From NCBI GenBank assembly GCA_030587405.1, contig JAUQZD010000046.1, positions 1 to 64,000 of the forward strand: a stretch of DNA of 64,000 bases, given 5' to 3'. Source of the stretch: Candidatus Freyrarchaeum guaymasense (GTDB lineage: Archaea; Asgardarchaeota; Jordarchaeia; Jordarchaeales; Freyrarchaeaceae). Numbering within the stretch: the first letter of the stretch is position 1; each line of letters begins with the position of its first letter. Below are positions 1 through 64,000 of the stretch, piece after piece. The notes below the pieces were generated by a model that was given only the letters and a program-made list of their open reading frames with translations, did not search any database and was not told where the DNA came from. The position numbers and the translations under genes were made by a program.

Positions 1-5
1 GGTTT

Positions 6-329
6 ATGGATAAAATACTTCAAGCGTTAAATGTTCTCTGGACGTCAAGAACTGTAAATCCGATAGTTCATCCATTAGCCAAGAAGATCTATGGCCCACA
101 AATTGAAAGCTTGAGGGCAGTTGAGAAGGAGCTTGAGAAGGTTGAACCAAGCAGAATAATAGTCGACAGGGAGAAATGCAACCTGTGCGGGGTCTGTGTC
201 AAAGCGTGCAAAATTGGAAACATAGCCGTGAAAGGCGATAACCTGCTGATAGGAGATAACTGCCTTGGATGCCTCATCTGCGTAGAGTCATGTCCGGAGT
301 CAGCATTATCAATTAAAGTCGGCGGGTGA
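6..329 (+). CDS. 2x[4Fe-4S] ferredoxin-domain protein
   Basis: Small electron carrier or ferredoxin subunit of a larger redox complex. The 107-residue protein has two complete cluster motifs, C58/C61/C64/C68 and C86/C89/C92/C96, each closing with the usual C-terminal cysteine of a bacterial-type 2[4Fe-4S] ferredoxin. About 50 residues precede the first motif, more than in a free ferredoxin, which suggests a complex subunit. Only five bases lie upstream, so the start and the upstream operon cannot be judged. The partner enzyme is probably encoded before the window. It ends about 100 bp before the convergent CCA enzyme gene. Confidence 0.85.
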   Translation: MDKILQALNVLWTSRTVNPIVHPLAKKIYGPQIESLRAVEKELEKVEPSRIIVDREKCNLCGVCVKACKIGNIAVKGDNLLIGDNCLGCLICVESCPESALSIKVGG

Positions 330-433
330 AACCGCTATTTAACCAGAAGACGGGTGTAACCAGAAGACGAGTGGAAACAACCGTTAAAGCTTCGAATGCC
401 TAACTCATCAATTCAACTTATTTTTGGATGGAG

Positions 434-1840
434 CTAGGAGGGTAGCAGCCATTTAGGGCGCCCCAGAAGGGTTAAAGTGAAATGTTCTTGAAATGAGGGG
501 TTTTTAGAGTAGAATCTTAATATTTCATCGTCAGAGTATATGGTAAGTTTTTCAGCCGTTTTCTCTGCGATGTGTTTTCCCAGGCCTATATCTGGCTTAC
601 GGAGAACGTCCTTTAGGAGGGCTTCTGCGTCATCATATTTCCTCCCAACCTCCACGACCCACCTGTCCTTTTCCACCCTTGGACCGGAGATCGTTGAATG
701 AGACGTTAAGTGCTTTTTTAGGAATCGTGACTGGTGTGGCGTGGCAGGGGGAGGCCCAAGCTGCTTTTTCAGTCTTGGAAGACGCTTAGACTCAAGTTCA
801 ATGATGAAGGCTGTCTCGTCCTCCCCGCTCCACACATCCCTGTTTAACACCTTAAAGTCGTGTTGCTCCAAGACCTTCTCCACCGCCTGTATGGACCTGC
901 TTAGTTGCCCCCACAGGATGTCCGGAGGAAGCCTTGGAGTTGGGAAAACTATAAGAAGCATCGACGTCCCCCTTTCCCTAAGCGCCGAGGAGAGCTTTTC
1001 CGGAGGGTAGGAGGGTACTTTAGGAGGGAAGAAGAAGGCTTCTTTGGGTTCCTCGAGGAAGGCTTTAGCTGCAGCTCTGAACTCGTTGAATTTCTGCAGT
1101 GTTAGAGCCGCCGCTACGTTCCTCTTAGGGTCTATGGGGTCTACTACTATTAGAGGTGACTGGAAAATTTTGCGTGGTTTTTCATGGTCTTCATAGTGCT
1201 TAGCGGGGTCTATAACGTGTCCGGGCTTCCACTTGAGAGACTCGTTGAGAAGGCTTCCGAACGAACCATAGTGTATTATGAGGAGCTCACACAGATATCC
1301 CGAGAAGCCTCCAACCCTTATTTCTGCGCCGTATGCGCCTATTCCTTTCATAAATGCTTTGAGAAGGCGGATTTCTCCCTTCAACGTTTCATTTAACCTT
1401 TCCTTCACGTAGCGTGTGTGGAGGGGTGTCCGGTCAACGGAGGAGCGCATTTGGCTTGGATCCTCTATTTCGAAGCAAGGGACAAATTCAACGGTGAAAC
1501 CTTCTATGTTAGCTCTGAGGTAGGGGTGCTCGGCATACTGTTCCTCTCCCAACCCTCCAGTAGCTCTCCTCGCCAGTTTAAGGCCTAGTTCGCCTATCTC
1601 GTTGAAGCTGTAGCTTTGAGGGAAGACCATGAATATGTCTATGTCCTGGTTTCCTCTTATCCAAGTGTCTTTAGCGAGTGAGCCAACCAGCATCGGGGTT
1701 ATCTTCGCGTTTAGCTTCTCAGCCTCCTCTTGGAGGCGTCTAATCATCCTCTCCGCTATGGCTAAGGCCTTCGCTTTCTCCTCCGGTGACGGAGTTACCT
1801 TTTTTAGGACGTTCATGCATACTTCGTGAAAGCTAGCCAA
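434..1840 (-). CDS. cca: CCA-adding enzyme (archaeal class I tRNA nucleotidyltransferase)
   Basis: Adds or repairs the 3' CCA of tRNAs. The 468-residue length is typical of the archaeal class I enzyme. The polymerase-beta fold signature is clear: G53-S54 followed by the metal-binding D66-x-D68, with a third acidic residue expected in the EFVPCFEIED segment near residue 115. The gene is needed here because tRNA-His at 6.1 kb encodes no CCA, while tRNA-Ser at 59.1 kb does. It lies 15 bp downstream of thpR on the same strand, so the RNA-processing genes thpR and cca are probably co-transcribed. Confidence 0.95.
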   Translation of the reverse strand: MASFHEVCMNVLKKVTPSPEEKAKALAIAERMIRRLQEEAEKLNAKITPMLVGSLAKDTWIRGNQDIDIFMVFPQSYSFNEIGELGLKLARRATGGLGEEQYAEHPYLRANIEGFTVEFVPCFEIEDPSQMRSSVDRTPLHTRYVKERLNETLKGEIRLLKAFMKGIGAYGAEIRVGGFSGYLCELLIIHYGSFGSLLNESLKWKPGHVIDPAKHYEDHEKPRKIFQSPLIVVDPIDPKRNVAAALTLQKFNEFRAAAKAFLEEPKEAFFFPPKVPSYPPEKLSSALRERGTSMLLIVFPTPRLPPDILWGQLSRSIQAVEKVLEQHDFKVLNRDVWSGEDETAFIIELESKRLPRLKKQLGPPPATPHQSRFLKKHLTSHSTISGPRVEKDRWVVEVGRKYDDAEALLKDVLRKPDIGLGKHIAEKTAEKLTIYSDDEILRFYSKNPSFQEHFTLTLLGRPKWLLPS

Positions 1841-1855
1841 CGTGATGCCTCCATG

Positions 1856-2419
1856 CTAGGGTATGCTCCTAAGGGTCGTATATACGGGGCCCTTAGGAGT
1901 TAGCTGGCTTCTCTTAAGCTTAACGGAGTCAATTGCTATTTCCCCAAGTTCCAGTCCTTTCATCCTTGAAAGCAGAGATGCAAGCTTTTCACGGTTATGG
2001 ACGAACTTTACCCTAGCGATCGTCGCATGGGGGGTGAAGGGCCTACTTTCAGGCTTAAAGCCGAGGGGTTTCAGCTTCCGCTCTAACTCGTCAGCTATTG
2101 ATTTAAGGTTCTCGCTTCCTTTACGGGCGCCAATCCATATCACGTTTACACGGCGAATACTTGGAAAACAGCCGACGCCGCAAAGCTCTAATCTAAACGG
2201 CTCGAAGGGTATGGTCTTCATAACCTCGTAAACTTTATCCACCATTTCACTTGAGATCTCCCCTAGGAACTTTAGGGTGAAATGCACATTTTCAAGCTCG
2301 ACGAACTTGGCTTTAACTAGAGGGGAAAGGTCTTCCTGAACCTTTTTAATGGCATCCAGCACTTGAGGTGAGTCGACATCGACGGCTATGAAAGACCTAA
2401 CCTTCTCCAACTTGGACAT
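1856..2419 (-). CDS. thpR: RNA 2',3'-cyclic phosphodiesterase (2H family)
   Basis: 2H-superfamily phosphoesterase that opens RNA 2',3'-cyclic phosphates, historically called 2'-5' RNA ligase. Both catalytic HxT motifs are present, H46-x-T48 (HFTL) and H131-x-T133 (HATI), at the spacing expected for a family of about 180 residues. Its physiological substrate in archaea is not settled; cyclic-phosphate ends are produced by the splicing endonuclease, and an EndA-like gene lies 0.5 kb away. Its 5' end overlaps the upstream protease gene by 23 bp, indicating a shared transcript. Confidence 0.92.
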   Translation of the reverse strand: MSKLEKVRSFIAVDVDSPQVLDAIKKVQEDLSPLVKAKFVELENVHFTLKFLGEISSEMVDKVYEVMKTIPFEPFRLELCGVGCFPSIRRVNVIWIGARKGSENLKSIADELERKLKPLGFKPESRPFTPHATIARVKFVHNREKLASLLSRMKGLELGEIAIDSVKLKRSQLTPKGPVYTTLRSIP

Positions 2420-2921
2420 CTCCCACCTGTTTACTTAAAACATCTAGGAGGACCTTTTCAAGGATGGTTACGAGTGCTTCAAGAGACTCTTCAACTTCAG
2501 GGGATAACTTCTCGCCGAGGGCGCTCTTAGGCTGAACACCTACAAATATTACGTAGGCGTTGACCGTCTCCTGTAGGTACCTTGCAACCATGGAGAGGGG
2601 GGTGTGATGGGTTGAAAATGTTACTCCTCCTAAACTTGAGATGTCTGATGTTACCACCACGTCCCCGGGGCTACCGTTGAACTGGGCTGCATCCACGAAG
2701 ACTACGTGGCTGGGTTCAAAACGCCTTAAAACACCTGTAAAGTTTTCAGGCATGGTTCCTGCTTCCACCACCAGAACGTTGGCAAGTTTTAAGCGTTTAA
2801 GCCTTCTGGCAACTTCAAGCCCTACCCGGTCGTCACCCTTGAGCTCGCTTCCCACGCCTACAATAGCCACCTTGACCGCGCCGTCCAACAGCTTCTTGAG
2901 AGCCTTTATCAAGCCTAACAC
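2397..2921 (-). CDS. Hydrogenase maturation protease (HycI/HyaD family)
   Basis: Endopeptidase that trims the C-terminus of the NiFe-hydrogenase large subunit after nickel insertion. The N-terminal GVGSELKGDD signature (residues 22-31), the VFVDAA segment with D77, and the FSTHH segment with H105/H106 match the family fold and its nickel-sensing residues. The 174 residues fit the family. No hydrogenase structural gene is in this window, so the substrate lies elsewhere; the MvhD domain of the HdrA at 16 kb also points to a hydrogenase or another hydrogenase-like donor. It is divergent from the EndA gene, 49 bp away. Confidence 0.85.
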   Translation of the reverse strand: MLGLIKALKKLLDGAVKVAIVGVGSELKGDDRVGLEVARRLKRLKLANVLVVEAGTMPENFTGVLRRFEPSHVVFVDAAQFNGSPGDVVVTSDISSLGGVTFSTHHTPLSMVARYLQETVNAYVIFVGVQPKSALGEKLSPEVEESLEALVTILEKVLLDVLSKQVGDVQVGEG

Positions 2922-2970
2922 CCATAACTCCTTAACAAAGGAAACTTTAAAACCGTTTTTAACAAAGCTG

Positions 2971-3567
2971 ATGACGGTGGCAGAAATGGAGGAGAAAACA
3001 GAGGGAGAAAGTAGGGTTCAAGAGGAACTTAGAGAAGGGGAGGAAGAGGAGAAGGTTACCGGACTCTTAGTTGACGGCGATGTTGTGATCAACGAGAAAG
3101 ACGCCGAGAAAATACATGGGAAAGGCTACGGAGAGTACGAGGAAGACGGGAAACTTCACCTAGCACCCGTAGAAGCACTCCTCCTAGCAGAGAGGGGGAG
3201 ACTCGTGGTGCTGGATAGTGAAGGCAGGGAGCTCACATTTAAAGAATTAGCGAAGACCTTCACCCGGAAAGACCCTAAACTATGGACGCGGTACTTGGTT
3301 TACAGGGACCTGAGAAGCAGAGGGTATGTTGTTAAGCAAGGGTTCGGAGGGGGAATAGACTTCAGAGTTTACCCTAGAGGAAGTAAGGTCGGAGAGGAAG
3401 CTGCGAAAACGTTGATATACATAGTCACCGAGGGAAAACCGATAAACCTTAAGGAGCTAGACAGAGTAACCAAGCTCGCAGTAAGCATGAGGAAGAAGCT
3501 CACAATGGCGCTGATAAACAGGCAGGGTGACGTTGTATACTACAACGTGCTACAGATGACGTTTTAA
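2971..3567 (+). CDS. endA: tRNA-splicing endonuclease subunit, catalytic His missing
   Basis: EndA-fold protein of 198 residues with an acidic N-terminal extension (to about residue 28), the N-terminal mixed domain (LAPVEALLLAERG) and the nuclease domain (YRDLRSRGY, then FRVY). Of the Tyr-His-Lys triad, Y134 and K175/K176 are present. The histidine expected after the tyrosine (family pattern GEHSKYLVHV) is replaced by Glu in GEEAAKTLIY. This suggests a structural subunit of an alpha2-beta2 enzyme, with the catalytic subunit elsewhere. The start at 2971 lies about 25 bp after a TTTAAAA box, so the mRNA may be leaderless; ATG 2986 behind GGTGG is an alternative. Confidence 0.85.
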   Translation: MTVAEMEEKTEGESRVQEELREGEEEEKVTGLLVDGDVVINEKDAEKIHGKGYGEYEEDGKLHLAPVEALLLAERGRLVVLDSEGRELTFKELAKTFTRKDPKLWTRYLVYRDLRSRGYVVKQGFGGGIDFRVYPRGSKVGEEAAKTLIYIVTEGKPINLKELDRVTKLAVSMRKKLTMALINRQGDVVYYNVLQMTF

Positions 3568-3675
3568 GCCGGGTTGAGTAACAGGAAATAGATGTTCTCA
3601 TGATATTTTTATGTTACCTTCCGATTACACGCCTTTATTTCTACCAGTTTTCTTTGTGTAGAAGGGTGAAAGTGG

Positions 3676-3867
3676 ATGAAGGTGGAAGCTGAAGGGTTAG
3701 CTAATGACGATGTTAAGGCATTCCTGAGGGAGCTGCAGAGGGTTTACAGGGAGTACTTCAAGAGGAGAGAGCATAAGACAACCAATGACTTGATCATACT
3801 TAATAACTTAGCTGGCTCGATCAGGAAGCTTAGGTGGATGCTTCAGGAAGGCGGTGTGAAGCGTTAA
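3676..3867 (+). CDS. Small conserved-looking protein, unknown function
   Basis: A 63-residue, highly charged, probably all-helical protein with no motif I recognise. The start ATG is preceded by GGGTGAAAGTGG, a good Shine-Dalgarno site, which supports real translation. It contains no cysteine, no signal peptide and no membrane segment. The charged helix (many Arg, Lys, Glu) is compatible with a nucleic-acid or ribosome-associated role, but that is only a guess. It lies between endA and the convergent hdrB gene. Confidence 0.55.
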   Translation: MKVEAEGLANDDVKAFLRELQRVYREYFKRREHKTTNDLIILNNLAGSIRKLRWMLQEGGVKR

Positions 3868-3893
3868 GGACGTTAAGAAAGACGGGGAACGGG

Positions 3894-4766
3894 TTAGAAA
3901 AGTTTTTCCTCGAGGAATGGGCGTACGCTCGTCCGGTGGAAGGCTAAACCAAGCTCCTTATAGGTGAAGCCCAAGGCCAACCCTAACATTTCAGTATAGT
4001 AGAATATGGGAAGGGCGAAATCGTATCCTTTCCTTTTCAGCTCCAGTTGGCCGAAGTCATACTGCATGAAGCAGAATGGGCAGGCAACCACCATGCAGTC
4101 AGCTCCGGCTTTCGTAGCCGACTCAAGCTTCAACTTTATGTACGGGTAGAACTTAGCTCTGTCAATGTTGTTCATGGCTGCACCACAGCACAAGTCCTTG
4201 TAATTATAGTTTAAACTTTTAGGGCCTAGGGCTTCGACGAGTACATCTAGTTTTCGGGGGTTTTCAGGGTCGTCGAAGCCGAGGACCTCACTCGGCCTCA
4301 AAAGATGGCACCCGTAGTGGACTGCCACGTTGGCCTCTAAAGGATTCGCTATGAGGCTTTCTATCCTGCGTGGGCCAACCCTGTACAGGGCCTCAACTAT
4401 GTGGAGAACGTCGATGTCCCCCCTGAACTCCCTGTCGATGCGCTTTAACGCCTCGTTCACTTCCTCCATGAGGGCTGGGTCTCGCAACAGAATTTCTCTA
4501 GCTGTTTTTAAAGTTTCAAAGCAACCACTGCAGAGAGTTAGAATGTCCTTTCCTTCCTCTTCGGCCAGCGCTAAGTTTCTAGCAGCTAGGTAGAGCCAAG
4601 CCTTAAAACTGACCCCCTGAACACCAATCGGATCCGGGCAGCAGCTTGCCCCCTCAAGAGGCTCGTATTGGATGCCTAGGGCTTCGAGAACCATTCTTGA
4701 GGAGGCCTCGATGAAAGGAAGGCGGAAAGGGATGAGACATCCTAGAAATAGGGAGTAGTCATTCAC
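3894..4766 (-). CDS. hdrB: Heterodisulfide reductase subunit B-like (HdrB), copy 1
   Basis: Catalytic iron-sulfur subunit of an Hdr-type complex. Two CCG domains hold the non-cubane [4Fe-4S] clusters: domain 1 with CLIP near the N-terminus, GASCCPDP and CSGCFETLK; domain 2 with HYGCHLLRP, LCCGAAMNN and CPFCFMQYD. The 290 residues match HdrB. It overlaps the upstream hdrC by 8 bp, so the two are translated together. No hdrA adjoins this pair; it may use the HdrA at 16-18.4 kb, which has its own hdrCB. Whether the substrate is CoM-S-S-CoB or another disulfide cannot be told, since no methanogenesis gene is present. Confidence 0.92.
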   Translation of the reverse strand: MNDYSLFLGCLIPFRLPFIEASSRMVLEALGIQYEPLEGASCCPDPIGVQGVSFKAWLYLAARNLALAEEEGKDILTLCSGCFETLKTAREILLRDPALMEEVNEALKRIDREFRGDIDVLHIVEALYRVGPRRIESLIANPLEANVAVHYGCHLLRPSEVLGFDDPENPRKLDVLVEALGPKSLNYNYKDLCCGAAMNNIDRAKFYPYIKLKLESATKAGADCMVVACPFCFMQYDFGQLELKRKGYDFALPIFYYTEMLGLALGFTYKELGLAFHRTSVRPFLEEKLF

Positions 4767-5274
4767 CCTTCACGTTCCCCCCAAGCACGTTCACGAACTC
4801 TTTAAGCAAGGCTCTAACTTCATCTACATTGACAGAGGGGGGAGGAGGGAGAGATAGTGAAGCCCTTCTCTTCTCCACCGCTGAGGAAAGGCTTAACGTC
4901 CTGCCCGTCTTAAATATCTGCTTCACCTCTTCGACCACTCCCTCAGGGACGTCCCCCCGCTCCACAGCCAAGTTCTTAAAGAACGTGATAAGGTAGGATA
5001 CCTTAACGTTCATCGGGCATGCTTCCAAGCATGAGTGGCAGCTAAGACAGGACCAGACTCCGTCCTTAAACACGACCTCGTCTTCCAAGCCGAGGAGAGC
5101 GTCGCAGACTATACGTCTAGGACTAAAGCTTTCAACTACACGTGCCACCGGACACTTACTAGAGCAAAGCGAACACTGCATACAGTACTTAAGGGAGACA
5201 CCTCCCTCAGGGAAACAGGAGACGCGATGGCGAAAGGAGCTAATAGACTGCAGCTTCAAAGATGCCACCTCCAA
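4759..5274 (-). CDS. hdrC: Heterodisulfide reductase subunit C-like (HdrC), copy 1
   Basis: Electron-transfer subunit with two [4Fe-4S] motifs, C31/C34/C37/C41 and C76/C79/C82/C86, passing electrons from HdrA to HdrB. Its 171 residues are typical of soluble HdrC without a membrane cytochrome. It leads a two-gene hdrC-hdrB operon in the reverse direction. The upstream region to 5431 is AT-rich and shared with the divergent roadblock gene. The second HdrC in this window (19266-19799) has the same layout, so these are paralogues. Confidence 0.9.
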   Translation of the reverse strand: MEVASLKLQSISSFRHRVSCFPEGGVSLKYCMQCSLCSSKCPVARVVESFSPRRIVCDALLGLEDEVVFKDGVWSCLSCHSCLEACPMNVKVSYLITFFKNLAVERGDVPEGVVEEVKQIFKTGRTLSLSSAVEKRRASLSLPPPPSVNVDEVRALLKEFVNVLGGNVKGE

Positions 5275-5431
5275 AAGAAAAGAAAAGAGAATGCTTTAAA
5301 GTTTTTTCGAAGCATAATCTAAATCTAACGAAAGTATAGGTTAAAACCTGTGGGAATGCCTTTACTAGAAACTTTATATTCACGGAGAGAGTAGGGGAAC
5401 TAAACTAGTTTTCTGGAGGAATAGGGAGAAA

Positions 5432-5845
5432 ATGGTGATAGAAAGAACAGCCGAAGTAAGTCAAAAAGCCGTGGAAAGGATAAACAAACTTCTCAAAGAA
5501 GAAAACTACCCGGGAAACATAGACATACTGCTAATAGACCGGTTTGGAAACCTAGTAGCTCAAAGGATTAGGTACTCAGACATAGAGGAAGCCATGGAAA
5601 GCACATTTACGCTAATAGCAAGCTGCAACACAATATCGAAAACCTTTGCTCAAGGCGATGCCACTGAATGCATCATACGCGGGGAGAAAGGGTACATAAT
5701 AGCAGTTGAGGTAGAGCCAACTATCTTGGTAGCTGCGGGAATACCGGATAGGCAACTAGGCATAATGCTTCAAAGACTAAGAAGCACTGCTAAGAAGATA
5801 AAGAAAATAATAGAGGAAGACGCAATGGAAAAAGTTACCGTGTAA
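5432..5845 (+). CDS. Roadblock/LC7-domain protein
   Basis: A 137-residue single-domain protein of the roadblock/LC7 (MglB-like) fold: an N-terminal helix, the DILLIDRFGNLVAQ strand pair, a central helix, GYIIAVEVEPTILVAAG beta hairpin and a C-terminal helix rich in Lys. Such proteins dimerise and regulate small GTPases. A second roadblock gene lies in the GTPase/KaiC operon (38345-38704) and two Rab-like GTPases lie near 35-36 kb, so a partner is available in the genome. ATG 5432 has GGAGG and GGGAG upstream. The gene stands alone, divergent from hdrC. Confidence 0.82.
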   Translation: MVIERTAEVSQKAVERINKLLKEENYPGNIDILLIDRFGNLVAQRIRYSDIEEAMESTFTLIASCNTISKTFAQGDATECIIRGEKGYIIAVEVEPTILVAAGIPDRQLGIMLQRLRSTAKKIKKIIEEDAMEKVTV

Positions 5846-6060
5846 TCCAATTTAGACATTAAAACTTGGAAGTGCAAGCTTCACCACACACATTTTAATT
5901 CTTCCATAGCTAGATGGCAGGGCTTCCCCCCTTTTATCCTTCTGCGCAGCTTCCGCCTTTCTCCTCCTCTAAATGAAACGGCTTCCTTTTCATCGCTTAT
6001 CTTCTTAGTATTTCTTATTTCTAAAAAGGGAAACACTACGCAGTGATCTCCCTAGTAAAT

Positions 6061-6068
6061 TTTAAAAG
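6061..6068 (+). promoter_or_regulatory. TATA box of tRNA-His gene
   Basis: TTTAAAAG lies 26-33 bp upstream of the first tRNA base, the spacing expected for an archaeal TATA box. Confidence 0.6.
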
Positions 6069-6132
6069 TGTGTAGCGTTTTATTTTTCTTCGAGGTGCCG
6101 GTAGCTCAGCTTGGGAGAGCGCAGGACTGTGG

Positions 6133-6166
6133 ACTGGCAGGGGCAGGCAGTAAGTGGTAAAGCTGA
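6133..6166 (+). other. tRNA-His intron 1 (canonical 37/38)
   Basis: The 34 nt between G37 (6132) and A38 (6167) are absent from the mature cloverleaf; removal closes a 7-nt loop CTGTGGA on the 5-bp anticodon stem. I could not draw an ideal BHB motif for this one. CTGT (6127-6130) can pair with GCAG (6147-6150), but the outer helix then fails, so the folding is relaxed or more complex. The boundary could shift by one base. Confidence 0.75.
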
Positions 6167-6188
6167 ATCCTGAGGTCGCGGGTTCGAC

Positions 6189-6212
6189 ATGGAGGTTTAG
6201 CTTCCACGAAAG
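6189..6212 (+). other. tRNA-His intron 2 in the T-loop, ideal BHB
   Basis: The 24-nt insertion lies between positions 59 and 60. The BHB is complete: the T-stem GCGGG/CCCGC is the outer helix, TTCG (6183-6186) pairs with CGAA (6207-6210) as the 4-bp centre, ACA and AGT are the 3-nt bulges, and TGGAGG pairs with CTTCCA (one G-U) as the inner helix. Cutting between bulge bases 2 and 3 leaves the 7-nt T-loop TTCGACT. Confidence 0.88.
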
Positions 6213-6296
6213 TCCCGCCCGGCACCCTCATTTTGCTTTTTCACCCCTTTAACATCCAGGGAAACCGTTAAGATTTTATTCTTTCTCTTAGTAGGG

Positions 6297-7640
6297 TTGT
6301 CCCGGCTTACGGGGGTGTTTGGGTCGGTTAAGTATAGGGTTCCACGAGGCTTCAGAGATTTCCCCCCAGAGGTAGCCATACTTAGGAAAAAAGTCATAGA
6401 GATCGTCGAGGATGTCTTTGAAAGGTTTGGTTTTGACCCGATCGAGACGCCGGTCATCGAGTATTGGGAGACACTTAAGGGAAAGTATGGTGACGAGGTT
6501 GAGTCCAAGCTACTTTACAGGTTTCAGGATCCCTGGAGCGAGGAGTGGTTGGCTTTAAGATATGATTTAACCGTTCCGCTAGCGAGGTTTGTGGCGAGCC
6601 ACGCTCCCCCCCTACCCTTTAAAAGGTATCATATTGGGCGTGTTTGGAGGCATGAGAGGCCACAGAGGGGAAGGTACAGAGAGTTTTGGCAGTGTGACGC
6701 TGACATAGTAGGTTCACCTTACCCTGAAGCAGACGCGGAAGTCATCGATGTGATGTGTGAGGTAATGAAGGCCCTAAGCTATAAGCGTTTCAGGGTGAGA
6801 CTTAACGACAGGAGGATGCTTAGAGGGGTCTTCGAGGAGGAACTTAGAATATCAAAGTACGGGGACGAGAAAACCCTAGAAGTTTTCAGGGCAATAGACA
6901 AGCTTGACAAGATAGGAAGAGAAGGCGTCAGGGAGGAACTCCTGAGGACAGGGTTGAAAGGAGGTGAAGTCCAAAAAATAATGGAAACGGTGGAGGTTTC
7001 AGGAGAGCCGGAGGAAACCTTACAGTTCGTTGAGGAACGGTTCGGAGGAAACGAGAACATTAAGGCAGCGCTAAGCCACCTTTCAGGCATACTTGATAAC
7101 TTAACTCATAAGGGGAAGGTGACCGTGGATCTGAGCATGGTTAGGGGGCTGGACTACTATACGGGCCCCATCTTCGAAACCTACATTGAGGAGCCAAAGA
7201 TAGGGGCTCTGGCTGGGGGAGGACGCTACGATGACCTAATAGAAAGGTATGGTGGACCGAGAACGCCGTCAACAGGTGTAAGTATTGGAATAGAGAGGGT
7301 AATAGATGCAGGGCTTGAGCTCGGAATGTTCAGCCTTAACCAAAAAACGAAAACTAAAGTTTTTGTCGTTAATATGGGATTAGAGCAGCGAGGCTACGCC
7401 CGGAAAGTAGCTGAGGAAATTAGGAAAAGCGGATTAACAGTGCAGGTAGACCTTATGAGGAGAAGCTACAGGAAGCAGCTCGAGTACTGTGACAAGAAGG
7501 GAATACCATACTTAGTGTTTATAGGAGATAGGGAAACGCAAACGGAAACAGTAACTCTCTACATAAAGAGCACGGGGGAAAGATATGAGGAAATACCCCT
7601 CCAACAGGCGGTAGAAGTCATGCTAAGGAAGAGCCGCTAG
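6297..7640 (+). CDS. hisS: Histidyl-tRNA synthetase
   Basis: Class II synthetase that charges tRNA-His. Visible signatures: the N-terminal PRGFRDF, motif 2 around FKRYHIGRVWRHERPQRGR with the catalytic arginine, the HisRS-specific LVRGLDYYTGP (here MVRGLDYYTGP) and motif 3 GGGRYDDLI, followed by a C-terminal anticodon-binding domain of about 90 residues. Its 447 residues are full length. The open frame begins with TTG 6297; GTG 6315 is an alternative, as no strong Shine-Dalgarno site decides. It follows the tRNA-His gene, with a TTAAGATTTTATT box between, so it probably has its own promoter. Confidence 0.95.
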   Translation: MSRLTGVFGSVKYRVPRGFRDFPPEVAILRKKVIEIVEDVFERFGFDPIETPVIEYWETLKGKYGDEVESKLLYRFQDPWSEEWLALRYDLTVPLARFVASHAPPLPFKRYHIGRVWRHERPQRGRYREFWQCDADIVGSPYPEADAEVIDVMCEVMKALSYKRFRVRLNDRRMLRGVFEEELRISKYGDEKTLEVFRAIDKLDKIGREGVREELLRTGLKGGEVQKIMETVEVSGEPEETLQFVEERFGGNENIKAALSHLSGILDNLTHKGKVTVDLSMVRGLDYYTGPIFETYIEEPKIGALAGGGRYDDLIERYGGPRTPSTGVSIGIERVIDAGLELGMFSLNQKTKTKVFVVNMGLEQRGYARKVAEEIRKSGLTVQVDLMRRSYRKQLEYCDKKGIPYLVFIGDRETQTETVTLYIKSTGERYEEIPLQQAVEVMLRKSR

Positions 7641-7847
7641 CACGGAAACATCCTCCGACGGGAGAATCTGGAAAGCTGGCGAATCCACCTTTAATCCACC
7701 TTTAAGTAGACATTTCAACCTTGAGTCCTTCTTTGAAGGGTGAAAGGTTTTGGACATTGCTGGAGGCAGAGGTGAAGCAATAAATTTATTTATTTTTCAG
7801 TTGAAAGGGTGAAGCGGAGTCACCATTTGATATGCGCGGCGCAAAAG

Positions 7848-7857
7848 TTTAAAAAAT
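7848..7857 (+). promoter_or_regulatory. TATA box of the HdrD-like gene
   Basis: GTTTAAAAAA lies about 25 bp before ATG 7877, so the transcript is probably leaderless or nearly so. This argues against the upstream TTG at 7871 as the start. Confidence 0.5.
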
Positions 7858-7876
7858 AAACTAGAGATAATTGATC

Positions 7877-9175
7877 ATGAAGAGGATGAGAGAAATGGAG
7901 GACCTAAAAGCCCTTAAAAAAGAGCTCTTCAGGTGTATTCACTGTAAGGCGTGCATGTTTTCCTACTCAGGTGAGCCAGACAAGCAAGGTATAGGCGAGT
8001 ACCAAGGGATGCTCTACGAAGGCATGATTGAGGGGTGTCCTTCAGGAGCCTACAACATGCTCTGGGAAGGCTACCTGAACAGCGGTAGAATGTGGATTCT
8101 AAGGGCCATAATGGAAGGAGAACTTGAACCTAATGAGAGCGTAAGAGACCTAATATTTCCGTGTCCGACGTGTGGGAACTGTCAAGCCCAGTGCGAGAAC
8201 AAGATACCAACCGTTGAGCTGATCGAGGCTGCTAGGGCGGCATGCGTCGAGGCAGGTGTTCCATTGCTACCTAAGCATGCTGCGATGGGCAAGTTCACCG
8301 AGGAGCTGAACAACCCCTACGGGGAGAAGCACGAGGAAAGAACGAAGTGGCTTGAGGGCACCGGGATCAAGACGAAGAAAGACGCTAAGATCGCGTATTT
8401 CGTGGGTTGCACGGCTTCATACAGGCAAAAGCACGTGGCTAAGGCCACCGCTGAGCTGCTTAATAAGCTCGGTGTTGAATTTGCAGTACTTGAGGAGGAA
8501 GTATGCTGTGGCTCACCGCTCTTCAGAACTGGTCAGAGGAAGATCGCTAAGAGGGTTATGGAGGAGAACTTGAAGACTTTTAAAGACTATGACGTGTTGC
8601 TGTTCAGCTGTGCAGGATGCTACAGGACCTTCAGGGTGGACTACCCGAAGTTTACCGGGGAGAAGTTGCCATTCACACCCAAGCACACTCTAGAATACGT
8701 AGCGGAGCTACTTGACCAAGGTAAACTGGAGTTTAAGAGGGAGTTTAAGAAGAAAGTTACATGGCACGACCCTTGCCACCTGATGAGGCACGTCGCCCTT
8801 GACTTAGAGCGTAGAGAGCTGGCTAAAAGCAGCAACTGGTTCGTGGACGAAAGAGAAATTAAAAAGAAGAAGGAAGAATGGTACGAGCTTCCAAGAAAGA
8901 TCCTCAGGGCTATTCCAGGAGTAGAGCTTGTCGAAATGTACAGGATTAAGGAGGATGCGTGGTGCTGTGGCTCAGGCGGCGGCGTGAAGGCACAATATCC
9001 AGACTTAGCTCTTTGGACAGCATTAGAAAGGATTAAAGAGGCAGAGGCTACAGGAGCAGAGGCCATAGTGACGAGCTGCCCATTCTGCATCAGAAACCTA
9101 GGTGACGCCGTCGCTGCGGGCGGATCAAAACTTGAAGTCTTAGAGCTACTCGAAATACTCAACGAGATTGTTTAA
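7877..9175 (+). CDS. HdrD-like / GlpC-type Fe-S oxidoreductase
   Basis: Soluble iron-sulfur protein that combines an HdrC-like ferredoxin region with two CCG domains, as in HdrD, GlpC and lactate-oxidase-type subunits. The N-terminal region has CIHCKAC and later CPTCGNCQAQC. The first CCG domain has FVGCTASYR, EEVCCGSPL and SCAGCYRTF; the second has DPCHLMRH, AWCCGSGGG and CPFCIRNL. About 432 residues. The first ferredoxin motif is unusual because its fourth cysteine is displaced (GCPSGAYN), so one cluster may be ligated differently. Partner and substrate are unknown. A truncated relative closes the window at 63678-64000. Confidence 0.85.
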   Translation: MKRMREMEDLKALKKELFRCIHCKACMFSYSGEPDKQGIGEYQGMLYEGMIEGCPSGAYNMLWEGYLNSGRMWILRAIMEGELEPNESVRDLIFPCPTCGNCQAQCENKIPTVELIEAARAACVEAGVPLLPKHAAMGKFTEELNNPYGEKHEERTKWLEGTGIKTKKDAKIAYFVGCTASYRQKHVAKATAELLNKLGVEFAVLEEEVCCGSPLFRTGQRKIAKRVMEENLKTFKDYDVLLFSCAGCYRTFRVDYPKFTGEKLPFTPKHTLEYVAELLDQGKLEFKREFKKKVTWHDPCHLMRHVALDLERRELAKSSNWFVDEREIKKKKEEWYELPRKILRAIPGVELVEMYRIKEDAWCCGSGGGVKAQYPDLALWTALERIKEAEATGAEAIVTSCPFCIRNLGDAVAAGGSKLEVLELLEILNEIV

Positions 9176-9368
9176 AAACCCTTAAGACTCCTTTCTTTTT
9201 TCTCTTTTTAGAGCCCGCAGCCAACAGATAGGGAAGCCAGTTAGCTTTGTTTTGGGATTAACGTTCGTAAACATTTTTATTTTTTGCCATTAGCTGTTTT
9301 TGAAGGTTTTCTCAAAGCAAATGATGTGTTCACTTGCAATTGCAATTATAGCCTTTGAGGTGGTTTGA

Positions 9369-10505
9369 TTGGTGAAAAAGTATAGGATTGCTGTTCTTCC
9401 TGGCGACGGAGTTGGACGCGAGGTCATCCCTGAAGCCCTAAAGGTTTTGGATTCGGCTGCGGAGGCTGTGGGAGGCTTAGATTTCGACTACGTAGAGGTT
9501 CCATGCGGCGGCAAGTACTACTTGAAGACGGGGTTAGAGTGGCCTGACGACGGGTTTGAAACGTGCAGGGGAGCTGACGCGATACTCTTCGGGGCGGTTG
9601 GGTGGCCTAAGGCTGTCTTGCCCAGCGGACAGCTGGCAGGGATAGGCATACTCTTAGACCTCAGGTTTGGGCTGGATCTTTACGCTAACGTTAGGCCGGC
9701 GAAACTTTACGATGGGGTTGAGTGCTTCGTTAAGGGTAAAGAGGCGGGGGACGTGGACTTCGTCATCGTCCGGGAGAACACGGAGGGGCTTTACGCTCCC
9801 ATTAAAGGAAGCCTTGAAAGGGGAGGTAAACGTGAGGTGGCTGTAGACGTCAGGGTTTTAACTAGGAAAGGTTGTGAAAGGGTGATAGACTACGCTTTTA
9901 GACTATGCCTTTCGAGGAGGGGGGCGGCCGTCGACGGGAAGCGTAGGGTGACGTGTGTTGATAAGAGCAACGTGCTTGAAGGGTGTAGGTTTTTCAGGAA
10001 GGTTTTTGACGAAGTTGCTGAAAAGTATGGAAGCGTTGAGAAAGATTATGTTTACGTTGACGCCATGACCCAGTGGATGATTAGGACGCCGGAAAGGTAT
10101 GATGTGATCGTTACAACTAACATGTTCGGGGACATCCTCTCAGACCTATCATCCGTGTTGATAGGAGGGATGGGCATGGCTCCCAGCGGCAACGTGGGGG
10201 ATGAGCACGCAATGTTCGAGCCAGTACATGGCAGCGCACCTGACATAGCTGGCAGGGAGGTGGCGAACCCCATAGGAGCCATCCTCTCGGCTAAGATGAT
10301 GCTTGAGTGGCTTGCCCAAAAGCACAAGGATGAAGCTTGCAGAAAAGCTGCTGAAGCAATAGAGAGGGGGGTAGCAGACGTACTTGCCGATGGGAAAATT
10401 AGGACGCAAGACCTCTGCTATGGAAGATACGCCGACGTTAAGCCCAGCAAGACAAGTGCGGTGGGAGACGCCATAGCCCAAAGGATACGTAAGATGGAAA
10501 ACTAG
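9369..10505 (+). CDS. Isopropylmalate/isocitrate dehydrogenase family enzyme (LeuB-like)
   Basis: NAD(P)-dependent beta-decarboxylating dehydrogenase of 378 residues. Seen: PGDGVGREV at the N-terminus, the RENTEGLYAP segment (isocitrate-dehydrogenase-like phosphorylation-loop region), the Lys of CVDKSNVL, the NMFGDILSDLSS metal-binding aspartates, and the nucleotide-binding FEPVHGSAPDIAG. Because this family includes 3-isopropylmalate, homoisocitrate and isocitrate dehydrogenases, specificity cannot be assigned. A LeuC-like isomerase follows 0.2 kb downstream, which favours a leucine or 2-oxoacid chain-elongation role. TTG 9369 is preceded by GAGGTGG with 5-nt spacing; GTG 9372 is also possible. 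Confidence 0.9.
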   Translation: MVKKYRIAVLPGDGVGREVIPEALKVLDSAAEAVGGLDFDYVEVPCGGKYYLKTGLEWPDDGFETCRGADAILFGAVGWPKAVLPSGQLAGIGILLDLRFGLDLYANVRPAKLYDGVECFVKGKEAGDVDFVIVRENTEGLYAPIKGSLERGGKREVAVDVRVLTRKGCERVIDYAFRLCLSRRGAAVDGKRRVTCVDKSNVLEGCRFFRKVFDEVAEKYGSVEKDYVYVDAMTQWMIRTPERYDVIVTTNMFGDILSDLSSVLIGGMGMAPSGNVGDEHAMFEPVHGSAPDIAGREVANPIGAILSAKMMLEWLAQKHKDEACRKAAEAIERGVADVLADGKIRTQDLCYGRYADVKPSKTSAVGDAIAQRIRKMEN

Positions 10506-10717
10506 CTTATTAATCGTCAGCTCTACCGAGGAGGTTAAACCGAGGGGAACGCCTAACTGCTTGTTAAATTTGGAGGGGCTAATGGGTTCCCGCTTTTCGG
10601 CGCTTGGGAAGGTTAACTTTAAATGCTTCCTGTACCTTGAAGTTGTGCTGCACCATTAAACTGTTTAATTTAAGGAAGAGGTTGCAGCACATTTTAGAGT
10701 TAAGGAGGGCTGCCTGA

Positions 10718-12006
10718 ATGGGGATGACTATTTCGGAGAAGATCTTGGCGTCCCACTCGGGAAAGGAGAGGGTTGAGCCGGGTGAGATGGTTAATGCTAA
10801 GGTTGACGTGGCGATGGTCCACGAGATGCTTGGAAACCCGGCGCCTTGACGGGCTGGGCTAAACTGCGCATAGCAGACATCTACGAGGAACTCGGCGTTG
10901 ATCGCGTCTGGGATCCGAAGAAGATAGTCGCGTTGATAGACCACTGGACGCCTGCTCCAAGCATAGATGCTGCTGTTATCCATGTAACCTGCAGAAGGTT
11001 CGTTGAAAAGTATGGTGTTGAGAACTGGCTTGACATGAGAGAGGGTATATGCCACGTTGTGCTTCCTGAGAAGGGATTTGTTAAACCCGGAGACCTTGTT
11101 GTTGGAAGTGATTCCCACACGACGACCTACGGAGCCGTTGGAGCGTTCGCTACGGGGATAGGCGCCACCGACATGGCTATTGTGCTCGCTACGGGTGAAC
11201 TCTGGTTTAGGGTCCCGTCAACGGTGAAGTTTAACATTACAGGTAAGCTTCAGCCGCTGGTTATGGGCAAGGACATAATCCTTCACATTATAGGTGAGAT
11301 AGGAGTGGATGGGGCGACCTACAAGGCGATGGAGTTCTCGGGCGAGGTTGTGAGGGAGCTCAGCATGGATGGAAGGTTCACTCTCTGCAACATGGCTGTA
11401 GAGGCGGGAGGGAAGGCAGGCATAATAGAGCCGGATGAAAAGACGATAGAGTGGGTTAAGGCAAGGGTCAGCCAGCCGTTCAATCCGGTCATGAACGACA
11501 CTGACGCAGAATACGAGGAGGTCATAGACGTTGATGTTTCAGGGCTGGAGCCACAGGTGGCTAAGCCGCCAAGCCCCCAGAACACAGTGCCCGTATCGGA
11601 AGTGGAGGGGACAAAGATAGACCAAGCCTTCGTCGGGTCATGCACTAACGGTCGGCTTGAAGACCTGAGAGTGGCTGCCAAGATACTTAAAGGCAGGAAG
11701 GTCGCAAGAAACGTAAGAGCTATAATAATACCGGCCTCGAAGGAAACCTACCTAGCGGCGATGAGGGAAGGCCTCATAGAAACGTTCTTGGAAGCAGGGT
11801 GCGTAGTCTGTAATCCGACGTGTGGCCCCTGCATAGGCGCCCACCTAGGACTTCTAGCACCAGGGGAAGTGTGCATATCATCATCCAACCGTAACTTCGT
11901 TGGAAGAATGGGAAGCAAGGACGCATGGATCTATCTTGCATCGCCAGCAACGGTAGCTGCATCAGCAGTAACAGGCGAAATAACAGACCCACGTAGCCTT
12001 GTCTAA
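10718..12006 (+). CDS. leuC: LeuC-like isomerase large subunit, interrupted by a frameshift
   Basis: Large subunit of 3-isopropylmalate dehydratase or homoaconitase. The N-terminus ([10 protein letters not shown] from ATG 10718, after GGAGG) is in one frame and stops at 10847-10849; the rest (LTGWAKL onward) is in the -1 frame. The catalytic domain has [20 protein letters not shown] and NPTCGPC, so all three cluster cysteines are present. The shift lies at AAACCCG (10834-10840): one extra C would read GNPGALTGW without a break, and a -1 slip on this X-XXY-YYZ heptamer would also join the frames. No leuD follows. Confidence 0.85.
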
Positions 12007-12127
12007 CCAGCAGGGGGCGGGAAGGCGGGGGACCCATCGCTTCACCAGCGTAGAGGCAGAGTTTCACCTTACCTTCGAGCTGGCGGACATGGGGGGAAAA
12101 AGGAGGGGTTTAGGAGGCTGCTTTTAC

Positions 12128-12925
12128 TTATTCCTCTATTATGGCTACCGCCCTGCACCAGCCTGCTGAGCCACCCTTCACCTTCACCGGGAAGCATGCA
12201 ACCTTGAAGCCGTATGGCTTCTTTAGGGTGTCGTAGAGGTAATCTAGGTTTGCCAGCTTCTCTATGTGAAGGTAGGTTTTCTCTCTGCCCACGTAGTGGG
12301 CTTCCCATATTATGCTTGGGTCTCCCGTCTTTTCGTAGTCAGCTTTTATAGCCCAGAATGGCCTATCCCATCCCCAAGCGTCAATCCCAACAACTCTGAC
12401 TCCTTGCTCTATGAGCCATAGAGTGGCCTCCCTAGTCATTCCGCATCCAGCGTTTAAGTACTCCTGTTTACCCCATAACTTGTCTGCACCCGTCATTATC
12501 ATCACTATGTCTCCTGGCTTAATCTTATAATTTATCTTTTCAAGTGCTTCCTTTAGGTCCTCAACTGTTATCCCGGAACCCTGCGGCTTATGCCTCATGT
12601 CTAGTATGACGCCGTCGCCGTAACACCATTCTAAGGGGATCTCGTCGATCGTCTTTGCAGGCTTCCCCTCGCTTGTCGGGGCGTAGTGCCAGGGAGCATC
12701 CAAGTGGGTGCCGTGGTGGGTTGAAAGTTTATTGATCGTGTCGTCAGCCCACCCCAACCCGTCTGGCAGATCCTCTTCCTTGCACCCGAAGACGGAGCTC
12801 ATCAATTTCGCGCCTTCCTTATGGTCTCGGTGGATAACTTCAGGCGGGAAAAACTCGCTTGGAACGGACTCTATGGGAACACTTAAGTCTACTATTCGAA
12901 CCCTACCCAAGAAGAATCCCTCCAA
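12128..12925 (-). CDS. Cyclase-family metal hydrolase (kynurenine formamidase-like), copy 1
   Basis: Putative cyclase (PF04199) of 265 residues. The metal-binding signature HHGTHLDAPWH (around residue 70-80) is intact, with downstream metal-binding histidine candidates such as EAHYVG. Relatives hydrolyse N-formylkynurenine or isatin, or have unknown amide or lactone substrates. The region DAWGWDRPFW, after VVGID, is longer than in the paralogue at 20478-21134. It converges on the leuC-like gene and is divergent from the M20 peptidase gene; no tryptophan-degradation gene is nearby. Confidence 0.85.
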   Translation of the reverse strand: MEGFFLGRVRIVDLSVPIESVPSEFFPPEVIHRDHKEGAKLMSSVFGCKEEDLPDGLGWADDTINKLSTHHGTHLDAPWHYAPTSEGKPAKTIDEIPLEWCYGDGVILDMRHKPQGSGITVEDLKEALEKINYKIKPGDIVMIMTGADKLWGKQEYLNAGCGMTREATLWLIEQGVRVVGIDAWGWDRPFWAIKADYEKTGDPSIIWEAHYVGREKTYLHIEKLANLDYLYDTLKKPYGFKVACFPVKVKGGSAGWCRAVAIIEE

Positions 12926-13093
12926 GCATCATTGTATAGTTTTTTAACTAGAAACATGTAAATTCTTTTTCCTTAGGAAAAAAGGAGGCTCGCTTACCCG
13001 ATGATGAAGGCGTCCTAGAGAGGACACGCTCCTTCGCCGCGAAAAGGCTTTAGAGTTAAATGTGGAATAAGATTGTTGAAGGTGGTGAATTGT

Positions 13094-14341
13094 TTGAGTG
13101 AAAGTGAAGCCTTCAGGTTTGTTGAGAAGTTTAAGGATGAGGGTGTCCGCCTTCTCAAAGATCTGATTAAAATCAACACCGTCGTTCCTCCAGGCAACAA
13201 CTACGAGGAGATGGTTGACTTTCTTGAGCCGATCTTTTCAGAGTTAGGCTTTGAAACGGAGAGGGTTGTCGTCCCGGAGGAGAAGGTTAGGGAGATCCCT
13301 TTCCCCCTAGAGGGTCCACGGGTGAACCTTGTAGCGAGGAGAGGGAAGGGTAAGCCTCCATTAACGCTTTACGCCCACATGGACGTTGTACCCGTGGAGG
13401 AGGAGTGGAGTGTTCCCCCGTTCGAAGGCGTGGTCAAGAATGGCAGGATCTACGGGCGTGGGGCAGCTGACATGAAGGGGTTCATAGCAACAGTCCTCCT
13501 TGCCCTCAAGGTGATCCATGAACTTGGATTGGAACCAAATTACGACTTGACGTGTGTGATGTGCACGGATGAGGAGATAGGTGTCTACCCGGGAGTATAC
13601 TACTTAGCAGATAAAGGGCACATTAAAGGGGACGTCATATGCGGTGAGGCGGCTCACGGGATAATAGGTATAGGAACAGCGGGAGCTGTCCAGTTCAAGG
13701 TTACAGTTAAGGGGAAGTCCGCTCACACCATGATGTTCTTCGCGGCGGTCAACGCTGTGGAGAACACGGTTCCAATACTTGAAGAGCTGCTGAAGCTTAA
13801 GGAAAAGGTCATGGAGAGGAGGTCAGAGGTCCCAAGCATACCCACACCACTCGGCGACAAAATGATGCCCTTATTCTCCATTAACATAATATCTGGTGGA
13901 GTTAAGGAAAACGTTATTCCAAGCGAGTGCAGGTTCGCCGTCGACCGCCGATATATACCGGAGGAGGACGAGGAGGAGGTCATATCCGAGTTTATGGACG
14001 CCATAGAGGCTGGAAAGGCGAGGAGTAAAGCCCTATCGGTGGAAGTAAACGTCATAAGGTCATACAAGCCGTTTAAGACGACGACTGATAATCCGATCGT
14101 CAAGAAGCTGGCGGCGGCGGTGAAGCACGTAACAGGAAATGACCCGCTGTTCATTGGAGCGTCAGGATCAACAGACATGGGGTATGTCGCAGAGAAAGGA
14201 CATAACATAGCGATAATGGGTGTAGGAGACCTCATGTCCAACTTCCACGGGGCAGACGAAAGCATAAAGATAGAAGACATGCTCAACTATGCCAAAGAGC
14301 TGATTCACCTACTCTGCTTCCAAGAAGAGCAATCCACGTAA
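13094..14341 (+). CDS. M20-family metallopeptidase (ArgE/DapE/acylase type)
   Basis: Zinc amidohydrolase of the M20 clan, removing acyl or succinyl groups or cleaving dipeptides. It shows the first zinc motif AHMDVVP, the second GRGAADMKG with the bridging aspartate, the catalytic EE pair in TDEEIG, and a lid domain (SAHTMMFFAAVNAV). The frame opens at TTG 13073, but TTG 13094 is chosen because AAGGTGGTG sits 6-7 nt upstream. It is about 415 residues. The substrate is unknown: ArgE, DapE, LysK-type and carboxypeptidase activities share this fold. It stands alone. Confidence 0.88.
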   Translation: MSESEAFRFVEKFKDEGVRLLKDLIKINTVVPPGNNYEEMVDFLEPIFSELGFETERVVVPEEKVREIPFPLEGPRVNLVARRGKGKPPLTLYAHMDVVPVEEEWSVPPFEGVVKNGRIYGRGAADMKGFIATVLLALKVIHELGLEPNYDLTCVMCTDEEIGVYPGVYYLADKGHIKGDVICGEAAHGIIGIGTAGAVQFKVTVKGKSAHTMMFFAAVNAVENTVPILEELLKLKEKVMERRSEVPSIPTPLGDKMMPLFSINIISGGVKENVIPSECRFAVDRRYIPEEDEEEVISEFMDAIEAGKARSKALSVEVNVIRSYKPFKTTTDNPIVKKLAAAVKHVTGNDPLFIGASGSTDMGYVAEKGHNIAIMGVGDLMSNFHGADESIKIEDMLNYAKELIHLLCFQEEQST

Positions 14342-14363
14342 AAAATAGAGAAAGTTGGTGTTT

Positions 14364-14606
14364 CTAGAGAGTAATGTTTAGATACTGCATGATTTGAGGC
14401 GCCAGGAGTCCGAGAAGGCCTCCTGATTCAGCTTGCCATGAGAAGGTGAGGTAAGCTATCAGCGCTATGCATGCGCCACAGAGCACAATGTTAACCGCAT
14501 GGTTGTCGTAGCGCAGCTTAGCAAGGCGCAGGTCTCGCTCGTGATCCCATAGGAATGCTCTGAGACTTTCCTGCTTCCGGGGGAGGATGTAAGGCAGCGT
14601 CCTCAC
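14364..14606 (-). CDS. Small protein with one membrane segment
   Basis: An 80-residue protein with a basic, charged N-terminal half (DHERDLRLAKLRYD) and a hydrophobic stretch (about residues 39-54) ending in a small hydrophobic tail. I do not recognise the family. It starts at GTG overlapping the stop of the upstream DUF457-like gene by 4 bp, so it is translationally coupled and may form a complex with that protein. Confidence 0.6.
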   Translation of the reverse strand: MRTLPYILPRKQESLRAFLWDHERDLRLAKLRYDNHAVNIVLCGACIALIAYLTFSWQAESGGLLGLLAPQIMQYLNITL

Positions 14607-15007
14607 CCCGGTCGGATTTGCCCCCCATCAAGGTTTAGGCTGTCCGCTAGCCAGTGTGAGAAGACTGCTGCGGCTGCGATAGCGAAGTATTGAGGGACGA
14701 AGTAGCCTATCAGGAGTGGCAGCCAGATAAGTGTTAGAATACTGTGGAGCAACCCTGACCTGTGCATCACCCTTTCTCTTTTCAGAAGCTGATCTAAGTC
14801 GGGTATGATTCCGAAGAAGCCGCCCGCGGCAAGTGCTGGGACGGCGCCTGATAGGGCAAGCTGAACCTGCCACGTGGAGCTGTACCTTGAAAGATCCATC
14901 AGTGTTTGCAGCTGGGAGAGCAGTGAGCCTTTAAGCTCAGGCGATACGAAGGATATCACGAGAGCTGCTGCGGCTGCTCCCAATATAATGTGCGTGTACT
15001 TCTGCAT
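14603..15007 (-). CDS. DUF457/YdjM-like integral membrane protein
   Basis: A 134-residue membrane protein with about four hydrophobic segments. The conserved pattern of membrane-bound putative metal hydrolases is visible: H near the N-terminus (YTHIILG), PDLDQLL, HRSGLLHS and HWLADSLN. These His and Asp residues would line a metal site within the membrane. The substrate is unknown; some homologues are LexA-regulated. It is shorter than many relatives and couples to the small membrane protein downstream and to an HhH protein whose stop is 1 bp upstream. Confidence 0.72.
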   Translation of the reverse strand: MQKYTHIILGAAAAALVISFVSPELKGSLLSQLQTLMDLSRYSSTWQVQLALSGAVPALAAGGFFGIIPDLDQLLKRERVMHRSGLLHSILTLIWLPLLIGYFVPQYFAIAAAAVFSHWLADSLNLDGGQIRPG

Positions 15008-15008
15008 T

Positions 15009-15326
15009 TCAACCTCCTCCTTTCAGCGCTTTCCTGGCTTCCTCCTGCCACTTCTCAATTTGCTCAGGGGAGATGCCTTTTATCTCGTCGCCTAACTTCT
15101 TGGGGTCCGCGGCGAGAAGGTCGGCAACCCTCTTCACACCATACTTTCTGAGTTTCCTAGCGTATCCTGCCCCTATCCCCTTAATTATCTCTACGGGCGA
15201 GCTCTCCGTAACCTTTCCCTTCGCCACGGGTTCACCAAGCCCAAGCACGGTGCCTATCGCTGCGAGGAAAAGTGCCAGTCCGATGCACGCAAAATACACC
15301 AACAGATGAGAAAGCTCGAAGATCAT
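15009..15326 (-). CDS. Membrane-anchored helix-hairpin-helix protein
   Basis: 105 residues: an N-terminal hydrophobic segment (about residues 9-31, a likely membrane anchor), a short linker, and a C-terminal helix-hairpin-helix domain starting IKGIGAGYARKLRKYGVKRV. The IxGIGxxxAxxL pattern is the HhH/SAM-like DNA-binding motif seen in Rad51 N-domains and DUF4332 proteins. It may tether DNA to the membrane, which is inference. First gene of a three-gene cluster with the DUF457-like protein and the small membrane protein. Confidence 0.72.
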   Translation of the reverse strand: MIFELSHLLVYFACIGLALFLAAIGTVLGLGEPVAKGKVTESSPVEIIKGIGAGYARKLRKYGVKRVADLLAADPKKLGDEIKGISPEQIEKWQEEARKALKGGG

Positions 15327-15812
15327 TCTCCTTCAACCCCGCTCTTCTCTAACCATTTCTTTTCTCCTAAATTAAATTTTTTAGAGAAGAATTAATTTGA
15401 AGCTGCATCTTAGCACCTTACAACATATAGGAGAAAAGTTCCTCCATGGAAAAAAGCGAACACCACGGTAAGCGGTTTTTAGCATTAAACTTCTAGAGGA
15501 GGCGTTAACGTCAGTGTCCGACTCCTCTAAAGGCACATTATCCATTAAAATTTTCCTGTAATAGTTGGGGTTCTCTGGGTAGTTGAGCAGTAACCTCTCA
15601 GTAAGGCTTCTTGAAAGTTAGAGAGGTAGGCAGTCTACCACCTATGGTTAAGTCATGAAAGGAGGAAAACGGGAAAGGCCTCCTTCTACTTCAGAACAAA
15701 GTATAGTTGACGTTTACTCCCCCAAGACGGGGCTTTAACTCGTCTCTTTAAAAACGGGAAAATATGGGTGTAGGAAGCTAGTGGGAGGGGAAGGGGTTCA
15801 CGCCTGATAGGC
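15327..15812. other. Intergenic stretch, no gene seen
   Basis: About 490 bp with short open frames only and no convincing Shine-Dalgarno site. The AT-rich part next to 15326 probably holds the promoter of the HhH gene cluster. A TATA box for the RNA gene follows at its right end. Confidence 0.5.
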
Positions 15813-15820
15813 TTTTATAG
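15813..15820 (+). promoter_or_regulatory. TATA box of candidate RNA gene
   Basis: TTTTATAG preceded by AGGC lies 17-24 bp before the 5' strand of the terminal helix of the structured RNA that follows; no protein gene begins downstream on this strand for over 4 kb. Confidence 0.55.
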
Positions 15821-15836
15821 GTAAATGTGGAGATTT

Positions 15837-15954
15837 TGGTCTGTCAAGCGTTTCCCCATCATCGAGGCGTACGCCTCTAATGGGGATTTCGGGGTAACCC
15901 CCGGAGCCCTGCATCCGAAGGTTCCGCCCTAGGCCACCCTGTGACCAGACCAGC
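15837..15954 (+). ncRNA. Candidate structured non-coding RNA, family unknown
   Basis: A GC-rich segment of about 118 nt that folds by hand. The terminal helix is TGGTCTG (15837-15843) with CAGACCA (15946-15952), extended by TCA/TGA past one bulged C. Hairpin 1 is TCCCCAT (15853-15859) with ATGGGGA (15880-15886), enclosing GAGGC/GCCTC. Hairpin 2 is CGGGG/CCCCG around 15890-15903, and a further helix GGAGCC (15903-15908) pairs with GGTTCC (15920-15925). A TATA box fits the start and no coding frame fits. I compared it mentally with 5S, SRP, RNase P, C/D and H/ACA patterns without a match. An ACA lies just after the helix, so an H/ACA-like RNA is not excluded. Confidence 0.55.
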
Positions 15955-16010
15955 GCTCACAAACACTCACCAAATATTTAACTGTTTCGCAAGGCAGGGT
16001 GCCCCCAGCC

Positions 16011-18386
16011 TTACTGTTGTACTTCCTGGATCATTTGCTTTGCCGCTGTAACAAACTTGTCCGCTTCAGCGCAGTCCACGTTGACCATTTGCAGCCTCTG
16101 CGGGTTCACTCCAAGCTGGCTTAGCATCGCCCTGAGGAGCGCCACCCTGGCACCAGCGACTTTCGCCCCCCTGCTGAAGTGGCATCTCTCCTCGAAGCAG
16201 CCTACTATCATTATCCCGTCAACGCCGTTGGCCAGCGCCCTTAGTATTTCCTGCGGGTCTACTACTGCGGTGCAGGGGACACCGATCACCTTAACGTTGG
16301 CCGGGTACTCCATTCCCAGCATGCCAGCGTAATCTATCGCGGAGTAACCGCACTCGTAACATGCTATTACTACAATGTTAGGCTTCACCCCATCCGCCGA
16401 AACACCCTCAATGGATGCCATTATCTGCTCGTCTGTGTGATTCCTCAACTGTATGGACTCCGTGGGGCAGGCTCCAGCGCAGAGTCCACACCCGAAGCAC
16501 TTGGCCTCCGTTACGACCGCAGACTTATCCTCCTCAACCGTTATAGCGTTGAATGGGCACGCCCACTGGCACACTTGGCATTTGCCGCAGGTGTCCTCGT
16601 TCACTACGGCTGTGAGAAGAGGCTTCTCTATACTTCCCTTCTTCATGAGGCGAGCAGCCATAATGGCTGCAGACGAGGCGTGGGTTATGCTGTAAGGTAT
16701 ATCCATTGGGGTCATTGCTGCCCCAGCAACGAATATGCCCGCGACGTTTGTTTCCGCCGGTCTGACCTTCCTGTCGAGCGCCTCGACGTACCCGTCTGGC
16801 CCAAGCTTGACGCCGAGGATCCTTGCGAGTTCCTGTGTTCCTCTTGACGGAACCATTGCCATTGAGAGGGCCACCATGTCCGCCTCTACTCTATTATACT
16901 CCCCTGCTAGTGTGTTTTCCACGTCTACGATGAGCTTTCCGTTCTCTCCAGGGACAACCGATGCGGGCTTTCCCCTTATGAAGGTGACGCCTAACTCCCT
17001 CGCCTCCCTGTAGTACTCCTCATACCTTGACCCCACAGGCCTAATGTCCATGTAGGCTATGACCACGTCTACCTCAGGGAACCTCTTCTTAATCATGACA
17101 GCGTGCTTCAAAGCTATCATACAGCAAATGTTAGAGCAATAGAAGTTGTGGTTTTCATCCCTCGAGCCGGCGCACTGTATCATCACTATTCTCTCGACCG
17201 GGCGCCCGTCAGACACCCTTAATAACCTTCCTCCGGTGGGGCCGGTGATGTCGAGCAGCCTCGCAAGGTCGACTTGGGTGACGACGTCTGGCAGCTTACC
17301 GTATCCGTATTCCGTCAGCCTCCGCGGGTCATACTCTTCGAAGCCGGTCGCAACGATTATAGTCCCAGCGTTAATTGTGAGGGTTTCCTCCTTCTCGTCA
17401 AGGTTTATGGCGTTGACAGGGCATGCTTCAACGCACTTGCCGCATTCCTTAAACTTGCAGTTCTCAGGGTCTATCACATATATTGGCGGTATGGCCTGAG
17501 GGAAGGGGAGGTATATCGCCTTCCTCTCGCTCAAGCCGAGGTTGAACTCGTCCGGGACGCTCACGGGGCAGACCTCGGCGCACGCCCCACAATTAATGCA
17601 GGCATCACTCACGTACCTTGGCTTCTTCTTGACAATGACATTAAAGTTGCCGACCTCTCCCATAACGTCGACCACTTCAGCGTTTGTCAACACTTGTATC
17701 CTTGGGTCGACCTCTATCGCAGACCTGTAAATGCACTTCCTCGTCGAGTCACCGCCTAAGGCGGGACAGGCGGTTGTTCGGACGCAGAGCGAGCAATCAT
17801 TCGTTGGGAAAACAGTTCCCAGCTTAAGACATAAACCTCCAAGTGTAGGCTGCCTTTCCACTATGGTTACGTCAAATCCTAGCTCAGCTAGCTCCTGAGC
17901 AGCCGTTATTCCACTGATCCCTCCACCTATCACGAGCGCCCTCTGCGTGATGGGAACAGACTTAACCGGCACGTCATCAAGCTTCTCAGCCCTGCTGGCT
18001 GCAGCGTTTATAAGCGCCTTCGCCTTCTCAGTCGCCTCCATCGGATGGCTTGGATGAGCCCACGCACACTGCTCCCTTATATTAGCAACCACGAGGTTGT
18101 ACCTACTCAGCCCGGCCGCCTCAACGCTTCTCGCCAGCTCCTCCCCTTTAACCTTAGGGGAGCAGGCGGCGACTACAACCCTGTCAACACCTTCCTCCTT
18201 AATCTTCGCCTCAAGCTCCCTAAGGCCCTGTTCACCGCAGAGGTCACTGTGCCTTGCAACAAAAGCAAATCTCCCACTCTTCTCAGCCCACGAGGCCACA
18301 TCGTCAAAATTTACGGTCTTAGCCAAGGTTCCCCCGCAGTCGCAGATGAAAAGCCCAATCCTAGCCAAACGTCTCCCCCCTTTCAT
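16011..18386 (-). CDS. hdrA: HdrA with fused C-terminal MvhD domain
   Basis: FAD-containing subunit of a heterodisulfide-reductase-like complex, the site of flavin-based electron bifurcation in characterised HdrABC. Order in 791 residues: an N-terminal domain with CDCGG and C-rich turns, FAD site GGGISGITAAQEL (about 153), the cysteine segment TNDCSLC, ferredoxin motifs CINCGAC and CGKCVEAC, then CGKCQVC and CFGCGLC, and a C-terminal MvhD region (from about 665) with CYECGYS, PCTAVVDP and GCFEERCH. The fused MvhD domain normally receives electrons from a hydrogenase or formate dehydrogenase, neither of which is here. It overlaps hdrB by 4 bp (ATGA). Confidence 0.95.
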   Translation of the reverse strand: MKGGRRLARIGLFICDCGGTLAKTVNFDDVASWAEKSGRFAFVARHSDLCGEQGLRELEAKIKEEGVDRVVVAACSPKVKGEELARSVEAAGLSRYNLVVANIREQCAWAHPSHPMEATEKAKALINAAASRAEKLDDVPVKSVPITQRALVIGGGISGITAAQELAELGFDVTIVERQPTLGGLCLKLGTVFPTNDCSLCVRTTACPALGGDSTRKCIYRSAIEVDPRIQVLTNAEVVDVMGEVGNFNVIVKKKPRYVSDACINCGACAEVCPVSVPDEFNLGLSERKAIYLPFPQAIPPIYVIDPENCKFKECGKCVEACPVNAINLDEKEETLTINAGTIIVATGFEEYDPRRLTEYGYGKLPDVVTQVDLARLLDITGPTGGRLLRVSDGRPVERIVMIQCAGSRDENHNFYCSNICCMIALKHAVMIKKRFPEVDVVIAYMDIRPVGSRYEEYYREARELGVTFIRGKPASVVPGENGKLIVDVENTLAGEYNRVEADMVALSMAMVPSRGTQELARILGVKLGPDGYVEALDRKVRPAETNVAGIFVAGAAMTPMDIPYSITHASSAAIMAARLMKKGSIEKPLLTAVVNEDTCGKCQVCQWACPFNAITVEEDKSAVVTEAKCFGCGLCAGACPTESIQLRNHTDEQIMASIEGVSADGVKPNIVVIACYECGYSAIDYAGMLGMEYPANVKVIGVPCTAVVDPQEILRALANGVDGIMIVGCFEERCHFSRGAKVAGARVALLRAMLSQLGVNPQRLQMVNVDCAEADKFVTAAKQMIQEVQQ

Positions 18387-19282
18387 GTTCCTCCGTTAAG
18401 CTTCACCATTAACGGGTCAACCTTCGTCCGGTTAAACTTGAGCTCCAACTCCTCCGGGGTCAGCCCCATGGCTAGCCCTAACAGCTGGGTGTAGAAGAGT
18501 ACCGGTACATTATAGTTTTTCCCGTACGTTTTATTGATCATCATCTGCCTTACGTCGTACTGTCTGAAGCAAACAGGACATACTACGGCCATGCAGTCAG
18601 CCTTAGCCTGCGTCACGTAGTGAAGCTTCTCCATCACCATCTTAACGTTCGCCTCTTCGTCTAAGTTGCCGACACCGCACCCGCAGCAAAGGAACTTCCT
18701 GAAGTAGTCCACGCTCTCGGCACCCGTCGCCTCAACCAAAGCGTCCAGTAGGACCGGGTTGAAGGGGTCATCCACCTGAAGCAGGTAGCTCGGTCTTAGA
18801 AGATGGCATCCATAATGCGCCGCCACCTTCACGCCCTTAAGCGGCCTCTCAACATAGCCCCTAAGCTTTGCCGGTCCAACGTCCTCGTACAGGACTTGGA
18901 TGAAATGTTTTACCTCGACTCTGCCCTTATACTCTCTTCCGACCTTCGACAGCGCCTCTTCAACTCTACCCCTCAGCTTGGCGTCGTGCTCCAGAAGTAT
19001 CTTCGCCTCCTTAAGGGTTTCGAAGCAGCCGTTGCAGAAGGCAACGATGTCCAGCCCCGCCTCCTCAGCCACGCAAAGGTTTCTAGCTGCCAGCGTTACC
19101 CAAGTGGTGATGTCCAGCCCCGGAATACCTATGGGTTCAGGGCAACACGAGAAGCCTTCAATGTCTTTCACTTCAACGTCGAGTTTACCGAACACCTTCC
19201 TTATCGAAACCTCAATGTGCGGTAAAAGGTTTGGGATCACACATCCCAGAAACATTGCATAAGCGTTACTCGCCACCGCCAC
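18383..19282 (-). CDS. hdrB: Heterodisulfide reductase subunit B-like (HdrB), copy 2
   Basis: 299 residues with two CCG domains: FSCCPEP and CNGCFETLK in the first, HYGCHLLRP, LCCGCGVGN and CPVCFRQYD in the second. It is a clear paralogue of the HdrB at 3894-4766, sharing even the C-terminal FYTQLLGLA pattern (FYTEMLGLA there). Middle gene of an hdrC-hdrB-hdrA operon with overlaps at both ends, which supports a stoichiometric complex. The CCG motif with an extra cysteine (CCGCG) differs slightly from copy 1. Confidence 0.93.
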   Translation of the reverse strand: MAVASNAYAMFLGCVIPNLLPHIEVSIRKVFGKLDVEVKDIEGFSCCPEPIGIPGLDITTWVTLAARNLCVAEEAGLDIVAFCNGCFETLKEAKILLEHDAKLRGRVEEALSKVGREYKGRVEVKHFIQVLYEDVGPAKLRGYVERPLKGVKVAAHYGCHLLRPSYLLQVDDPFNPVLLDALVEATGAESVDYFRKFLCCGCGVGNLDEEANVKMVMEKLHYVTQAKADCMAVVCPVCFRQYDVRQMMINKTYGKNYNVPVLFYTQLLGLAMGLTPEELELKFNRTKVDPLMVKLNGGT

Positions 19283-19799
19283 TCTCCTCCTTACCAGCTT
19301 TACCTTCCTTAGCCATCACTTCGATGAACCCAAGATGCTCAAGTAGAGCCTTAATCTCCGCGGGGTCAGCGGTTTTAATCTCAGGGAGGCCCATCTTAGC
19401 TCTTCTGGAAAGCGTCGCCTTGGACGGTGCGTTCACAAGCCCGGTCTCAACTAAAACCCGCGTCTCGGCTTTCAAATGCTCTGGAAAATTGCCTTCCCTA
19501 GTGGCAAGGTTCCTTAACACGGTCAAGAGCTCGCTTACCCTAACCCCTTGCGGGCAAACCTCCGTGCAGTTGTGGCACACGGTGCAAAGCCAGATGTTCG
19601 GATCATGGATTACCTCTTTCCGTCCTGTGAGGATGCTTTCTATGAGCTTCCTCGGGTTATACTTGGAGTTGTAACGGAAAACCGGGCACGCCCCGCTGCA
19701 GGTTGCACACTGGTAACAGTAGTTCACCGTTTCTCCTTCCATGTGGAGCTCTGCCATCTCCTTTCTAAAGTAGGAGCTTATCTCATAGTAGGCTTCCAC
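19266..19799 (-). CDS. hdrC: Heterodisulfide reductase subunit C-like (HdrC), copy 2
   Basis: 177 residues with two [4Fe-4S] motifs, CYQCATCSGAC and CTVCHNCTEVC, both followed by Pro as in HdrC. It carries electrons between HdrA and HdrB. It is the first gene of the hdrCBA operon and overlaps hdrB by 17 bp. An AAAGTTTTTAAAATAT box in the reverse direction near 19870-19890 is a plausible promoter. The C-terminal tail is Lys/Gly/Glu-rich and probably disordered. Confidence 0.92.
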   Translation of the reverse strand: MEAYYEISSYFRKEMAELHMEGETVNYCYQCATCSGACPVFRYNSKYNPRKLIESILTGRKEVIHDPNIWLCTVCHNCTEVCPQGVRVSELLTVLRNLATREGNFPEHLKAETRVLVETGLVNAPSKATLSRRAKMGLPEIKTADPAEIKALLEHLGFIEVMAKEGKAGKEESGGGE

Positions 19800-20226
19800 C
19801 TTGGACGTCCTCCATTAAAAATTGTAAGCGGGGGAGAGGAAAGCCTCGCCCGGTGGTTACAAAGTGTGGATATTTTAAAAACTTTTACTCTTACCGTTAC
19901 CTGCAACCTTCCTGCTGCCTTTTAATAACCAGAGCTCCGTATCCTCCTTTCTTAGCTTTCTCTCTCTTTTTAACCTTTCAGGCGTCCTTCCGGGCATCAT
20001 TTTCTAGCTTTCAGCACGGTGCTTACTGGTGATAGCTCCTAGAGCACACGTTTCCCCGGCTTCTATGGCTGATTCTTCCATCCGGTTTTTTAGTGTCCAT
20101 AGGTAGGGTTCACGCGGTATCTTACTGTCAGTCATCTCGCTTGGGTGTCACCTTTCTTCCATCCGGCATGGCGCACTTAAGGACGAGGAGAGTAGTGCTG
20201 AGAGTGGATGGAAAACCTTAAAGCTG
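19800..20226. other. Intergenic region between divergent transcripts
   Basis: About 430 bp holding the likely hdrCBA promoter on the left. No gene, repeat or tRNA is seen. Right of it begin a TATA-like TTTAAAC (20227-20233) and the long leader of the cyclase gene. Confidence 0.5.
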
Positions 20227-20255
20227 TTTAAACACCATTTTTCATTATCTTACTG

Positions 20256-20477
20256 CCCCTAAAATGTTGAAGGTTGTTCCATTCCCTTGGGGGCATTGTC
20301 TGCCTTCACCTGCGGTCTTCGCCTCACACGCTAGGTTTTGGTTCGCTGACGGACGTTTGGGCTGGAAAATGGCTTCCGCCGCCAATCCGTCACGGAACGG
20401 CGTTGCGGCTGAAACATGAACTACTTCCCGCCGTCACTCCTAGGAATTACGGCTGGCCTCCGCTGAGGGGTGGAATT
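20256..20477 (+). promoter_or_regulatory. Long structured 5' leader of cyclase gene
   Basis: TTTAAAC at 20227-20233 predicts transcription from about 20256, giving a leader of about 220 nt. It contains TGAAGG/CCTTCA near 20266-20308 and a stronger helix, GTTC plus TGACGGA (20341-20353) pairing with TCCGTCA plus GAAC (20386-20398) across a 2x2 internal loop, with GGAA/TTCC nested inside. It stays open in the cyclase frame but has no family-like N-terminus, so it is read as untranslated. Confidence 0.4.
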
Positions 20478-21134
20478 ATGAATGCTAGGTTTAAGGTGTT
20501 TGATTTAAGCCATGTGATAGAGGAGGGGATGCCTGTTTACCCGGGAGACGTTCCTCCCGAGATATCTGCCGTTACAAGTGTTAAGGAGAAAGGGTATAGG
20601 ATTTCAAGGCTGGTTTTGGGTTCCCATACGGGGACCCATGTGGATGCACCCGCACACTTCATTGAGAGTGGGGAGGGAATCGACCAAGTTAGCCTTAACA
20701 GGCTTGTAGGGTGGGCTTTCGTCGCCGACTTGTCCTACGTGGAGGTTGGGAAAGGGATAGAAAGGGAAGATCTAGAGCATTACGACCGTGACGTTAGAGA
20801 GGGAGACATTCTCCTCGTGTATACTGGAATGGAGAACCTGTGGGGTCAAGAAGAGTTTCTAACTAACTATACTCATCTGACGCTTAGCGCTGCCGAATGG
20901 ATATTAGAAAAGAAGGTTAAAGCTGTCGGGTTTGACTGGATGTCCGTGGAGCGCTACGGGGGGAGTGGAGAAGTCCACCGTAGGCTTCTATCAGAGGGGG
21001 TGATGATCATTGAGAGCCTCACGGGCTTGGGTGCTATTAGGGGTGAACGTGTCTTCTTTGTGCTAGCCCCTCTTAAGGTTAAGGGATGTGACGGGGGGCC
21101 TGCACGCGCAATCGCGGTGAAGTTTGAGGGTTAA
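20478..21134 (+). CDS. Cyclase-family metal hydrolase (kynurenine formamidase-like), copy 2
   Basis: A 218-residue PF04199 protein: DLSHVIEEGMPVYPGD at the N-terminus, the metal signature HTGTHVDAPAHF, then GDILLVYTG and the late EVHRRLL segment. Length and order match kynurenine formamidase and related hydrolases. The start ATG 20478 is set by GAGGGGTGG 5 nt upstream; the frame stays open further upstream but that part looks like leader. The paralogue at 12128-12925 is longer. The substrate is unknown. Confidence 0.88.
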   Translation: MNARFKVFDLSHVIEEGMPVYPGDVPPEISAVTSVKEKGYRISRLVLGSHTGTHVDAPAHFIESGEGIDQVSLNRLVGWAFVADLSYVEVGKGIEREDLEHYDRDVREGDILLVYTGMENLWGQEEFLTNYTHLTLSAAEWILEKKVKAVGFDWMSVERYGGSGEVHRRLLSEGVMIIESLTGLGAIRGERVFFVLAPLKVKGCDGGPARAIAVKFEG

Positions 21135-21321
21135 CCTCGTAAGAGCGGCGGCCTTCTTTGAAGTGTAAGCTGGCCTTGGGCACGCCGGCAGAGGGCGAGG
21201 GGCATGTTAAAAGTGTTCATTCACGTTTTCTTTAGATTCTGTGGTGGCTGCCTGCTTGAAAATAATTTAAATAAGTTGTTTTGGTAGAGAGAATTTAAGG
21301 GGAGTTCCTGGTGGGGGTTGG

Positions 21322-21948
21322 GTGATTAAGAGGTTTTTTGAAAGTGTTTTAGCTTCTAAAACGGTGCCCCCCGGCTTTCGGGAGGAGGATGTTTTAGGAG
21401 TTATTCTTCTTTTAGGGAGGTCGGATGGGCCAGTAGGGCGTTACACGGTTAAGAGGAAGCTTGGCTTAGGGGAAGCTACAGCTAAAACTTTGCTTCGCAG
21501 GCTTCATGGGCTTGGTATTGTTAGGCCTGCCGGCAGGAGGGGACACGTTCTGACGGAGGAGGGAAAGACGATAGTTGATATAGTTGAGGGGTACATCGCA
21601 GAGTTTAAGAGGGTTCCTAGAAGCGACTTTTCGCTTGGAGAGTGCGACTACGGGATTAGATTTAGGGGTTTGTCTCATTTGGTTTCTACAGGGTTAGACC
21701 AGAGAGATCAGGCTGTAGCGATGGGCGCCGACGGGGCGACGACGATCATCGTTAGGGAGGGAAGGTTTCTGGTTCCCTCTGTTAAGGAGTTAGAGGGGGA
21801 AGAGGAGGAGTTTATACGGCGTCATTTCAACTTGGAGGAGGGAGACGTGGTGGTGATCGTTTCCGGGAGGGACTGCCTTTCAGCCTTTAAGGCCGGATTA
21901 GCTGTCGCGGCAAACCTCATTAAAAAGGTAGAGGGCGGGAGAAATTAA
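21322..21948 (+). CDS. HTH regulator with DUF4443-type domain
   Basis: 208 residues: an N-terminal winged-helix region (VKRKLGLGEATAKTLLRRLHGLGIV, then RRGHVLTEEG) and a C-terminal alpha/beta domain (GLDQRDQAVAMGADGATTIIV onwards) resembling the archaeal DUF4443 family. It probably binds DNA and senses a small ligand through the C-terminal domain; the ligand is not known. GTG 21322 follows GGTGGGGG. It is a single gene between the cyclase and a convergent unknown gene. Confidence 0.75.
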   Translation: MIKRFFESVLASKTVPPGFREEDVLGVILLLGRSDGPVGRYTVKRKLGLGEATAKTLLRRLHGLGIVRPAGRRGHVLTEEGKTIVDIVEGYIAEFKRVPRSDFSLGECDYGIRFRGLSHLVSTGLDQRDQAVAMGADGATTIIVREGRFLVPSVKELEGEEEEFIRRHFNLEEGDVVVIVSGRDCLSAFKAGLAVAANLIKKVEGGRN

Positions 21949-22010
21949 AGGAGAATTAAGAAGAAATATCGGCGAGAAGGGAACAAAAGGAAGTTGAATA
22001 AACTTGACGT

Positions 22011-22445
22011 TTATATGTAAAGGCCGTTGCAATCGTGGTCGCGTTTCTTACTCCACGCATTCTGCCATTTTCTGATGAAGCTTGCTGTTTCCTCTATTAG
22101 CTCGTAAACTTCGTCTGTTTCTCCGTTAGCTATGGCTTCCTGAACGCTCCTCAGAATTTCCCTTTCCTCTTTCTCCCTGAGCTTTTCGGTTACGGCTTCC
22201 CTAAAAAGCCGAACGGCTTTGGGCTCTTTTATCAGGAGGGAGAGGTACTTGTTTATTAACTCATCAAACTTCCCATCGGCGCTTAACGTTTGAATCGCCT
22301 CGAGAAGGGAGAGGAAGGCTATGTCAAACTCGTCTATGTCAAGCTCCAAGTTAACGTTTTCAAGTTCTTCAACCAGTTCCTCATAGCTCGAGAAGAAGAT
22401 CCAGAAGAGGTTGCGCAACTCGTTAAGTACGGTGCTTAAGCACAT
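22011..22445 (-). CDS. Helical acidic protein, unknown
   Basis: 144 residues, predicted mostly helical, rich in Glu and Leu, with repeated EEL/EEI patterns. I recognise no family and see no cysteine pair, catalytic motif or clear membrane segment; a short hydrophobic patch (LFWIFF) sits near residue 13. The frame ends close to the convergent DUF4443 gene. It has its own AT-rich upstream region. The coding call rests on length and amino-acid composition only. Confidence 0.6.
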   Translation of the reverse strand: MCLSTVLNELRNLFWIFFSSYEELVEELENVNLELDIDEFDIAFLSLLEAIQTLSADGKFDELINKYLSLLIKEPKAVRLFREAVTEKLREKEEREILRSVQEAIANGETDEVYELIEETASFIRKWQNAWSKKRDHDCNGLYI

Positions 22446-22784
22446 ACATGAACCCTCGAACCGTTTCTATACCCTTTAGAGGCAAGCAAACTATAAAAAA
22501 TTATCACCAAAAAACTTAAAAAACGTTTTATTTCAAACCTTGAAAAGTCTATTATACGTTAAGAAGAGAAATGAAGAAGGCGTCATGCTAAAGGGTATCC
22601 CCTTCTCTTTACAAGGGTCAACATTAAAGTAACGACTGTGAATCAGCGTAGCTATGTTTCCTCATCAGCCACCTAAAAACCTCTCTTAGAGAGAAATTAG
22701 GACTAAGAGAGAGATGAGAAATTTGATGAGAGCATAGAGCATGGTCTTTTTTGAGGTTTCAGGTGGGGGATTTTAGGGAAGGTT
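22446..22784. other. AT-rich intergenic region with inverted repeat
   Basis: About 340 bp, AT-rich on its left side where the promoter of the 22011-22445 gene should lie. CTCTCTTAG (22681-22689) and CTAAGAGAG (22703-22711) form a perfect 9-bp inverted repeat with a 13-nt loop. It lies just beyond the 3' end of the glycosyltransferase gene, so it may be a transcript 3'-end structure or an operator. No gene is seen. Confidence 0.5.
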
Positions 22785-23474
22785 TCAGGTTTTTCTTTGG
22801 AGTTTAGTCAAGTGTTTTAAGTAGTTTATGTATTCTGACGTTTTCAGCTTGCTTTCCCCTCTTTTCCTAGCTTGAAAGGTGTATGGTGTTTCTACCAGCT
22901 TTTGGAAACGTGCTTTGGCTATTATTTCCAGTAGAATTTTGAATCCTTCAGGGTTGAGTTCCAGCCCGTCTAGGATGCTTCTCTTGAATGCGAAGAACCC
23001 TGAGAGGGGGTCCTTCACCCTTCCAGCCTTTGGAACCAGCATTCTGGCTAAGAGTGTCGCCGTCTTTGAGACCAGCCTCCTCCACTTAGACCAGCCCTCA
23101 ACGCGCCCCCCTTCAACGTACCTGCTCGCCACGACCAAGTCGGCTCCTCCCTCAATCTCCCTGAGCATATGGGGGAGAACCTCTGGCGGGTGCTGGAGGT
23201 CAGCGTCCATCACAGCCACCACGTCCCCCCTGGCTGCCCTGATCCCATCAACAACCGCTGACGCGAGGCCCAGCTTTCCAGACCTGTGAATAACTCTAAT
23301 GTTCCCGTACTTCTCAGCCAACTCCTCGGCAAGCTCGCCCGTTCCGTCAGGGCTTCCATCGTCGACAACAATCAGCTCGTATGGAAAACTACTTAGAGCC
23401 CGTCTAAGGCGAGACACCAACTCTCCTAAATTATCCCTCTCATTATAAGTCGGAACCACAACCGAAATGAACAT
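22785..23474 (-). CDS. GT2 glycosyltransferase (polyprenol-phosphate mannosyltransferase-like)
   Basis: GT-A fold family 2 enzyme that transfers mannose or another sugar from a nucleotide donor to a polyprenyl phosphate, as in dolichol-phosphate mannose synthase. Seen: VVPTYNERDNL, the VDDGSPDGT nucleotide site, MDADLQHPPE (the metal-binding DxD-like DAD), and the RKRGESKL loop near the C-terminus. No C-terminal membrane domain is present, so it is the soluble DPM1 type. Start ATG 23474 follows GGGTG; an upstream in-frame ATG at 23501 is possible. The flippase 1.8 kb away may act in the same glycan pathway. Confidence 0.9.
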   Translation of the reverse strand: MFISVVVPTYNERDNLGELVSRLRRALSSFPYELIVVDDGSPDGTGELAEELAEKYGNIRVIHRSGKLGLASAVVDGIRAARGDVVAVMDADLQHPPEVLPHMLREIEGGADLVVASRYVEGGRVEGWSKWRRLVSKTATLLARMLVPKAGRVKDPLSGFFAFKRSILDGLELNPEGFKILLEIIAKARFQKLVETPYTFQARKRGESKLKTSEYINYLKHLTKLQRKT

Positions 23475-23659
23475 TAAGGACACCCTTTGAGACCCTAACA
23501 TAACTACAAAACACCAACCTCCTTTTAAACCTTGCAGACGGCTAAAAAGGATTAGTGTTGAGAGCTACTTAAGGTTCCTGCGCCGTTGATTCGGTTTCTA
23601 CTCACGTGTTTACCGTCAGGCTGAATGTAGGCTAGGTTAAGTTTGAACCTTAGAGTATG

Positions 23660-25099
23660 TTAGCGTCCTTTTACCTTGCTTGGTTCCGCTTTGTCCATTT
23701 TCTGGATGACTTTGATAAATGCTGATGCTACCGGGTTTAGCTGGTCGGCTGCTACCTTGTCTATGGTGTCGCAAGGGTCAAAAAGGTATTCTGGGCCTGA
23801 TATGTAGCTGTAGATGGGGTATCCTGACCTGTAAAAGGCGTTCGCATCGGTTGGAACGCCCAGCGGAGTATTACCGGGGAGAATTATTAGTCGTCGTAGG
23901 TCGTGCCTTTTCACCTCATCGGCTAGTATACTGGCCATTTCACGTGCTATTTCATTGCTCCCCCCATGGACAAATACGCTTCTTGGCTCGGGCATACCCG
24001 TATCAACCCATTCCCCATCTTTAACATCAAAGTCCTTTGCTATGTGTTCAATGCACACGTCTAGCATGAGCTTTGAAGTTATATCTGGATTGCCCTCTAT
24101 GAATGTGGCATCCCCCCTTGCCGGTCCACCAAAGTGTGAACTAGTGAAGAGGAAAACGATTGTTTTATTCCTTTCAGATCTTGGAGTTTTAGCCATGTAT
24201 TCGGCTACAGCTAAAACCTCGGCTACTCCTGATGCATCCTCGACGGCGCTGCTCCATGGCCCGTCATGGTGGGAATGTACAACTATTACGTCGTCGCCTC
24301 CACCGGGTAAACGGGCGATAACGTTATGCGTAGTCGACGGCTCAACAGACCCGGTTAATGTTAAATGCGCCCTAGCTTTCCCTCCTCCTTCTTTAACGAG
24401 TTCTACTAGCCGGGTTCCGTGAGCCTTGTTAACCCAGAGGCCAGGGATCCATCCAGGTATCTTTCCGGGTAAACCTATGTGAGAGAGGAACCAGTCTGGA
24501 AGATCATGGCATAATGGGCCAAAGTAAGGTATGTATATTCTATCCTCATTTGTCGGGTAGTCCGCGAGGACTCCTACTACCGCCGCCGCCCGGTGTAGGC
24601 ATGCCAGCCTGTACGCCCGCCACCAGTTAGGATATATCCACGTTGCTGGATGAGCGAAGTCACTTAGGGTTCCTGCGGGATCCCAAACAAAGTATCCCAT
24701 GTTTCCTAAGGCTTCTATTCTTAGCAGGGGGAAGTGCACGTCGACTAAAACTATTTTTCCTTTAACGTCTACTGCTTCGAAATCTTCATCTGATCCATCG
24801 CCCACGTAAACCATGTCGGTGTCTATTCCTTCTGAACCTGTAAAAGCAGTGTTCGGAGTGTAAAAGCAGGGCACTTCCTCCCCGCTAACAGTTAATCCCC
24901 ACTTATCGGCCTCCCAGCGGGATATTTGGTAGGGTTGCTTCTCCACGTCGGTTATGCCGAACTCTTCAAGCTTTCTTACAATGTAATCTTCAGCCTTGCA
25001 GTCTGCCTGCGTGCCGGGTCTTCGATAGCCAAACGAGAAGATCTCCCTTATCCACCCTAATATCTCATCGTTGGGGGCTACGTCTCCCTCCCTGCTCAT
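23660..25099 (-). CDS. M28-family aminopeptidase-like protein
   Basis: Zinc exopeptidase-like protein of about 480 residues. An inserted PA-like domain (VKGKIVLVDV, about residues 115-240) precedes the catalytic region HSHHDGPWSSAVEDASG, in which HxD and the second aspartate are M28 zinc ligands; further ligands are expected near FTSSHFGG and the late FDPCDTID. The usual paired EE is not obvious, so activity should not be assumed. No signal peptide is visible. Start ATG 25099 is fixed by GAGGTGGTGGG upstream. It is divergent from the flippase gene. Confidence 0.78.
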   Translation of the reverse strand: MSREGDVAPNDEILGWIREIFSFGYRRPGTQADCKAEDYIVRKLEEFGITDVEKQPYQISRWEADKWGLTVSGEEVPCFYTPNTAFTGSEGIDTDMVYVGDGSDEDFEAVDVKGKIVLVDVHFPLLRIEALGNMGYFVWDPAGTLSDFAHPATWIYPNWWRAYRLACLHRAAAVVGVLADYPTNEDRIYIPYFGPLCHDLPDWFLSHIGLPGKIPGWIPGLWVNKAHGTRLVELVKEGGGKARAHLTLTGSVEPSTTHNVIARLPGGGDDVIVVHSHHDGPWSSAVEDASGVAEVLAVAEYMAKTPRSERNKTIVFLFTSSHFGGPARGDATFIEGNPDITSKLMLDVCIEHIAKDFDVKDGEWVDTGMPEPRSVFVHGGSNEIAREMASILADEVKRHDLRRLIILPGNTPLGVPTDANAFYRSGYPIYSYISGPEYLFDPCDTIDKVAADQLNPVASAFIKVIQKMDKAEPSKVKGR

Positions 25100-25258
25100 C
25101 CCACCACCTCTAATAGTTAAATAACCGAAGAAAAATTTAAGCATTTTTTGAAGGGAAAAGGAGGCGTCGGTTTCTTACAGCTGCCATCTTCTTGGAAGAC
25201 TTTTTCAAAAGGTTTTTATATTTTCTGGTTTTTGGGGGGTTTGTACTTTTACGGCACG

Positions 25259-26515
25259 GTGAGCGGGTTGGAGATACTTGAGTTAATCAGGAAGGGACTC
25301 AGGGTACGCGGTTTCATTTACGTCACACTCGGAAACATCGCCAACGCGGGGCTAGGCTTCCTTTTCTTCTTCATCGTGGCACGAATTTTAGACGTAAGTA
25401 GTTACGGAGTCATAAGCTACAATGTTTCGACAGGGTTTCTCGGAGCCACGCTTGCGATTTTCGGGTTAAGAACCGCTGTCATCACGTTTTACCCTAAAGA
25501 GAGGAATATTGTGCTTGTTAGGCAAGCCGCAACGTTCACCTTCCTAACAGATGCTGTTGGGATCATTATCATACTGGCATGTGTGCTATTTTTCAATGCA
25601 CCCCTTGAGTTTGCAATGCTAATACTTCTTGGAAGTACAGCTTTCATGATGGCCACAGCGATCGCCTTAGGTGAGCAGAGGTACGGGCAGTATGCCCGCC
25701 TCATGATAGGCATGAGGATTGGACAGTGCGCCCTCTTAGGCATAACCTACCTTTTCATTGCTTTTACAGGGTGGTTTCTGCTATGGATTAGGGAAATTGT
25801 CCTCCTGGCTTATAGTATTCCCTACATTGCAGCTGGTTACAGGTATTTCAAGTTTATCAGGTTTAATTTTTCCTTTAGCGAGATCTATGCTAAGTGGCGT
25901 TTCTGCCTCCCCGCGGCTGCATCAAGCATTATGACTGCGTCTGTTGGAAGCTTGGACAAGGTGATCATAGGAGCGCTTTTCGGGATGTTCGCGCTAGGAA
26001 ACTACCATCTAGCTTTTCAGTTTCTAACGGGATTCACCATTCTGCCCGTAAGCCTGCTGAGTTTCCTTTTACCTGAGAAGTCTGGAGGGGCAAAGAGAAG
26101 GGAGGTGGAAATCCTCGGCATAGCGGCTGCAGCATTGATAAGCGCTGCAGGCTTCCTCTTAGCCCCATACCTCATCAAATGGTTCTTCAGAGGGTTTGAG
26201 GGAAGCGTAAGTGCCATTCAAGCTCTTAGTCTGGCTGTTGTCCCAGCCAGCGTGGCAAACATCAGGATAAGCACGCTTTTCAGCGAGGAGAGAGCGGATC
26301 TTGCGATGGCAAGCTACCTAGCCATGTTTGGAGTATACCTTTCAGGAATAATTCTTCTTGGGGGGAGCATGCAGGCTTTAGGCTTCGCGATATCGTACAC
26401 CATCGGGCAAGCCGTCTTAGCTGTGGCAACCGTGTTATTCTCGTCTGAGTCGTGGAAAAGGTGGAGGGCAAGCAGGAGAAAGAACGCTTCCGGAGAAGGC
26501 ACGACACCAAACTGA
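25259..26515 (+). CDS. Oligosaccharide flippase (Wzx/MATE-like)
   Basis: Polytopic membrane protein of about 418 residues with 12 or more hydrophobic segments and the N-terminal pattern YVTLGNIANAGLGFLFFFIVARIL typical in layout of polysaccharide flippases. It would move lipid-linked glycans across the membrane for S-layer or lipid glycosylation. GTG 25259 is chosen because a TTTTTATATTTT box at 25213-25222 lies downstream of the earlier in-frame start at 25148. The cytoplasmic tail is basic. It ends 9 bp from the convergent FAH gene. The GT2 enzyme at 22.8 kb is a possible pathway partner. Confidence 0.85.
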   Translation: MSGLEILELIRKGLRVRGFIYVTLGNIANAGLGFLFFFIVARILDVSSYGVISYNVSTGFLGATLAIFGLRTAVITFYPKERNIVLVRQAATFTFLTDAVGIIIILACVLFFNAPLEFAMLILLGSTAFMMATAIALGEQRYGQYARLMIGMRIGQCALLGITYLFIAFTGWFLLWIREIVLLAYSIPYIAAGYRYFKFIRFNFSFSEIYAKWRFCLPAAASSIMTASVGSLDKVIIGALFGMFALGNYHLAFQFLTGFTILPVSLLSFLLPEKSGGAKRREVEILGIAAAALISAAGFLLAPYLIKWFFRGFEGSVSAIQALSLAVVPASVANIRISTLFSEERADLAMASYLAMFGVYLSGIILLGGSMQALGFAISYTIGQAVLAVATVLFSSESWKRWRASRRKNASGEGTTPN

Positions 26516-26524
26516 AGATTTATT

Positions 26525-27460
26525 TTACTTCGGTCCTTCCAGCCTGTTCCGGAGGGTGCCTATTTTTTCTATGTATGCTTCCATCACGTCTCCCGGCTTT
26601 AGGAGCTTCGGCTTCGGCTTCGCGTAGAAGCCGACTCCGGCAGGGGTTCCAGTAGCTATCACGTCTCCCGGCTCAAGCGTCATCACGTCAGATACGAAGG
26701 AAACGAGGTATGGTACCTTAAAGATCATGTTTGCTGTGGAGCTGTTCTGCCTCACCTCCCCGTTAACCCTCATCTGCATTTTTAGACGGTGAGGGTCTGG
26801 GATCTCGTCTTTAAGTGTGAGGTACGGCCCCATTGGCGCGAACGTGTCGAAGCTTTTCCCTCTGAACCATTGTCCATCCCTAAACTGGATGTCCCTCGCT
26901 GAAACATCATTGAAGACCGTGTAGCCTGCGACGTAGTCGTAGGCTTCCTCCTCCGGTATCTCCCTACCCTTTCGGCCGATTATTACTGCCAGCTCGACCT
27001 CATAGTCAACCTTACGGGAAATTTTGGGGTAAATTACTGGTTCGTCGTGTCCAATTACCGCGGTAGGCGGCTTCGAGAACAAAATAGGGTTCTCTGGAGG
27101 AGTCAAGCCGGCTTCTTCGGCATGATCCGAGTAGTTTAATCCAAGACACACTATTTTGCTAGGTCTTGGGATAGGAGCCTTCAACTTAACGTCATTAAGG
27201 CTGTAGAGCAAGCCTTTGGCTCCGACCTTCCCCATCCGAAGATCTACTCTAACCGATTCAACAACCCTCCTCGCAGCCTCTAAACACTCCTCGCCAGACG
27301 ATAGAAAGGAGATCATATCTGATGGAGGCTTAACTCCAGCTGCCTCATCCTCGTAAACCTGGAAGGCAGTGGGGATATCTAGTATCAACTCGTTTTCAAC
27401 TAGTACGCCTAGTCTCAGATCGGCTCCCACCGAGAAGCTGACCAGCTTCACGTAAAGCAC
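26525..27460 (-). CDS. Fumarylacetoacetate hydrolase family protein
   Basis: 311 residues of the FAH fold. The conserved catalytic core is visible: LGLNYSDHAEE, the acidic metal ligands in DYEVELAVIIG, the NDVSARDIQ segment, GKSFDTFAPMGP and ATGTPAGVG. Members act on C-C bonds of acylpyruvates or dehydrate sugar acids; the substrate cannot be set. The IlvD/Edd dehydratase at 61-63 kb could belong to the same sugar-acid pathway, which is inference. The gene is convergent with the flippase and divergent from the speD leader. Confidence 0.9.
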   Translation of the reverse strand: MLYVKLVSFSVGADLRLGVLVENELILDIPTAFQVYEDEAAGVKPPSDMISFLSSGEECLEAARRVVESVRVDLRMGKVGAKGLLYSLNDVKLKAPIPRPSKIVCLGLNYSDHAEEAGLTPPENPILFSKPPTAVIGHDEPVIYPKISRKVDYEVELAVIIGRKGREIPEEEAYDYVAGYTVFNDVSARDIQFRDGQWFRGKSFDTFAPMGPYLTLKDEIPDPHRLKMQMRVNGEVRQNSSTANMIFKVPYLVSFVSDVMTLEPGDVIATGTPAGVGFYAKPKPKLLKPGDVMEAYIEKIGTLRNRLEGPK

Positions 27461-27640
27461 CCCTTCATCTGGTAAGAGAGCCCTTAAGCCTCTAAGCGTG
27501 GAGTCTCCGAGGATTCCTAGAAGATTATTGCTCTCATTTTTAAAAAATTGATTGCATTTACCTTGCCATCAATAAGTTTATGATGCAGGAGGATTGAATG
27601 CCGCGCTTAAGTGTGTCATTAGCGTGAAGAAATAACGGAA

Positions 27641-27648
27641 TATTTATA
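27641..27648 (+). promoter_or_regulatory. TATA box of speD transcript
   Basis: TATTTATA lies about 270 bp before the speD start and predicts transcription from about 27668. Confidence 0.5.
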
Positions 27649-27667
27649 TGTGTGTTTTCTACGTGAT

Positions 27668-27913
27668 TATTTGCCAAAAGAAAAACGATTTGCCTTCTTC
27701 TGGGGAGATGGGACTACGTCTTTGGCTACCCAACATATCAGTGTTCCGTGATCCGGTGGTCCCCCGCCTTGGGGGTTGGGTAGCCGACAGAAGGTTTCCT
27801 TGTTTTAAACGTTTTCGCCACATGGATCCATGCTACTTTTTGGCATTGACTGTTTCCTCCCCACTTCCTGAAATTTGGAAGATTTTCGATAAAAAAAGAA
27901 AGGGGGTGGTGAG
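27668..27913 (+). promoter_or_regulatory. Long structured 5' leader of speD (candidate cis-regulatory RNA)
   Basis: About 245 nt between the predicted start site and speD. GGCTACCCAAC (27724-27734) pairs perfectly over 11 bp with GTTGGGTAGCC (27775-27785). GGGACTAC (27710-27717) can pair over 8 bp with GTGGTCCC (27756-27763), crossing the first helix, so the two form a pseudoknot or are mutually exclusive. CCCCC/GGGGG (27761-27775) competes with both. A free-standing RNA is the alternative. Confidence 0.5.
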
Positions 27914-28273
27914 ATGGTTGCAGTCCCTAGAGGGCATCACATTATAAGTGAGGTCTTCGCTGACCCCGAGGTGTTAGATGATTTAGAGTTCCTGAAGGAT
28001 ACGTTTTTGACTGCTGCGGAAATAGCCGGGCTTCAGATACTCGACGTGAAGTTCCATAAGTTTGAGCCTATGGGGGTTAGCGGCATACTTCTAATATCGG
28101 AGTCGCATGTTTCAATTCACACGTGGCCAGAGGACGGATACGCGGCCATAGACATATTCACGTGTGGCGACGTTAGAAAGTGCTGGGAAGCCTACCAATA
28201 CATAATCTCAAGGATAAACGCAAGGCATCATATTGAAATAGAGATTAAGAGAGGACTCTTAGATGAGTCCTGA
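27914..28273 (+). CDS. speD: S-adenosylmethionine decarboxylase proenzyme
   Basis: Pyruvoyl enzyme that makes decarboxylated S-adenosylmethionine, the aminopropyl donor for polyamines. The self-cleavage motif is intact in ISESHVSIHTWPE: cleavage before the serine creates the pyruvoyl group. CGD near residue 84 carries the conserved active-site cysteine. The 119 residues are typical of the class 1B archaeal and bacterial form. ATG 27914 follows GGGGGTGGTGAG. The neighbour 0.1 kb downstream, bpsA, consumes its product. Some archaeal homologues decarboxylate arginine instead. Confidence 0.93.
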   Translation: MVAVPRGHHIISEVFADPEVLDDLEFLKDTFLTAAEIAGLQILDVKFHKFEPMGVSGILLISESHVSIHTWPEDGYAAIDIFTCGDVRKCWEAYQYIISRINARHHIEIEIKRGLLDES

Positions 28274-28380
28274 CTACTTGCCTGGGCTACGCCTACGCGT
28301 AGCTCAGAGCTCCAAGTGCATGTGCAGCACCCTACCCTACTTTTTTAATGATTTTCCTTGATGCTGGGGGGTGGTTATAG

Positions 28381-29541
28381 GTGATAGTGGATGAAAGGTT
28401 CCTTAGCGAGCTCGTAGCGTTCTGTAGGAGTAAAGTTCCATCTGACCCCAACTTGACCGTTTACGAGGCGGCGAGGCTCCTACGCCAGCTTGAGGACGGG
28501 GTTGCTATAAGTGATATTTCATGTAAGATGATGGTGTCCTCGGTCATGGCCGCGTTAGGATTCCTTTACTATAAGGGTGTGTTAAATGTTAACAGGGAGG
28601 AGTGTACCGTCAGCACCCCAGAGATAGAGTGGAATGTTAAGTCATTCATTGAACTTGAAATAAAGGGGGTAAGCAGGCTTCTCCCTCAAAGAGAGGCGAT
28701 AAGTAGGCTTTTAAGAAAGAGGGATGTGGAAATCATATTTGAGTTCTCTCAGCTTCCAATAAACGTTGAAAGCTTGATGAGAAAGTTCGCATTAATGCAG
28801 TCGTTTCAAGACATTGACGGGAAAGACGTTATTTTCATAGGTGACGACGATTTTATGAGCGTCGTTTGCAGCCTTCTTGGCCTTCCTAGACGAGTCGTAG
28901 TGGTGGATTTAGATGAAAGGCTTCTCGAAGGGATTAAGGAGCTGTCCGATGAACACGGGCTAAACATAGAGACCGTTAAGCACAACCTTATACATCCCCT
29001 TCCAAAGGAGCTGCAGGGATCCTTCGACACCTTCTGCACCGATTCCCCCCACTGCCTAGGCGGGATACTTCTATTCGTGAGCAGAGGGGTTTCAGCTCTT
29101 AAAAGGGACGTTGAGACAGCAGGCTACTTCGTCTTCCAAACAGTTAACGAGCCACTGCTAATGGAGTTTGAGACAAGGCAGAGGCTAGTCAAGCTGATTA
29201 CTAATGAAATGAATGGAGTAATCCAGTGCATGCTGCCAGCGTCAATAAAGTACATTACCCCTAGGGATGAGAAGGAGAAACTCATGGACGTGTTCCTTAA
29301 CGCAGTCAAAGAGCCAAGTTTAGATGATTACTTTAAGAGGATCGAGGAGGCACTAAGGCCATCATCTAGGTTCATAGAGTTTTACCCAGAGTTCTCCATG
29401 GAGGCAGCGTTAATAGCCAGAGTAGCGTTCAGAAAGCCTAAACCATTAATAGAGGGGGACTACGACAAGGAAGCAGAAAAGAAGTATGGTCCGGTATACT
29501 CCTGGGCGATAATAGAAAAGCACATAGCAGAGAAATCGTAA
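28381..29541 (+). CDS. bpsA: Branched-chain polyamine synthase BpsA
   Basis: N4-bis(aminopropyl)spermidine synthase, which adds two aminopropyl groups to spermidine. 386 residues: an N-terminal winged-helix-like part to about residue 85, then a Rossmann methyltransferase-like domain with VIFIGDDDFMS, VVVDLDERLL and TDSPHCLGG. The family usually has PP where SP is seen in the last motif. Branched polyamines stabilise nucleic acids in thermophiles, which fits the rest of this window. GTG 28381 follows GGGGGGTGG. It probably forms one unit with speD. Confidence 0.88.
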   Translation: MIVDERFLSELVAFCRSKVPSDPNLTVYEAARLLRQLEDGVAISDISCKMMVSSVMAALGFLYYKGVLNVNREECTVSTPEIEWNVKSFIELEIKGVSRLLPQREAISRLLRKRDVEIIFEFSQLPINVESLMRKFALMQSFQDIDGKDVIFIGDDDFMSVVCSLLGLPRRVVVVDLDERLLEGIKELSDEHGLNIETVKHNLIHPLPKELQGSFDTFCTDSPHCLGGILLFVSRGVSALKRDVETAGYFVFQTVNEPLLMEFETRQRLVKLITNEMNGVIQCMLPASIKYITPRDEKEKLMDVFLNAVKEPSLDDYFKRIEEALRPSSRFIEFYPEFSMEAALIARVAFRKPKPLIEGDYDKEAEKKYGPVYSWAIIEKHIAEKS

Positions 29542-29696
29542 GACCGCTAACCATACAAAAATTAACACATAACTTTCTTCACACATACTTAAGAACGAAG
29601 AATTCCATGCATAGCCTAGTTCGATACGTCAATGCTTAGCTTAATTAAGGGAACCGCGTGGACGAACCCGAGGGGACAGTGGAAAGAAGGGGCGGA

Positions 29697-29987
29697 TCAG
29701 AGGGTCAATTTCTGCTTAGAAACAGAAGCCCAAATTTTCTGGACAAGTTTCTTTCCTTCAGGTGTAATCTCCACCCATCCAGCCTTCGTTTTAGTTGCTA
29801 AACCCTTTTCAACGAGCCACTCTATTGTTTCTTCAGGGGACAGTTCAGCCTTTCCACTAGTCCAGGGTCTGTGTGTGCGTTCGAGACGTTTAGCCACAAG
29901 CTTTAACCGCTCCCCCTTTGGTATCTGAGAAAGGAGAATTAGCGCGCTTTTAACCTCTTCAGGGAGGCATAACACTTGATCCGACAA
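29697..29987 (-). CDS. Putative winged-helix protein
   Basis: 96 residues. The C-terminal half (ETIEWLVEKGLATKTKAGWVEITPEGKKLV) has the helix-strand-strand pattern of a winged helix wing, so DNA binding is likely but the family is not recognised. TTG 29987 is preceded by GAGGTGAT with 5-nt spacing, which supports translation. It converges on bpsA and is divergent from the ferredoxin-AOR pair. Confidence 0.62.
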   Translation of the reverse strand: MSDQVLCLPEEVKSALILLSQIPKGERLKLVAKRLERTHRPWTSGKAELSPEETIEWLVEKGLATKTKAGWVEITPEGKKLVQKIWASVSKQKLTL

Positions 29988-30363
29988 GTTATCACCTCAT
30001 CCATTAAAACGAAAGGGAGTTCATTAAATTAAACTTTATCGGTAAAACCCTCCTCTATGATTATTAAAATTGCATAGTTTCTAAAAATGAGCATGTGAAA
30101 TCGCTGATATTGTTAAAATAAGATACAACAAATGGAAAATTTTGTTGAGTAATTAAGGTTTTTCGGATTTTATGCGTGTGAAAAACGATTTCAAGAGGCA
30201 GCCAAGGTTGAAAATTGTGGGTTTAACAACGTTCAGGAAAGACGGGAACCCTACCAGTAGAATATTTTAACGAAGGGGGACATGTCAAATTACGGGTTCA
30301 AAGCGAAAAAAATAAATTTAGCTTAAACCTAGTTTTCAACTACTAGGAGGTTTCTGAAAATGG
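29988..30363. other. AT-rich intergenic region upstream of the ferredoxin-AOR pair
   Basis: About 375 bp without a gene. AAATAAATTTAG at 30308-30319 is a likely TATA box for the ferredoxin-AOR transcript, and AGGAGG lies at 30345-30350. Confidence 0.5.
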
Positions 30364-30690
30364 GTGGTTACCTTCCGGAGTGAAAGGGAAGCTGTTTTTA
30401 AGGAAGACCAGGTTGAACCTAACCGTTTTACTGCTTTTAGAACCGAGATCAACAGAAGGAGAATACTAGTAGACCCTTACAAGTGTACGGCATGCATGAT
30501 ATGCATGGTTACATGCGCGGCGAAGCATCATGGTTCCTTGAACCCTAAGAAGGCTAAGATCAGAGTTGAGAATAGGCTTCCAGTAGTTAAAGTCTGGTTC
30601 TTAGAAAGCTGTGACGGATGCGAGTCCTTAGGGGTGAGAGTTCCATTTTGCGTTCAGCACTGTCCTAAGGGAGCATTAAGAGTGGGGTGA
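30364..30690 (+). CDS. AOR-associated 4Fe-4S ferredoxin
   Basis: 108-residue ferredoxin with CTACMICMVTC and a second, spaced set CDGCESLGVRVPFCVQHCP, the pattern of ferredoxins beside aldehyde:ferredoxin oxidoreductases and DMSO-reductase-type iron-sulfur subunits. It would accept electrons from AOR. The start is uncertain: GTG 30364 is 13 nt from AGGAGG, while ATG 30360 is better spaced but lies in another frame and stops after seven codons. The stop overlaps the AOR start (TGATG), so the pair is translationally coupled. Confidence 0.85.
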   Translation: MVTFRSEREAVFKEDQVEPNRFTAFRTEINRRRILVDPYKCTACMICMVTCAAKHHGSLNPKKAKIRVENRLPVVKVWFLESCDGCESLGVRVPFCVQHCPKGALRVG

Positions 30691-32534
30691 TGGTTGTGAA
30701 GGGAGGCTACACAGGCAGAATCTTAATGGTCGACTTGGGGAAAAGCGAGTGTAAGACCATAGACTGGACAAGTGAAAAGAGTGAGTGGCTGAAGTTTGTT
30801 GGCGGAAGAGGCTTCGGAGCTAAGATCATTTGGGAGCAGACAGGCCGGAGCACCGAGCCGCTTGGACCGGATAACGTGCTAGTTTTCGCTGCAGGCCCAT
30901 TGACAGGTTTACCAGTACCAGGCCCAAGGATTAGCGTTTGCTCTTTAAGCCCGCTTACAGGGATATGGGGTGATAGCGCCATTGGAGGCTACGCTGGCCT
31001 CAGGATGAAGCAGTGCGGCTATGACGCAGTGGTTCTTAAGGGTAGAAGGAAGGGGTTCGTATATCTTTACGTTGGCGAGAACGAAGTCGAGGTTAGAGAC
31101 GCGTCACACTTGGTTGGAATGGGAAGCATCGAGGCGCAGGAAGCCCTCAGAGAAGAGCTTGGAGGAGACGTAGCGGCTTTAACCATAGGTCCAGCGGGGG
31201 AAAACCTCGTCCTTTTCGCGTGTATAACAAGCGATTATGGGAGGCAGGCTGGCAGAACTGGAATGGGGGCGGTTATGGGGTCTAAGGGCGTTAAAGCGGT
31301 GGTCTTTGACGGATCTCTGGACGTGCCCGTAGCCGACGCCGACCGGCTAGTTAGCCTATTAGAGGAAGCTAGGGAGTACATTATGAAAAGCAACCCTGAG
31401 TTGTATGCCCAGTTCAGCAGGTACGGTACTACTATGACTCTCGACTGGGCTCAGGATGTGGCATGCTTGCCAACGAGGAATTTTAGCGAGAACGTCTTCG
31501 AGGACGCCGAGATGATAGGCGCCAACGCTGTGGAAGAGAAGATTATGAGGGGGAAAAGGGGGTGCTTCGCCTGTCCAATAGCGTGCAGGACCGTGTCTGA
31601 GGTTAAGGTTAACGGGAAAACCGTGCACCTAGATGGACCGGAATACGAGACGCTCGCACTTTTAGGTTCTAACTTAGGGCTTGGGGATATAGAGGCGCTT
31701 TCAGCAGCCCATTATCTGTGCGACCATTACGGATTAGACGCTATATCAGCTGGAGCTGTGATCGGGTTTGCCATAGAGTGTGCTCAGCGAGGACTAATGT
31801 CTCTTGACGGGTTAAAGGCTGAGTGGGGTAATAAAGAGACCATATTTAAATTGTTGGAGAGCATTGCATACCGGAGGGGAATAGGAGGTTTACTCGCTGA
31901 AGGAGTAAGGAGGCTAGCCGAGTTCGTGGGTAACGGGTGTGAAGAATATGCCATGCACGTTAAGGGCTTGGAGCAGTCCGGATATGAGACTAGAGCTGCT
32001 CCGGGGATGAGCCTAGCGTACGGAACCTGTGATGTAGGAGCGCACCATAACAGGTCGACGATAATTGGCTGGGAGTCCAGGAATGACAGGCTTGGAGTAG
32101 GTAGGGATAAGGTTGAGGTCCAGATTCTCCTCCAGCATCAGAGAAGCCTCTTCGACGCACTTGGGGTGTGCAGGTTTCCCTGGTGTGAAACCAAGCTACC
32201 CTTCGAGTATTACCCGATGTTTTACCAGGCGGCTACGGGAATACAGGCAGGTGAAGATGAGCTGCTGACAGCCTCGGAAAGGATTTTCAACCTCACCAGG
32301 ATGATAAGTGTACGCCGAGGGGTTTCACGAAAGGATGATTACCCGCCAAGGAGGGTCTTTAATGAGCCACTTCCAAGCGGCCCATTTAAGGGAGTCAAGG
32401 TCGACATTAAAGACTATGATGGGATGCTGGACGTGTATTATAGTCTTAGGGGATGGGATAATAATGGGATTCCAACGAGGGAAAAACTGGAAGAGCTAGG
32501 TATCCTAGACATGATCGAGAAGGGAATGGGGTGA
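30690..32534 (+). CDS. aor: Aldehyde:ferredoxin oxidoreductase family protein
   Basis: Tungstopterin enzyme that oxidises aldehydes to acids with ferredoxin. 614 residues cover the whole family: the N-terminal GYTGRILMVDL and GGRGFGAK, PLTGLPVPG, the cluster-binding region with CFACPIAC, GPEYETLALLGSNLG, and HYGLDAISAG. The C-terminal cysteine of the cluster is likely GVCRFPWC. Aldehydes from amino-acid or sugar breakdown are the usual substrates; specificity (AOR, FOR, GAPOR or WOR) cannot be set. It is coupled to the preceding ferredoxin. An upstream GTG at 30687 is also possible. Confidence 0.93.
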   Translation: MVVKGGYTGRILMVDLGKSECKTIDWTSEKSEWLKFVGGRGFGAKIIWEQTGRSTEPLGPDNVLVFAAGPLTGLPVPGPRISVCSLSPLTGIWGDSAIGGYAGLRMKQCGYDAVVLKGRRKGFVYLYVGENEVEVRDASHLVGMGSIEAQEALREELGGDVAALTIGPAGENLVLFACITSDYGRQAGRTGMGAVMGSKGVKAVVFDGSLDVPVADADRLVSLLEEAREYIMKSNPELYAQFSRYGTTMTLDWAQDVACLPTRNFSENVFEDAEMIGANAVEEKIMRGKRGCFACPIACRTVSEVKVNGKTVHLDGPEYETLALLGSNLGLGDIEALSAAHYLCDHYGLDAISAGAVIGFAIECAQRGLMSLDGLKAEWGNKETIFKLLESIAYRRGIGGLLAEGVRRLAEFVGNGCEEYAMHVKGLEQSGYETRAAPGMSLAYGTCDVGAHHNRSTIIGWESRNDRLGVGRDKVEVQILLQHQRSLFDALGVCRFPWCETKLPFEYYPMFYQAATGIQAGEDELLTASERIFNLTRMISVRRGVSRKDDYPPRRVFNEPLPSGPFKGVKVDIKDYDGMLDVYYSLRGWDNNGIPTREKLEELGILDMIEKGMG

Positions 32535-32555
32535 GTTCGGCGGCGAGAAGGGTTC

Positions 32556-34172
32556 CTACTCGAATTTTTTAGCTTTAAACCATGTTTCTTTTAACGGTCT
32601 TGAAAACTCTTCGATGTAGCCTTCTAGCGTGCTGCAGATAGCAACTGTTTGCTCCGCTTTTGGGGGGAGCCACGCTAAAAGGACTTCCTCCCTGTCTCTC
32701 ATTACACCCATCATGTTTCCTTCCTCTAAGACTCTCAGGGAAGTGTTGGGCCTTGAGGCTATCTTCCTAAGGGTGGCTGGGTCGCCTGAGGCTGCTACCT
32801 GCAAGGTCACCCTTGGGCTGGCGGATAGGAGGGCTTCAACGTCCTCGACTTCGATGTTTGGGGCCACGAGAAGGAGGGACGACTTGGCTGATTTGACCAC
32901 TTGCCTCATGTAGTCTTTCACGTTGCTGTAACCGGCGACTAAGCCCACCCCAACTATTTCCGTGAACGCTATGCTCCTAACCGCTTCAACTATGCTTTCA
33001 ACCTTGCTCTTAGCCGAGTCAAGCTCTCTACCTATTTCTTGGCTTAAAGGCGAGACTACCGACGTAATCTTATTGGATGCTTCCGATCTAAGCTTGTCGA
33101 GGGATGCTTGCACTTTAGACAGCTCATCCTCAACTTCCGACTTAACCCTTAACACGACGGCCTTCTCATCCTCTGATGCTTTCGACACCTGCTCTGTGAT
33201 CCTCCTTTGGACGTCCTCAAGGTGTCTTTTCACCGTGTCAGACAGCTTAGCTAATGCAGCCTCGAACTCCTTCCCAGCCGACTTAAGGGAGGATTCAAGC
33301 TTCGTAATAGTTCTCCCAATCTCCTCCTCCACCCTGCTTGCTATGGCTTCACCCATTCTTTTAAGGCTGAGTTTAACCTCTTCGCTTACCCTTGACGATG
33401 CAGCCTCCGCGCTTGAGGACATGATGTTGAAGGCCTCTCCCGCCCTCTTCTTAGCCCGCTCGGATTCCTGTGAAATCTTGCTTTGAACGTCTGTTAGAGC
33501 GCTTTGGAGCGAGGATTTTGCGTCCATGAGCCTTCTCTGCATCTCCTGAAGCTGGCTTACCAAGTCGGATATCGTAGACTCTACGTTTGAGGACACCCTG
33601 CTTATGCTCTCATTAGCAGAGGTGAAGGCTAGGTCCAAGGCGCCTACAGCGTCCCTCTCAAGTCCTGCAAGTTTACCCTTAAGCTCTGAAAGGTACGAGT
33701 TTAACGAGCTTTCAACGCTTACAGCAGCACTCCTGGAATGTTCTTTAACGCTTTTAACGGCCTCGTCTCCCATGGAACGGCTGGAAACTGAGACTTCTTC
33801 AAGGCATTTTTCAATGGCTGATGACAGCATGTAACCCGTCTCTTCTGTCACCGAAGCGATGGCACCCTCGACACTAGTTGTTGCTGATGAAGCCTCTTCT
33901 CTAAGGCCGGCTAAGGCCGCCTCCTCCCGCCTTGAGAAATCATCTAAGATCTCACTTATATGCTGAGAGAAAACCTTAAAGCTGTCAATCAGCTCAGCTA
34001 CCTTAGCCTTAATGGCGTTTTCGACTTCACCACTAATGCTGCCAGCACTTTTCGAAACGTACTCTTTAACCTCACCTAGCTTCTCAAGGATCTCCCCAAC
34101 CCCTCTTTCCAAGGCAACTCTAGCCTCATCCACCCTACTCTTAGGTGCATGAACCACAGAGGCGCTAGGCAA
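32556..34172 (-). CDS. Long coiled-coil protein with C-terminal PLD/TrmB-like domain
   Basis: 538 residues. Residues about 15-390 form an almost unbroken heptad-rich, Ser/Ala/Glu/Lys helical region reminiscent of apolipoprotein or chemoreceptor-signalling coiled coils, with no membrane segment. From about residue 400 an alpha/beta domain follows (SSLLLVAPNIEVEDVEALL, later GVMRDREEVLLAWLPP), similar in pattern to the phospholipase-D-like effector domain of TrmB-type regulators but without an HKD motif. A cytoskeletal or scaffold role is possible. It is the divergent neighbour of a Rab-like GTPase gene, 0.5 kb away. Confidence 0.75.
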   Translation of the reverse strand: MPSASVVHAPKSRVDEARVALERGVGEILEKLGEVKEYVSKSAGSISGEVENAIKAKVAELIDSFKVFSQHISEILDDFSRREEAALAGLREEASSATTSVEGAIASVTEETGYMLSSAIEKCLEEVSVSSRSMGDEAVKSVKEHSRSAAVSVESSLNSYLSELKGKLAGLERDAVGALDLAFTSANESISRVSSNVESTISDLVSQLQEMQRRLMDAKSSLQSALTDVQSKISQESERAKKRAGEAFNIMSSSAEAASSRVSEEVKLSLKRMGEAIASRVEEEIGRTITKLESSLKSAGKEFEAALAKLSDTVKRHLEDVQRRITEQVSKASEDEKAVVLRVKSEVEDELSKVQASLDKLRSEASNKITSVVSPLSQEIGRELDSAKSKVESIVEAVRSIAFTEIVGVGLVAGYSNVKDYMRQVVKSAKSSLLLVAPNIEVEDVEALLSASPRVTLQVAASGDPATLRKIASRPNTSLRVLEEGNMMGVMRDREEVLLAWLPPKAEQTVAICSTLEGYIEEFSRPLKETWFKAKKFE

Positions 34173-34672
34173 AGTAAAACCTCCACTCAGGCAGGAATCC
34201 TTAAAATATGTTAAACGTAAAAAATAAGAGTCTTATGGTCAGTGTCCCTGCCTCTAGGTGAAAGCTTACTTTTCAGAAAGTGTCGGTGACGTCTAATCTC
34301 CTCGCCAAGCAGGATTAGGGTGCTATCAGCACTCCAGCTCTGGAAATCCGGGTGAAGCACTAAGAATGAAAAGAATGAAAATAAAGTCGAACCAAGCAGA
34401 GTTAAAAAGGAACCGTTTACACCGGCTTACAGCCACATTTCCCTACCACTTAAACAGCTTTTCACTTGCTTATGTATTTGAATATAAGACGTCTCGAGAA
34501 TTCTTTGCAACCGGAACCCTAACGAATCACAGGTAAAAGCATGAAATCAATTTGCCGCTTACAAGAGTGCACTATCTTATTTTAACATTCATCCTTTAAT
34601 TAGCAATAACTGTAATAATTTAATTTAAATAAAAGGAAAGGTGGAATAAATTGGATAAGTTAGGATGACGGA
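34173..34672. other. Intergenic region between coiled-coil gene and GTPase gene
   Basis: About 500 bp of divergent promoter space. It holds a GC-richer middle with a GTGCT/AGCAC hairpin near 34330-34345 and an AT-rich right end with TTTAATTTAAATAAAA before the GTPase gene. No gene is seen. Confidence 0.5.
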
Positions 34673-34687
34673 GTGAAGTTTCTGAGG

Positions 34688-35242
34688 ATGTTGAAAGAAG
34701 CTGAGGGATGCGGGTTGGCTACACAAACCTATCTTTTCAAGGTGGTAATGGTTGGGGATCCTGCAGTCGGTAAAACGAGCTTGGTTGTAAGGTATGTGCA
34801 CGGTTTCTTTCAACATGATTACATAGCTACGATAGGAACACAGATAATGAGTAAGGAAGTTTACGTAAGGGATAACATTGTTAAACTTTCAATATGGGAT
34901 ATAGGGGGACAGGAGAAGTTTGACACGCTTGCCCCAGCATATTATAAGGGTGCATCCGGAGCGCTGGCCATCTTTGACGTAACACGTAAGGAGACCCTTG
35001 AAAATATTCCTAAGTGGATTTCACGGTTGCACCGATATGCAAACCCGAACGTTCTCACGATCCTAGTTGGAAATAAAGTCGATCTTGTTGATGAGAGGCA
35101 GGTTAGCCCTGATGAGGCAACCGGAATAGCAGATAAGTATGGGCTACCCTACGTGGAAACTTCTGCGAAAAGCGGAAAGAACGTTATTAAAGTCTTTGAG
35201 GTGATGGCTGAGAGGCTGCTAGCCAAAAAAGTCGGAGAATAA
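34688..35242 (+). CDS. Rab-like small GTPase 1
   Basis: Ras-superfamily GTPase of about 184 residues. G1 GDPAVGKTS, G3 WDIGGQEKF, G4 NKVD and G5 ETSAKSG are all present, with switch-I threonine candidates near IATIGTQ, so GTP binding and Gln-dependent hydrolysis are expected. No C-terminal prenylation cysteine exists, so it is soluble or uses protein partners. ATG 34688 gives a 16-residue N-terminal extension before the core; GTG 34673 is an alternative. A second Rab-like GTPase lies 0.7 kb away on the other strand, and roadblock proteins occur at 5.4 and 38.3 kb. Confidence 0.93.
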   Translation: MLKEAEGCGLATQTYLFKVVMVGDPAVGKTSLVVRYVHGFFQHDYIATIGTQIMSKEVYVRDNIVKLSIWDIGGQEKFDTLAPAYYKGASGALAIFDVTRKETLENIPKWISRLHRYANPNVLTILVGNKVDLVDERQVSPDEATGIADKYGLPYVETSAKSGKNVIKVFEVMAERLLAKKVGE

Positions 35243-35268
35243 AACATGGTTTGAACGGCCTTTTCCAA

Positions 35269-35742
35269 CTACCTTCTGCGCCTGTTTCTCTGGCCTCTCC
35301 GTGGCTTCCTCCTGTAGGGTTCACCTTGACCGAAGGAGAACCTTGGGATTGACGGCTGCCTGTACACGTTCTCTGATAGGTTATTGTCTACGTTTGCCTC
35401 TATCTCTTCGTCGATCACTTCGAAGCTGCCGTACCTGCCTAGGTTAAGGCGCATTTGCCCTCTGAACAGGCTTACATATCCGTTTTCTATCTTTAATGAT
35501 GTTTCAGGGGAAACGTTTGAAATGGCGTCGTCCCATAATGTTAGGAGTATTGAACCTGTTTCATCCCCAACTAGTGCTTCGGCAACCCTATGGGTTGAGC
35601 CGTCACGCCTGGAAACCACTTCTCTTGCTTCACCAACATTCACAACTTTAACTTTTAGGTTTACTCTTCTCGAGGTTGGAGTTAAATCCCCTACGGAAAT
35701 AAATTCTACATCTTCTTCCAACTTATAACCCCTCAAGAACAT
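35269..35742 (-). CDS. ssb: Single-stranded DNA-binding protein (Sulfolobus SSB type)
   Basis: Single OB-fold protein of about 157 residues: VGDLTPTSRRVNLKVKVVNVGE, REVVSRRDGSTHRVAEALVGDETG and LTLWDD match the crenarchaeal SSB that protects single-stranded DNA. The tail differs from the usual acidic SSB end: after about residue 130 it is strongly basic (PYRRKPRRGQRNRRRR). ATG 35742 is chosen to fit the family start; an upstream TTG at 35787 is in frame. It sits between two Rab-like GTPase genes, an unusual place for a replication gene. Confidence 0.88.
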   Translation of the reverse strand: MFLRGYKLEEDVEFISVGDLTPTSRRVNLKVKVVNVGEAREVVSRRDGSTHRVAEALVGDETGSILLTLWDDAISNVSPETSLKIENGYVSLFRGQMRLNLGRYGSFEVIDEEIEANVDNNLSENVYRQPSIPRFSFGQGEPYRRKPRRGQRNRRRR

Positions 35743-35915
35743 ATACCCGGTTAGAAGAGCGAAAGAAGACAGAGGAACCCCCCGCAAAAAACGTTAAAAA
35801 GGAGGCAGCCTTGACTTCTTCCGCTCTTAGCAAGACTTACGAATTCTCCCTTTTAATACTTATCGGTGCAAACCTCACAAAGAGGCATCCTCCTTTAGAC
35901 TTTATCTTAAAAGTT

Positions 35916-36467
35916 CTACCTTAAGTATAAACCTTTGTTCTGGGTTTTCAGGGGAACCTCCTCTATCATAAGGGAAGCTAACGTTTTAAAAACATCTTCA
36001 ACCATGTAGTTCTCCTTGGCTGACGATTCAAAGTATGGTACTCCTAACTTCTCAGCTAGGCGTGATCCATCTTCGTAACGAACTTTCCTCTGGGACACCA
36101 AATCTATTTTGTTCCCAACTAGGATTACGGGTATGTTTCCACAGTGGTATCTAACTTGGTTTACCCAGCTCATCACATTTTTGAACGTTTTAATGTCGGT
36201 TACGTCGAAAACCACTAGGGCGCCTCGCCCGCCTTTAAAGTAATTTGGCAGTAGAGGCCTAAACTTCTCCTGGCCGCCAGTATCCCATATTGTAAGCTTA
36301 ATCAGGCAGTCGTTTATGTCCACTATTTTAGAGTAGAAATTTACTCCTAGGGTTGGAATATAATTTTCCCTAAATGATCCGGTGGCAAACCTTATTGTTA
36401 GGCTTGTTTTACCTACTCCACCATCCCCAACGACCAGAACTTTAAAATTATATATTGACTTACTCAA
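35916..36467 (-). CDS. Rab-like small GTPase 2
   Basis: 183-residue Ras-superfamily GTPase. G1 GDGGVGKTS, switch I IPTLGVNFYSK, G3 WDTGGQEKF, G4 NKID and G5 ESSAKE are intact, and the effector region is closer to eukaryotic Rab/Ran than to Arf. There is no lipidation cysteine. It is paralogous to GTPase 1 but more Rab-like in the P-loop. The neighbours are SSB downstream and, 0.5 kb upstream on the same strand, the V4R protein, whose fold is shared with Bet3 of the TRAPP Rab exchange factor. Confidence 0.95.
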   Translation of the reverse strand: MSKSIYNFKVLVVGDGGVGKTSLTIRFATGSFRENYIPTLGVNFYSKIVDINDCLIKLTIWDTGGQEKFRPLLPNYFKGGRGALVVFDVTDIKTFKNVMSWVNQVRYHCGNIPVILVGNKIDLVSQRKVRYEDGSRLAEKLGVPYFESSAKENYMVEDVFKTLASLMIEEVPLKTQNKGLYLR

Positions 36468-36689
36468 TTAGGATTCCTCCTGATGAGAAACGACAGGCAA
36501 CCCACTAATTGTTAAAGAGCTAAGTTTCCAACAAATTTAACATCATTTTCCCATGAAGAAAGCCTTGACTTAAATATGTTCCCTTTCCTTTTTTAAGGAA
36601 AATCTTTTGCAGATCTAACCTAGGTTTTACTTACATTCTTAACGTGGAGATGTACCTCCTGATAATACTCAGGGAGGGTGTGGAAAGTG

Positions 36690-36926
36690 ATGTTCAGAAA
36701 CGTGTTGAGAAGGAGAGGGTTTTGGAAGACTAGGAACAGTGATGAGGAAGTTTTCATGAAGCACGATGAAAGACTTGGAGGAATATACGTAACACTGCAA
36801 AACCGGATGGCAATCCTCAGAATGGAAGATAGGGACACCATACACGTGTTCAAAAGTGCTAAACATTTAGAGCTTTACCTTAAAAAGCTTGAAGAGGAAC
36901 ACGTGGGCGTATTCTTAAACGCGTAG
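36690..36926 (+). CDS. Small basic protein, unknown
   Basis: About 78 residues from ATG 36690 (GTG 36678 is also in frame), preceded by AGGGAGGGTG. The N-terminal 15 residues are Arg-rich; the rest predicts a beta hairpin (GGIYVTLQNRMAILRM) and a C-terminal helix. I recognise no family. Its strand is opposite to the V4R and Rab genes on either side. The Shine-Dalgarno site makes it likely real. Confidence 0.55.
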   Translation: MFRNVLRRRGFWKTRNSDEEVFMKHDERLGGIYVTLQNRMAILRMEDRDTIHVFKSAKHLELYLKKLEEEHVGVFLNA

Positions 36927-36961
36927 AGGCCACCGTTGAGAGAGAAAAAGAGAGAAAAGAG

Positions 36962-37474
36962 TTAAATTTTTAATCGTAGCTCGTGTCTGCAGCACTCGTC
37001 GCCTGAGGCTTTACACTTAGTCTCCCAAGATTCAGCCTCAAACCCCCTCATAATGCATACTTCCGTAAAGATGCCATCAACGAAATTGCAGAACTTTAAT
37101 CCTTTAAGCTCGTCCGGTAGGGAGATCCCCTTGCAGAGAGGGCAGTTGTAATCCTCATAGACGATCTTCTTCTCTTCAGGGATAACATAGATCTTATCGA
37201 AGTTTTTGCCGGTGTAAAAGTAGTAAGCAAAGTTATAGGTTTTTGAGAACTCGTAAAACTCAATGGCATGCTTACCTATTCTTTCAGCGTACTTTGTAAG
37301 CATCCTTGTACCGATTTTCCGTCCAATTTCCCAGAGAATCTTAGAGGCCTTGTCAATATCCCTATTTTCAACTTCTAAGATATAGTCAACTGTTCCGCTG
37401 ACAAAGGATACGAAAGCGTCCAAGTTGAGCTTATCTGCTATTACATGCCAAGCAACCCATCCCTTCATTCCCAA
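36962..37474 (-). CDS. V4R-domain protein (Bet3/TRAPP-like fold)
   Basis: 170 residues. The C-terminal half has the V4R signature: CPLCKGI, FVDGIFTEV, then ETKCKASGDECCRHEL. The cysteine set (about C112, C115, C152, C159, C160) could bind metal or ligand. V4R domains are the prokaryotic relatives of Bet3 in TRAPP, a Rab exchange factor, and also occur as small-molecule sensors. With a Rab-like GTPase 0.5 kb downstream and the KaiC/roadblock/GTPase operon 0.1 kb upstream on the same strand, a regulatory role on GTPases is plausible inference. Confidence 0.8.
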   Translation of the reverse strand: MGMKGWVAWHVIADKLNLDAFVSFVSGTVDYILEVENRDIDKASKILWEIGRKIGTRMLTKYAERIGKHAIEFYEFSKTYNFAYYFYTGKNFDKIYVIPEEKKIVYEDYNCPLCKGISLPDELKGLKFCNFVDGIFTEVCIMRGFEAESWETKCKASGDECCRHELRLKI

Positions 37475-37590
37475 ATTTTAAGTCCCCCTGAAGTGGAGAT
37501 TCTTAAAAATGAATTGGACATTCAAAACTAAAAAGTTTTTCCGGAAAGAGGCCGTTTTATTGGGGGAATTGATGTTGAAATGGCGTCCGA

Positions 37591-38313
37591 CTAATCTTTC
37601 TCTTTGGACCTGCTCCCCGCTGCTATCTTTATTCCTCCATCTATGATTTTTATTTTTCTCTTTACCGGCAGTCTTCCTCTTCGACGTATTTCAACACAGT
37701 CCTTCTCTAGTAATATCAATGTGTTTGCCAAGTGGAGGATTGCTTCTGTTTCGGCTTCTCCAGCTAGTTTCGGCTCTAAAAGAGCCAAGATAACATTGTC
37801 TGAGAGTTGAACCTTAGCTTTTAGGAAAGAGAGAAATCTTAACGTCGCCTTAGGTGTTGCAAGGGTTATAATAGATGAAAGGGAGTCTATTACTATGCGT
37901 ACATGGGGGAGATGCGATAGCATGGAGATTGACTCAACTATTTTGGAGCTGAGCGCGGCGAGATCTGTTGGAGCAGGAACGTAAGATACTATGTCCGTGT
38001 CTTCAACCGTGAAATCAACGGTTGGACGATAAAGGTCTATTATCTTGTAGCGGGGGGATTCACCTCCATACTTTGAAAGATCTAATCCTAGGTCTGATAT
38101 CTCCGCCTCTATCTCTTCTGCAAAGTTAACTGCGGTGACGTATATTCCGCCATCTCCAAGCTCAAGCCCTTCACAGAAAAATTTCAGGGCGAAAAGCTCT
38201 TTACCCCCTAATGGTTCACCCACTACTATGCAGAGAGATCCGGGGCGGAAACCGCCATCGAGAACACTGTCCAGCCCTCTTATTCCAGACTTCACAGGCC
38301 CCCCCTTAACCAT
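37591..38313 (-). CDS. Degenerate KaiC/RAD55-like ATPase domain protein
   Basis: 240-residue RecA-fold protein of the KaiC/RadA-like group (GIRGLDSVLDGGFRPGS at the N-terminus, VRIVIDSLSS as Walker B, an inserted IIDLYRP segment). The Walker A reads GEPLGGKE instead of GxxGxGK[ST], so the magnesium-coordinating Ser/Thr is lost and ATP hydrolysis is doubtful. Last gene of the five-gene operon that begins at about 40956, 31 bp after the roadblock gene. It may be a regulatory partner for the intact KaiC-like protein at 39879-40679. Confidence 0.82.
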   Translation of the reverse strand: MVKGGPVKSGIRGLDSVLDGGFRPGSLCIVVGEPLGGKELFALKFFCEGLELGDGGIYVTAVNFAEEIEAEISDLGLDLSKYGGESPRYKIIDLYRPTVDFTVEDTDIVSYVPAPTDLAALSSKIVESISMLSHLPHVRIVIDSLSSIITLATPKATLRFLSFLKAKVQLSDNVILALLEPKLAGEAETEAILHLANTLILLEKDCVEIRRRGRLPVKRKIKIIDGGIKIAAGSRSKEKD

Positions 38314-38344
38314 TAAACGATCCTCCTACGACTGCCTCGCTCAA

Positions 38345-38704
38345 TTAAGGTATAGCCTCCACTATTAGCTTACCTATCTCACCCAGTTCCCTGAGAACTA
38401 CGGCAGGGTCATTCTTAACTAGGAATAGCAGAATTGCTTTCGGTCCGACGCCGACAATGACCATTTTTCCGCCTTCAACGTTAACGGTTAGGTGCCGTAC
38501 CAGCCCTCTCCTCACCGTTTCAGCAGCTACTTCAGCAGCGCCCAGCATGGAAGCAGCCATGGCTGAAAGCCTGTTCGCATCCACGTCTTGAGGCATGACG
38601 TTTTCGAGGAGATTGCCATTCCTAGTGGCTGCGAGGCACCCTTCAACTCCCTCAAGTGCCTGAATTCTCATTAGAAGCTTCCTCAGCCTTTCCTTATACT
38701 CCAA
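38345..38704 (-). CDS. Roadblock/LC7-domain protein (GTPase operon)
   Basis: 119-residue roadblock/LC7 protein: an N-terminal helix, GVEGCLAATRNGNLLE, the AAMAASMLGAAEVAAETV helix, then LTVNVEGGKMVIVGVGPKAILLFLV and a C-terminal helix. It is the typical MglB-like size and would dimerise and bind or activate a small GTPase. The likely partner is encoded 13 bp upstream in the same operon, the RecA-GTPase fusion at 38718-39860. This pairing parallels MglA/MglB in bacteria and Rag/roadblock in eukaryotes. Confidence 0.92.
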   Translation of the reverse strand: MEYKERLRKLLMRIQALEGVEGCLAATRNGNLLENVMPQDVDANRLSAMAASMLGAAEVAAETVRRGLVRHLTVNVEGGKMVIVGVGPKAILLFLVKNDPAVVLRELGEIGKLIVEAIP

Positions 38705-38717
38705 AAAAGCACCTCCT

Positions 38718-39860
38718 TCAAGCCGATAGTATGTTTAACAGGACGTCTAACACAAGGGAGATGTTGACCCTATTCTTAGCACTACAGCCTACTACAGGGG
38801 TTGAGGGACCTAGCCCTAGTGCCTCCTTAACGTCCTTAGGAGACAGAGCCGACTCTAAATCTTGCTTGTTAGCCGCAACGACGAATGGCGTACCATGGCT
38901 TTCACATTTCTTAGCAAGCTCTACGGCCCTTCTAAAGCTTGAAGGGTCTGCGCTGTCAACTACTAGGATGGCCCCCACGGCGCCATCAGCCATCTTGTCA
39001 ACTATCGGGTCAAACTGCGGCTGCCCCGGGGTGCCGAAGAATTCCATGTAGAACCCTTTGTAGTCAAGGGATCCGTGGTCGAGGGCGACCGTCGTTCCCA
39101 TTCTTTCAACGCTGACGGCGTCCTCGGCGAGGGCGTGTATAAGCGTCGTTTTTCCGGCGTTGTAGGGGCCAAGGACTATGACCTTTGGAAGGTATACTCT
39201 AAGCTCTCCCGGTGAAATGATCTTTATGGGGAAAGCGAGCTCTTCGAAGCTGGTGACCCAAGCTGCCTTCTTCACTCTCAACTCGTTCTCCACAAGGAGA
39301 GTTGGGTCTGGTTTAACCTCGAAAACCCCGTCGAACAGGTTCGTTACCTCCCTTATCATCTCGCTGTCGTAAAACCATGACGAGAAGAGAGCTATCACCG
39401 TCGAGTCTCCTGTTGCCTCTAAGAGGCTAATTAGGGCTTCCATTTCATTCCCGTAAGCGTCCAAGAAGCTATTCACCGAGTCGAACACTAGAAGAGTGTT
39501 TTCAGAAGAGAGGGATAGCAGCGTTTCCCTTATGGAGTCCAGGTTATACGGGTCGACAACGTGTGCTTCAGAGCTTTCTAGGCCGCTAAGCTTTGAGTAT
39601 GAGTCGACGAGGATGAACCTGCCTCTCTGCTCGTGCGACTCAAAGCTTAAACGGGCTTTCCTAGCTTGGCGCTTAACGCTCACAGGAGGCTTATTGTTCA
39701 CCAGGTAAACAGTCCTGTAGCCCTCCTCCAGCCCCGCCTTAGCCACATGGATCCCTATAGTTGAAGGGTCTATGCTTGGCGACGTCATGAAGATACATCT
39801 TGAACCTCTTGGAAGGCCGCCCAGCCGACGGTCAAACATTGGAAGACGAAGACGGAGCAT
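38718..39860 (-). CDS. RecA/KaiC-like domain fused to a small GTPase
   Basis: 380 residues in two parts. Residues 1-about 215 resemble a KaiC/RAD55 domain (GGLPRGSRCIFM, NTLLVFDSVNSF as Walker B), but the P-loop is gone (TSPSIDPST). Residues about 225-380 are a small GTPase of the Arf/MglA/COG2229 kind: G1 GPYNAGKTT, switch region GTTVALDHG, G3 FFGTPGQPQF, G4 ANKQD, G5 CSAKN. A dead ATPase domain may dock on the neighbouring KaiC-like protein and couple it to the GTPase and the roadblock protein. It lies between those two genes, 18 and 13 bp apart. Confidence 0.85.
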   Translation of the reverse strand: MLRLRLPMFDRRLGGLPRGSRCIFMTSPSIDPSTIGIHVAKAGLEEGYRTVYLVNNKPPVSVKRQARKARLSFESHEQRGRFILVDSYSKLSGLESSEAHVVDPYNLDSIRETLLSLSSENTLLVFDSVNSFLDAYGNEMEALISLLEATGDSTVIALFSSWFYDSEMIREVTNLFDGVFEVKPDPTLLVENELRVKKAAWVTSFEELAFPIKIISPGELRVYLPKVIVLGPYNAGKTTLIHALAEDAVSVERMGTTVALDHGSLDYKGFYMEFFGTPGQPQFDPIVDKMADGAVGAILVVDSADPSSFRRAVELAKKCESHGTPFVVAANKQDLESALSPKDVKEALGLGPSTPVVGCSAKNRVNISLVLDVLLNILSA

Positions 39861-39878
39861 TCAGCAGTCACCAGTCCA

Positions 39879-40679
39879 TCAAAACAGGATTGATATGCCA
39901 TCTTCAGATATGGAAAAACGCTTTTTACCCTCATAATGGGGGGAACCTCTCATCTTGTACACTTCGATGTACCTGCTTCTTTTATCACCTTCAGGCTCCC
40001 AGTAGAGGATGAAGACCCCATCAGCGAGAAACTCTTCCACTCCGAACCTAGTTATGCCCGGCTTACCATACTCTGTCTCGGTGACGAAAAGGGAAGTGCA
40101 CCTATACCTTTTCAGCATGCTTGAAATGATGTTCAACTCACGTCTGACAACCCCCGGATTACCGTACTGCAGAAAGAGGACGGAGATAGGATCTAGGACA
40201 ACCCTTTTAACCCCTCCTTCCTTCACTATGGCTTCTATCGTCGCGTAGAGTCCGTCAAGAGCGAAGACGTCAGGGTTGAGGGAGAGAGACTTCTCACCAA
40301 CAGCAACCACGCTCAAATCAAGCAGGATGAGCTTATGCTGGTCTACCAGCTCATCAATACTCCAGTTAAAGTTCTTAGCGTTCCTGAGAAGGCTGTCAAG
40401 ATGCTCTTCAAGAGAAATGTATAAACCCGGCTCGTCAAACTCCGAAGCGCCACGATACAGGAATTCCAGACAAAAAATCGACTTGCCAGCCCCCGAAACC
40501 CCAGACACCAGGTAGGTGCCACCCCTAAAAAGGCCGCCTCTAACAAGCTCGTCGAACCCCTTAATCCCCGTCGGAACCCTACCCTTAACAGCCTCCACGA
40601 GCTCCTCCTCTATCTTAATCCGTTGCTTAAGCTCTGTTAGAAAGCCTGAGTCACCCTCCTTACTTCTCCCTCTCACCAA
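39879..40679 (-). CDS. KaiC-like single-domain ATPase
   Basis: 266-residue RecA-superfamily ATPase of the KaiC/RAD55 group with an intact Walker A (GVSGAGKS, about residue 60), the EE-type catalytic pair in YISLEEHLD, Walker B KRVVLDPISV, and the LFVTETEYG segment common in KaiC-like proteins. One KaiC domain only, so not a true circadian KaiC. It overlaps the upstream thioredoxin/KaiB-fold gene by 20 bp and precedes the RecA-GTPase fusion by 18 bp, so these products probably act as one signalling unit. Confidence 0.92.
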   Translation of the reverse strand: MVRGRSKEGDSGFLTELKQRIKIEEELVEAVKGRVPTGIKGFDELVRGGLFRGGTYLVSGVSGAGKSIFCLEFLYRGASEFDEPGLYISLEEHLDSLLRNAKNFNWSIDELVDQHKLILLDLSVVAVGEKSLSLNPDVFALDGLYATIEAIVKEGGVKRVVLDPISVLFLQYGNPGVVRRELNIISSMLKRYRCTSLFVTETEYGKPGITRFGVEEFLADGVFILYWEPEGDKRSRYIEVYKMRGSPHYEGKKRFSISEDGISILF

Positions 40680-40956
40680 GCGATTCTCCCTCCTTTAAGG
40701 CTTCGAGAACCACAATTAACTCCTCCTCCGTTGGCAACCCTATGAAACGCCAGTTGATCCCAACAATGTCTATCGTAGGAGTCGAGATAACCCCCTCCCT
40801 CACAGCCATCTCAGGGTTCTCGGAAACGTCCACCTCTTCGATTTCAAGGTTCAGGTTCAGCTTCTTAAGGGATGACCGCACCGTCCTAAGCACCTGAGGA
40901 TACCCCGGAGTGCGATTAGTTTTAAAGATGACTATTTTATATTTCTCGCTCTTCAC
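40660..40956 (-). CDS. Thioredoxin-fold protein without CxxC (KaiB-like by context)
   Basis: About 98 residues from GTG 40956, preceded by GGGGGAG (an upstream frame extension to 41079 looks untranslated). The fold pattern is beta-alpha-beta-alpha-beta-beta-alpha: YKIVIFKTN, a helix, IEEVDVSENPEMA, VISTPTIDIVG with the cis-Pro loop, then IGLPTEEEL. The thioredoxin active site is replaced (RTPGYPQ), so no disulfide chemistry. The NPxxA and TPT pattern is shared with KaiB, a thioredoxin-fold partner of KaiC, but also with thioredoxin_3 proteins. Overlap with the KaiC-like gene makes the KaiB-like reading attractive. Confidence 0.65.
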   Translation of the reverse strand: MKSEKYKIVIFKTNRTPGYPQVLRTVRSSLKKLNLNLEIEEVDVSENPEMAVREGVISTPTIDIVGINWRFIGLPTEEELIVVLEALKEGESLGEREK

Positions 40957-41224
40957 GATCTCCCCCCATGAGCAGCAAAGCATTCCTTTCTCATAGCTAT
41001 GGATAAACAACCTAATAAATACATCTAAAAATAAACGCATACAACCTAAATTTAAATGATCTAATGAAACCATCCCCAAGATTACACCAACCAGTTATTA
41101 GAACCCTTAGGCAGGCAACCCAAACCACCCACCCCACCCTCCACCCGGATTTTAAAGAAAAGTACTTACGTTACAGCAACACTAAAAATATTTTAGAAAC
41201 ATTCAAGGTTTTCTTTGAGGGAAA

Positions 41225-42268
41225 ATGAAGGAGAATGACCCTTGCATCAAGAGGGGAGTGCTGCAGGAGAAGGCTGGTGGTGGGAAGGTAAGATGTCTTG
41301 TCTGCATGAGGAAGTGCGTCATACCGGATGGTGGACTCGGGTTCTGCGGGACCAGAAGGAACGTTAAAGGGGAAATCCACACCCTAACCTACGGGGACAT
41401 ATCATCCATAAGCGTTAACCCAATAGAGAAGAAACCCCTCTTCCACTTCCACCCAGGCTCAAAAGCCCTAACAGTCGGCAGCTGGAGCTGCAACTTCACC
41501 TGCCCATGGTGCCAGAATTGGGAGATTAGCAAGCAGCAGCCTGACGTGGAGAGGCGGAACTATGTGAGCCCTGAGCATTTTATCAGGATAGCTAGGGTGA
41601 ATAGGTGTGATGGGACGTCTATTTCGTTTAATGAGCCTACCTTAATGCTTGAGTACTCGTTGGATGTTTTCAGGCTTGCAAGGGAGAATGGACTTTACAA
41701 TACTTACGTAACTAACGGGTACATGACGCCGGAGGCGCTACGCCTTTTAGTTGAGGCAGGGCTTGACGCCATGAACGTTGACGTGAAGGGGTGCAGAGAA
41801 GCGGTTAAGAAATATTGTGGGGCTGATGTTGAACATGTTTGGAGGAACATACGTGATGCTAAGAGGATGGGTGTATGGGTTGAGGTGACGACGCTTATTA
41901 TACCGGGAGTGAATGATGATGAGGATTGTTTGAGGAGCATAGCGGGGAGGATACGTGAGATAGACGCGGATATGCCGTGGCACGTCACGAGGTTTCACCC
42001 AGACTATCAGATGCTTGATAGGCCCCCAACTCCTGTAGAGACTCTGGAGAAAGCCAGGATGATAGGGGTGGATGAGGGGTTGAAGTACGTTTACGTTGGG
42101 AACGTTCCAGGGCACAGGTGGGAGAACACGTATTGTCCTTCGTGTGGTGAACTGTTGATTGAAAGGTACGTTTTCACTGTAGTCAGGTTTGGCGTTACGA
42201 GGGAGGGCAGGTGCCCGAGCTGTGGGGAGAGAATACGGTTAGTGGGGGGTGTTGGCGGGGGGAGGTGA
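41225..42268 (+). CDS. Radical SAM enzyme, AmmeMemoRadiSam / PflA-like
   Basis: 347-residue radical SAM protein. The cluster motif is CNFTCPWC (CxxxCxxC) at about residue 92, preceded by a cysteine-rich N-terminus (CLVCMRKC, GFCGTRRN) and followed by SISFNEPTLM and a C-terminal zinc-ribbon-like pair, CPSCGE and CPSCGE. This order matches the radical SAM member of the AmmeMemoRadiSam system, also called AmrS or COG1180, of unknown reaction. The usual Memo and AMMECR1 partners are not in the window. ATG 41225 follows TTGAGGG. Confidence 0.88.
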   Translation: MKENDPCIKRGVLQEKAGGGKVRCLVCMRKCVIPDGGLGFCGTRRNVKGEIHTLTYGDISSISVNPIEKKPLFHFHPGSKALTVGSWSCNFTCPWCQNWEISKQQPDVERRNYVSPEHFIRIARVNRCDGTSISFNEPTLMLEYSLDVFRLARENGLYNTYVTNGYMTPEALRLLVEAGLDAMNVDVKGCREAVKKYCGADVEHVWRNIRDAKRMGVWVEVTTLIIPGVNDDEDCLRSIAGRIREIDADMPWHVTRFHPDYQMLDRPPTPVETLEKARMIGVDEGLKYVYVGNVPGHRWENTYCPSCGELLIERYVFTVVRFGVTREGRCPSCGERIRLVGGVGGGR

Positions 42269-42345
42269 AAAGGTGGGGGGGAGGGTGGTTCGGGGTTGTC
42301 GGGTGCCTTTTGGCTTAGCATAGGTCGGAGAAGAAGATATGTAGG

Positions 42346-42609
42346 CTATGACCTCCTTGAGGTATTTACTGATTCTTCCGCTTGTGCGGAGGACAGCTTC
42401 GTAACTGGCATTTTCAACGTGTAACCCCTTTTAATCTGAACCTTGTCGCGTCTGAACTTGAATCTATAGAGTTTCTGGTAGCGTCCGATTGTGCTGCGGC
42501 TGGCGTTCATGACGCGGCCGTCGCTGTTAACGTATCCTAGGGTTGAGCCGCTGCTGGTTTTTACAACGCCCCTTGAGACCCTGGCGAGTGTGCTTCCGGA
42601 AGGAGTCAT
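42346..42609 (-). CDS. Small protein with repeated GSTL/STIG motif
   Basis: About 87 residues from ATG 42609. The N-terminal half has three copies of a 16-17 residue unit: SGSTLARVSRG, SGSTLGYVNSDG and SRSTIGRYQ, which would form repeating beta strands. The C-terminal half is Lys/Arg-rich. I do not know a function. Similar GSTIG-repeat proteins occur in other prokaryotes as uncharacterised small proteins. Convergent with the radical SAM gene. Confidence 0.6.
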   Translation of the reverse strand: MTPSGSTLARVSRGVVKTSSGSTLGYVNSDGRVMNASRSTIGRYQKLYRFKFRRDKVQIKRGYTLKMPVTKLSSAQAEESVNTSRRS

Positions 42610-42849
42610 GATATACAATTTCGGTCACCCGTGCCATTAGAAGAAGGATGTATTGCTAAAAGCTTTTTTGAGAAAAAGAGTTCAAGTATTGTTTGGATTT
42701 TATGTGGGGTGGGTTTCGAGTTGGGTGGAGACGGATTTGGAAGCGCGTTTTTTAGTTGGGGAAGGCTTATTGGGTGCGGAGCGTAACCGATGACTGGAGC
42801 ATTTTTAAGTGGGTGTTTTTTGGCTTGTTTCAGGGTGGTTGAAGTGGAT

Positions 42850-43641
42850 TTGATAGGAGATGGAAGTTACGTGCTGATTATTTTAGATGAGAGGAGGAGG
42901 TGGCTTGTGAGGGTGGAGGAGGGGAAGAAGCTTCATACGCATAGGGGGGTCGTCGACGTCGGATGCTTAATAGGTAAACCCTATGGGTGTGCTATCGAAA
43001 GCAGTAAGGGTTACAGGTTTTACGCTGTGAAGCCAACCCTAGCCGACTTGGCTATTAAGGCTAGGAGGGCAACTCAGATTATATATCCTAAGGATTTGGG
43101 GTTCATCCTTCTAAACCTTACCATAGGGAGGGGGAGCATCGTGGTTGAGGCTGGCACCGGCAGTGGAGTGCTGACTGGGGTGCTGGCAAGCTGGGTCATG
43201 CCGGAAGGCAGGGTTTACAGCTATGAGGTTCGGGAGGAGTTCCTAGACGTGGCTAGGAGAAACCTGGAGCGTATGGGCGTCTTAGAGTATGTTGAGCTTA
43301 AAAACAAGGACGTGGTTGAAGGGATAGACGAGGAGAACGTGGACGCCGTCGTGCTCGACATGGCAACCCCCTGGCTTGTTGTAAGGCACGCTTACAGGGC
43401 GCTCAAGCCGGGGAGGGTCATGGCATCCTTCAGCCCCACGATAGAGCAGGTCCAGAAAACCGTTTTTGAGATGGAGAGGGAGGGGTTCATCGACGTGAGA
43501 ACCTACGAGTGCTTACTAAGAGACGTGATAGTTAAGGAGGGGAAAACCAGACCTGACACCTTCATGATAGGGCACACGGGATACATGACGTTTGGACGAA
43601 AAATTGTAAGGGGTTTAGGGGGGGAACAGCTTGGCAACTAG
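42850..43641 (+). CDS. trmI: tRNA (adenine-N1)-methyltransferase TrmI
   Basis: SAM-dependent enzyme that forms m1A57/m1A58 in the T-loop of archaeal tRNAs. The N-terminal beta domain (GKKLHTHRGVVDVGCLIGKPYG) and the Rossmann motifs VVEAGTGSGVLTG, YEVREEFLDVA and VVLDMATPW are diagnostic. From TTG 42850 (after GGTGGT) the protein has about 263 residues, the family length; the in-frame ATG at 42790 would add a non-family stretch. Its target loop is interrupted by introns in two tRNAs of this window. It converges on the gelsolin-like gene with a 27-bp overlap of 3' ends. Confidence 0.9.
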   Translation: MIGDGSYVLIILDERRRWLVRVEEGKKLHTHRGVVDVGCLIGKPYGCAIESSKGYRFYAVKPTLADLAIKARRATQIIYPKDLGFILLNLTIGRGSIVVEAGTGSGVLTGVLASWVMPEGRVYSYEVREEFLDVARRNLERMGVLEYVELKNKDVVEGIDEENVDAVVLDMATPWLVVRHAYRALKPGRVMASFSPTIEQVQKTVFEMEREGFIDVRTYECLLRDVIVKEGKTRPDTFMIGHTGYMTFGRKIVRGLGGEQLGN

Positions 43642-44418
43642 GTTTTTTAGTGTCCCGATTATTTTGTCACGTCTCCCTGCGAAGTCCGAACCGTAGGATA
43701 CTACGAGATCCTTGCCTTCCACGGACACCCTAGCAATCGGGCCTTCGGATGACTCGAACTCGAAGACAGGGCCCGCTTCGCCCTCCTTACGGCTAACGAA
43801 AAGCACCGGGAACTCCTCTGTTAGGATGTTGAAGAGGAGGCCCAGTTTAACTTTGCCGACGAGTTCAGGATCTATTAATGGTGACTCCACAGCCGCCGGT
43901 GTGGGATGCTGCTCCTCTGAGGGGGGAGGTGCCGCCTCTTCGGCCTGTGCTTCCACTTGCTCGGGCATCACCGCCTCTTCACGCTCGGTTTCGGGTGGGT
44001 GTGCAGGTGGCGAGACGGCTTCTGGTGTTGGGAGGGTTACTTCCACCTCGGCGAGAAACTTATCCTTTAACTTGTATGGCCTCTTGAATAGGGAGTTAAG
44101 GGCAGCTAGCTTTTCTTTCGCTTCCGGCTCTGAGAGGCTGGACTCGTCTATTTCAACCATTTCCCCGAGGCCGTGGCCAACATGGAATTTCCCGTAGGCG
44201 AAGCCGGACTTCAGGATCGACTTAGCCACCCTCATGGCAGCCCGCTTATCTACCAAACTCCTGTTTTTCCCCATCCAAAAGTAGAGTTTCCCGTCCAGCT
44301 CGTCTATGACCACCACTAAAGAGTCACTGTTAATGGCGTCTTGACTGAAGGGGATCGGGGATTTTTCGCCAGGCTCCACTTTAACCATGAGCATGTATTT
44401 GGGGATGGAAGCAACCAT
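43615..44418 (-). CDS. Gelsolin-like domain protein
   Basis: 267 residues from ATG 44418 (after GGGGTGGC). The N-terminal domain (about residues 10-125) has the gelsolin-repeat pattern SLVVVIDELDGKLYFWMGK followed by a DKRAAMRVAKSIL helix. A Pro/Glu/Ala-rich linker of about 60 residues follows, then a second small alpha/beta domain (GLLFNILTEEFPVLFV to the end). Gelsolin repeats bind actin in eukaryotes and occur in Asgard and some other archaea. No actin gene is visible here. Whether this copy binds a filament is unknown. Confidence 0.65.
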   Translation of the reverse strand: MVASIPKYMLMVKVEPGEKSPIPFSQDAINSDSLVVVIDELDGKLYFWMGKNRSLVDKRAAMRVAKSILKSGFAYGKFHVGHGLGEMVEIDESSLSEPEAKEKLAALNSLFKRPYKLKDKFLAEVEVTLPTPEAVSPPAHPPETEREEAVMPEQVEAQAEEAAPPPSEEQHPTPAAVESPLIDPELVGKVKLGLLFNILTEEFPVLFVSRKEGEAGPVFEFESSEGPIARVSVEGKDLVVSYGSDFAGRRDKIIGTLKNLVAKLFPP

Positions 44419-44712
44419 AAAGCCACCCCACAAACTTTAAACCTAAAATCCTCCTTCACACCTTAACAAGCACTAACAATTACAATTTGGTTTTAGTATT
44501 ATTTAAGGATTAACTGGAGTTCTCGGAGGAGGACATTACCCCACTCCACATTACCCTTAAACAACTGGTGAAGGGTGAACGCAACCAACATGGCAGATCT
44601 TTATGGGGGGGAAGCGAGTTCGTTGGTGGCTGCGTGAGAGGAAGCCTGTTTCAGGCCGGAGGAGAGATCATAAGACGTGTGAACTCCAAAAAAGGAGGAT
44701 GGGTGATGGATG

Positions 44713-46321
44713 TCAGGAGGCGTCGACCGTTTTCACGGTTTCCTCGCTGGCGACTCCTCTCCGCCTCCTCCGCCATTCCTCAACTGGAATGCTGAACTGC
44801 TTCTCAACCATTGGCCGGTGGATCGTGTTGTAGGTGCAGAATGGGATTATCCGCCCATCAGGTGTGCCGTAATGGATAACGCAGCGCTCAACTCTGGCAA
44901 GGTCGAGGTTGTATGGATCCTGAAAGTGCATCATCCCGATCAAGATTACGCTACGCATGAAGTCTCCTAGCGCGTTGTAGTTCCCTGAGGTAAGGACGCG
45001 CCTGAAGAGGCTGAACATGAGACCCTTCTTCTTGAAGAAGCGGAGCATTCCCATGGCAACCCTCAATCTGCCTTTAAGCTTCGAGAACCACCCGCCCTGA
45101 AACTCCTCAGCACACTTCTCGAAGGTCTCCATGATCCTGTCGACGTCGACGTAATGGGTGATCGGGTAAAACTCGCCGTCACCCTCCACCCGGATGAAAG
45201 TTGCCATGCCGCAGTGCACGTGGTTGCCGAACTCCACCATGGGTCTGCCGAAGTAGGCTGAGAGAGCCCTAGACAATGGGGTCGGGGTCGTACAGGGGTA
45301 GAAGTCGGACGTCTTGATGCGCCCTCCAGTCTGCTCCTCGCAAGCCTTGATGACTTCTGGGATCGTTATCCGCATCTCCATCCTTTTTGATTCATCGATC
45401 CTCCCTGTGATGCTTACTGGCTGGAAGATTATACCCCGCACCACGTCATAGTTCTCAACGGCAAAACGTATGATATCGCCTATCTGATCATCGTTAACGC
45501 CCCTAACAACTGTTGGAACCAGTACTATGGAGTGGAGGCCCGCCTTACGGCAGTTCTCGATGGCCTTAAGCTTTAACGGGAGAAGGTTGCGTCCTCTAGC
45601 CTCAAGGTACGGCTCAGGCGTCACACCGTCAAATTGCATGTACACTGTGCTGAGGCCAGCCTCCACCAGCTCACGGCAGTAATCAACGCTCTCTGCAAGC
45701 TTCAAAGCATTAGAGGCGATCTCAACGTGGGCGAACCCTACCTCCCTAGCCATCCTTATAAGCTCAGGGAGGTCCTCCCTGACGGTAGGTTCTCCACCAG
45801 CAAACTGAACAGCAGGGGCTGGGACGGGAACATTACGTCTGAAGTTTTCAAGCATGAACCTGATCTGCTCGGCACTGGGCTCATAGACATAACCAGAAAC
45901 CGCTGCGTTAGCAAAACATATTACCCCACGCGGAACCCGGATGGAACTAAGCGTCCTCCGGGCAACATCGCGTGTTTGGGCATCGCAAATTACACCGGTT
46001 CGTTACGTCGATGAGCGCCAGTGCAGTGTAGGTTTTATGGTTTGTACATAGCCCACAGTCAAAGGGGCATCCTTGACGGGCTTCCGTTCGGGGGTTTTCT
46101 ATTTTAACCCTGTTATAATTCCACTTTGTAACTTTCCTGTAGAGTTCCGCATCTCCCCAGTACACGTCCGTCACCTGTCCGTGTTCAGGGCAGGTTTTCG
46201 TTATCATTACCTTCCCGTCTTCCTCGTACACTGTCGCATCTATTACTTTCATACACTCGGGGCATATGCTCTTGGTCTGAAAGGGGAGCTCAGGGAATTG
46301 CTCGTGCACAAGCCTTTGCAC
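44713..46321 (-). CDS. tes: Tetraether lipid synthase-like radical SAM enzyme, split by an intron
   Basis: Radical SAM enzyme of the Tes/GDGT-synthase family, which joins archaeol chains into tetraether lipids. Exon 1 (46321-about 45978) has CPECMK, KTCPEHG, GCPFDCGLC and stops in the middle of the SAM motif at CNLRCP. Exon 2 (about 45922-44713) begins ICFANAA and has FAGGEPTVRED and the later SPASM-like cysteines. A 55-nt intron (45975-45921) separates them; removal gives CNLRCPIC, the required CxxxCxxC, and a 517-residue protein of normal length. GTG 46321 follows GGTGGTGG. Confidence 0.88.
45921..45975 (-). other. Archaeal protein-coding (BHB) intron in tes
   Basis: 55 nt, not a multiple of three, containing an in-frame TAG. 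BHB pairing: outer helix AU/AU (45983-45982 with 45919-45918), central helix GCCC (45981-45978) with GGGU (45926-45923), 3-nt bulges AAA (45977-45975) and AAU (45922-45920), inner helix CACGCG (45974-45969) with CGCGTG (45932-45927), then CCCGGA/TCCGGG inside. Cutting between bulge bases 2 and 3 gives exons joined as TGC CCA ATA TGT. Confidence 0.88.
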
Positions 46322-46581
46322 TTTACCACCACCTTTAGTGGTGTTTTAAAGAGATTTCACTTGAATGCTTATTTAATATTTTCCCGACGAAACATAATTG
46401 GAATGGTATGAACCCGAGTTGGAAAGCGTCTTACCAAGCTGGTTTTGCAGTGCTAGAAAAAGTGCTGGGAGGACGGGGAAAGGTAATCTTAGGCAGTATG
46501 AATGGTGGCAGTTCAACCTAGCAGAGCCTAAATGTGGCTGTTCCTCCCTTTAACTATTTCATTAATGTTTCTAAAATGCTG

Positions 46582-47235
46582 TCAGCTAAAATTTTCCATC
46601 AATGAGCCTATAGTTCCGTCGAACTTTCCCCATTCAATCCTTATTCCCGCCTCTTCCGCCACTTTTTCTGCCTCCTCCCTTGTTAATTCAGGTATTTCGA
46701 TCAGGGTGAAGCTCATCTCTTCCAAGAGGTCTGGAAACCTAACCATAACTTCTTGAAGTGATTCCGTTCTACAGGTTGCTGCCACCACCACCTTTCTCCT
46801 CCCGCCGAGCTTCCCAACCAAGCCGTGAAGGTCGGCGTTTAAGTACAGTTCGACGTCGTCGAGAACTAGAATTTTCTTGCTTCTTTCAGGAAATGGGGGC
46901 ATATCACTCAGTTCAGGGATCTTATCTCTCCTAATCTTCACGACCCTGTAACCTTTCAACTTTCTTAGAGCCTCGTAAAGCATCCTGGTTTTCCCCGCCT
47001 TCCTCCTTCCAGCTATGATCACGCTCCTTCCGGAAGACAACGCATCTTCAACTAATCCATCAACATCACGCCTGTAATAGTACGGCTTATACCCTTTAAC
47101 ACCCATATCTTCAGGTGAAACATCCCCTGCATCCTTAAACAATTCGAGAAACTCCCTTGGAACGGTCAGCCTCCCCCAGACACGCTCGATAATCCAGTTA
47201 AGTACGCCATATAACTTGAAGAGAAGATACGCCAA
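46582..47235 (-). CDS. P-loop ATPase (AAA/STAND-like)
   Basis: 217-residue P-loop NTPase with a hydrophobic N-terminus (YLLFKLYGVLNWII), Walker A GRRKAGKT (about residue 76), Walker B KILVLDDVE and an AATCRTES sensor region. It resembles archaeal ATPases of the STAND/ORC-like superfamily but no C-terminal winged helix is seen. The N-terminal helix may attach to the membrane. It is a single gene; nothing in the neighbourhood defines a substrate. Confidence 0.75.
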   Translation of the reverse strand: MAYLLFKLYGVLNWIIERVWGRLTVPREFLELFKDAGDVSPEDMGVKGYKPYYYRRDVDGLVEDALSSGRSVIIAGRRKAGKTRMLYEALRKLKGYRVVKIRRDKIPELSDMPPFPERSKKILVLDDVELYLNADLHGLVGKLGGRRKVVVAATCRTESLQEVMVRFPDLLEEMSFTLIEIPELTREEAEKVAEEAGIRIEWGKFDGTIGSLMENFS

Positions 47236-47474
47236 GGAGGTTCAACCCCCTCGTCTTCCTAACAACCCTTAAACGGAAAAACGGAGGTTAACATATAAGT
47301 AATAAGTGATCATGGTCTGGGGGAATATCGCCCCCACCAATCAGTAAGCTATCTATCGTTATCCAAAAGCCATCAAAGGTGATGTTGAAGTAGGTGGGAA
47401 AAATTGCGTTAACAAGAAAAGGGGAGAAGGGTGAATAAACATTTTTATGGGAGAGTACGAACTTTCATGAGAGG

Positions 47475-48809
47475 TTATCTTCTGAAAAGCCCACGCTTTT
47501 TCCTTTCTTCTTTCTTTTCCTTTTTCTCCTCTGCTTTGCTAACGGGCTCTTCTACGGGAACCTCGGGTGGCGCCTGCTCCTTTTGGTGAATGGATTTAGT
47601 GAAGGTCCTGGCGAGTTCACCATACCAGGAAAGCAGCTTTCCAAGGTCTGAAGCGTAGAAGTAAACGCCACCTGTCATCGAGGCGATTTGCTGCATCAGA
47701 ACCTCGTTAACCTCGCCTCCGATACCCACAGTGTAGAGCACGACGTTAGGCATCCGTGCAATCTCGTTTTCAACGATGGCCCTTACTGATTCCTCTCTAT
47801 CGGTTCCTTGCGGGAAGCCGTCGGTAAGGAAAACGAGCATGGTGTTCGTCCCTTTAAACTCGTTTTTAAGGATGGAAGCTGCCTTTCTTAGGGCGTCGCT
47901 CATGTTCGTGTACCCGCCCGTTTTATATGCCACTTCCTTCAGGATCGTGTTTGCTACATCCTCTATGTTTCCTGTGGCTGCATCAAAGTAGTTGTTATGG
48001 TTGAACTTTATGATTTCTGCTTCGTCGTGGTATGTTATTATAGCTACTTTTTCCCCGTATCCTCTTCCCACCTTCTCTGCCAGGTAGAGGAGAGCTGCAA
48101 ACGCTGCCCCATGCCTTCTTCTCACCGTTTCTCCTTCCTCGAATCTTGTGAGGAAGTCGGCTATGTCCTCCGAGGTTAGGAGGCTGATTATTCCCTCTCT
48201 TGCCGGTGCTATGTTTGTTACTTCCATGTCCTTAGTGCTCATGCTTCCTGAAATGTCTATTAGGAGTATTGCATTAAAGGGCATAGCCGGCCCTATAGGC
48301 ACTATTTCAGCTTTCTCCATCTCCGCCCAGTTAACTATGGCAAGCTCCCTTCCCTTTAAGTCCGGTTTGGTTGCTTCTATCGAGATGTTAGAGTTGAGGT
48401 CCTTCCAGCGTATTTTCATTTTCTTGAAGATCACCCGTTTGTCCAGTAGTTTTTTGAGTTCTTTCCTTCTTTCCTGCGCTATCTTAAAGACGTCCTCGGG
48501 TTTCTGATCTCCTAGGGGTTCTATTCCTATTACGAGCTCCCTAAGAGGCTGAATTCTCCCCGCGTATTTCTCAACTTTCACTGTGAAGCCTTCGTCTAGC
48601 CCACAGGATTCAACAAGGGTAGAATCTATGTGTATTGTTCCTTTTTGAACCTTTTTATCCGTATATGCTGGTGCTGCTCCAAAGTTTCCTGTTGTAGGGT
48701 CTTCAAATATGATTATCGTGCCTTCAAAGATGTTTTGTGATGCAGCATCTTCAGGGTTTAGAAGGGCTGCTCCTTCCCGCTCCCCTGCTTTAACTATTTC
48801 AAGCTCCAT
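47475..48809 (-). CDS. VWA-domain protein with CDC48-N-like region
   Basis: About 444 residues. Residues 1-about 95 resemble the double-psi beta barrel of CDC48/VAT N domains (REGAALLNPEDAASQNIFEG, then KGTIHIDSTLVESCGLDEG). A VWA domain follows with the MIDAS motif DISGSMS, then a threonine in GGYTNMSDAL and aspartate in LTDGFPQGTD. The C-terminus is Lys/Glu-rich ending KKRGLFRR. VWA proteins often work with AAA+ ATPases as chaperone adapters; the N-domain would fit a CDC48-type partner. ATG 48809 is set by GAGGTGAGGAA. Confidence 0.82.
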   Translation of the reverse strand: MELEIVKAGEREGAALLNPEDAASQNIFEGTIIIFEDPTTGNFGAAPAYTDKKVQKGTIHIDSTLVESCGLDEGFTVKVEKYAGRIQPLRELVIGIEPLGDQKPEDVFKIAQERRKELKKLLDKRVIFKKMKIRWKDLNSNISIEATKPDLKGRELAIVNWAEMEKAEIVPIGPAMPFNAILLIDISGSMSTKDMEVTNIAPAREGIISLLTSEDIADFLTRFEEGETVRRRHGAAFAALLYLAEKVGRGYGEKVAIITYHDEAEIIKFNHNNYFDAATGNIEDVANTILKEVAYKTGGYTNMSDALRKAASILKNEFKGTNTMLVFLTDGFPQGTDREESVRAIVENEIARMPNVVLYTVGIGGEVNEVLMQQIASMTGGVYFYASDLGKLLSWYGELARTFTKSIHQKEQAPPEVPVEEPVSKAEEKKEKKEERKKRGLFRR

Positions 48810-48998
48810 TTCCTCACCTCGGAAAGAAGAGGAAACACCAATAACTTTTTCTTTAAACCGAGAAATATAGTTTTTCCCGAGAAAGAAGGAGTCTTTCCCG
48901 TTATTCACGGTTCTATCCTGTTAATAATGGCTATGAATTGCCGCTCATATGCTGCCTGCGTATGAGGAGGCCGCCCGAACCTTCTTCCTTCGTTTCCA

Positions 48999-49712
48999 CT
49001 ACCGTTCTCCGAGATGGTCTCTGAAGATTTGAGTTACGGCTTCTACGAATCCTTCCCCGTAAGGCTTCGTGGTTACGTGGTCGGCTATTTCCTTAAGGGA
49101 TTGAGGGGCGTTCCTGAGGGCTACCCCGTATCCGCATTCATGAAGGAGATCCACGTCGTTAAGTCCATCCCCTATTCCAACGGCTTCACAGCTTCTTATT
49201 CCCAGCCTTTTGAGCGTTTCCCTTATTCCTGTCGCCTTGCTGACGTTAGGATCAGCAAGGTGAATGGCGTAGCCTGAGTCAAAAATGTTAACTTTTATCC
49301 CGGAACGACTTAGCGCCTCCTTCAGCTTCTCCACTGTCACCGTCCTCCTGAGAACCACGTCCGTCAACCTAAAAATTTGATCTATTTCCTGTATCGTGTT
49401 CCCTAGGGCTTTTTTGAGGACGGTAAGAGCTTTAAGAGGGGCCTCCTTTGAGGCTAAAACTTGAAGAGGAGGCTTCCAGAAGGGGGCACCTATTACCCCG
49501 CCATTTTCCGCTATAAAAGGCCCATTTGACCCCATGTAAAGGGATAAGGTCATCAAGGTGCAAGCAGTGTTGCCTGAACACAGGATTACGGGTATCTTCC
49601 TAGCTAGTTTTCGTATGAGCTCCACTGCGGGCAGGTGAAGAGCCGTTCCCTCGCCGGTGAGGGTGCCATCTACATCCGTTATAAGCACCTTAAACTCCAT
49701 TTCCATCTCCAT
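48999..49712 (-). CDS. pgp: Phosphoglycolate phosphatase (archaeal HAD Cof-type)
   Basis: 237-residue HAD phosphatase with a Cof-type (C2) cap: motif I DVDGTLT, motif II LCSGNT, motif III lysine in VSKATG, motif IV GDGLNDVDL. This arrangement is that of archaeal phosphoglycolate phosphatase and sucrose-phosphatase-like proteins. Substrate is assigned by family only. It lies 22 bp downstream of the alcohol dehydrogenase-like gene on the same strand and is probably co-transcribed with it. Confidence 0.85.
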   Translation of the reverse strand: MEMEMEFKVLITDVDGTLTGEGTALHLPAVELIRKLARKIPVILCSGNTACTLMTLSLYMGSNGPFIAENGGVIGAPFWKPPLQVLASKEAPLKALTVLKKALGNTIQEIDQIFRLTDVVLRRTVTVEKLKEALSRSGIKVNIFDSGYAIHLADPNVSKATGIRETLKRLGIRSCEAVGIGDGLNDVDLLHECGYGVALRNAPQSLKEIADHVTTKPYGEGFVEAVTQIFRDHLGER

Positions 49713-49734
49713 GCCCTTAACGACTCATGGTTTT

Positions 49735-50685
49735 TCAGGGTTTAAGCAGTATTTTAATTGCTTTCCTGTCTTCAGCATGCTTGAAGGCTTCCAGCCCTCT
49801 TTCCAGCGGGTACCGGGACGTTACTAAGGGTTTCACTTGGACGAGGCCATGCTGGAGGAGGCGGATGGCTGGAGGGAAGGGTCCACACCGCGACCCAATA
49901 ATTGATAGTTCATCCACTACGATGGCAGAGTAATCGACGGGCGCTTGCTGGTTGTACGTGCTTTTCGCCACGACCACGCCTCGAGGCTTTACGAGGGTCC
50001 TTGCGATGCTGATTCCCTGAGGGTTTCCGGTGCACTCCACAACCATGTCTGCTTTTTCCTTTGGCAACTCGGTGTAGGAGGCTGTCTTAACGCCCAGCCT
50101 CCGTGCCACATCCATCTTCTCAGGATGCTTCCCTATGAGAAGCGTGTCGCAGCCGTGGAGGCGTATGACTTGGGATGCTAGGAGGCCAAGACGTCCGTCG
50201 CCGAGGACGTAAACGGTCCACTCTGGTTTGACGTGTACTTGGGATGTTATTTCTAGGCATGCGGCTAAGGGCTCCGTGAAGACTGCTTCTTGATCTTCAA
50301 CATTGTCAGGAACAAGGTGGAGGTTTCTTTCAGGGGTGAGAACGTATTCTGCGAAGGCACCGTCCGCGCCCATTATTCCAAGCACCTTTCTTTGGGGACA
50401 GTGCCGCTCTAGGCCGCTGGTGCAAAAGCTGCACTCGCCACAGTAAATATTTATCTCAGAAACCACCCTTTTACCGATGAGTTCGGGGTCTGATGCCTTC
50501 TCCACCACGCCTACGAATTCGTGTCCTAGAACCCCCTTGAAGGACATGTAGCCTCGCGTTATCTCTAAGTCTGTTTTACATATTCCCGCTAGGGACACCT
50601 TGACTAAGGCCCATCCTGGCTCAGGCTCCCTTATGGGGTAGTCTTCCACGTAGCGTAACGCGCCATCGAACACTAGCGCCTTCAA
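49735..50685 (-). CDS. Zinc-dependent MDR alcohol dehydrogenase
   Basis: 316-residue medium-chain dehydrogenase. Catalytic-zinc residues lie in AGICKTD and GHE (LGHEFVG), the structural zinc site is CGECSFCTSGLERHC, and the nucleotide fold has VLGDGRLGLLASQ. Shorter than many MDR enzymes because the catalytic domain is compact. Substrates could be sugars, polyols or threonine. It overlaps the MBL-fold hydrolase gene upstream by 4 bp. Confidence 0.9.
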   Translation of the reverse strand: MKALVFDGALRYVEDYPIREPEPGWALVKVSLAGICKTDLEITRGYMSFKGVLGHEFVGVVEKASDPELIGKRVVSEINIYCGECSFCTSGLERHCPQRKVLGIMGADGAFAEYVLTPERNLHLVPDNVEDQEAVFTEPLAACLEITSQVHVKPEWTVYVLGDGRLGLLASQVIRLHGCDTLLIGKHPEKMDVARRLGVKTASYTELPKEKADMVVECTGNPQGISIARTLVKPRGVVVAKSTYNQQAPVDYSAIVVDELSIIGSRCGPFPPAIRLLQHGLVQVKPLVTSRYPLERGLEAFKHAEDRKAIKILLKP

Positions 50686-51335
50686 AACGTTTCCCCTCCT
50701 ATTCCTCTTCCCTCCATAAGGGAAAGGGCATATCTATAGTTTGCCTCCAAGTTCCTCGACGCCCCTTTTAGGACGATGTTCCCGTGTCCTGGAAGGAGGA
50801 GGTCGACTTCCAGCCTTAGGAGGCGGGATATGGATGAGGCCAGCTGCCTTATGCTTCCCCCAGGGAGATCGAAACGTCCTATGCCATAGGCGAAAACGGT
50901 GTCTCCTGAGAAGAGGATCTTCCGGCCCGGCTCATAGAGACATATGGATCCTGGTGAATGGCCAGGAGTGTGAATAACATGTAGACTGCAACTTCCAACA
51001 TTCACTACGTCTCCGTCTGAGAGGATCTTCTCAGGCGGGACTCCTATGGACTCTACGAAGCGTGCTTCAGCCCTGTGAACCAGCACTTCTGGCTCGGACG
51101 ACTTGTGAAAGTCGGGGAGACCTCCTATATGGTCGGGATGCGTGTGCGTTATAACTATTCTTGCCACGTCACGGGGGTTCACCCCTAAGCCCTGCATCTC
51201 CCTGAAAATGTACTTTTTAGGTGCTCTAGGTCCTCCAGCGTCCACCAAGGTTAGCTCCCCTTCACCGATGATGTAAACGTTAGATGAGAAAAAACGTCCG
51301 GGAACCATTCGAAGCCACCGAACAGGTATCATCAT
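50682..51335 (-). CDS. MBL-fold metallo-hydrolase
   Basis: 217-residue metallo-beta-lactamase fold hydrolase with the zinc signature THTHPDHIGG, later HTPGHSPGS, SGDTVF and LPGHG, giving both metal sites. The glyoxalase II-like order suggests a thioester or lactone hydrolase, but the substrate is unknown. First gene of an MBL-ADH-phosphatase operon with a 4-bp overlap. The ATG at 51335 is followed by a second in-frame ATG, so the start may be one codon later. Confidence 0.88.
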   Translation of the reverse strand: MMIPVRWLRMVPGRFFSSNVYIIGEGELTLVDAGGPRAPKKYIFREMQGLGVNPRDVARIVITHTHPDHIGGLPDFHKSSEPEVLVHRAEARFVESIGVPPEKILSDGDVVNVGSCSLHVIHTPGHSPGSICLYEPGRKILFSGDTVFAYGIGRFDLPGGSIRQLASSISRLLRLEVDLLLPGHGNIVLKGASRNLEANYRYALSLMEGRGIGGETF

Positions 51336-51585
51336 CTCCCGTCCAGAACTTGCATTACATGCTTTCTAAGGGGATCATCGGGGGTGAGTGAGCCCTCAAC
51401 GAAGGCTGCCTCTTTTCGGGTGCTTCCCTCACCGGTCGCCAATATACATTGAAGGTTTTAGTCTCTTGAAAAAGTTTCTTAAACTTTAATGGGCTGATAT
51501 CCAGTAAGTATTTTAACGCTGGTTTCGCTTTCATGGTTAGTGTGGCTGGAAGGAAGCTAAAAGGGTTTTATGTGAGGGATCGTGG

Positions 51586-52011
51586 ATGGTGACGGGTTTG
51601 AAAGATGAGTTGCTGAAGAAAGCTATGTCATTTTACCCAAATCATCCAGATCTGATGAAGCATTTAAAAGTCGGGTCAATATGGGAGTATAGGGTTTTCT
51701 CGCCTACCCTAGACGGGGAAGAGATCCTTGTTTTCCACTTGATGAAAATGGGGAATAGTGAACTTGCGCTCAAGGAGGGAGGTGCTCCGGAAAAGCCCGA
51801 CCTAATCCTGTATTTCACCGTTAAGGCTATGCTTCAGCTCATCGAAAACTCGAAGAATGCCCATGAATACTATAGAGAGTACAGGAGAATCCTAGAGGAA
51901 CCATCCCGAGAAGTCGAGTTAGATTATAAGATTAACAAAAACAGGTTGAAGCTGTGGAGGGCGGGGTATAGGGAGTGGGCAAACGAGTTCGGATTCACAA
52001 AGTACATGTAG
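51586..52011 (+). CDS. Hypothetical protein, possible SCP2-like domain
   Basis: 141 residues. The middle (PDLILYFTVKAMLQLIENS) followed by a helix ending in a short strand (KLWRAGYREWANEFGF) recalls SCP2 sterol-carrier-like folds, but the match is weak and I give no function. It contains no cysteine or metal motif. The gene is a single unit convergent with the Lrp-like regulator. Confidence 0.5.
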   Translation: MVTGLKDELLKKAMSFYPNHPDLMKHLKVGSIWEYRVFSPTLDGEEILVFHLMKMGNSELALKEGGAPEKPDLILYFTVKAMLQLIENSKNAHEYYREYRRILEEPSREVELDYKINKNRLKLWRAGYREWANEFGFTKYM

Positions 52012-52032
52012 GCATTCTGCAAGCGTGCCTTT

Positions 52033-52614
52033 CTAGAGGGGGCCACGGTACGCCTTCGATGGAGGGCATCCTGGACAGTTATTTTCCAGATAGTAGTTGC
52101 ATGACGAGCACTCCGCTCCGCACGGAGGCTCTTCACCCAGCATCTTATCTACCCTCACGGCCAGATATGGGGAGTAATGGATTTCATTGAAAACTTGCAG
52201 TTCAGCCTCTAAAACGCCCTCTTGAGACTTAACCGAGTTGAGCAGACCTTCAAGGGCGCCTCTACATTCACCCACCACGAGCATCATCACCGTTTGGGTA
52301 TTGTTCCTGCGGGTGAAAAGGGAAACTACCTTAGGACAGTTCTCGAAGCAGCCAACTAAGTTTTTAAGGCAGCCTTGTTGTAGCTGAACGGTTATGCTTG
52401 CAGGCTGAAGCTTAAAGAGTGAATGGTTTAACAGGGCAGAAACACTAACCACATTCTTCTCTATTAGCTTGGCAAGGCGCTTTTTAACCCCCATGCTGGT
52501 AAACCCTATTTCTGCACTAAGTTCGACAAGCTTTGACCTGCCGTTCTTCCGCAACATAGCGATCAATTTCCGGTCTATTTCATCCAAAAGCTTTTCCTGC
52601 AACCTAACAACCAT
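52033..52614 (-). CDS. Lrp/AsnC-family regulator with C-terminal cysteine motif
   Basis: 193 residues: an N-terminal AsnC-type helix-turn-helix (EIDRKLIAMLRKNGRSKLVELS, GFTSMGVKKRL), a central RAM-like ligand/dimer domain, and a cysteine-rich tail CGAECSSCNYYLENNCPGC that could bind zinc or an iron-sulfur cluster and sense redox state. Lrp proteins usually act as octamers at amino-acid genes. Its targets are unknown. The tail is not usual for the family. It is divergent from tfe across 340 bp. Confidence 0.85.
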   Translation of the reverse strand: MVVRLQEKLLDEIDRKLIAMLRKNGRSKLVELSAEIGFTSMGVKKRLAKLIEKNVVSVSALLNHSLFKLQPASITVQLQQGCLKNLVGCFENCPKVVSLFTRRNNTQTVMMLVVGECRGALEGLLNSVKSQEGVLEAELQVFNEIHYSPYLAVRVDKMLGEEPPCGAECSSCNYYLENNCPGCPPSKAYRGPL

Positions 52615-52955
52615 CCCGTGATTCTTTAACTTAACATGCTTACGAACACAACCGAACTAAATTTAGCAGAGTTTAATCACTTCTAAGGGAAGGTGAGTAT
52701 TAAGTGTACTGTTGCAACCATTTAGTGAAGTTTACTAAATAAACAGTTCCTTAAGAATGTTATGGTAACTGTTTCTTAAAATGATATGGAAGGTTTTAAC
52801 AGAACTCGGCTTTAAAATACAAAAAAACGTTTAAAATAATTATTTATGATGTCAAATTTAGAGGTAAACTTAGAAAAGGCAAGATTTTTTAAGGATAAAC
52901 TCTACATATATAGCTTAGGGGGTTCCTCTGTACACGGGAAAGGCGGTGGAGTAAC
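52615..52955. other. AT-rich divergent promoter region (regulator / tfe)
   Basis: About 340 bp, strongly AT-rich. AAACGTTTAAAATAATTATT near 52826-52845 and TCTACATATATAGC near 52900-52915 are TATA-like boxes for tfe. No gene is seen. Confidence 0.5.
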
Positions 52956-53540
52956 TTGTTAACGTCTCAGGAAGCATGTGGTGAGGAGCTTCTTGAAGCC
53001 GTCGTTGAGGAAATAGGTGGGGAGAACGCTTACAAAGTTGTTAGAGTCCTTCTCGAAGCGGATAAGGAGGTAACGGACGAGGAGATAGCTGAGAAGCTTG
53101 AACTTCAGCTTAACTCGGTCAGGAAAGTGCTTTACAGGTTATACGAGGAGAGACTTGCATCCTACAGGCGTACAAGGGACACCAAGACGGGATGGTTCAT
53201 ATACTTCTGGAGGATAAGACCTGAGAAGGTTAAGGACCTCGTCCTTAGGAGGAAGAGGGAAGTTTACCTTAAGCTTAAGGAAAGGTTTGAGTACGAGAAG
53301 AACAACATGTTGTTCCATTGCGGAAACCAGAACTGTCCACGCCTAACGTTTGACGAGGCAATGGAAGCTGAGTTTAAGTGTCCAAGCTGCGGTGAAAGGC
53401 TTAATTACCAAGATAACAGTGAAAGCATAAGGGTTTTAGAGGTTAAGCTCCAAGAATTGGAAGAGGAGCTTAAGGAGCTAGAGGGCCGTTGCGAAAAATA
53501 CCTTCTAGAGAGGAATGCCTTAAAATCCTTAAAAGCGTAG
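52956..53540 (+). CDS. tfe: Transcription factor E (TFIIE-alpha homologue)
   Basis: 194 residues. An N-terminal winged helix (NAYKVVRVLLEADKEVTDEEIAEKL) is followed by a coiled segment and a zinc ribbon (CGNQNCPRL, CPSCGERL), then a C-terminal helix. TFE helps RNA polymerase open promoters. TTG 52956 follows GGTGGAG with 5-nt spacing. The gene starts the tfe-HD-DUF2110 group, which is often conserved in archaea. Confidence 0.93.
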   Translation: MLTSQEACGEELLEAVVEEIGGENAYKVVRVLLEADKEVTDEEIAEKLELQLNSVRKVLYRLYEERLASYRRTRDTKTGWFIYFWRIRPEKVKDLVLRRKREVYLKLKERFEYEKNNMLFHCGNQNCPRLTFDEAMEAEFKCPSCGERLNYQDNSESIRVLEVKLQELEEELKELEGRCEKYLLERNALKSLKA

Positions 53541-54016
53541 GTGCACCGCAGAATGTGATTAAGCACTGTATAGCAGTTTCACGTTACGCCCGTATGCTGG
53601 CGGAGAAAGCGGCAAGGAAAGGTAATAGGGTAAACGTGAGGCTGGTTGAGGCAGGAGGACTGCTACACGACATAGGGCGAGCAAGAACTCACGGAGTAGA
53701 TCATGGAGTAGTGGGTGCAAGGATTATTAGAACAATGGGTTTACCAGAGGAGATTGCACTAATAGTTGAAAGACACGTAGGGGCTGGAATACCTAAAAGG
53801 GAAGCTGAAGCCTTAGGGCTTCCAGCAAGGGACTACTTGCCATTGACGCCTGAGGAAAAGATTGTTGCTCATGCTGACAATCTCTTCTTTGGAGGCAGGA
53901 AGGTTAGCATGGACGAGGTCATAGAAAGGTTTAAGGCCGAGCTTGGAGAAGGAAGTGATGCTTTAAAAAGACTTAGGAAGCTTCAAAAGGACGTTGAGGC
54001 ACTTATTGACCCATGA
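53489..54016 (+). CDS. HD-domain phosphohydrolase (TIGR00295-type)
   Basis: 175 residues with a metal-dependent HD motif: HCIAVSRYARMLAEK, LLHDIGR, GVDHGVVGARI and HADNL give the H...HD...D set. Such proteins cleave nucleotides or phosphoesters; the archaeal TIGR00295 group is uncharacterised. TTG 53489 overlaps the tfe 3' end by 52 bp and the stop overlaps the DUF2110 start by 4 bp, so all three genes are coupled. Confidence 0.82.
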   Translation: MRKIPSREECLKILKSVGAPQNVIKHCIAVSRYARMLAEKAARKGNRVNVRLVEAGGLLHDIGRARTHGVDHGVVGARIIRTMGLPEEIALIVERHVGAGIPKREAEALGLPARDYLPLTPEEKIVAHADNLFFGGRKVSMDEVIERFKAELGEGSDALKRLRKLQKDVEALIDP

Positions 54017-54792
54017 CGCGAAGAGTAACCATACTTGAAAGAGTTTATGGGCCGTGGGCTAAGCAGGGGTTAAAAGCAGCTTACATGCTTTTAAAAGGGG
54101 AAGTAGCAGACCTAGAAGTTGAGGTGAAGGAAGTATCCACCGATGAAAAGGGAAGGATAATAGTCGTCCTCGAAGGGGAGGACGAGGAGGCTGCAGGGAC
54201 ATATCTTGCAAGAAAGTACGGGTACACACGTAGCGTAGAGGAAGTTGTGGAGGGTGAAACTTACCGTGGGAGAATCGTCCAGCCGTTTAGTTACGGCTAT
54301 GGCCTCTACGTTGACATTGGAGTTGTCGCGCCCTCGCCGAAGGATGCACTCCTACCCCTTTACATGCTTAGAAGGCAGCTTGCAGGGGGAAGGCAGGCCC
54401 CCCTCAGAAGGATAATTAGGGTTTACGGGTTCATTGAAAATCTTCCTTTAGAGGTTAGGGTCGTAGACGTTGGTCCTGCAGGAAGAATAGAGGCAGAATT
54501 AAGTGATGGAGAGATCGAAAAGCTGGATGAATGGGTTAAGACACGGTTTGACCGTGTTATTGTCTGCGGTGCAACCAGACAGCAAGTTAGACGGGCAATC
54601 ATAAAGTCAGGCCACTTGAAGGACATCGTGTCTATCGAGAGGCTTGGATTAATGGAGCATGCAATCATATGTAAGTATGGAACGGACGCTCCTGGGATCA
54701 TAGCAGAGATAGGTGGCTACCTGGAGGGGGTTCCAATGAAGGCGTTTATTCCTAAGGAAGTGAGGGAGTTCATGGAGGGAAAAGAAGCCTAG
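54013..54792 (+). CDS. DUF2110 archaeal protein
   Basis: 259-residue protein of the archaeal DUF2110 family: an N-terminal alpha/beta domain, a central SH3-like strand set (GRIVQPFSYGYGLYVDIG) and a C-terminal region (RVIVCGATRQQVRRAII). The function is unknown; its constant position beside tfe and trm56 suggests RNA or transcription. It overlaps the HD gene by 4 bp and converges with trm56 by 4 bp. Confidence 0.8.
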   Translation: MTRRVTILERVYGPWAKQGLKAAYMLLKGEVADLEVEVKEVSTDEKGRIIVVLEGEDEEAAGTYLARKYGYTRSVEEVVEGETYRGRIVQPFSYGYGLYVDIGVVAPSPKDALLPLYMLRRQLAGGRQAPLRRIIRVYGFIENLPLEVRVVDVGPAGRIEAELSDGEIEKLDEWVKTRFDRVIVCGATRQQVRRAIIKSGHLKDIVSIERLGLMEHAIICKYGTDAPGIIAEIGGYLEGVPMKAFIPKEVREFMEGKEA

Positions 54793-55355
54793 TCGCTCCC
54801 TCTACTTGTAAATATTACTTTCTTCCCGGAGGGTGAGGGAACAACTTTAATTTTTGCGTTTTCGAAGTTGAAGTAGAACTCTTTGCCTTGGTGGTAATAG
54901 TCTAGGAAAACCGCTAGGGCTGCTATTTCGGAGTGGGGCTGGTTTGTAACTGAAACATTGTATGTTGCCAAGGAGTACACTTCACGTGGAACCTTTGCGC
55001 CTCCAACAACGACCATTAAATCCTTACCTGATGACCTGATCTCATCTATTACCTTGGGAAGGGGGATGCCGTACATTGTGAGGTGAACTACTATCCCCCC
55101 ACTTGAAAGCCAGCTTTCAACTATGGAACGCCAGCTCCCTCCAACGGAGACCTTAAATGATCCGCCGAAACGCCTTACAACATCCTCAACATTCTCTACC
55201 AGCTTCATATCGCTGGTGTCCGGGAAGATCACTTCGGATGCGCCGAAGGCCCGGGCGACAAGCGCTAAATGGGTTGAGACGCGGGCGTCACGTATGAGCC
55301 GGTGGCCCAGCCTTAAGACTACTATCCGAGGGTTAGATTTGAGCAACCCCGTCAC
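54789..55355 (-). CDS. trm56: tRNA cytidine-56 2'-O-methyltransferase aTrm56
   Basis: SPOUT-family enzyme that methylates C56 in the T-loop of archaeal tRNAs. 188 residues: RLGHRLIRDARVSTHLALVARAFGA at the N-terminus, VVHLTMYG and the knot motif VVVGGAKVP, then YNVSVTNQPHSEI. The substrate base is in the T-loop that introns interrupt in tRNA-His and tRNA-Ser of this window, so methylation presumably follows splicing there. It converges with DUF2110 and starts 30 bp after the MBF1 stop. Confidence 0.93.
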   Translation of the reverse strand: MTGLLKSNPRIVVLRLGHRLIRDARVSTHLALVARAFGASEVIFPDTSDMKLVENVEDVVRRFGGSFKVSVGGSWRSIVESWLSSGGIVVHLTMYGIPLPKVIDEIRSSGKDLMVVVGGAKVPREVYSLATYNVSVTNQPHSEIAALAVFLDYYHQGKEFYFNFENAKIKVVPSPSGKKVIFTSRGSD

Positions 55356-55385
55356 CTAGCAAGCATGGTGGAGAAGGCGGATATT

Positions 55386-55883
55386 TTACTTCCGAAGCCT
55401 TACCACGTCGCCCAAGGTTAGCTCTCTTCCTCCTTTAGATGTAGATACACCGCCCGTCGAGCTAACTGGCACATAAAGAGTGATCTTCAAAACCTTCTCT
55501 ATTTTACTGGCTAGCTGCCTCGGCGGCTCCATCCTTTCAGCCTCGATCCTCTTTATCACTGAAAGCTTCTCTTTAAGCATCTTCGCAAGGTCCTCTTGGG
55601 ATAGCCCCATTTTCTCCCTACTTTCCCGGATCAGCCGCCCGTATTCTTCAACGAGTTCAAGGTCGCTGCCAGCCGGGATACGTCTCTTCGGCTTAGCAAC
55701 GGTAGGGCTTACGGGCATGGCTTTAACGGGTGGCTTCCTAGGGATTCGAGACCAGGTTTTAGGAGTTACACCAAACCTAGCACAGTTTTCACATACACTC
55801 ATAACTGCTCCTTCGATCACGACCCTTCTGGCTGGGCCAACGATCTTACGGCCGCAAACCTCACAGTTCAATTTAACCCCCAA
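55386..55883 (-). CDS. mbf1: Multiprotein bridging factor 1 homologue (aMBF1)
   Basis: 165 residues: an N-terminal zinc-ribbon (CEVCGRKI, SVCENCARFG), a basic linker, and a Cro/CI-type helix-turn-helix (GRLIRESREKMGLSQEDLAKML, then VIKRIEAERM). Archaeal MBF1 bridges regulators and basal factors, and some bind ribosomes. A short C-terminal tail ends in RLRK. It precedes trm56 in the reverse operon and is divergent from the PAN gene. Confidence 0.93.
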   Translation of the reverse strand: MGVKLNCEVCGRKIVGPARRVVIEGAVMSVCENCARFGVTPKTWSRIPRKPPVKAMPVSPTVAKPKRRIPAGSDLELVEEYGRLIRESREKMGLSQEDLAKMLKEKLSVIKRIEAERMEPPRQLASKIEKVLKITLYVPVSSTGGVSTSKGGRELTLGDVVRLRK

Positions 55884-56185
55884 GTAAGAGGAGGAGCATA
55901 AACGATATTAAAGCTTCTCCAACAGGGGAGACGCCATGACAGCTACTTCGTATCCAGCCATACCTGTTAAAGGGTGCCTTAAAGGGTGCCCTACGCGTTT
56001 TTCAGGTTTCTGAAGGCTACTAGTATTCCTTCTCAGCTAGAACGCTTCACGCCATGAGCGGTTACACGAGCGGCGGTAAGCCTAATAAGGAGGGTTTAAG
56101 AAAGTTTTAGTGTTGCCGGAAGGGCAGATTAGTGCGCCAAGCGGAAAGTAAATTAACGGCTAGGAGCTAAATGTAGTGTGGGGGT
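55884..56185. other. Divergent promoter region (mbf1 / PAN)
   Basis: About 300 bp with no gene, tRNA or repeat seen. GGGGGTGTGG lies directly before the PAN start. Confidence 0.5.
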
Positions 56186-57373
56186 GTGGTTGTGCCCGGA
56201 TCCACGGAGAACAGTGGTCAAAGTTATAGTGGACGCTATGATGATATTATCGCATATGCCCGGGATATTGAGAGAAGACTTTACAAGATTGACGCTGAAA
56301 GAATGAGGCTTCGCCAGGAGATCATCCAGCTTAGGAAGGAGCTGGAGGTGTTAAGGCAGCCGCCTCTTATAGCCGCAACCGTGCTTGAAACGCTTGAGGA
56401 TGGGAGAGTTATAGTTAGAAGTTCAACTGGTCCAAACTTTGTGGTTTACGTTTCAAACAACGTTCCTAGGGATAAGCTTGTCCCTGGGGCGCATGTCGCT
56501 TTAAGCCAGAAAACGTTCGCTATAGTTGAGATTTTACCCTCCCCTGAGGATCCATTCGTTAGGGGGATGGAAGTTGAAGAGGTGCCACCGGTAACCTATA
56601 ACGACATTGGAGGGTTGAGGGAGCAAATAAGGGAGGTAAGGGAGACCGTTGAGCTGCCGCTAACCCACCCTCACCTCTTCGAGGAAGTAGGAGTTGAGCC
56701 GCCGAAGGGCGTCCTTCTCTGTGGCCCCCCTGGGACGGGGAAAACCCTGCTTGCGAGGGCGGTAGCCCATGAGACGAAAGCCACCTTCATAAGGGTGGTG
56801 GGCTCCGAGTTGGTTCAGAAGTTTATTGGTGAAGGAGCGCGAATGGTCAGAGAGGTTTTTAACTTAGCTAGGAAGAAGGCGCCGAGCATAGTTTTCTGCG
56901 ATGAGATAGATGCTATAGGCAGCAGGAGGCTTGACGTGGGGACGAGCGGAGACAGGGAGGTCCAGCGAACCCTAATGCAACTCCTCTCTATAATGGACGG
57001 GTTTGACCCCCGAGGGGACGTTAGGATAATTGCAGCTACGAACAGGCCTGACATATTAGATCCAGCTCTTCTCAGGCCTGGACGCTTCGACAGGATAATA
57101 TACTTCCCCCTCCCAGACAGGGATGCCAGAGAGGAAATATTCAGGATACACACGCGTCGAATGAAGCTTGACAGCGACGTGAGCTTGGGGGTGCTGGCTG
57201 AGATGACCGAGAACGCTACGGGGGCGGATATAAAGGCTATATGTACAGAGGCGGGGATGTTTGCCATCAGAAACTTTAGGGTGAAGGTGAAATTCAAAGA
57301 CTTTGAGCAGGCTATAGAGAAGGTTCTGAAGAGGAAGGGAGCTGGGGGCGAGCCTAAAGGAATCTACTGTTAA
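56186..57373 (+). CDS. pan: Proteasome-activating nucleotidase (PAN)
   Basis: 395-residue AAA+ ATPase that unfolds substrates for the 20S proteasome. An N-terminal coiled coil (about residues 25-60) and OB domain precede the ATPase: Walker [12 protein letters not shown], Walker [13 protein letters not shown], the SRH arginine region [10 protein letters not shown], and a C-terminal helical domain. The last residues GIYC give the HbYX motif (I-Y-C) that docks into the proteasome alpha ring. GTG 56186 is used; GTG 56192 is possible. First gene of PAN-PUA-NAC. Confidence 0.95.
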
Positions 57374-57403
57374 GGCGGCTTTTTGGATGGTGGAGGAGTA
57401 TTC

Positions 57404-57904
57404 TTGGAGGCAGCTGACTACTGGACGCTGCGAAGAATACGGTTAATTGCCGACTACCAGTTTTTCCCGGGGGCTGGGCGGGTTCTTTTCCCGGACGGAG
57501 TGAGGGTTGTCTTTTCCTCCAAGACTGGCAGGGTGAGGCAGGTATACTTAGACGGGGATCTTGTGGCTAGCTTTAGACCTGATGAGGGAACGTTCGCTCT
57601 TAACATTAGAGGGGGAGAGCTGCTTTTAGAGCATTTTGAAAGGCCGACACTGAGGGTGATTGTCACGGAAAGAATTGCAGGATTGGTGGTTGAGGGAAGA
57701 AACGTGTTCGCTAAGCATGTTGTTGCAGCGGACCCTGAAATCCGCCCGTGGAGCGAAGTCCTCGTGGTGGACGAAGCAGACAAGCTGGCTGCGGTTGGGA
57801 GAGCAGTTCTGAACGGGGAGGAAATGGTGGCGTTCTCGAGGGGGGTGGCTGTGAAAACCAGGATCGGAAACCCACGGTTTAAAAGTAAGGAGGGGATGGT
57901 TTGA
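57404..57904 (+). CDS. PUA-domain protein
   Basis: About 166 residues with an N-terminal pre-PUA domain (ADYQFFPGAGRVLFPDG) and a C-terminal PUA RNA-binding domain (GRNVFAKHVVAADPEIRPWSEV, AVGRAVLNGEEM). Such archaeal proteins bind structured RNA but their function is unknown. TTG 57404 is set by GGTGGAGGAG 5 nt upstream. It lies 30 bp after PAN and overlaps the nac start by 4 bp. Confidence 0.85.
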   Translation: MEAADYWTLRRIRLIADYQFFPGAGRVLFPDGVRVVFSSKTGRVRQVYLDGDLVASFRPDEGTFALNIRGGELLLEHFERPTLRVIVTERIAGLVVEGRNVFAKHVVAADPEIRPWSEVLVVDEADKLAAVGRAVLNGEEMVAFSRGVAVKTRIGNPRFKSKEGMV

Positions 57905-58257
57905 GGAAGGTTAGCCCTAAGCAGCTTAGGAAAATGATGAAGCAGATGGGAGTGAGGGAAGTCTCATCCGTAAAGGTTGTCATAATAAAGTGTAATGACA
58001 AGGAAATAGTTGTGTCAAGCCCGCAGGTTGTCGAGATGAAGGTGGGAGGACAGAGGGTTTATCAGGTTTCAGGCGTTGTGGAGGAAAAACCTCTAACCCC
58101 AGAAAAAGCGGAGGAAGCAATAATGGAAATTCCAGAGGCGGATGTTATGCTAGTAGCCCAACAGGCGGGGGTGACGCCTGAAGAGGCAAGACGGGCACTC
58201 GTAGAGACGGAAGGCGACCTAGCTAAGGCAATACTCCTCCTCAAGAAAGCGGACTAA
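57901..58257 (+). CDS. nac: Nascent polypeptide-associated complex protein (NAC)
   Basis: 118-residue archaeal NAC, a ribosome-bound chaperone. An N-terminal basic segment with RKMMKQMG, a NAC beta-barrel domain (KEIVVSSPQVVEMKVGG) and a C-terminal UBA domain (VAQQAGVTPEEARRALVETEGDL). The length is typical. TTG start at 57901, coupled to the PUA gene by overlap. PAN, PUA and NAC together form a protein quality-control operon. Confidence 0.95.
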   Translation: MRKVSPKQLRKMMKQMGVREVSSVKVVIIKCNDKEIVVSSPQVVEMKVGGQRVYQVSGVVEEKPLTPEKAEEAIMEIPEADVMLVAQQAGVTPEEARRALVETEGDLAKAILLLKKAD

Positions 58258-58275
58258 TCCAATTAATTTAATTTA

Positions 58276-58926
58276 TTATTGTTCAGCCTGCTCTTTTTGC
58301 CTTTCCAGAAGCTGTTTAACGCGTTTCAGCCTGAATAGGTCTTCCCTTTCCCGCTCCTCCAAGTGGAGGGAAATGTACCTAATAGTGTTTTCTAGTTTGG
58401 GGATAACTATGTATTTTAACGCGTTAACCCTCCTTTTAGTCCTGTCAATCTCCTCGGCCATTTTCCTTATTGCTGTTTCCACCTCAGCAAGCCTAACCGT
58501 AAGCTTTAGAGCTTCCCTAAACTTTTGAACGGCCTCGTCAAGCTTAGCAGACGTCGTGGCGAAACTGTACGACGCCACACTACCCTTCTCCTTAACCCTT
58601 AAGAGTGGAACCTTAACACCCATTATATTCTGCAGGGAGACGTCAACGTCATAGAATGGCTCAACGCCCATAGCCGCCTCTTCCACCTTAAGAGGCCCCA
58701 TAAGCATCTTAGCCATAGTGAGGGTTTCAAAAGCATCTTTAAGGGCGTTCACAAGTTCACGCCTAATCCGCCCCACATCCTCTAATATGTCAAAGAACTG
58801 CATTACAAGAGCATCTCTTTTTTCTTTAAGTAAATCATGGCCTCGCTCAGCTAACGTCATACGTTTCTTCAAAGTTAAAAGCTCCATGCGGGTCGGATGC
58901 ACACCCTCAATTATTTCAGTCGACAT
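58276..58926 (-). CDS. atpD: V/A-type ATP synthase subunit D
   Basis: 216-residue rotor stalk subunit of the archaeal A1Ao ATP synthase: PTRMELLTLKKRMTLAERGHDLLKEKRDAL at the N-terminus and a long C-terminal helix (RRVNALKYIVIPKLENTIRYI), the paired coiled coil of the central shaft. No other ATPase subunit gene is beside it, so the gene is separated from the main operon. It converges on nac. Confidence 0.95.
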   Translation of the reverse strand: MSTEIIEGVHPTRMELLTLKKRMTLAERGHDLLKEKRDALVMQFFDILEDVGRIRRELVNALKDAFETLTMAKMLMGPLKVEEAAMGVEPFYDVDVSLQNIMGVKVPLLRVKEKGSVASYSFATTSAKLDEAVQKFREALKLTVRLAEVETAIRKMAEEIDRTKRRVNALKYIVIPKLENTIRYISLHLEEREREDLFRLKRVKQLLERQKEQAEQ

Positions 58927-59127
58927 CTCTGGAATCCTCCTTAACCCTAAAGGGACGGGAACACTAATCTAAAATAGAAACATAAATTTTTCTCCAATAG
59001 CTATTGACGTAGGAGTTTGCTTCAAATTTAAATGGATGAAGCCGATTAAGGGAGGAGTTTGATGGTTAAACAGTTATCAGAAGGAAGTTTTAGGGGTGGT
59101 TGAAGGATGTTGGCGCGGGGGGCGGGA

Positions 59128-59158
59128 TTGCCACCTTAGAGCAGGATGCTCCCTTGGT
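59128..59158 (-). other. tRNA-Ser intron 3, T-loop (59/60)
   Basis: 31 nt. BHB-like: outer T-stem, TCA with TGG (three of four central pairs, one a G-U), bulges AAA and AAT, CC/GG next to the centre, then a GAGCA/TGCTC hairpin inside. Removal leaves the loop TTCAAAT. The position matches the T-loop intron of tRNA-His. Confidence 0.8.
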
Positions 59159-59190
59159 TTTGAACCCGCGCTCCCCCATGGGGAACCGGC

Positions 59191-59209
59191 TTCGCTCCGA
59201 AACGCTGGC
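59191..59209 (-). other. tRNA-Ser intron 2, anticodon loop
   Basis: 19 nt. A direct repeat AAGCC at both boundaries makes five cut positions equivalent in product, so exact ends are not set. TGCT (59215-59212) can pair with AGCG (59196-59193) as a centre helix. Removal closes CCGGC CTGCTAA GCCGG with full stem pairing. Confidence 0.75.
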
Positions 59210-59226
59210 TTAGCAGGCCGGCACCT

Positions 59227-59240
59227 GTCGGCAGAATGTA
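59227..59240 (-). other. tRNA-Ser intron 1, D-loop, BHB
   Basis: 14 nt. CGGT (59246-59243) pairs with GCCG (59232-59229) as the centre helix, bulges are TAT (59242-59240) and ACA (59228-59226), and the outer helix GCC/GGT forms at 59249-59247 with 59225-59223. Cutting between bulge bases 2 and 3 gives the D-loop AAGCCCGGTTAA. Confidence 0.78.
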
Positions 59241-59534
59241 TAACCGGGCTTGGTTACCCCCGCCGTTAATGTATGAGAAACTTAGAGAATTTTAAACTTT
59301 ATGGTTTATGGTTGCTGAAAGCTGATTGCCGGGTTATGGTCGGGTTAAGAGTGCTTTTGTTGTTTAAGTATTTTTGTTGGAGCTTTAGGTCGACGTTGCC
59401 TTAACCGTGTTCTTCGCTTCAGGCATCATTCAACATGAATGTTTAAAAAAGGCTTTTTGTATTATGTCCCTTTTTTCCATAATCTTTATATTTTAGCTCT
59501 ACCTTGTTGGCTTACTTTCCCGAGGCGAGTGAGG

Positions 59535-59858
59535 ATGGCTTGCAGAGTGGAATGTAGCGTGGAGGAGGACGTCTTCGAGTACAGGGTGTATGACGACTAC
59601 GGGATAGGCGTTATAGCCTACGCTAAAGTTACGCGTGGCCCCGGCGGGGCAGAGATAAAGGTGATAAATGTTAGCAGGGAGTACAGGGGTAGAGGGGTTG
59701 GAAGCGAAGTCTTAGCTCGGATCGTAAGGGATCATGGTGATTGCCTGATAATGGTTGAAACATTCGGCTATCTTGTTGGGTGGTATGAAAGGTTTAATTT
59801 TAAGTGTGTCTGCGATAAGCCCCTCATAATGGTTAGAAGCCCGGGGGGGTGGCTTTAG
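59535..59858 (+). CDS. GNAT-family acetyltransferase
   Basis: About 107 residues from ATG 59535; an upstream open stretch to 59439 lies across an ATTTTA promoter-like region and is left out. The acetyl-CoA motif is VSREYRGRGVGSEVL (R/Q-x-x-G-x-G/A). The protein is short for GNAT, with a cysteine-rich N-terminus (ACRVECS). The substrate is unknown. It converges with the PhoU/TrkA-C gene by 4 bp. Confidence 0.8.
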   Translation: MACRVECSVEEDVFEYRVYDDYGIGVIAYAKVTRGPGGAEIKVINVSREYRGRGVGSEVLARIVRDHGDCLIMVETFGYLVGWYERFNFKCVCDKPLIMVRSPGGWL

Positions 59859-60454
59859 GCTACCTCGCACTTCTCCCCCTTAGCGAGATCGAGGAGGAGA
59901 TCCTTGCCTTGCGTGTAGCCTCTCGCTATTATCACGTCTCCGCTTTTGAGCTTGAATGAGTCGGACGGCGAGTAGAACCACTTGCCTTTCCTCCTGACGG
60001 CGATTATCCGCATTCCTATCCGGTCATCCAAGGCTACGTCCCCTATGGTTCTTCCTTCCAGCTTGGATCCTGCGCCGACGCACGTCCGCACTATGGTTTC
60101 CTCCGCTTCCTCCATGACCATTTTCAGTATTGGGTGTGGCTCTAGCCCCCTCAGGACTGCATCGGCTATTTCAGCGGCGGCGTCAGCTATGTTTTCGGAT
60201 GCAATCCCTATTCTTATGAGGGCTAGCTTCGCGTCGGGGCTTATTACTTCGTCCTCTGCATCTATGACTTTAAGTTCAAAGTTTATGTGGAAGGTGTCGA
60301 AGAGCTCTTCTAGCTCCATTACCTCTTTTGCAATCTCCTTATTGTTGAAGAGAAAGGCTGAGTAGGCGAGGTCAACCATTAGCTCCGAGGTGTTCTTCAT
60401 TTCCACGAGCATCCGCTCTATTTCAGCAACCTCGTCCTCCTCCAACCCCATCAT
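59855..60454 (-). CDS. PhoU-TrkA_C domain protein, copy 1
   Basis: 199 residues. The N-terminal PhoU-like helical region (EMKNTSELMVDLAYSAFLFNN) is followed by a TrkA-C (RCK_C) domain (VGAGSKLEGRTIGDVALDDRIGMRIIAVRR, then GDVIIARG). Such soluble proteins regulate cation channels or transporters by ligand binding. No channel gene is next to it. Its start overlaps the paralogue 60423-61043 by 32 bp, so the two are translated together. Confidence 0.88.
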   Translation of the reverse strand: MMGLEEDEVAEIERMLVEMKNTSELMVDLAYSAFLFNNKEIAKEVMELEELFDTFHINFELKVIDAEDEVISPDAKLALIRIGIASENIADAAAEIADAVLRGLEPHPILKMVMEEAEETIVRTCVGAGSKLEGRTIGDVALDDRIGMRIIAVRRKGKWFYSPSDSFKLKSGDVIIARGYTQGKDLLLDLAKGEKCEVA

Positions 60455-61043
60455 CCCCCTCCGCTAAAGTCTTAAACTCCTGGACGCTTTTACCTGAGCC
60501 TCTAACGATAACCGTGTCGCCGGCGAGCAGCTTGGTGTTCTCCTTAGGGTTAATGTGTAGCTTATCCTTTCTCCTAATGGCTATGACGTCTACTCCGAGG
60601 CGTCCTCTGAAGCTGGCAATCTGCTTATTACAGAGGGGAGAATTCTTTGATATGGTCGCTCTGACCAGCCTTTCCTCCGTCATGCTGAAAGCATGCGACA
60701 GTATTTGGAGGCCTTCCCCTCTAACGATTGTTGAGGCTATGTCCCCGGCGGCATCGGATATCCTGTTAGCAGCTAAGGCCACCTTCATTATGCCAGCCAT
60801 CTTCTCTGCGTCCTCCCTGTCCCTCACCGCGAACGAGGCGCTCATGAACAAGAGGTAAGTTAAGTAGTCTACGCGTTCCTCAAGCTCCAGCACTTCCTCC
60901 CTGAGGTCTGCGTCGTTAAACAAGACTGCCGAGTAGGCTAAGTCAATGGTTAACTCGGAAATGTTCTTAATCGAAGTTAAAATACTTTTAACACTAAGAG
61001 GTTTGTACTCAACTTTTCCCTCAGCCAACCAGTTGCCCTCCAA
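60423..61043 (-). CDS. PhoU-TrkA_C domain protein, copy 2
   Basis: 206 residues with the same layout: ISELTIDLAYSAVLFND in the PhoU-like part, TISKNSPLCNKQIASFRGRLGVDVIAIRR and GDTVIVRG in the TrkA-C part. The two paralogues are arranged head to tail and probably form a heteromeric regulator of a potassium or magnesium channel. The C-terminus is Gly-rich. It lies 74 bp from the IlvD-like gene. Confidence 0.88.
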   Translation of the reverse strand: MEGNWLAEGKVEYKPLSVKSILTSIKNISELTIDLAYSAVLFNDADLREEVLELEERVDYLTYLLFMSASFAVRDREDAEKMAGIMKVALAANRISDAAGDIASTIVRGEGLQILSHAFSMTEERLVRATISKNSPLCNKQIASFRGRLGVDVIAIRRKDKLHINPKENTKLLAGDTVIVRGSGKSVQEFKTLAEGDDGVGGGRGC

Positions 61044-61116
61044 AGAAGAGAAAACTCTTAAACTAGAGTCGGAAATGCAAGAGAAAAGTGTTAACGATGA
61101 GAATTAAACTTTTCGA

Positions 61117-62874
61117 CTATAAAGCTTCAGGAAAGGGCTGATGGGAAGGTTGAGGGGGGTTAATGTATCCTCCCTTAGAGGGGGACGTAGCGGTCGACGT
61201 GTATAGTGCAAGCACACCCCTAGTAAACCTTTTCTTCGGCCTCCATTCCTTTGCCCTTTCCTTTAGGACTGCTTCGATTTCCTCATTTTCCGCCTCAGAC
61301 CCCTTTAACCCGACGATGTTAAGTTTACGTTCAGGTATGTCTATCTCGACTAAGTCTTCATCCTCTAGGAAGGCTATTGGCCCTCCTTCCGCAGCCTCAG
61401 GGGACACGTGGCCTATGCATGGTCCCCTGCTTGCCCCTGAAAACCTGCCGTCCGTCACCAGCGCCACGGTTCTGCTAAGCTCCTCATTAGATGCGATCGC
61501 CTCCGTCACGTAGAACATCTCAGGCATGCCTAGGCCCTTCGGCCCAGCGTACCTTATGACCACGACGTCGCCCCTCGCTATCTCACCGTCGAAAATGGCT
61601 TTCAACGCTTCCTCCTGAGAGTCGAAGACCTTGGCTGAACCCTTATGAACCAGCATTTGTGGGTCTACAGCGATCTTCTTGACCACAGCTCCGTCTGGAG
61701 CCAAGTTCCCCCTAAGCACTGCTATGGCTCCTTCCCTGCTTAACGGCTCGTTTACGCTTGCCAGAACGTCCCTAACGTTTAACTCGTAGTTTTTCAGGTA
61801 TTCCGCTGATTTCTCGAAGAAGCCGGATGACTCAAGCTCTTTAAGGTTTTCTTCGAGTGTTTTCCCTGTGACTGTAAGCTCGTCCATGTGAAGGTAATCC
61901 TTCAACTCTCTTATGACGGCTTGAACTCCGCCAGCATACCAGAACAGGGAGGTTGGATATCTTCCACTTGGCCTACAATTAAGAAGGAAGGGTATTTCCC
62001 TGTGAAGTTCGTCAAAGAGGTCTATTCCAACGTTGACTCCTGCCTCTCTCGCTATAGCAGGTATGTGGAGGAGCGCGTTGGTTGAGCCGCCTATAGCTGA
62101 GTGGATCATCACAGCGTTCTCTATGGAGTTCCTCGTAACTATTCTCGATGGGGTTAGGTTCTCTTCAACCAACTCCACCACCCTTTTTCCCGCTTCCCTT
62201 GCAAGCCTGTAAAACGAGTTAAGGTAGGCGGGGTGTACGGCTGATGTTGGAAGAGCTAAGCCGAGTGCTTCAGCCATGACCTGCATAGTGTTTGCGGTTC
62301 CCATGAAGGCGCACGCCCCACATGTCGGACATGAGCTACGCGTCTTCGAAAGATACTCTTCAGTTGAAATCTCGCCCCTCTTCAACATGCTGTGGAAGGT
62401 GCCTACTTGCTCGAGCGTCACCATGCCCGGGCCTTCAGCCATAACGCCGCCAGGTACTATAACCGTCGGCATATCGATCCTCATAGCGGCTATGAGGTGG
62501 GCGGGCATAGACTTGTCGCATGAGGAGACTAGAACCAGGCCGTCGAATGGAGACGACAATGCGTGGATTTCAACCATGTAGGCTATGATCTCCCTCGAAA
62601 CCAAGCTGAAGTTCATACCCTCATGCCCCTGGGCTACGCCATCACACATGTCGGAGGCGTAAAAGTAGCTTGGCTTCCCGCCCTTCTCGAACACGCCTAA
62701 GCCAACCGCTCTAGAAACCTTGTCCAAGTGTATGCTGCCGGGGTGAGCATACCCATATGTACTCTCAACTATAATTTGAGGCTTACCTAAATCTTCAATG
62801 GTCCAGTCCATGCCGAGCCTGAGCGCGTCTATTTCAGGCGCCTTATCCCTTAAAAGGGTACTTTTAGTTTTCAA
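61117..62874 (-). CDS. IlvD/Edd-family dehydratase
   Basis: About 585 residues. Fe-S dehydratase: CDGVAQGHEGM, SSCDKSMPAH and CPTCGACAFMGTANTMQ carry the cluster cysteines; SDGRFSG is VTDGRFSGASRGP here. The family includes dihydroxy-acid dehydratase (branched-chain amino acids) and sugar-acid dehydratases. The N-terminal IIVESTYGYAHPG segment differs from typical IlvD, so a sugar-acid role is possible. TTG 62874 follows AAGGTGAT; the frame extends upstream to 62913 but a TATA-like TTTAAATGG there argues against it. Confidence 0.88.
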   Translation of the reverse strand: MKTKSTLLRDKAPEIDALRLGMDWTIEDLGKPQIIVESTYGYAHPGSIHLDKVSRAVGLGVFEKGGKPSYFYASDMCDGVAQGHEGMNFSLVSREIIAYMVEIHALSSPFDGLVLVSSCDKSMPAHLIAAMRIDMPTVIVPGGVMAEGPGMVTLEQVGTFHSMLKRGEISTEEYLSKTRSSCPTCGACAFMGTANTMQVMAEALGLALPTSAVHPAYLNSFYRLAREAGKRVVELVEENLTPSRIVTRNSIENAVMIHSAIGGSTNALLHIPAIAREAGVNVGIDLFDELHREIPFLLNCRPSGRYPTSLFWYAGGVQAVIRELKDYLHMDELTVTGKTLEENLKELESSGFFEKSAEYLKNYELNVRDVLASVNEPLSREGAIAVLRGNLAPDGAVVKKIAVDPQMLVHKGSAKVFDSQEEALKAIFDGEIARGDVVVIRYAGPKGLGMPEMFYVTEAIASNEELSRTVALVTDGRFSGASRGPCIGHVSPEAAEGGPIAFLEDEDLVEIDIPERKLNIVGLKGSEAENEEIEAVLKERAKEWRPKKRFTRGVLALYTSTATSPSKGGYINPPQPSHQPFPEAL

Positions 62875-62989
62875 ACATATCACCTTAAAGGAGAAATGAG
62901 AGGCTGATGCCATTTAAACCTTAAACTATTATTTTTAGTTGAGCATCGCTTGATGTTTTACATTGGTTGGCGGTGGGATGGATGTTAAC

Positions 62990-63658
62990 TCAATCGTCAA
63001 CTAGCTTCTGAAGCGTGTAGAGGCTGTTGAGGTACATGTCAGGTTTAACCCTTAATCTTACGTGTGGGCGTTTAATTACAGCTACCGTCGAGCCAGCGTT
63101 TCTACCGGCTAGGACGTCGGCGTCGCTGTCACCAACCATTAAGCCGTCTGATGGACGGCATCCTAACACTTTAAAGGCTTCCAGAACACCGGTTGCCTCC
63201 GGCTTCGCGTCTCCTTGCCTTTCAGTTCCCAGGGCTATCATAACGTCGAAATATTTCTCAAGGTTAAACGATTTAACCTCTAGGAGCGTTACTCTAGGAG
63301 AGGTGTTTGTAACCAAGCCCAAGGGAACTGTAAGGTGGAGGTTTTCAAGCGACTCTACGTCTACGTAGGGTTTTATCGCTCCCTTCCTTATTAAGCGTGA
63401 TCTAAGCTTTAAGTCGAATTCGTCAAACGTACGCCAGAAGAGACCTGGGTCAGCTACACCCCATGATTTGAGGATCCTCCAGTGTTCTCGCCCGCTAACC
63501 CAGAGCCTTAACCGTTCCCTGCGTGGAGGAGGAGGTAAACGTAGTTTCCTGAGTGTTTCAACGAGGATAGAGTCAAAAAAATCAGGTGAAGGCATTCGGA
63601 TCAGGGTTCCATCAAGGTCAAAAAGGATCGCGTGAAACCCTCTAGCCATTTCAACCAC
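62990..63658 (-). CDS. HAD-family phosphatase
   Basis: 222-residue haloacid dehalogenase-fold hydrolase: motif I FDLDGTLI, motif II LVTNTSP, motif III lysine in KPEATG, motif IV GDSDADVLAGRNAG, with a small helical cap domain (about residues 20-100). Phosphoglycolate phosphatase or a related sugar-phosphate phosphatase are options. ATG 63658; the in-frame ATG at 63649 is also plausible. It lies 20 bp downstream of the Fe-S protein gene on the same strand. Confidence 0.88.
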   Translation of the reverse strand: MVEMARGFHAILFDLDGTLIRMPSPDFFDSILVETLRKLRLPPPPRRERLRLWVSGREHWRILKSWGVADPGLFWRTFDEFDLKLRSRLIRKGAIKPYVDVESLENLHLTVPLGLVTNTSPRVTLLEVKSFNLEKYFDVMIALGTERQGDAKPEATGVLEAFKVLGCRPSDGLMVGDSDADVLAGRNAGSTVAVIKRPHVRLRVKPDMYLNSLYTLQKLVDD

Positions 63659-63677
63659 TTAGGCTCTATAACGTAAA

Positions 63678-64000
63678 TTAAAGGTGAGATGCTACCAAGT
63701 CAACGAGGTCACATACTTTCAGTGGTGATTCAAGCCTTTTCGCAGCAAGGTCAAGGTTTGTTCTGCAGAGAGGGCAGCTCGTGACTAGCAACTTGGCGCC
63801 TGTAGCCTCTGCTTCACGGATCCTCTTTTCGGCTATTCGAACAGCCGACTCGGGTTTAAACGTGAAGTATCCTCCTCCGCCTCCACAGCAGTTAGCAGCG
63901 TCACGGTTATGTTCCATTTCTACAAGTTCAACTCCCGGTATAGCTTTTATCACGTCTCTCGGAGGATCATATAGTCCGCAATGCCTCCCCATGTGACATG
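63678..64000 (-). CDS. HdrD-like Fe-S protein, C-terminal part (cut by window end)
   Basis: The C-terminal CCG domain of an HdrD/GlpC-like protein: PCHMGRHCGLYD (the frame continues through the last base, giving the CH before MGRH), ANCCGGGGGYF and CPLCRTNLD. Relative of the HdrD-like protein at 7877-9175. The 5' part lies beyond the window, so length and partners are unknown. Confidence 0.85.
   Translation of the reverse strand, partial: CHMGRHCGLYDPPRDVIKAIPGVELVEMEHNRDAANCCGGGGGYFTFKPESAVRIAEKRIREAEATGAKLLVTSCPLCRTNLDLAAKRLESPLKVCDLVDLVASHL

Follow-up and report, generated by a model that had tools for sequence, protein, structure and literature searches.

The closest described counterparts of the insert analysed here are the cbf5 pre-mRNA introns of Crenarchaeota (Desulfurococcales and Sulfolobales), which measure 16-44 bp, are cleaved after the second base of each bulge, and in most published cases have an unconventional BHB (PMC2738675). 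The same paper proposes a link of hetero-oligomeric EndA with relaxed motifs and mRNA introns, and it foresees the difficulty that such introns pose for gene calling. PMC7714728 gives cbf5 as the only known case. In Freyarchaeia and Atabeyarchaeia, introns have been reported in 92-95% of tRNA genes, often several per gene and at non-canonical sites (PMC11291895); the same study includes metatranscriptomes of its wetland site.

The locus described here, tes, lies in a 64,000-nt stretch of DNA analysed as a whole (the window) and carries a 55-nt insert that is, with high probability, an archaeal BHB mRNA intron excised by EndA, its exons being joined by RtcB, and one member of a population of such introns in Asgard archaea. 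Like the crenarchaeal cbf5 intron, it would be a short BHB element with the same cleavage point in its bulges, located in a protein gene; in contrast to cbf5, many unrelated genes are interrupted here, in Asgard archaea, and the tes intron is longer than the published cbf5 range (PMC2738675). It shares with the HVO_1309 BHB substrate of Haloferax the action of EndA on an mRNA, predicted in the case of tes, but the Haloferax BHB is located in a 5' untranslated region, whereas the tes insert is inside the reading frame (PMC7714728). The tRNA introns mentioned above are likewise of the BHB type, and the tRNAs of the relative G009 are also predicted to be intron-rich, but the introns described here interrupt protein genes, a class that goes unmentioned in the accessible text of PMC11291895. 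Introns of both classes presumably use the same enzymes.

The tes gene and its insert

The gene at 46321..44713 (minus strand) is, judged by its sequence, a tetraether synthase (Tes), since its spliced product scores over the equivalog cut-off of NCBIfam NF045702, the tetraether lipid synthase family (678.6 bits; cut-off 450). It is organized as follows:

45976..46321, minus strand: tes exon 1 (346 nt; GTG start; 115 codons plus 1 nt)
45921..45975, minus strand: putative tes intron (55 nt; in-frame TAG at 45949..45947; missing in 79/79 homologues covering the site)
44713..45920, minus strand: tes exon 2 (1208 nt; from the last 2 nt of the Ile116 codon to the stop)

The first-pass annotation had claimed that an insert with an in-frame TAG, and of a length that is not a multiple of three, splits the radical SAM motif of Tes, and that its excision restores CNLRCP-ICFANAA and a protein of 517 residues. 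Both statements agree exactly with the sequence. Joining the exons without the insert yields a 517-aa Tes that reads ...VTNRCNLRCP-ICFANAA..., the predicted spliced RNA having ...TGCCCAA joined to TATGTTTT and the predicted peptide spanning the junction being CNLRCPICFANAA. The radical-SAM CxxxCxxC motif (C110-C114-C117) is complete after splicing only, as C110 and C114 are encoded by exon 1 and C117 by exon 2. Within exon 1, residues 15-115 match NF045702, and the spliced protein aligns with the solved macrocyclic archaeol/GDGT synthase (PDB 7tol) at 597.6 bits, ungapped at the junction. Apart from the insert, tes is an open and conserved coding sequence of 1554 nt.

All the parts of the BHB that had been proposed by hand, i.e., a GCCC/GGGU centre, AAA and AAU bulges, and the helices CACGCG/CGCGTG and CCCGGA/TCCGGG, were found again in silico:

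45978..45981, minus strand: central helix, 5' strand GCCC (exon 1)
45975..45977, minus strand: 5' bulge AA↓A, with the 5' splice site past the second A
45969..45974, minus strand: inner helix, 5' strand CACGCG
45927..45932, minus strand: inner helix, 3' strand CGCGTG
45923..45926, minus strand: central helix, 3' strand GGGT (intron)
45920..45922, minus strand: 3' bulge AA↓T, with the 3' splice site past the second A

The order of these elements is 5'-GCCC AA↓A CACGCG ... CGCGUG GGGU AA↓U-3', in which the exon bases GCCC pair with the intron bases GGGU in a 4-bp centre, the inner helix has 6 bp, and a second hairpin arm (CCCGGA/UCCGGG) closes the insert. Cuts between bases 2 and 3 of the bulges coincide with the exon borders and give CCA-ATA-TGT. 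Both the hairpin and the central helix are part of the predicted RNA fold of the tes strand (-34.2 kcal/mol, z -2.24), whose stability was matched by 6 of 200 shuffles, and when the insert was shuffled between fixed exons its BHB score was reached by 2 of 5000 shuffles. The outer helix formed between the exons is weak and falls short of the strict hBHBh' definition; as its run is of 2 bp, tes was filed as a relaxed BHB.

The first-pass annotation had also proposed to compare Tes homologues of relatives. The comparison made here used Tes loci of named genomes, of which the best 80 of 100 were retained. The 79 that cover the junction are uninterrupted at this site, with exact exon joining and no conserved in-frame insertion, while the match of the remaining locus (L080) begins downstream of the junction. 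The nearest loci, L001 and L002, belong to Candidatus Jordarchaeum MAGs and share 84% and 81% protein identity with the window, which makes a Jordarchaeia-like Asgard archaeon its probable source; nucleotide similarity to them ends at 45978 and restarts at 45921. Two protein clusters correspond to the separate fragments of the gene: P0121 is the exon-1 piece followed by the intron-coded tail NTRCCPEDA (7 sequences, 2 contigs, the longest of 9,683 bases), and P0003 is an exon-2-only protein with 3 differences from the window in 380 aligned residues (7 sequences, 2 contigs, the longest of 52,812 bases). Since these contigs are shorter than the window, they probably come from other assemblies, and they appear to be strain variants, known from protein records alone, with the same split of tes. 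The presence of the same two fragments in other database clusters makes a single assembly error an unlikely source of the insert. Among the sequences compared, the tes intron occurs in this lineage only, and thus it has no covariation of its own. A BLAST search with it against G009, the window, the G006 sequence and the 80-locus set returned no long match elsewhere, so no donor was found in them.

A group I or group II intron core was not found in the insert, which measures 55 nt in a window without any Rfam match at gathering scores. An intein was ruled out as well, because the insert is 55 nt with a stop codon and there is no in-frame protein insert. There is a known intein in Tes (NCBIfam NF045703), which profile coordinates place between Ile116 and Cys117, 2 nt from the tes intron; two unrelated splicing elements would then share one catalytic site of this enzyme. 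Unlike the tes insert, with its 55 nt and its stop, that intein is translated and removes itself from the protein.

Interrupted genes in the window and in a relative

The relatives compared were nine genomes, eight of one class (G001, G002 and G004-G009) plus G003 (Sigynarchaeota). The comparison of the window with the whole genome of G009 (2.08 Mb) exposed two more broken genes in the window. The first is leuC-like (large subunit of IPMI/homoaconitase):

10718..10835, plus strand: leuC-like exon 1
10836..10864, plus strand: leuC-like intron (29 nt; kept in 9/9 relatives, with a covarying BHB)
10865..12006, plus strand: leuC-like exon 2

All nine relatives have leuC broken at the identical place, and the inserts, including that of the window, are 29-40 nt long, have variable loops and contain a BHB in each case. 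The compensatory changes observed in silico are illustrated by the central helix, which is UUGG/CUAA in the window, UCGG/CCGA in G009 and G002, and UCGG/CCGG or UCGG/CUGG in the others. Standard pairs occupy 93 of 100 cells (10 pairs in 10 sequences), a value reached by none of 2000 shuffles of the 3' side. RNAalifold, run without a given structure, returned nearly the same fold, with a 3' bulge of 5 nt instead of 3, and 6 pairs with changes on both sides. A leuC match was obtained in 126 of the 148 genomes of the phylum sampled. Among the matches listed, no genomes other than the eight of the class had the site interrupted by a break or a stop; a few other matches start late.

The second gene encodes a YdjM-like membrane protein:

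14635..15007, minus strand: YdjM-like exon 1
14618..14634, minus strand: YdjM-like intron (17 nt)
14364..14617, minus strand: YdjM-like exon 2

Excision of the 17 nt restores SLNPTGVRTL, and the Pfam YdjM match spans the junction. The insert is missing from G009 in the alignment, and G001, G002 and G008 have open frames of 208-245 aa at the site.

Split genes of G009 were sought by homology, with the window, 400 kb of G006 and the 80 loci as references; of the five breaks found, four are BHB introns. The fifth (C2 418753), in an HdrA-like gene, was rejected as an intron, being two adjacent genes. In addition, the genome was scanned ab initio for a BHB with A-rich bulges, a split frame and coding-like codon usage, with T-rich bulges and a mirrored motif as controls. 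The stricter scan gave 12 hits at a score of at least 28, against 4 (T-rich) and 1 (mirrored); the relaxed scan gave 17 hits against 7 and 6 at a score of at least 27, and 10 against 3 and 0 at a score of at least 31. As the control scans also give hits, the BHB motif alone is not diagnostic without homology. In fact, the first scan of the window produced a mirrored control hit of 32 against 31 for tes; motif scanning alone was thus rejected as a proof, and the intron claims rest on homology, conservation or covariation.

We have called an intron of G009 supported when a family model runs across its junction or when there is a homologue. Families or homologues support 12 of the 17 relaxed-scan hits of score at least 27. 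The other five are C1 868242, C3 382775 and C1 403870, which are unassigned, C1 1035712-1035681 (32 nt), with a good BHB and no family match, and C2 187445-187402, which by eye resembles a PdxS/PdxT gene boundary. C3 103304-103277 is likewise a candidate only. The 15 supported introns interrupt genes for LeuC, LeuD, GatE, an FAD-binding oxidoreductase, Kae1/TsaD, an HdrC-like Fer4 protein, protein-isoaspartate methyltransferase, PpsA, EF-2, Cbf5, SelD, a NuoD-like hydrogenase subunit, HypD, DnaG and a radical SAM protein. The Pfam match of the radical SAM protein begins at the junction, and this protein is supported by a homologue that aligns on either side of it; the match of the Fer4 protein takes in just five residues of exon 1; the LeuC model match was run on the spliced product of the window, and LeuC of G009 is supported by the shared intron. 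Spliced products and models match over equal spans (residues/positions) in aEF-2 (131/131), Kae1 (131/131), Cbf5 (129/129) and DnaG (91/91).

These 15 introns are 14-59 nt long (median 29) and fall in all three codon phases. Together with the three of the window and two candidates they make the 20 analysed introns, leuC being counted twice; AA↓A is the 5' bulge of 7 introns, and 12 have AA↓A or AA↓U as their 3' bulge. The scan of 400 kb of G006 recovered introns in the genes for SelD and isoaspartate methyltransferase where G009 also has them, and another, assigned by eye, in an AAA-ATPase gene. Since the mirrored control scores as high or higher there (best mirrored 29, best real 26), the support for the G006 introns is the shared site and the restored protein.

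cbf5, Kae1, EF-2 and rtcB in the relatives

The cbf5 intron of G009 splits the codon of the catalytic Asp (GHAGTL[D]PKVTG), exactly where the crenarchaeal cbf5 gene is reported to be interrupted (PMC2738675), and thereby serves as a positive control. It is present in 9/9 relatives with 29-35 nt, and the fold that RNAalifold returned without a given structure has outer and central helices of 4 bp each and one 3-nt bulge per strand. Here too the changes are compensatory in silico, with 88 of 90 cells pairing, a value reached by 1 of 2000 shuffles. cbf5 was matched in 141 of the 148 genomes sampled, most of the matches listed being contiguous and free of stops. Outside the class, BHB inserts occur at the same Asp codon in L358 (G043; 31 nt) and L359 (G030; 35 nt). 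The cbf5 genes of G023 and G050 show extra length with stops.

Kae1 carries an insert of 13-30 nt in all nine relatives, with one central pair broken in G007 and with 44 of 45 cells pairing, a level that 10 of 2000 shuffles attain. For G008, the search matched the downstream half of Kae1 alone and the upstream peptide was not recovered, but the same element is visible in the DNA.

EF-2 is interrupted in G001, G003, G008 and G009 and uninterrupted in G002, G004, G005 and G006; for G007, the search gave weak matches only and the gene was not found. G002, from which the intron is cleanly missing, shares 95% identity with the G009 protein over the junction window. The intron of G003 lies 4 nt away from the others, as placed by BHB score, and the EF-2 of G025 (L360) is interrupted at a separate motif (RG↓ITI) by a BHB insert of 31 nt. 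This offset and this second site suggest two or three separate gains of EF-2 introns. The EF-2 introns alone showed no covariation in the three near-identical rows counted, G003 having been left out because of its displaced intron. The EF-2 matches of G032, G050 and G055 do not begin before residue 34-35, and these late starts, together with the insert of G025, raise the possibility that there may be a second intron-rich Asgard lineage.

The gene of the ligase itself, rtcB, is split between LPD and AHQGYGFPIGG by an insert of 30 nt that includes an in-frame stop in L354 (G003), L355 (G006), L356 (G004) and L357 (G005). G007 has a partial copy, also with a stop, and the frame is uninterrupted in G001, G008 and G009. 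The insert forms a CCCG/CGGG BHB in G004 and G005; for G003 and G006, no BHB of the insert was among the two best scored per strand. A self-dependent loop, in which the RtcB ligase would be needed to restore its own message, is possible.

Many introns are located at what we take to be active-site motifs: CxxxCxxC of Tes, CGICSxxH of the hydrogenase, the catalytic Asp of Cbf5, DAHQGYG of RtcB and CGTHEQ of HypD. Their placement resembles that of inteins. Such a distribution invites two speculations, either that the introns were gained through a homing-like or reverse-splicing route or that they survive only where imprecise loss is lethal.

Splicing machinery, alternative explanations and significance

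Genes for the splicing machinery were found in silico in the window and in the relatives. The window contains one of them:

3058..3567, plus strand: EndA subunit (PF02778 + PF01974; the listed ORF starts at 2641)

This subunit is without the His of what we take to be the catalytic triad, and thus it is probably a structural subunit. G009 encodes the same subunit plus a second one with Tyr, His and Lys, suggesting a heteromeric EndA; the catalytic subunit was observed in relatives, the window itself showing the other one. RtcB was found in 8 of the 9 relatives, G002 having no match, and ARAGORN predicted introns in 10 of 13 tRNAs of G009, one of them doubtful (1333 nt).

According to the mechanism that we propose, the pre-mRNA would fold so that GCCC of the exon pairs with GGGU of the intron and a three-base bulge is left on each strand, a heteromeric EndA would cut each bulge between bases two and three (AA↓A and AA↓U), and RtcB would ligate the exons, restoring the CxxxCxxC of Tes. 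The tes intron would be one of a population of short introns (13 to 59 nt) in protein genes of Jordarchaeia and other Asgard archaea. We infer that this excision and ligation take place in the cell, and splicing of tes may also play a regulatory role.

Ribosomes can hop over a stretch of mRNA, as in gene 60 of phage T4 and the byps of yeast mitochondria, and such translational bypassing would leave the RNA unspliced. The inserts are indeed short hairpins, most of them with an in-frame stop, and the take-off and landing codons are the same in 3 of the 20 introns (LeuD, EF-2 and NuoD-like). However, these codons are unlike in the other 17, tes included (counting the two candidates, and leuC twice), and neither a 4-bp helix with 3-nt bulges on both strands nor splits in all three codon phases would be expected from bypassing. 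Moreover, one insert coincides in position with the crenarchaeal cbf5 intron, for which cDNA evidence has been published (PMC2738675). We therefore regard bypassing as very improbable.

A pseudogene or an assembly artefact is slightly less probable still. The tes frame is broken by a stop, the insert is known from a single lineage, and the source is probably a metagenome contig, but the rest of the gene is open and conserved, the insert is at a BHB site, its removal restores the protein exactly, and strain variants appear to have the same two fragments. In addition, EF-2, Kae1, DnaG and Cbf5 of a relative carry the same type of insert, and not all of them can be dead. Just as improbable is that the two halves work as separate proteins or that the TAG is read as an amino acid, since, in spite of the UGA reported as selenocysteine in Jordarchaeia, UAG recoding among Asgardarchaeota is reported in Sifarchaeia only (PMC9723677), 55 nt is not a multiple of 3 and read-through cannot join the frames, and separate halves would leave the three cluster cysteines in different polypeptides.

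Strong computational evidence, to which the comparison with relatives adds independent and strong weight, thus favours the reading of the tes insert as a BHB mRNA intron, and as the tip of what would be a much larger phenomenon. We consider it likely that Jordarchaeia, and probably further Asgard lineages, carry out genome-wide mRNA splicing by means of their tRNA-splicing enzymes. Each genome would contain some 15 or more very short BHB introns, many of which lie at active-site motifs, in genes including EF-2, Kae1, DnaG, GatE, Cbf5 and, in some species, rtcB. Life in these archaea would then require mRNA splicing, and the expression of RtcB would rely on RtcB itself. mRNA splicing appears to be required by one member of the class to make its elongation factor, a tRNA-modification enzyme and its primase, and by a relative to make its lipid synthase. 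If this is true, archaeal pre-mRNA splicing is a general process in the phylum thought to be closest to eukaryotes, by a mechanism unrelated to the spliceosome. In practical terms, key proteins of these archaea, including the phylogenetic markers EF-2 and Kae1, can come out of gene calling broken or truncated. The origin, gain and loss of the introns are directly testable, e.g., with EF-2 in G009 and G002.

The first-pass annotation had considered protein-coding BHB introns rare and one in a lipid gene new. This holds for the literature searched, but not for these genomes, in which tes is one of many. Among the titles and opening abstract lines listed for the open literature, no BHB introns inside protein-coding frames other than that of cbf5 were found. 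RNA-seq papers have reportedly proposed a few other archaeal mRNA candidates. The kind of element is thus known from cbf5, and the genes and the genome-wide scale are new with respect to the literature searched.

Some further features were noticed. Two genes named by eye as Ras-like small GTPases, an Asgard hallmark, lie about 0.7 kb apart in the window (34673-35242, plus strand; 35916-36467, minus strand). G009 has a repeated unit like CAAAAACAGTCCCCCACAAATGGGGATTGAA at C2 ~2467-3768 and C3 ~468708, which suggests CRISPR arrays. Finally, two HdrA-like genes of G009 (C1 439431-441191 and 746819-748687) each consist of two in-frame ORFs parted by a stop, where a selenocysteine codon is likely, as UGA is reported to encode selenocysteine in Jordarchaeia (PMC9723677).
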